Positions 1-10,687 of a stretch of DNA of 10,687 bases are shown here, one piece after another (the stretch's first letter is position 1; each line of letters starts with the position of its first letter). The position numbers were made by a program, and so were the translations under genes. The notes under the pieces are model-generated. The model searched no databases. It was given only the letters and a program-made list of their open reading frames with translations, and was not told where the DNA came from. This DNA is from Comamonas sp. (GTDB taxonomy: Bacteria; Pseudomonadota; Gammaproteobacteria; Burkholderiales; Burkholderiaceae_C): assembly GCA_019236485.1 (NCBI GenBank), contig JAFAIY010000200.1, forward strand, positions 1 to 10,687, in the 5' to 3' direction.

Positions 1-600
1 GAGGTCGAGGAGGAGATCGCGCGCATGAGCGAGGTGCTGCGCGGCGCGGGCGCCACGGCCATCACGGTCAGCGCCAGCGAGGAGGAGCGCCTACGTTTCT
101 GGAGCGGGCGCAAGAACGCCTTCCCCGCCAGCGGCCGCATCAGCCCCGACTATATGTGCATGGATTCGACGATTCCGCGCAAGCGCCTGGCCGACATACT
201 GCTGGCCATCCAGCAGATGGAAAAGAAGTACGGCTTGCGCTGCGCCAATGTCTTCCATGCGGGCGACGGCAATCTGCACCCGCTGATCCTGTTCGATGCC
301 AACGACGCCGACGAGCTGCATCGCTGCGAGCTGTTCGGCGCCGACATCCTCGAGACCAGTGTGGCCATGGGCGGCACGGTGACGGGCGAGCATGGCGTGG
401 GCGTGGAAAAGCTCAACTCCATGTGCACCCAGTTCAGCGCGGCCGAGAACCAGCAGATGTTCGCGCTCAAGGCGGCTTTCGATCCGCTGTCGCTGCTCAA
501 CCCCGGCAAGGTGATTCCCACGCTCAACCGCTGCGCCGAGTACGGCAAGATGCTGGTGCGCGGCGGCCAGATCGCCCACCCGGATCTGCCGCGCTTCTGA
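1..600 (+). CDS. glcD: FAD-linked oxidase, glycolate oxidase subunit GlcD-like (3' part only)
   Basis: The reading frame is open from base 1 (Glu-Val-Glu-Glu...) and ends at TGA 598-600, so this is the last 199 residues of a protein that begins upstream of the window. It carries the C-terminal FAD-oxidase signatures of the GlcD/D-lactate dehydrogenase family: W-x-G-R-K near the start of the visible part, the metal/substrate motif HAGDGNLHP, then GGTVTGEHGVG, and FDPxxLLNPGK close to the end. In the family, GlcD is the FAD subunit of the GlcDEF complex that oxidises glycolate to glyoxylate at the membrane. The next gene is convergent, so no glcE or glcF follows here as in the usual glcDEF order; they would have to be upstream or elsewhere. 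It could also be a lone 2-hydroxyacid dehydrogenase of the same family. Family assignment is firm; exact substrate is not. Confidence 0.9.
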   Translation, partial: EVEEEIARMSEVLRGAGATAITVSASEEERLRFWSGRKNAFPASGRISPDYMCMDSTIPRKRLADILLAIQQMEKKYGLRCANVFHAGDGNLHPLILFDANDADELHRCELFGADILETSVAMGGTVTGEHGVGVEKLNSMCTQFSAAENQQMFALKAAFDPLSLLNPGKVIPTLNRCAEYGKMLVRGGQIAHPDLPRF

Positions 601-601
601 A

Positions 602-624
602 GGCGCAACTCCGGGTTTCGCGCC
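602..624. terminator. possible weak bidirectional terminator hairpin between convergent genes
   Basis: GGCGC at 602-606 pairs with GCGCC at 620-624, with a possible AAC/GTT extension inside. It fills the 31-bp gap between the convergent glcD-like gene and the FAD oxidoreductase gene. There is only a short T-rich stretch after it, so termination activity is a guess based mainly on position. Confidence 0.3.
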
Positions 625-631
625 GCGTCTT

Positions 632-1978
632 TCAGGCCAGGCTCAGACGGTCCACGATGCGGGCCATGGGCACCAGGATGCGGCGCATCTTGAAGCCGAA
701 CCACTGCGGGTTGGCCACGGTCTGCGGTTTTTCCAGCGGCAGCAACAGGTCCTGCCAGCGTTCGCTGGCCATCACCTGCGCCAGATGGCGCCCCAGCAGC
801 GGGCCCATGACATTGCCCCAGGTGCCCAGATTCATGAGCGCCGTCACCCCGTCCGCGACCTCGTAGATCTTGGCGTAGTCCTCGTGGTAGACCTGGGACG
901 AGCTCGAGGTATAGCCGGTCCAGTAGCTTTCCAGCTCGATGTTTAGCGCCCGGGTCTGCGGAAAAGTCTTGTGCAGATAGGACAGGAAATAGTCGAAATA
1001 CACGCTGGCCTCTTGCTCGCGTCCCGCATGCGGAATGGTTGCCGTGATCAGGCGGCGCTGTCCATCCACCACCATGGGATACAGCCCCGTGGGCACCTGG
1101 GTCAGCGCCGCGCGCGCGGGATTCAGGCCGTCCAGCAGCGACTGCGGCAGGGGTTTGGTCGCCAGCGCGCAGGCGACCAGAGGGTATTGGGTCCGCCCCA
1201 GCTCCGGGAAGAAAGAATTGCCCGCATGGGCATTGGTGCAGATCACCACCCGCTGCGCGCGCACGCTGCCGCGCGCCGTGGCCAGCCGCCACCTAGCGCC
1301 CTCGCGCCGGCAGTCCAGCACCGGGCTATCGCCGTAGACCTGGGCGCCCAGTTTCCGCGCCACGTCCACCATGCCGTTGGTGAACATAAAGGGGTTGACG
1401 CTGCCGCCTTCCCGCCAGTGCAGGCCATAGCCGTAGCGCGAGCTGCCCAGCAGCCTCTGCAACTCCTCGCGCCCCACCTCGGCCACCGCATAGCCGCGGC
1501 CGGCCCATTCCCTGGCCTTGGCCTGCAGCGCCGCGACGGGCCTGGCCGCAACCTCCACCATGCCGCCCCTATGGGCGTCGCCGTCTATGCCATGGCGATC
1601 GCAGATCTCGTAGACGATGTTGCGCTGCTGCATGAAGTATTCAAGAAAAGGCTGGCCGCCCCCGGGCCAGCTCTGGAGCACCTGCAGCTTGTCCAGAAAA
1701 GGCTGTACATGGCCGGCATTGCGGCCCGAGGCACCGTCCGCGGGCTGGCGCGCTTCAATCAAGGCCACGTCGATGCCCAGCTCCCGCAGATGCAAGGCCA
1801 GCGAACTGCCCGCCAGTCCCGCGCCGATGACGGCCACATCGGTTTCCACATCCTGTTCCAGGGCCGCATGGCCGGGCGCCGGTGCATGCAGGGCCCAGCC
1901 GCTGCAGGCTATGGGCACGGTGCCGGATTGATAAGCTTGGCGGCTGACGCCATTCGCCGGAAATTGACGCGCTTGCAA
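632..1978 (-). CDS. FAD-dependent oxidoreductase, DAO family (DadA/PuuB-like)
   Basis: Predicted 448-residue flavoprotein of the D-amino-acid oxidase fold. A dinucleotide-binding motif GAGLAG sits at residues 52-57 after a beta strand (DVAVI), followed by an acidic end of strand 2 (ALIEA) and a GASGRNAGH block at 82-90. The N-terminal stretch before the Rossmann motif and the GASGRN block resemble gamma-glutamylputrescine oxidase-like and glycine/D-amino-acid oxidases, which oxidise an amine carbon to an imine using FAD. A C-terminal TWGNVMGPLLG segment fits the usual FAD-closing region. No ATG lies early in the frame; the start is TTG at 1976-1978, chosen because of a strong ribosome binding site just upstream. 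The gene is divergent from nothing close and is preceded by operator copy 1, so it is probably a member of the local LuxR regulon. The true substrate is unknown; an amine or amino acid is the family-based guess. Confidence 0.85.
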   Translation of the reverse strand: MQARQFPANGVSRQAYQSGTVPIACSGWALHAPAPGHAALEQDVETDVAVIGAGLAGSSLALHLRELGIDVALIEARQPADGASGRNAGHVQPFLDKLQVLQSWPGGGQPFLEYFMQQRNIVYEICDRHGIDGDAHRGGMVEVAARPVAALQAKAREWAGRGYAVAEVGREELQRLLGSSRYGYGLHWREGGSVNPFMFTNGMVDVARKLGAQVYGDSPVLDCRREGARWRLATARGSVRAQRVVICTNAHAGNSFFPELGRTQYPLVACALATKPLPQSLLDGLNPARAALTQVPTGLYPMVVDGQRRLITATIPHAGREQEASVYFDYFLSYLHKTFPQTRALNIELESYWTGYTSSSSQVYHEDYAKIYEVADGVTALMNLGTWGNVMGPLLGRHLAQVMASERWQDLLLPLEKPQTVANPQWFGFKMRRILVPMARIVDRLSLA

Positions 1979-1983
1979 AAGAA

Positions 1984-1990
1984 CCTCCCT
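1984..1990 (-). promoter_or_regulatory. Shine-Dalgarno site that fixes the TTG start
   Basis: On the minus strand the sequence reads AGGGAGG, then five bases (TTCTT), then the TTG at 1978-1976. This near-consensus site at normal spacing is the main reason to accept a TTG start for the FAD oxidoreductase. Confidence 0.75.
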
Positions 1991-2021
1991 GGATCAACGC
2001 CACTTGCCGGGCGTGATCGGA

Positions 2022-2065
2022 AGTCTAGAAAGGCCGGCGCCGGCGCTCTAGTACCAGGTGGCACT
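2022..2065 (-). promoter_or_regulatory. operator copy 1 and promoter of the FAD oxidoreductase gene
   Basis: The near-palindrome AGTACCAGGTGGCACT occupies 2050-2065 (7-bp arms, one mismatch). On the minus strand, 22 bases past it, is CTAG at 2028-2025, giving a -10-like hexamer TAGACT at 2027-2022. With the hexamer starting at -12, the operator centre falls at about -42.5 and the transcript would start near 2015, leaving a leader of about 37 nt before the TTG. No convincing -35 hexamer is present at 17-bp spacing, which suits an activator-dependent promoter. The site is seen in the sequence; its role and the start of transcription are inferred. Confidence 0.65.
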
Positions 2066-2069
2066 GCCA

Positions 2070-2093
2070 GCTAGCCGGCTAGCGGGCTAGCGC
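2070..2093. repeat. three tandem 8-bp GCTAGCNN repeats
   Basis: GCTAGCCG, GCTAGCGG and GCTAGCGC follow one another without gaps at 2070, 2078 and 2086. The array begins four bases beyond operator copy 1 and overlaps the stop codon of the LuxR-type regulator (2087-2089). GCTAGCCGGCTAGC within it is a perfect 14-bp palindrome. Its role is unknown; it could form a small hairpin at the 3' end of the regulator transcript, but there is no T-tract on the minus strand. Confidence 0.6.
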
Positions 2094-3340
2094 AGAAAGG
2101 ACAGGCTGCGCAGCATCACGCGCACCAGATCCGCCTGGCTGGAGATGGCCAGCTTGCCGTAGACCTTCTTGGAATAGTTGCGCGCCGCGCTCTCGCCGAT
2201 CTGCATCTTCTGCGCGGCCTCCGCAATGGTGTGGCCGCAGGCCAGCAGCAGCGACAGCGTGGCCTCCTGCCGGGTCAGGTCGAACAGGCTGCAGATGCGC
2301 TGGACCGAATGCGATTGCGCGGGCTGCAGCGCCTGCAGCGGCGTATGGATCTCCGACAGATAGACGATGGCGCAGGGTGTTTCCTGGCCCCGGTAATAGT
2401 GGCGCACGGGCGCCGACTGCACCAGGATGCCTAGCAAATGGTCCTCCACCTGTCCCATGCGCAGGATTTCCCCGTTCGCCTCTTCCTGTCCTTGCTCGCG
2501 CGCCAGCACCACCTTCTCTATCGCCTGCTCGAGCCGGCGCTGCACCGCCCGATCCTTGAGCCTGAGCCTGTGCTCCTGCACGCTCAGCCCCGGCACGCGC
2601 TGCACCAACTGGGTGGCGACGGGATTCATATGCAGCACCTGGCCCGCGCCGTTGAGCAGCACGCAGCCCAGGCCGAAATGGTCGAGCATGCTCTCGTACA
2701 CAAAGCGCTCGGTTTCCTGGCGCTGCAGGCGCGCAAACAGGCTGAGAGCGGTTTCCATATGCGGCACCAGGGCCTGCAGCAGCGCCATGTCGCCCGCACT
2801 GAACAAGGGCTGCTGCGCATCGCAGCGCACCATGTCCACCCAGCAGCGCATGCCCTGCGGCTCGGCCACGCACAAACGCATGCTGTCGGTGAAGCCCAGT
2901 TTCTGCGCAAAATGGGAGTGAGTCAGATGCACGGTCAGCCGCTCCACCTGGCCCGGCGCCATGCGGTCCAGGCGCATGGGGTCCAGGGCCATGAAGTTGC
3001 TGCGGTATTCCTCCTCCACGGCCTGCCAGTCTATGGGGTCGTCGGCGATGCCCGCCATCACATAGCTGTCGCATCCGGTCTGCTGCTCATGGTGCAGCGT
3101 GATGACCACATTTCGCGCCCCCAGCAGCCGGCGCAGGCCCTCGGCAAAACGCTGCCAGGGCAGAGCATCCTGGAGGCTCTGGTAGAGCAGGTGCAGCAGG
3201 TCGCCCGGGAGGGCAGACGCCGACGGCTCGCCCTGAGCCATTCCCGGCCACAGGCGCGACCAGTCGGTCTGCCTGCCCGGCGCGGGCAGGGAACTGTGGG
3301 CCGCAGAGCTTAAGGACGGGGAACAGATCTCGGTCAACAT
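2087..3340 (-). CDS. LuxR-type helix-turn-helix transcriptional regulator
   Basis: From the start chosen here the protein has 417 residues. Residues 355-417 form a LuxR/GerE-type HTH: LTRQEATLSLLLACG, then HTIAEAAQKMQIGES as the HTH pair, then VYGKLAISSQADLV, matching the family pattern LTxxE...G.s..eIA...is...V......yxKL. The long N-terminal part has no receiver-domain or autoinducer-domain signature I can recognise; it is probably a ligand-sensing (PAS/GAF-like) region. Start choice: the frame stays open to a GTG at 3403, but the extra 21 codons are rich in TTG with poor GC3, unlike the rest, and encode a Leu-rich stretch; ATG 3340 is where normal codon use begins. A later ATG at 3241 (384 residues) is possible; none has a clear Shine-Dalgarno site. 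It lies among three copies of one palindrome that has lux-box-like promoter geometry, so it is the natural candidate to bind them. The architecture is comparable to TeiR, the LuxR-type steroid-response activator of Comamonas testosteroni, but identity is not claimed. Confidence 0.85.
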   Translation of the reverse strand: MLTEICSPSLSSAAHSSLPAPGRQTDWSRLWPGMAQGEPSASALPGDLLHLLYQSLQDALPWQRFAEGLRRLLGARNVVITLHHEQQTGCDSYVMAGIADDPIDWQAVEEEYRSNFMALDPMRLDRMAPGQVERLTVHLTHSHFAQKLGFTDSMRLCVAEPQGMRCWVDMVRCDAQQPLFSAGDMALLQALVPHMETALSLFARLQRQETERFVYESMLDHFGLGCVLLNGAGQVLHMNPVATQLVQRVPGLSVQEHRLRLKDRAVQRRLEQAIEKVVLAREQGQEEANGEILRMGQVEDHLLGILVQSAPVRHYYRGQETPCAIVYLSEIHTPLQALQPAQSHSVQRICSLFDLTRQEATLSLLLACGHTIAEAAQKMQIGESAARNYSKKVYGKLAISSQADLVRVMLRSLSFLR

Positions 3341-3538
3341 AGCAATCAAAACCAATAGCAATCCAGGCAACAAACACGGCGCCTTCAAGCCAGAGAAATG
3401 CACCGCGCGCAGGATGTCAGCGCGGCCGCTGCACCCTCATCTCGCAGCTCTCTGCCAAGCCTAAGTCGTGCCGCAGCATAGGCCGCGGCCGCCGCAGCGC
3501 CTATCCGGACTTGTATGCACCCGCGGGTCCGCGCCGGC

Positions 3539-3582
3539 AGTACCAGGTGGGACTGGCGACCCATAGAAGCCCTGCCTAGCAT
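3539..3582 (+). promoter_or_regulatory. operator copy 2 and promoter of ridA
   Basis: AGTACCAGGTGGGACT at 3539-3554 is the 16-bp near-palindrome with one arm mismatch. CTAG follows 22 bases later (3576-3579), within a -10-like TAGCAT at 3577-3582, so the operator centre falls at about -42.5. The position expected for the -35 (TGGCGA) matches TTGACA at only three of six bases. Predicted transcription start is near 3589, which gives ridA a leader of about 138 nt. Because it stands between divergent genes, the site might also affect the regulator's own transcription. Confidence 0.65.
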
Positions 3583-3679
3583 CCGGCAGGTGACGAGTTT
3601 CTTGCGCCCCTGCCATGTCGCCCCGGAGGCCGATTGCCTGTGCCGCAAGAATCTTCATCGCCTCGATTTCCACCGTGCA

Positions 3680-3695
3680 CCTGCAATCGTGCAGG
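3680..3695 (+). other. small hairpin in the ridA leader
   Basis: CCTGCA at 3680-3685 and TGCAGG at 3690-3695 pair perfectly around the four-base loop ATCG. The stem ends about 30 bases before the ridA start codon. It could shape access to the weak ribosome binding site, but a 6-bp stem can arise by chance. Confidence 0.3.
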
Positions 3696-3726
3696 CGCTC
3701 CGATTCCCCTCTCTTCGTGAAAGCCT

Positions 3727-4149
3727 ATGGCAGCCAACACCCTCCGCCTGGAACACCTCAACCCCAAGGAACTGCTGAGCTTTGACGGGCTCAGCCAAGT
3801 GGTACGCGTCCAGCGCGGCACCACCGTCTATCTCGCCGGCCAGGCGCCGTTCAACCCAAGCTTCGAACTGCTGGGCGGCGACGACTTCAAGGCTCAGGCC
3901 ACGGCCACGCTGAAGAATGTTGCCGCCGCCGTCAACGCCGCGGGCGGCAGTCCCGCCGATGTGGTCAGCAGCACGGTCTACATCAAGGGACTCAGCGGCG
4001 CGCGCAGCAGCCAGTTCTTCGAGGCCATGGCCCAGGCCCTGGACGGCCTGCCCTTCCCCGCCCATGCGTTCAGCATCATTGGCGTGGCCGAGCTGGGTGC
4101 ACCCGAACAGCTGATCGAGATTTCCGCCATCGCCGTCATCCAGGCCTAG
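3727..4149 (+). CDS. RidA/YjgF/UK114-family protein with the key Arg replaced
   Basis: This 140-residue protein has the full length and pattern of the Rid family: LSFDGLSQVVRV near the start, VYLAGQAP at 34-41, DDFKAQATATLKNVAAAV at 52-69, GGSPADVVSSTVYI at 73-86, and a C-terminal EISAIAV at 131-137. Family members are small trimeric cytosolic proteins; canonical RidA hydrolyses reactive 2-aminoacrylate and other imines made by PLP enzymes or flavin oxidases. The segment FPAHAF puts His113 where canonical RidA (FPARS...) has the Arg that binds the substrate carboxylate, so this is a divergent Rid subgroup and may act on a neutral or different imine/enamine, or bind a ligand. The ATG start has only a weak GAAAG upstream. 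The gene stands alone, between operator copy 2 and an intrinsic terminator. Its pairing with a flavin amine-oxidase-like gene under the same operator fits imine handling; that link is inferred. Confidence 0.87.
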   Translation: MAANTLRLEHLNPKELLSFDGLSQVVRVQRGTTVYLAGQAPFNPSFELLGGDDFKAQATATLKNVAAAVNAAGGSPADVVSSTVYIKGLSGARSSQFFEAMAQALDGLPFPAHAFSIIGVAELGAPEQLIEISAIAVIQA

Positions 4150-4177
4150 GGCCTGGCGGCGCCCTGCCGCCCAGACT

Positions 4178-4203
4178 GCCGCATGCCCCGCCGGGCATGC
4201 GGC
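4178..4203. repeat. perfect 11-bp inverted repeat after ridA
   Basis: GCCGCATGCCC at 4178-4188 and GGGCATGCGGC at 4193-4203 are exact reverse complements around a CGCC loop. The structure lies between the ridA stop codon and the intrinsic terminator and has no T-tract of its own. It may stabilise the 3' end of the ridA transcript or assist termination. Confidence 0.6.
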
Positions 4204-4221
4204 CAACCGTGTCTCTGCTTG

Positions 4222-4254
4222 AAGCCAGTCCTTGCCCAAGGCTGGCTTTTTTTT
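4222..4254 (+). terminator. rho-independent terminator of ridA
   Basis: AAGCCAG (4222-4228) pairs with CTGGCTT (4242-4248), and CCTT (4230-4233) pairs with AAGG (4238-4241) inside, around a GCCC loop with a single bulged T at 4229. Eight T residues follow directly at 4247-4254. This is a textbook intrinsic terminator and separates ridA from the DUF1329 operon, which therefore needs its own promoter. Confidence 0.9.
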
Positions 4255-4285
4255 GCGCCGCGGCCGCACACGCCCGGCCGCCGTC

Positions 4286-4330
4286 GGTACCACCTGGTAC
4301 TAGCTGCGCACAGGCCTCCATTCCTAGCAT
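4286..4330 (+). promoter_or_regulatory. operator copy 3 and promoter of the DUF1329-DUF1302 operon
   Basis: GGTACCACCTGGTACT at 4286-4301 is the same palindrome, carrying the shared 12-mer on the minus strand, with only the outermost base pair mismatched. The -10-like TAGCAT at 4325-4330 is preceded by CTAG starting 23 bases past the operator, one base further than in copies 1 and 2, placing the centre at about -43.5. There is no recognisable -35. The transcript would start near 4337, with a leader of about 90 nt. The site lies just after the ridA terminator, as expected for a new transcription unit. Confidence 0.65.
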
Positions 4331-4427
4331 GTGCCCCAGGCCAGACGCCTGCCGAGGCTTGCCCCGACGGCTCACGGCCCGATCTTTTGCGCAACAGCAC
4401 AGACGACATATAGACGGAGGAGACCAT

Positions 4428-5807
4428 ATGAACCAACTGATGCAGAAAGCCCCGCTGGCCCTGGCCGCGGGCCTGCTGGCTGCGGGATTGGCACAGGCCA
4501 AGGTGCCGGCCAGCGAAGCCGAGCGCCTGGGCAAGGACCTGACCTGCACGGGCGCCATCAAGGCCGGCAACAAGGAGGGCACGATTCCCGAATTCACCGG
4601 CAAATGGCTGGGCGCGCCCCCTGGCGTAGCCTTCCAGCCTTCCAGCGGCAAGCACCCCGTGGACATCTATGCCAACGAGAAGCCGCTGTTCCAGATCACT
4701 GCGGACAATATGGGCCAGTATCTGGACAAGCTGAGCCCCGGCCAGCAGTCCATGCTGAAAAAATATGCGAAGACCTACCGCATCCCCGTCTACCAGGGGC
4801 ATCGCGACTTCCGCTTTTCCGACGAAGTCTGCGCGGTGAGCAAGAAGAATGCGCTGGATGCCGAAGTCGCGGAAAACGGGCTCTCCATCAAGGGCCGCAT
4901 GGGAGCCGTCAACTTCCCCATTCCCAAGAACGGGCTGGAGCTGATCTGGAACAACCTGCTGAACACCCGCGAATACACCGCACATGTGATCCGTGACAAC
5001 GCCAACGTGCTGTCCAACGGCACCATCAACTACGGCCGCACCGACAACACCGACCTGGACCGCTACAACGTCCCGGAGCTGCTGGGCAAGCCCGTCGACG
5101 GTCCCATGGCCTACTCGTTTGCCAAATACCTGCTGCCCGAGCGCGACCGCGGCGGTGTCACGGTAGCGGTCGAGCCCACCAACTTCGGCGACAACAAGCG
5201 CCTGACCTGGGCCTATGAACCGGGCACGCGCCGCGTGCGCCAGATCCCGGAGTTCGGCTTTGACCAGCCCATGGCCGGCACCGGTGGCCGCATGACCATC
5301 GACTCGGACCGTCTGTTCAACGGCTCGCCCGAGCGCTACAACTGGAAGCTGGTCGGCAGAAAGGAAATGTTCATACCGGCCAATGCCTACCGGGTCCACC
5401 AGCCCAGCGTGAAGTACGCCAGCCTGCTGACTCCCGAGCACCCCAACCCCGACTACCTGCGCTATGAGCTGCGCCGCGTCTGGGTCACGGAAGGCACGCT
5501 GAAGGAAGGCTATCGCCATCTGTTCGGCAAGCGCGTCATGTTCCTCGACGAGGACACCGGCCAGGCCGTGGCCACCGATATCTACGATGCCCGCGGCGAA
5601 CTCTGGCAACACGCTTTCATCAACTACTACTACGCGTTTGACGTCAAGGCCTGGTACTCGGGAACCTCCTTCTATCACGACCTCACCGCGGGCTCCTACC
5701 TGGCCTACAACCTGTTCCAGGAACGGGAATCGGGTCCGGTCCTGAACAAGGGCGACTTGAACGAATCCATGTTCACCCCTGCAGCCGCACGCAGCGCCGG
5801 CAAATAA
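4428..5807 (+). CDS. DUF1329 family exported protein
   Basis: The protein is 459 residues long from the ATG at 4428, which follows a strong GGAGGAG ribosome binding site (4416-4422); frames reading further upstream are not credible. Residues 1-24 look like a Sec signal peptide (Lys7, then an Ala/Leu-rich core ending AGLAQA), with cleavage predicted before Lys25-Val-Pro. The mature part shows features typical of DUF1329 proteins: an early GKDLTCTGAIKAGNKEGTIP stretch, PVYQGHRDFR, WAYEPGTRRVRQIPEFGFD, and an aromatic-rich C-terminal third. Members are periplasmic or outer-membrane-associated proteins almost always encoded next to DUF1302 proteins, often in clusters for degrading hydrophobic compounds; their biochemical role is not settled. 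The next gene begins 25 bp later and is DUF1302, so the two are one operon, probably driven from operator copy 3. Confidence 0.88.
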   Translation: MNQLMQKAPLALAAGLLAAGLAQAKVPASEAERLGKDLTCTGAIKAGNKEGTIPEFTGKWLGAPPGVAFQPSSGKHPVDIYANEKPLFQITADNMGQYLDKLSPGQQSMLKKYAKTYRIPVYQGHRDFRFSDEVCAVSKKNALDAEVAENGLSIKGRMGAVNFPIPKNGLELIWNNLLNTREYTAHVIRDNANVLSNGTINYGRTDNTDLDRYNVPELLGKPVDGPMAYSFAKYLLPERDRGGVTVAVEPTNFGDNKRLTWAYEPGTRRVRQIPEFGFDQPMAGTGGRMTIDSDRLFNGSPERYNWKLVGRKEMFIPANAYRVHQPSVKYASLLTPEHPNPDYLRYELRRVWVTEGTLKEGYRHLFGKRVMFLDEDTGQAVATDIYDARGELWQHAFINYYYAFDVKAWYSGTSFYHDLTAGSYLAYNLFQERESGPVLNKGDLNESMFTPAAARSAGK

Positions 5808-5832
5808 GAACGATCCGCTGGAAGCCCATCCC

Positions 5833-7398
5833 ATGAAGCACCCATCCATCCAGACCTCGCTGGCCTCGGCCGCACTTCTGGTCCTGTCCCTGCCTGCCGC
5901 TCAGGCCGGCGAGACCGTCGATCTCGGCGACGGCCTGAAATTCGACTGGAGCCTCGGCACCACCTACGCGCTCGGGGTACGCACCAAAAGCCCCAACCCC
6001 TTGCTGGCCAGCGATGCCACCAATTTCACCGGCAACGACGGCAACAACAATTTCAAGAAGGGCGCGCTCACGACCAATCGTGTCTCGGCGCTGTTCGAAA
6101 GCAAGCTGGCCAAGGGCGATACCGGCATGGTTCTGACCGGATCGACCTTCTACGATCAGGTCTACCATGGCCGCACCGACTACAACGGCAGCACCATCCC
6201 CAACACCCCGCCGCCCTACGACCGCTTCACCCCGACGGCCAGGCATATGCAGGGCGGCTATTCGCGCCTGCTCGACACCTATGCCTTCACCACGGTGAAT
6301 CTGGGGGCCGAAAAAAAGCTGGATCTGCGCGTCGGCCGCCAGGTCGTGAACTGGGGCGAAGCGACCTTCTTCGCCAATATCTCCGGCGCACAGGGCCCGT
6401 TTGACGGCGCCAAGAGCGATATCCCCGGCACCGAGGTGAAGGAGGCCATATTGCCCGAGGACCAGATCTCGGCCGCGCTGCAGCTGTCCCCCGACTTCAC
6501 GCTGCTGGGCCACTGGCAGTTCGGCTTCCACGAAACCATTCTGCCGGCCGTGGGCTCGTTCCAGAGCAACGACGATCTGCTGGGCCCGGGTGGCAGCTGC
6601 CTGGGCGTCTACGACAAGGCCGGCACCTGCCACGGCCTGCCGCGGACCCAGGACCAGCGGCCCAAGAAAACCGGCCAATGGGGCATAGGTGGGCGCTACC
6701 GCCTGAGCAGCGAAACCGAGGTCGGCCTGTACTACCTGAATTACAACGACCGCTCACCGGCCCTGATCTTCGCGCCGGACTTCAGCGGCTATAGCGTGCG
6801 CTACTTCGACAATGTCAAGATGCTGGCCGGCACGGTCAGCACCACCTTCGGTAAGGTCTCGGCCTACGGCGAACTCAGCTACCGCCAGGGTGCTCCGGTG
6901 ATGGTCGGCATGCGCGATGACCCCGAGATGCCGGCCTATGTGCGCGGCAATGTCACCCAGCTCAACGTCGGCGGCTTCTACAACGTAGGCCGCACGCCGC
7001 TGGCTCCCGACATGCAGATCCTGGCCGAAATCTCCGGAGTCAAGGTCAACAGCATCAGCGGAGGCTATGGCTTCAACGAGCTGTTCTTCAAGACCCGCAA
7101 CAGCCTGGCCTTCGCCGGCACCTGGCTGCTGGGCTACCCGGGCATCGCCGAGGGCTGGGATCTGAGCGTGCCCATCAGCTACTCGCACCAGCTGCGCGGC
7201 CGTTCGCTGGTCGGCAGCTTCGGCGGCGGCCAGGGCGACCACCGCTACAGCGTGGGCGCCACCTTCACCAAGAACAACAATCTGTCGTTCTCGGTGGCCT
7301 ATGTGGGCTATCTGGGCGGCGCCTCGCTGGACGCCAAGAAGGACCGCTCCATGGTGGATCGCGACCAGTTGACCTTCACCGCGAAATACATGTTCTAA
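5833..7398 (+). CDS. DUF1302 family outer-membrane beta-barrel-like protein
   Basis: A 521-residue protein. Residues 1-25 form a signal peptide (MKHPS..., hydrophobic core, ending PAAQA) with cleavage before Gly26-Glu-Thr. The mature chain has alternating polar/hydrophobic strands rich in Gly, Tyr and Asn (for example LDLRVGRQVVNWGEATFF), as in outer-membrane barrels, and ends LTFTAKYMF, with the C-terminal Phe that marks proteins handled by the BAM machinery. DUF1302 members partner with DUF1329 proteins and have been suggested to act in passage or sensing of hydrophobic substrates; function is not proven. A GGAAG ribosome binding site lies 8 bp before the ATG. Length is near the lower side of what I expect for the family, with no sign of truncation. 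It is translationally close to the DUF1329 gene (25-bp gap). Confidence 0.87.
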   Translation: MKHPSIQTSLASAALLVLSLPAAQAGETVDLGDGLKFDWSLGTTYALGVRTKSPNPLLASDATNFTGNDGNNNFKKGALTTNRVSALFESKLAKGDTGMVLTGSTFYDQVYHGRTDYNGSTIPNTPPPYDRFTPTARHMQGGYSRLLDTYAFTTVNLGAEKKLDLRVGRQVVNWGEATFFANISGAQGPFDGAKSDIPGTEVKEAILPEDQISAALQLSPDFTLLGHWQFGFHETILPAVGSFQSNDDLLGPGGSCLGVYDKAGTCHGLPRTQDQRPKKTGQWGIGGRYRLSSETEVGLYYLNYNDRSPALIFAPDFSGYSVRYFDNVKMLAGTVSTTFGKVSAYGELSYRQGAPVMVGMRDDPEMPAYVRGNVTQLNVGGFYNVGRTPLAPDMQILAEISGVKVNSISGGYGFNELFFKTRNSLAFAGTWLLGYPGIAEGWDLSVPISYSHQLRGRSLVGSFGGGQGDHRYSVGATFTKNNNLSFSVAYVGYLGGASLDAKKDRSMVDRDQLTFTAKYMF

Positions 7399-7404
7399 AG
7401 CGAC

Positions 7405-7446
7405 GGCCGTCGAAGCCCCGGCTTCGGCGGTCTGCCCACGCTTTTT
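7405..7446 (+). terminator. hairpin with delayed T-tract between DUF1302 and GMC genes
   Basis: A stem of about 12 bp with two G-T pairs forms between 7405-7416 and 7421-7432, closed by CCCG; its core is CGAAGC/GCTTCG. Five T residues come only at 7442-7446, about nine bases after the stem, so this is not an ideal intrinsic terminator. It may partly terminate or protect the DUF1329-DUF1302 message, reducing expression of the GMC and MFS genes. The rest of the 176-bp gap (7399-7574) holds no operator copy and no clear promoter. Confidence 0.5.
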
Positions 7447-7574
7447 CAGCCAACCAGCTCATCGCACCAAGAGCCTCCGGCCATTGGGTGCGCGGGCTGT
7501 TCCAGAAATCCTTCTGCTGATCCGCTTCTTGAGCCGCGGCAAACCGGATGGAGCAGCCCAGGAAGAAATTTGTC

Positions 7575-9185
7575 ATGTCAGATGTCCATCAATTCGACTT
7601 CATCATCGTCGGCGCCGGCTCGGCCGGCTGCGTGCTGGCCAATCGCCTGTCCGCCGACTCTCGCCACCGGGTGCTTCTGATCGAAGCCGGCAGCCGGGAC
7701 AAAAGCCCGCTGATTCATGTGCCCGGCGGTTTTCTGGCCCTGCTACACAGCGGCAAGTTCAGCTGGAACTATCAGACGGCGCCGCAGAAACACCTGGAAA
7801 ACCGCGTGCTCCACGATGCCCGCGGCAAGGTGCTCGGGGGCAGCAGCTCGATCAACGGCATGTGCTACAGCCGCGGCGCGGCCGAGATCCTCAACGGCTG
7901 GGCAGCGGCCGGCAACCAGGGCTGGTCGTACCGGGAAATGCTGCCCTACTACCGCCGCGCCGAAGGCAATCTGCATGGCGCCGACGCCTATCACGGCGGC
8001 GACGGCCCTCTGCGCGTCACCCGCATGGGACTCGACAACCCCGCGACCCGCGCCTGGATCAAGGCCGCCCAGGATGCGGGCTACCCCTATAACGACGACC
8101 ACAACGGCGCGGTCGCGGAAGGCTTCGGCCCCGGCGAACACACGATCTACAAGGGACGGCGCATGAGCACCGCCGTCAGCTATCTGCGGCCGGCACGCAA
8201 GCGCGCCAATCTGCAGGTGCTCACCGAAGCACATGTGACCCGCATCCTGTTCAAGGGCCGGCGCGCCATAGGCGTCGAATATCGCCGCGACGGCGAGTTG
8301 CAGCGCGCCTACGCGCGCAGCGAGGTGATCAGCAGCGCCGGCACTTTCCAGTCTGCACAACTGCTGATGCTGTCCGGCATAGGCGACGCCGATCAGTTGC
8401 AGAACATCGGCATCACCCCGGTGGTGGACCTCAAGGGCGTGGGCGCCAATCTGCACGACCATATCGGCACCCAGGTCGCGATGAGCTGCCCGCAGCCGGT
8501 CACCTACTACAAATACTTCAGCAGCCCGCTGGCCATGGCCCAGGCCGGACTGAGCTATGCGCTGGCGCGCAAAGGCCCGCTGGGCAGCAACTCCATCGAC
8601 GCGGTTGCCTATCTGCGCTCGGGCACTCCGGGGCATGAGGAGCTGGACCTCAAGTTCTATTTCATTCCGGCCCTGCTGGTGGCCGATGAGGCAGAGCGCA
8701 AAGCGCATGGCATCACGAATCTCATCATCCTCACCCGCCCCGAAAGCCGCGGCCGGCTGAGCCTGCGCTCGGCCGACCCCATGGCCCAACCCGTGATCGA
8801 CGCCAACTACCTGAGCGACCCGCGCGATGTCGAGGCGCTGCGCCGCGGCATACGCATCTCGCGCCGGATTCTCGCCGCCGAGGCTTATCAAGCCTATCGC
8901 GGCCGCGAGGTATTGCCGCGCACCGAGATCGACACCGACGAGGCCCTAGACGCTTTTCTGCGCCAGACCTGCGAGGTCAATTACGAGGCCGTGGGCAGCT
9001 GCCGCATGGGGCATGACGAACTGGCCGTGGTCAGCGACCGGCTCGAGGTCCATGGAACCAGCAATCTGCGCGTGGTCGACGGCTCGGTGATGCCGCGCAT
9101 CACCACCGGCGACCCCAACGCCACCATCATCGCGATTGCGGAAAAAGCCGCGGACCTGATTCTGTCCAAGGCGGCTGCCTGCTGA
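7575..9185 (+). CDS. GMC-family FAD oxidoreductase with altered catalytic pair
   Basis: A 536-residue protein with the layout of choline/alcohol dehydrogenase-type GMC flavoenzymes: FAD-binding GAGSAG at 13-18 with the acidic LLIEAG at 34-39, GMC signature 1 around GKVLGGSSSINGM (84-96), GMC signature 2 around AGTFQSAQLLMLSGIG (255-270), and the C-terminal GSCRMG and LRVVDGSVMPRITTGDPN blocks. The family oxidises alcohols to aldehydes or acids with FAD. Here the near-invariant active-site His of the HPxGTCRMG block is Glu471 (YEAVGSCRMG), and the first Asn of the usual GNxN is Asp513 (GDPN), so catalysis may differ. Start: ATG 7575 has AGGAAG upstream at suitable spacing; an in-frame ATG at 7548 would add nine residues and lacks a good site. 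No signal peptide, so cytoplasmic or peripheral to the membrane. The MFS gene follows after 29 bp, suggesting co-transcription. Confidence 0.88.
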   Translation: MSDVHQFDFIIVGAGSAGCVLANRLSADSRHRVLLIEAGSRDKSPLIHVPGGFLALLHSGKFSWNYQTAPQKHLENRVLHDARGKVLGGSSSINGMCYSRGAAEILNGWAAAGNQGWSYREMLPYYRRAEGNLHGADAYHGGDGPLRVTRMGLDNPATRAWIKAAQDAGYPYNDDHNGAVAEGFGPGEHTIYKGRRMSTAVSYLRPARKRANLQVLTEAHVTRILFKGRRAIGVEYRRDGELQRAYARSEVISSAGTFQSAQLLMLSGIGDADQLQNIGITPVVDLKGVGANLHDHIGTQVAMSCPQPVTYYKYFSSPLAMAQAGLSYALARKGPLGSNSIDAVAYLRSGTPGHEELDLKFYFIPALLVADEAERKAHGITNLIILTRPESRGRLSLRSADPMAQPVIDANYLSDPRDVEALRRGIRISRRILAAEAYQAYRGREVLPRTEIDTDEALDAFLRQTCEVNYEAVGSCRMGHDELAVVSDRLEVHGTSNLRVVDGSVMPRITTGDPNATIIAIAEKAADLILSKAAAC

Positions 9186-9214
9186 GTCGGTCTAACGGCC
9201 AAGAACGAACCATC

Positions 9215-10417
9215 ATGAGCCATTCCGACAATTTCGACGCGCGCCGCGCCTGGGCCCTGGTGCTGGGGCTGGGCGTGGTGATGAGCATCAGCTTCGGCCT
9301 GACGCTCAATGCCTTCAGCATCTTCACCCTGCCCATCATGGAGGCCTTCCGCTGCAACCATGAGCAGGCCGCGCGCCTGGCCACGGTGTTCATGCTGACC
9401 ATGACCATGGCCATGCCGGCCGCGGGCTGGCTGCTGGACCGCGTGCCGCCGCGGCCGGTGATGGTGTGCAGCGGCCTGATCACCGGCCTCGCCTATCTGG
9501 GCGCTGCGCAAAGCGGCAGCCTGGAGATGTTCACCCTGGCCATCGCCTGCTGCGGCATAGGGGTGGGCGGCTCGACCTATGTGCCGGCCTTCATCCTCGT
9601 CTCGCACTGGTTTCCCGTGCCGCGCCAGGGGCTGGCCTTCGGCGTGCTGCTGGCCGTGGTCGGCGCCGGCGGCACCGTGCTGCCCATGGTGCTGACCCAG
9701 ATGCTCGCGCGCATGGGCCTGCGCGCCACCATGGAGGCCGGAGCGGTGCTGCTCTTCGTGGTCTGCCTTCCCCTGCTGTGGTGGCTGGTGCGCCTGCCGG
9801 CCCACGCCGCAGCAGCGGCCAAGACGCAGGCGCAGGAGCCAGGCATGGGCGCCGTGCTGCGCCTGCCGCAGTACTGGCTGTGGATTGCGATGTTTCTGCT
9901 CATCACCTTCAGCGGACTCAGCGTGCTGATGGGGCTGGTTCCCTATCTGGTGTCCATAGGCTATTCCGCCGCCGAGGCCGCCGTCGTCTATGGCGCGATC
10001 GCCGCTGCCACCATAGGCGGCAGCCTGCTGTTTGGCGCGCTCAGCACGCGCCAGGGAGTCAGGCGCACGCTGTCGCTGGGCGTCGTCATCGGCAGCATAG
10101 GCGTGCTCGCACTGCTGCAGGCCACGGAGACGGCCTGGGGGATGACGGCGCTGATAGGCTTTGTCCTGGGCTGGGGCATGACCTTCAATCTGGTCAACCA
10201 GATGTCGCCCACGCTGCTGATGGAGTTTGCAGGCCGGCAGAATTTCGGCAGCCTGCTAGGCGTCGGCAATCTGATCTCCGGCCTGGGCGCCGCGATGGGG
10301 CCGACCTTGTTCGGCTATCTGGTGGACAGCAGCCAGGGCTATGGGCTGCCGCTGTCGCTGTGCGCGGCGCTGATGGCTCTGGCCCTGCTGCCTCTGGCCT
10401 TGCTGCGCCGCGCCTAG
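9215..10417 (+). CDS. major facilitator superfamily transporter
   Basis: A 400-residue, strongly hydrophobic protein with about twelve predicted membrane helices in two six-helix halves, joined by a hydrophilic Ala/Lys/Gln loop at about 194-212. The motif-A-like segment GWLLDRVPPRPVMV (71-84) lies between helices 2 and 3, and a weaker counterpart GALSTRQGVRRTL (274-286) lies at the same place in the second half, as is usual for MFS. Helix 4 region GIGVGGSTYVPAF resembles monocarboxylate/oxalate-formate type carriers. It probably moves an organic acid or a breakdown intermediate across the inner membrane by proton coupling; the substrate cannot be told. It follows the GMC gene by 29 bp with no terminator between, so it likely serves the same pathway. 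No strong ribosome binding site is seen before the ATG. Confidence 0.87.
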   Translation: MSHSDNFDARRAWALVLGLGVVMSISFGLTLNAFSIFTLPIMEAFRCNHEQAARLATVFMLTMTMAMPAAGWLLDRVPPRPVMVCSGLITGLAYLGAAQSGSLEMFTLAIACCGIGVGGSTYVPAFILVSHWFPVPRQGLAFGVLLAVVGAGGTVLPMVLTQMLARMGLRATMEAGAVLLFVVCLPLLWWLVRLPAHAAAAAKTQAQEPGMGAVLRLPQYWLWIAMFLLITFSGLSVLMGLVPYLVSIGYSAAEAAVVYGAIAAATIGGSLLFGALSTRQGVRRTLSLGVVIGSIGVLALLQATETAWGMTALIGFVLGWGMTFNLVNQMSPTLLMEFAGRQNFGSLLGVGNLISGLGAAMGPTLFGYLVDSSQGYGLPLSLCAALMALALLPLALLRRA

Positions 10418-10471
10418 CGGCGGCCTGCGCCATGGCAAGATGCAGGCTCCAGATCGCTCACGGAGATGCTG

Positions 10472-10687
10472 ATGGTGCCGAAACCGCTGCCCACCCCAGG
10501 CAAGACCCTGGGCCTGCTCATGGCCCCGCTGCTGCTGACTCTGGCCGCCAGCCAGCCGGTGCAGGCGCGCGGCTATGCATCGACGGGCAAATGCGGCGGC
10601 TACCCGCGCCTGGCCATCAGCAGCCCCGCAGGAACCTGCGTGGGCCTGGTGGCCGACGAGGCCCATGGCCTGCGCTTTCCGCGCCGC
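10472..10687 (+). CDS. exported protein, probable PQQ-dependent sugar dehydrogenase-like (5' part only)
   Basis: An open frame runs to the end of the window (72 codons seen). Two in-frame ATGs are possible, 10466 and 10472; CGGAG at 10461-10465 abuts the first but is six bases from the second, so 10472 is preferred. The first ~31 residues are a signal peptide (Lys-containing N-terminus, Leu-rich core, ending QPVQA before Arg-Gly-Tyr). The mature start has a Cys in GKCGGYPRL and a second in GTCVGLVADEAHGLRFPRR. That last stretch is like the beginning of the soluble glucose/sorbosone dehydrogenase-type beta propellers (PQQ-dependent), as far as I can recall the family; with only 40 mature residues this is tentative. 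The gap after the MFS gene is 54 bp, so it may or may not be in the same operon. Confidence 0.55.
   Translation, partial: MVPKPLPTPGKTLGLLMAPLLLTLAASQPVQARGYASTGKCGGYPRLAISSPAGTCVGLVADEAHGLRFPRR

Follow-up and report, generated by a model that had tools for sequence, protein, structure and literature searches.

The 16-bp palindrome AGTACCA-NN-TGGTACT, of which three copies lie in the stretch of Comamonas sp. DNA analysed here (the window, 10,687 nucleotides), is very probably the on-switch of an adjoining uncharacterised LuxR-type regulator. Judged from sequence comparison, the regulator encoded at 2087-3340 most likely recognizes it as its operator and activates transcription in the style of a lux box, from a centre near -42.5 or -43.5. 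A LuxR-type regulon had been suggested in an initial annotation of the window; the linkage of site and regulator, the fixed distance to the -10 and a changed palindrome accompanying a changed helix all argue for it, and the cross-genome comparison raises that earlier guess to a strong inference. The relevant features are as follows.

632-1978, minus strand: DAO-family FAD oxidoreductase, predicted target 1 (PF01266, E 7e-51)
2027-2022, minus strand: -10-like TAGACT, 22 nt past operator 1
2050-2065, minus strand: predicted operator copy 1, AGTGCCACCTGGTACT in the direction of the FAD oxidoreductase gene
2087-3340, minus strand: LuxR/GerE-type regulator, 417 aa (PF00196, E 0.0013)
3539-3554, plus strand: predicted operator copy 2, AGTACCAGGTGGGACT
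3577-3582, plus strand: -10-like TAGCAT, 22 nt past operator 2
3727-4149, plus strand: RidA-family protein, predicted target 2 (PF01042, E 1e-19)
4286-4301, plus strand: predicted operator copy 3, GGTACCACCTGGTACT
4325-4330, plus strand: -10-like TAGCAT, 23 nt past operator 3
4428-5807, plus strand: DUF1329 protein, first gene of predicted target 3 (PF07044, E 6e-109)
5833-7398, plus strand: DUF1302 protein (PF06980, E 5e-117)
7575-9185, plus strand: GMC oxidoreductase, choline-dehydrogenase-like (PF00732/PF05199; NF002550, 612 bits, cut-off 605)
9215-10417, plus strand: MFS transporter (PF07690, E 1e-39)

When the window was scanned for AGTACCANNTGGTACT with up to three mismatches, exactly three matches were obtained (2050-2065, 3539-3554 and 4286-4301), each with one mismatch; shuffled sequences (n = 200) gave a mean of 0.07 and a maximum of 2, and three matches were reached in 0/200. 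The three one-mismatch copies previously described were thereby borne out, the chance rate of about 0.001 given for a 12-mer was recomputed as 0.0013, and the location of all three copies between genes agreed with the gene coordinates. Around copy 1, the order regulator-site-oxidoreductase recurs in many relatives. In the source genome (a MAG of 4.08 Mb in 672 contigs, 87% complete), the palindrome with at most one mismatch is found only at the three window positions. Six further places match with two mismatches; a reversed control pattern gave 22 matches at two mismatches or fewer, so these six sites represent background. None of them carries TANNNT at 22 or 23 nt, and they were dropped as further targets for want of this -10.

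Re-measurement of the distances from the operators to the -10-like hexamers returned the values first reported (22, 22 and 23 nt). If the hexamers occupy -12 to -7, the operator centres of -42.5, -42.5 and -43.5 are reproduced, and the predicted transcription starts fall near 2015, 3589 and 4337. The reported lack of a good -35 element was likewise seen, the best matches to TTGACA (spacing 15-19) being 3, 3 and 2 of 6. Among 31 promoters from this and other loci, whose orientation was fixed after viewing their alignment, 29 have TANNNT, mostly as TAGCAT or TAGGAT, 22 or 23 nt downstream of the palindrome, compared to a background of 280/92,506 (0.3%). The spacing is 23 nt in 19 promoters and 22 nt in 10. 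The proposed activator position of the operator thus stands as regards the fixed distance to the -10, but -42.5 is not the commoner centre, -43.5 being at least its equal. Two promoters of one locus (L023) have CACAAT in place of TANNNT, and the genome of this locus contains no site with one mismatch or fewer. TANNNT at 22 or 23 nt accompanies 0/16 off-locus sites. The geometry fits that of a lux box, with an inverted repeat near -42.5 replacing the -35, if the TANNNT hexamer is the -10.

The palindrome recurs beside this regulator gene in numerous bacteria of distant kinship: it is present in 23/23 fetched loci whose LuxR-type gene is closely homologous to that of the window (34-53%), with 0-2 mismatches in the best copy per locus. 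These loci share further genes with the window: an FAD oxidoreductase in all 23, an MFS transporter in 18, and DUF1329 and DUF1302 in 15. With the window included, a site with at most two mismatches occurs within 3 kb of the regulator in 24/24 distinct loci, and by the same measure in 0/93 of the lower-scoring rows (83 loci). A motif-free search ranked GTACC-N4-GGTAC top, in 18/24 loci and 0 in shuffles. Both site and spacing were found in 10/10 later-fetched loci used as a test set, although these are kin of the earlier loci, and relatedness inflates all counts given here. The order of genes is reshuffled among loci, yet site and regulator remain together.

The same association is seen at the level of whole genomes. 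Of the sites in 23 regulator-bearing genomes, the LuxR locus holds 13/13 of those that are exact and 23/35 of those that deviate by no more than one mismatch; the related genomes thus link the palindrome to LuxR-type genes, as had been anticipated, and in these genomes it was not spread genome-wide apart from such genes. Within the Pseudomonadaceae, an exact site occurs in 14/23 genomes with the regulator vs 10/375 without it (Fisher p 5.6e-14, kinship ignored). An extra site in T. terpenica is separated from DUF1329 by 1.3 kb, in which a gene runs in the opposite direction. The genome scan with the single regulator protein returned no relative, and that with a 40-row alignment did. Two of 150 genomes of the family, besides its own, gave a match at E 1e-20 (28-29% identity), and among 399 genomes of the order its own genome alone matched at E 1e-60, indicating that the module is rare and patchy. 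No relative was found in viral contigs, nor in plasmids at E 1e-20 (query P0034).

By its predicted C-terminal GerE helix-turn-helix (HTH), the regulator belongs to the LuxR/GerE-type HTH proteins. Its own score against PF00196 is 18.7 bits, below the gathering score of 23.5, and the domain is matched in 40/40 alignment members (E up to 0.1), with a best E of 7e-8. The family profile matches the solved chains 1zlj, 1zlk and 3c3w (DevR) over the HTH with E 1e-5 to 7e-5, and 1fse (GerE) weakly, also over the HTH (E 0.02). Solved response regulators align to the family over the HTH part, and for the N-terminal part the profile comparison gave no convincing match among solved chains. The HTH profile match is shared with DevR/DosR, GerE and other NarL/GerE HTH proteins; unlike DevR, a receiver-domain response regulator, the window regulator's family showed no receiver domain among the families listed for the 40 members (E up to 0.1). 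Weak PAS matches occur in a few of the 40 members only. No autoinducer-binding domain was among the 24 families listed for these members at the same threshold, and the term lux-box-like accordingly refers to geometry and not to quorum sensing.

In a more distant branch of the regulators, mostly from sphingomonads, the regulator gene is preceded by a different palindrome of 16 bp, CCTCCCANNTGGGAGG. It has the core CCA-NN-TGG in common with AGTACCA-NN-TGGTACT, and the regulators of this branch have a different recognition helix. Their loci contain none of the partner genes. TANNNT lies at 22 nt in 0, at 23 nt in 0 and at 21 nt in 1 of the 53 sphingomonad-type sites; on the divergent side, 19/53 have TA at 21-22 nt and 1/53 has TANNNT, and no -10 spacing is claimed for them. 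Pseudomonas paralogues with another recognition helix have neither palindrome type, and a search for 7-2-7 palindromes at these paralogues gave REP-type repeats and no consistent operator. On balance we lean towards a family with an unassigned sensor part and at least two DNA codes built on the core CCA-NN-TGG. In beta- and gammaproteobacteria, the branch reading AGTACCA would run an uptake set with FAD oxidoreductase and DUF1302; in sphingomonads, the branch reading CCTCCCA would lie opposite cysDN, the genes of sulfate activation, as seen in the four loci opened out of 57. The switch of the outer arms would then go back to a small number of substitutions in the recognition helix, for example A385 to T and L/M397 to T in the numbering of the window regulator. 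If true, this would be a natural experiment on operator choice by LuxR-type helices. With a related palindrome in each of two branches, the family lends itself as a clean system to the study of how recognition-helix specificity changes.

We propose that a dimer of the regulator would bind the two AGTACCA half-sites, with its promoter-side edge in the place of the missing -35 element, and that, as LuxR does at the lux box, the bound dimer would recruit sigma-70 polymerase to the TAGCAT-type -10. The units switched on would be the FAD oxidoreductase gene (minus strand), ridA (plus strand) and DUF1329-DUF1302-GMC-MFS (plus strand), the last presumably one operon. We infer direct dimer binding, activation rather than repression, and a response to a ligand. 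Repression from the same palindrome, with the dimer over the -35 region blocking polymerase until an inducer releases it, would suit the overlap of the site with the -35 position, and the placing of the sphingomonad-type sites just upstream of their own regulator gene is like that of many self-repressing regulators. We nevertheless consider repression unlikely: polymerase unaided should work poorly at the three window promoters, which have no good -35, and the one-base precision of spacing in 29/31 promoters suits contact with polymerase better than mere blocking.

Activation by the LuxR-type regulator also has to be weighed against recognition of the palindrome by some other DNA-binding protein, the linkage reflecting neighbourhood only. 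The regulator is accompanied by the same partner genes, so that mere proximity could have kept the motif with it; however, site and regulator stay paired despite the reshuffled gene order, a palindrome with the same core adjoins the regulator in a branch without any partner genes, and the Pseudomonas paralogues with another helix are without both palindromes, all of which makes this explanation highly improbable. That the palindrome is a repeat element, a terminator or a chance match without regulatory role is hardly credible. REP-like palindromes do exist near paralogues in Pseudomonas genomes, but the MAG contains just three copies within one mismatch, all at this locus, and their place and -10 spacing are conserved in other genomes.

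For Vibrio fischeri LuxR, the lux box is a 20-bp inverted repeat near -42.5 that replaces the -35 element. The system proposed here resembles it in the GerE-type C-terminal HTH, the repeat near -42.5 without a -35, and the proposed activation; it differs in its 16-bp site, the lux box also having another sequence, in the lack of a detected autoinducer-binding domain, and in its catabolic target set. TeiR/TesR of Comamonas testosteroni is described as a LuxR-type activator of testosterone degradation, with a positive function (PMC6895838). The window, too, comes from a Comamonas and would have catabolic genes under a LuxR-type activator, but its partner genes form no steroid cluster. In AmeABCD of Castellaniella defragrans, AmeA is a DUF1302 and AmeB a DUF1329 protein (PMC6394551). 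There, as probably here, the pair adjoins the catabolism of a hydrophobic compound; in Castellaniella it is accompanied by an RND transporter in monoterpene metabolism, whereas the window encodes FAD and GMC oxidoreductases and an MFS transporter. The main text of that paper does not mention LuxR. Literature searches found nothing joining LuxR with DUF1302 (with or without DUF1329), LuxR with palindrome, FAD-dependent oxidoreductase and RidA, or Sphingobium with cysD, LuxR and sulfate, and nothing for the operator sequence strings; for the two half-site strings, none of the matches listed was on the subject by title.

The gene set probably serves the uptake and oxidation of a hydrophobic amine or amino-acid-like compound. 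The FAD oxidoreductase shows only remote similarity to glycine oxidase (E 5e-9) and to AmaA, a pipecolate oxidase (173 bits against a cut-off of 600). These predictions supply an uncharacterised LuxR-type family with a candidate operator, promoter geometry and set of targets, all open to testing in Pseudomonas and Thauera strains available in culture, with Pseudomonas panipatensis and Thauera butanivorans among the carriers. DUF1302 and DUF1329, a pair so far poorly understood, would belong with a single inducible oxidation module, as would a Rid protein in some loci, and the substrate of that module should become easier to find. As regards gene starts, the TTG start of the FAD oxidoreductase gene is preceded by AGGGAGG, GGAGGAG lies ahead of the ATG of the DUF1329 gene, and the regulator gene could alternatively begin with the GTG at 3403.

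The window (10,687 bases, 65.5% GC) encodes the following features, assigned by Pfam match unless noted:

1-600, + strand: FAD-linked oxidase, end of gene
632-1978, - strand: DAO-family FAD oxidoreductase
2087-3340, - strand: LuxR-type regulator (GerE match at E 0.0013; none at E 0.001)
3727-4149, + strand: RidA
4428-5807, + strand: DUF1329
5833-7398, + strand: DUF1302
7575-9185, + strand: GMC oxidoreductase
9215-10417, + strand: MFS transporter

The initial annotation had proposed the palindrome AGTACCA-NN-TGGTACT as the operator of this regulator, and its description of the sites was reproduced: AGTACCANNTGGTACT occurs in three intergenic copies at 2050, 3539 and 4286, each with one mismatch to the palindrome, while none of 200 shuffles contained three. 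The -10-like hexamers TAGACT, TAGCAT and TAGCAT (general form TANNNT) were found 22, 22 and 23 nt downstream of the palindrome, and the reported lack of a good -35 was also observed (best match 3, 3 and 2 of 6). In the draft genome of this organism (4.08 Mb, 672 contigs, 87% complete), the three window sites are the only ones with ≤1 mismatch; at ≤2 mismatches the palindrome is found in 9 places versus 22 for a reversed control pattern. The tetranucleotide CTAG is underrepresented in the window (14 occurrences versus 34 expected from base composition), and three CTAG-bearing repeats (gctagc, steps of ~8 bases) at 2069-2092 end at the regulator stop codon.

A protein search with the regulator yielded 73 homologues, scoring being limited to the 7,998 candidates with the most shared words. 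An alignment of 40 homologues was then searched against one-genome-per-species contigs, and the best 80 of 179 relatives were kept. Among these, 23 are close relatives (34-53% identity), from Giesbergeria, Thauera terpenica, T. butanivorans, Aromatoleum toluclasticum, a Comamonadaceae bacterium, Pseudomonas, Stutzerimonas, Halopseudomonas and several bins. The palindrome is present in 23/23 of their loci, the best copy having 0 mismatches in 12, 1 in 10 and 2 in 1.

Family-profile scores separated 121 rows into an upper group of 28 (>368 bits) and a lower group of 93 (≤259 bits). The upper group represents 24 distinct loci, each having a ≤2-mismatch site no more than 3 kb away; row L130, a re-fetch, has 3 mismatches because its short stretch does not reach the exact site that L026 contains. 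No such site was detected within 3 kb in the 93 lower rows (83 loci), whose best sites have 3 mismatches in 3, 4 in 48 and 5 in 42. A motif-free search of the upper group for gapped 5-base inverted repeats ranked GTACC-N4-GGTAC first (18/24 loci, 0 in shuffles).

The expectation that the palindrome would not occur genome-wide without relation to LuxR-type genes was borne out: across 23 regulator-bearing genomes, the regulator's locus holds 13/13 exact and 23/35 ≤1-mismatch sites, the reversed control giving 22 places at ≤1 mismatch. A ≤1-mismatch site is present in 22 of these genomes, the exception being that of locus L023. One of the 12 off-locus sites, in T. terpenica, has TANNNT at 23 nt and lies 1.3 kb before DUF1329/DUF1302 genes, with an oppositely directed gene, read as TetR-like, between them. 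Off-locus sites in the window's own genome and in others showed TANNNT at 22/23 nt in 0/16 cases in either direction, a check that left out three off-locus sites of regulator-bearing genomes. Within a Pseudomonas group comprising 18 genomes, all 4 with a full homologue (E <1e-150) contain an exact site, as does 1 of the remaining 14, away from its paralogue. About half of the regulator (profile positions 10-195) was found at L132 (G573:C11:779031-779588), a locus of the Pseudomonas group, and the exact palindrome is absent from that genome. Among 398 Pseudomonadaceae genomes, with at most four candidates scored per genome, the exact site is present in 14/23 with the regulator (E 1e-100) versus 10/375 without (Fisher p 5.6e-14, kinship ignored).

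The other 57 loci among the best 80 of 179 relatives (24-31% identity, best segment) come mostly from sphingomonads, with some other alphaproteobacteria and bins. Their top inverted repeat is CTCCC-N4-GGGAG (53/57 loci, 0.2 in shuffles); at ≤2 mismatches, ACTCCCANNTGGGAGT is found in 52/57 and CCTCCCANNTGGGAGG at the regulator gene start in 54/57. This second palindrome equals that of the window in length and has the same CCA-NN-TGG core. In 20/20 genomes of this branch a site with ≤1 mismatch is present, with 37 places genome-wide versus 15 for the control. No relative of the window oxidoreductase, RidA, DUF1329, DUF1302, GMC or MFS proteins was detected in the 57 loci at E 1e-10, and an FAD-linked oxidase relative was found in 2. 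In the four loci opened (L036, L041, L056 and L087, ~5000-8000), the sulfate-activation genes cysD and cysN/C lie opposite the regulator homologue, with CCTCCCANNTGGGAGG or a close form between; NCBIfam confirms CysD in both L036 and L087, and in L036 CysN/C as well, the other assignments being read by eye. This alphaproteobacterial LuxR-type homologue is a candidate sulfur regulator.

In a phylogenetic tree, for which the program warned of long branches and group labels were assigned by branch rather than site, one branch (98/99) holds the 24 upper-group loci and a separate one (100/100) holds 40 of the second kind. The Pseudomonas paralogues make up a further branch (33 rows, 100/99) with two subgroups, of which one is weak (79/39); neither palindrome was found in these paralogues by site scan or inverted-repeat search. 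The recognition helix reads AARNYSKKIYAKM or close in the first branch, TARNYSKKIYAKT in the second and T[A/V]RAHLR in the paralogues. The strongest argument that the regulator reads the palindrome is that the palindrome goes with the helix, not with the neighbouring genes.

Promoter geometry was examined at 31 sites selected at ≤2 mismatches and read toward the nearest suitable gene, the orientation being fixed after viewing them aligned. TANNNT follows the palindrome at 22 nt in 10 and at 23 nt in 19, and occurs twice in all at the other 28 offsets between 10 and 39; the background at 22/23 nt is 280/92,506 sampled positions. Both misses are in L023, with CACAAT at 22 or 23 nt. The hexamers are TAGCAT (12), TAGGAT (9), TACGAT (3) and five others once each. 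In the promoter-side half TGGTACT, 6/7 positions are invariant and the fourth is T in 26/31, while the far half varies at positions 1, 4 and 7. The second base 3' of the palindrome is G in 29/31; directly after the palindrome, before oxidoreductase genes, stands a conserved stretch, often GGAGCG or AGAGCG, and given this stretch the recognized sequence may extend further toward the promoter. In the opposite direction, TA occurs at 23 nt in 9/31 (TANNNT in 6), 7 of the 9 belonging to Pseudomonas and having an MFS gene that runs divergently. A TAG-type -10 at 23 nt on both sides of one palindrome was noted in L186:4562, L189:8561 and L193:4051 and in L022, L024, L026, L028, L029 and L033, facing an oxidoreductase and an MFS gene (DUF1329 instead of MFS in L193); in these nine loci a single palindrome is predicted to serve two divergent promoters.

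LuxR bound at the lux box makes up for a poor -35. In the favoured reading, a dimer here would occupy the two half-sites with its promoter-side edge at about -35, and would in the same way compensate for the poor -35 with a contact of its own.

Ten regulator genes from previously unused genomes, with up to ~6 kb on each side, served as a test set; they came from Pseudomonadaceae genomes and from a set of 29 Thauera-group genomes, 3 of which carry the regulator, and are kin of the earlier loci. The question was fixed before the stretches were read, five exact sites being already visible from a parallel genome scan. A site was found in 10/10 (0 mismatches in 5, 1 in 2, 2 in 3). All ten show TANNNT at 23 nt on the side facing the FAD oxidoreductase (9) or MFS (1) gene, and L186, L189 and L193 show it in both directions.

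The GerE helix-turn-helix is present in 40/40 alignment members at E up to 0.1, and solved relatives match the family mainly over this domain. No autoinducer-binding or receiver family was among those listed for the 40 members at this threshold; a weak PAS_4 match was seen in 4. In the literature searched, no paper joining LuxR with DUF1302 was found and none for the operator strings; the initial annotation likewise knew of no published operator with this sequence. We file it as a new predicted operator and regulon, the regulator itself being of a known kind.

Partner genes in the 23 close loci, some of which, like some genes, are cut by contig ends, are FAD oxidoreductase (23), MFS (18), DUF1329 (15), DUF1302 (15), RidA (4) and GMC (2). 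Rid proteins hydrolyse imines. The combination of FAD oxidoreductase, Rid (some loci), transporter and DUF1302/DUF1329 suggests oxidation of a hydrophobic amino compound. Elsewhere, the DUF1302/DUF1329 pair accompanies monoterpene metabolism (PMC6394551). Gene order differs among the close loci, and acyl-CoA dehydrogenase, thiolase and enoyl-CoA hydratase genes adjoin the module in several Pseudomonas loci. L034 and L043 (Pseudomonas sp. MYb185 and Halopseudomonas formosensis) have two DUF1302/DUF1329 pairs flanking the regulator.
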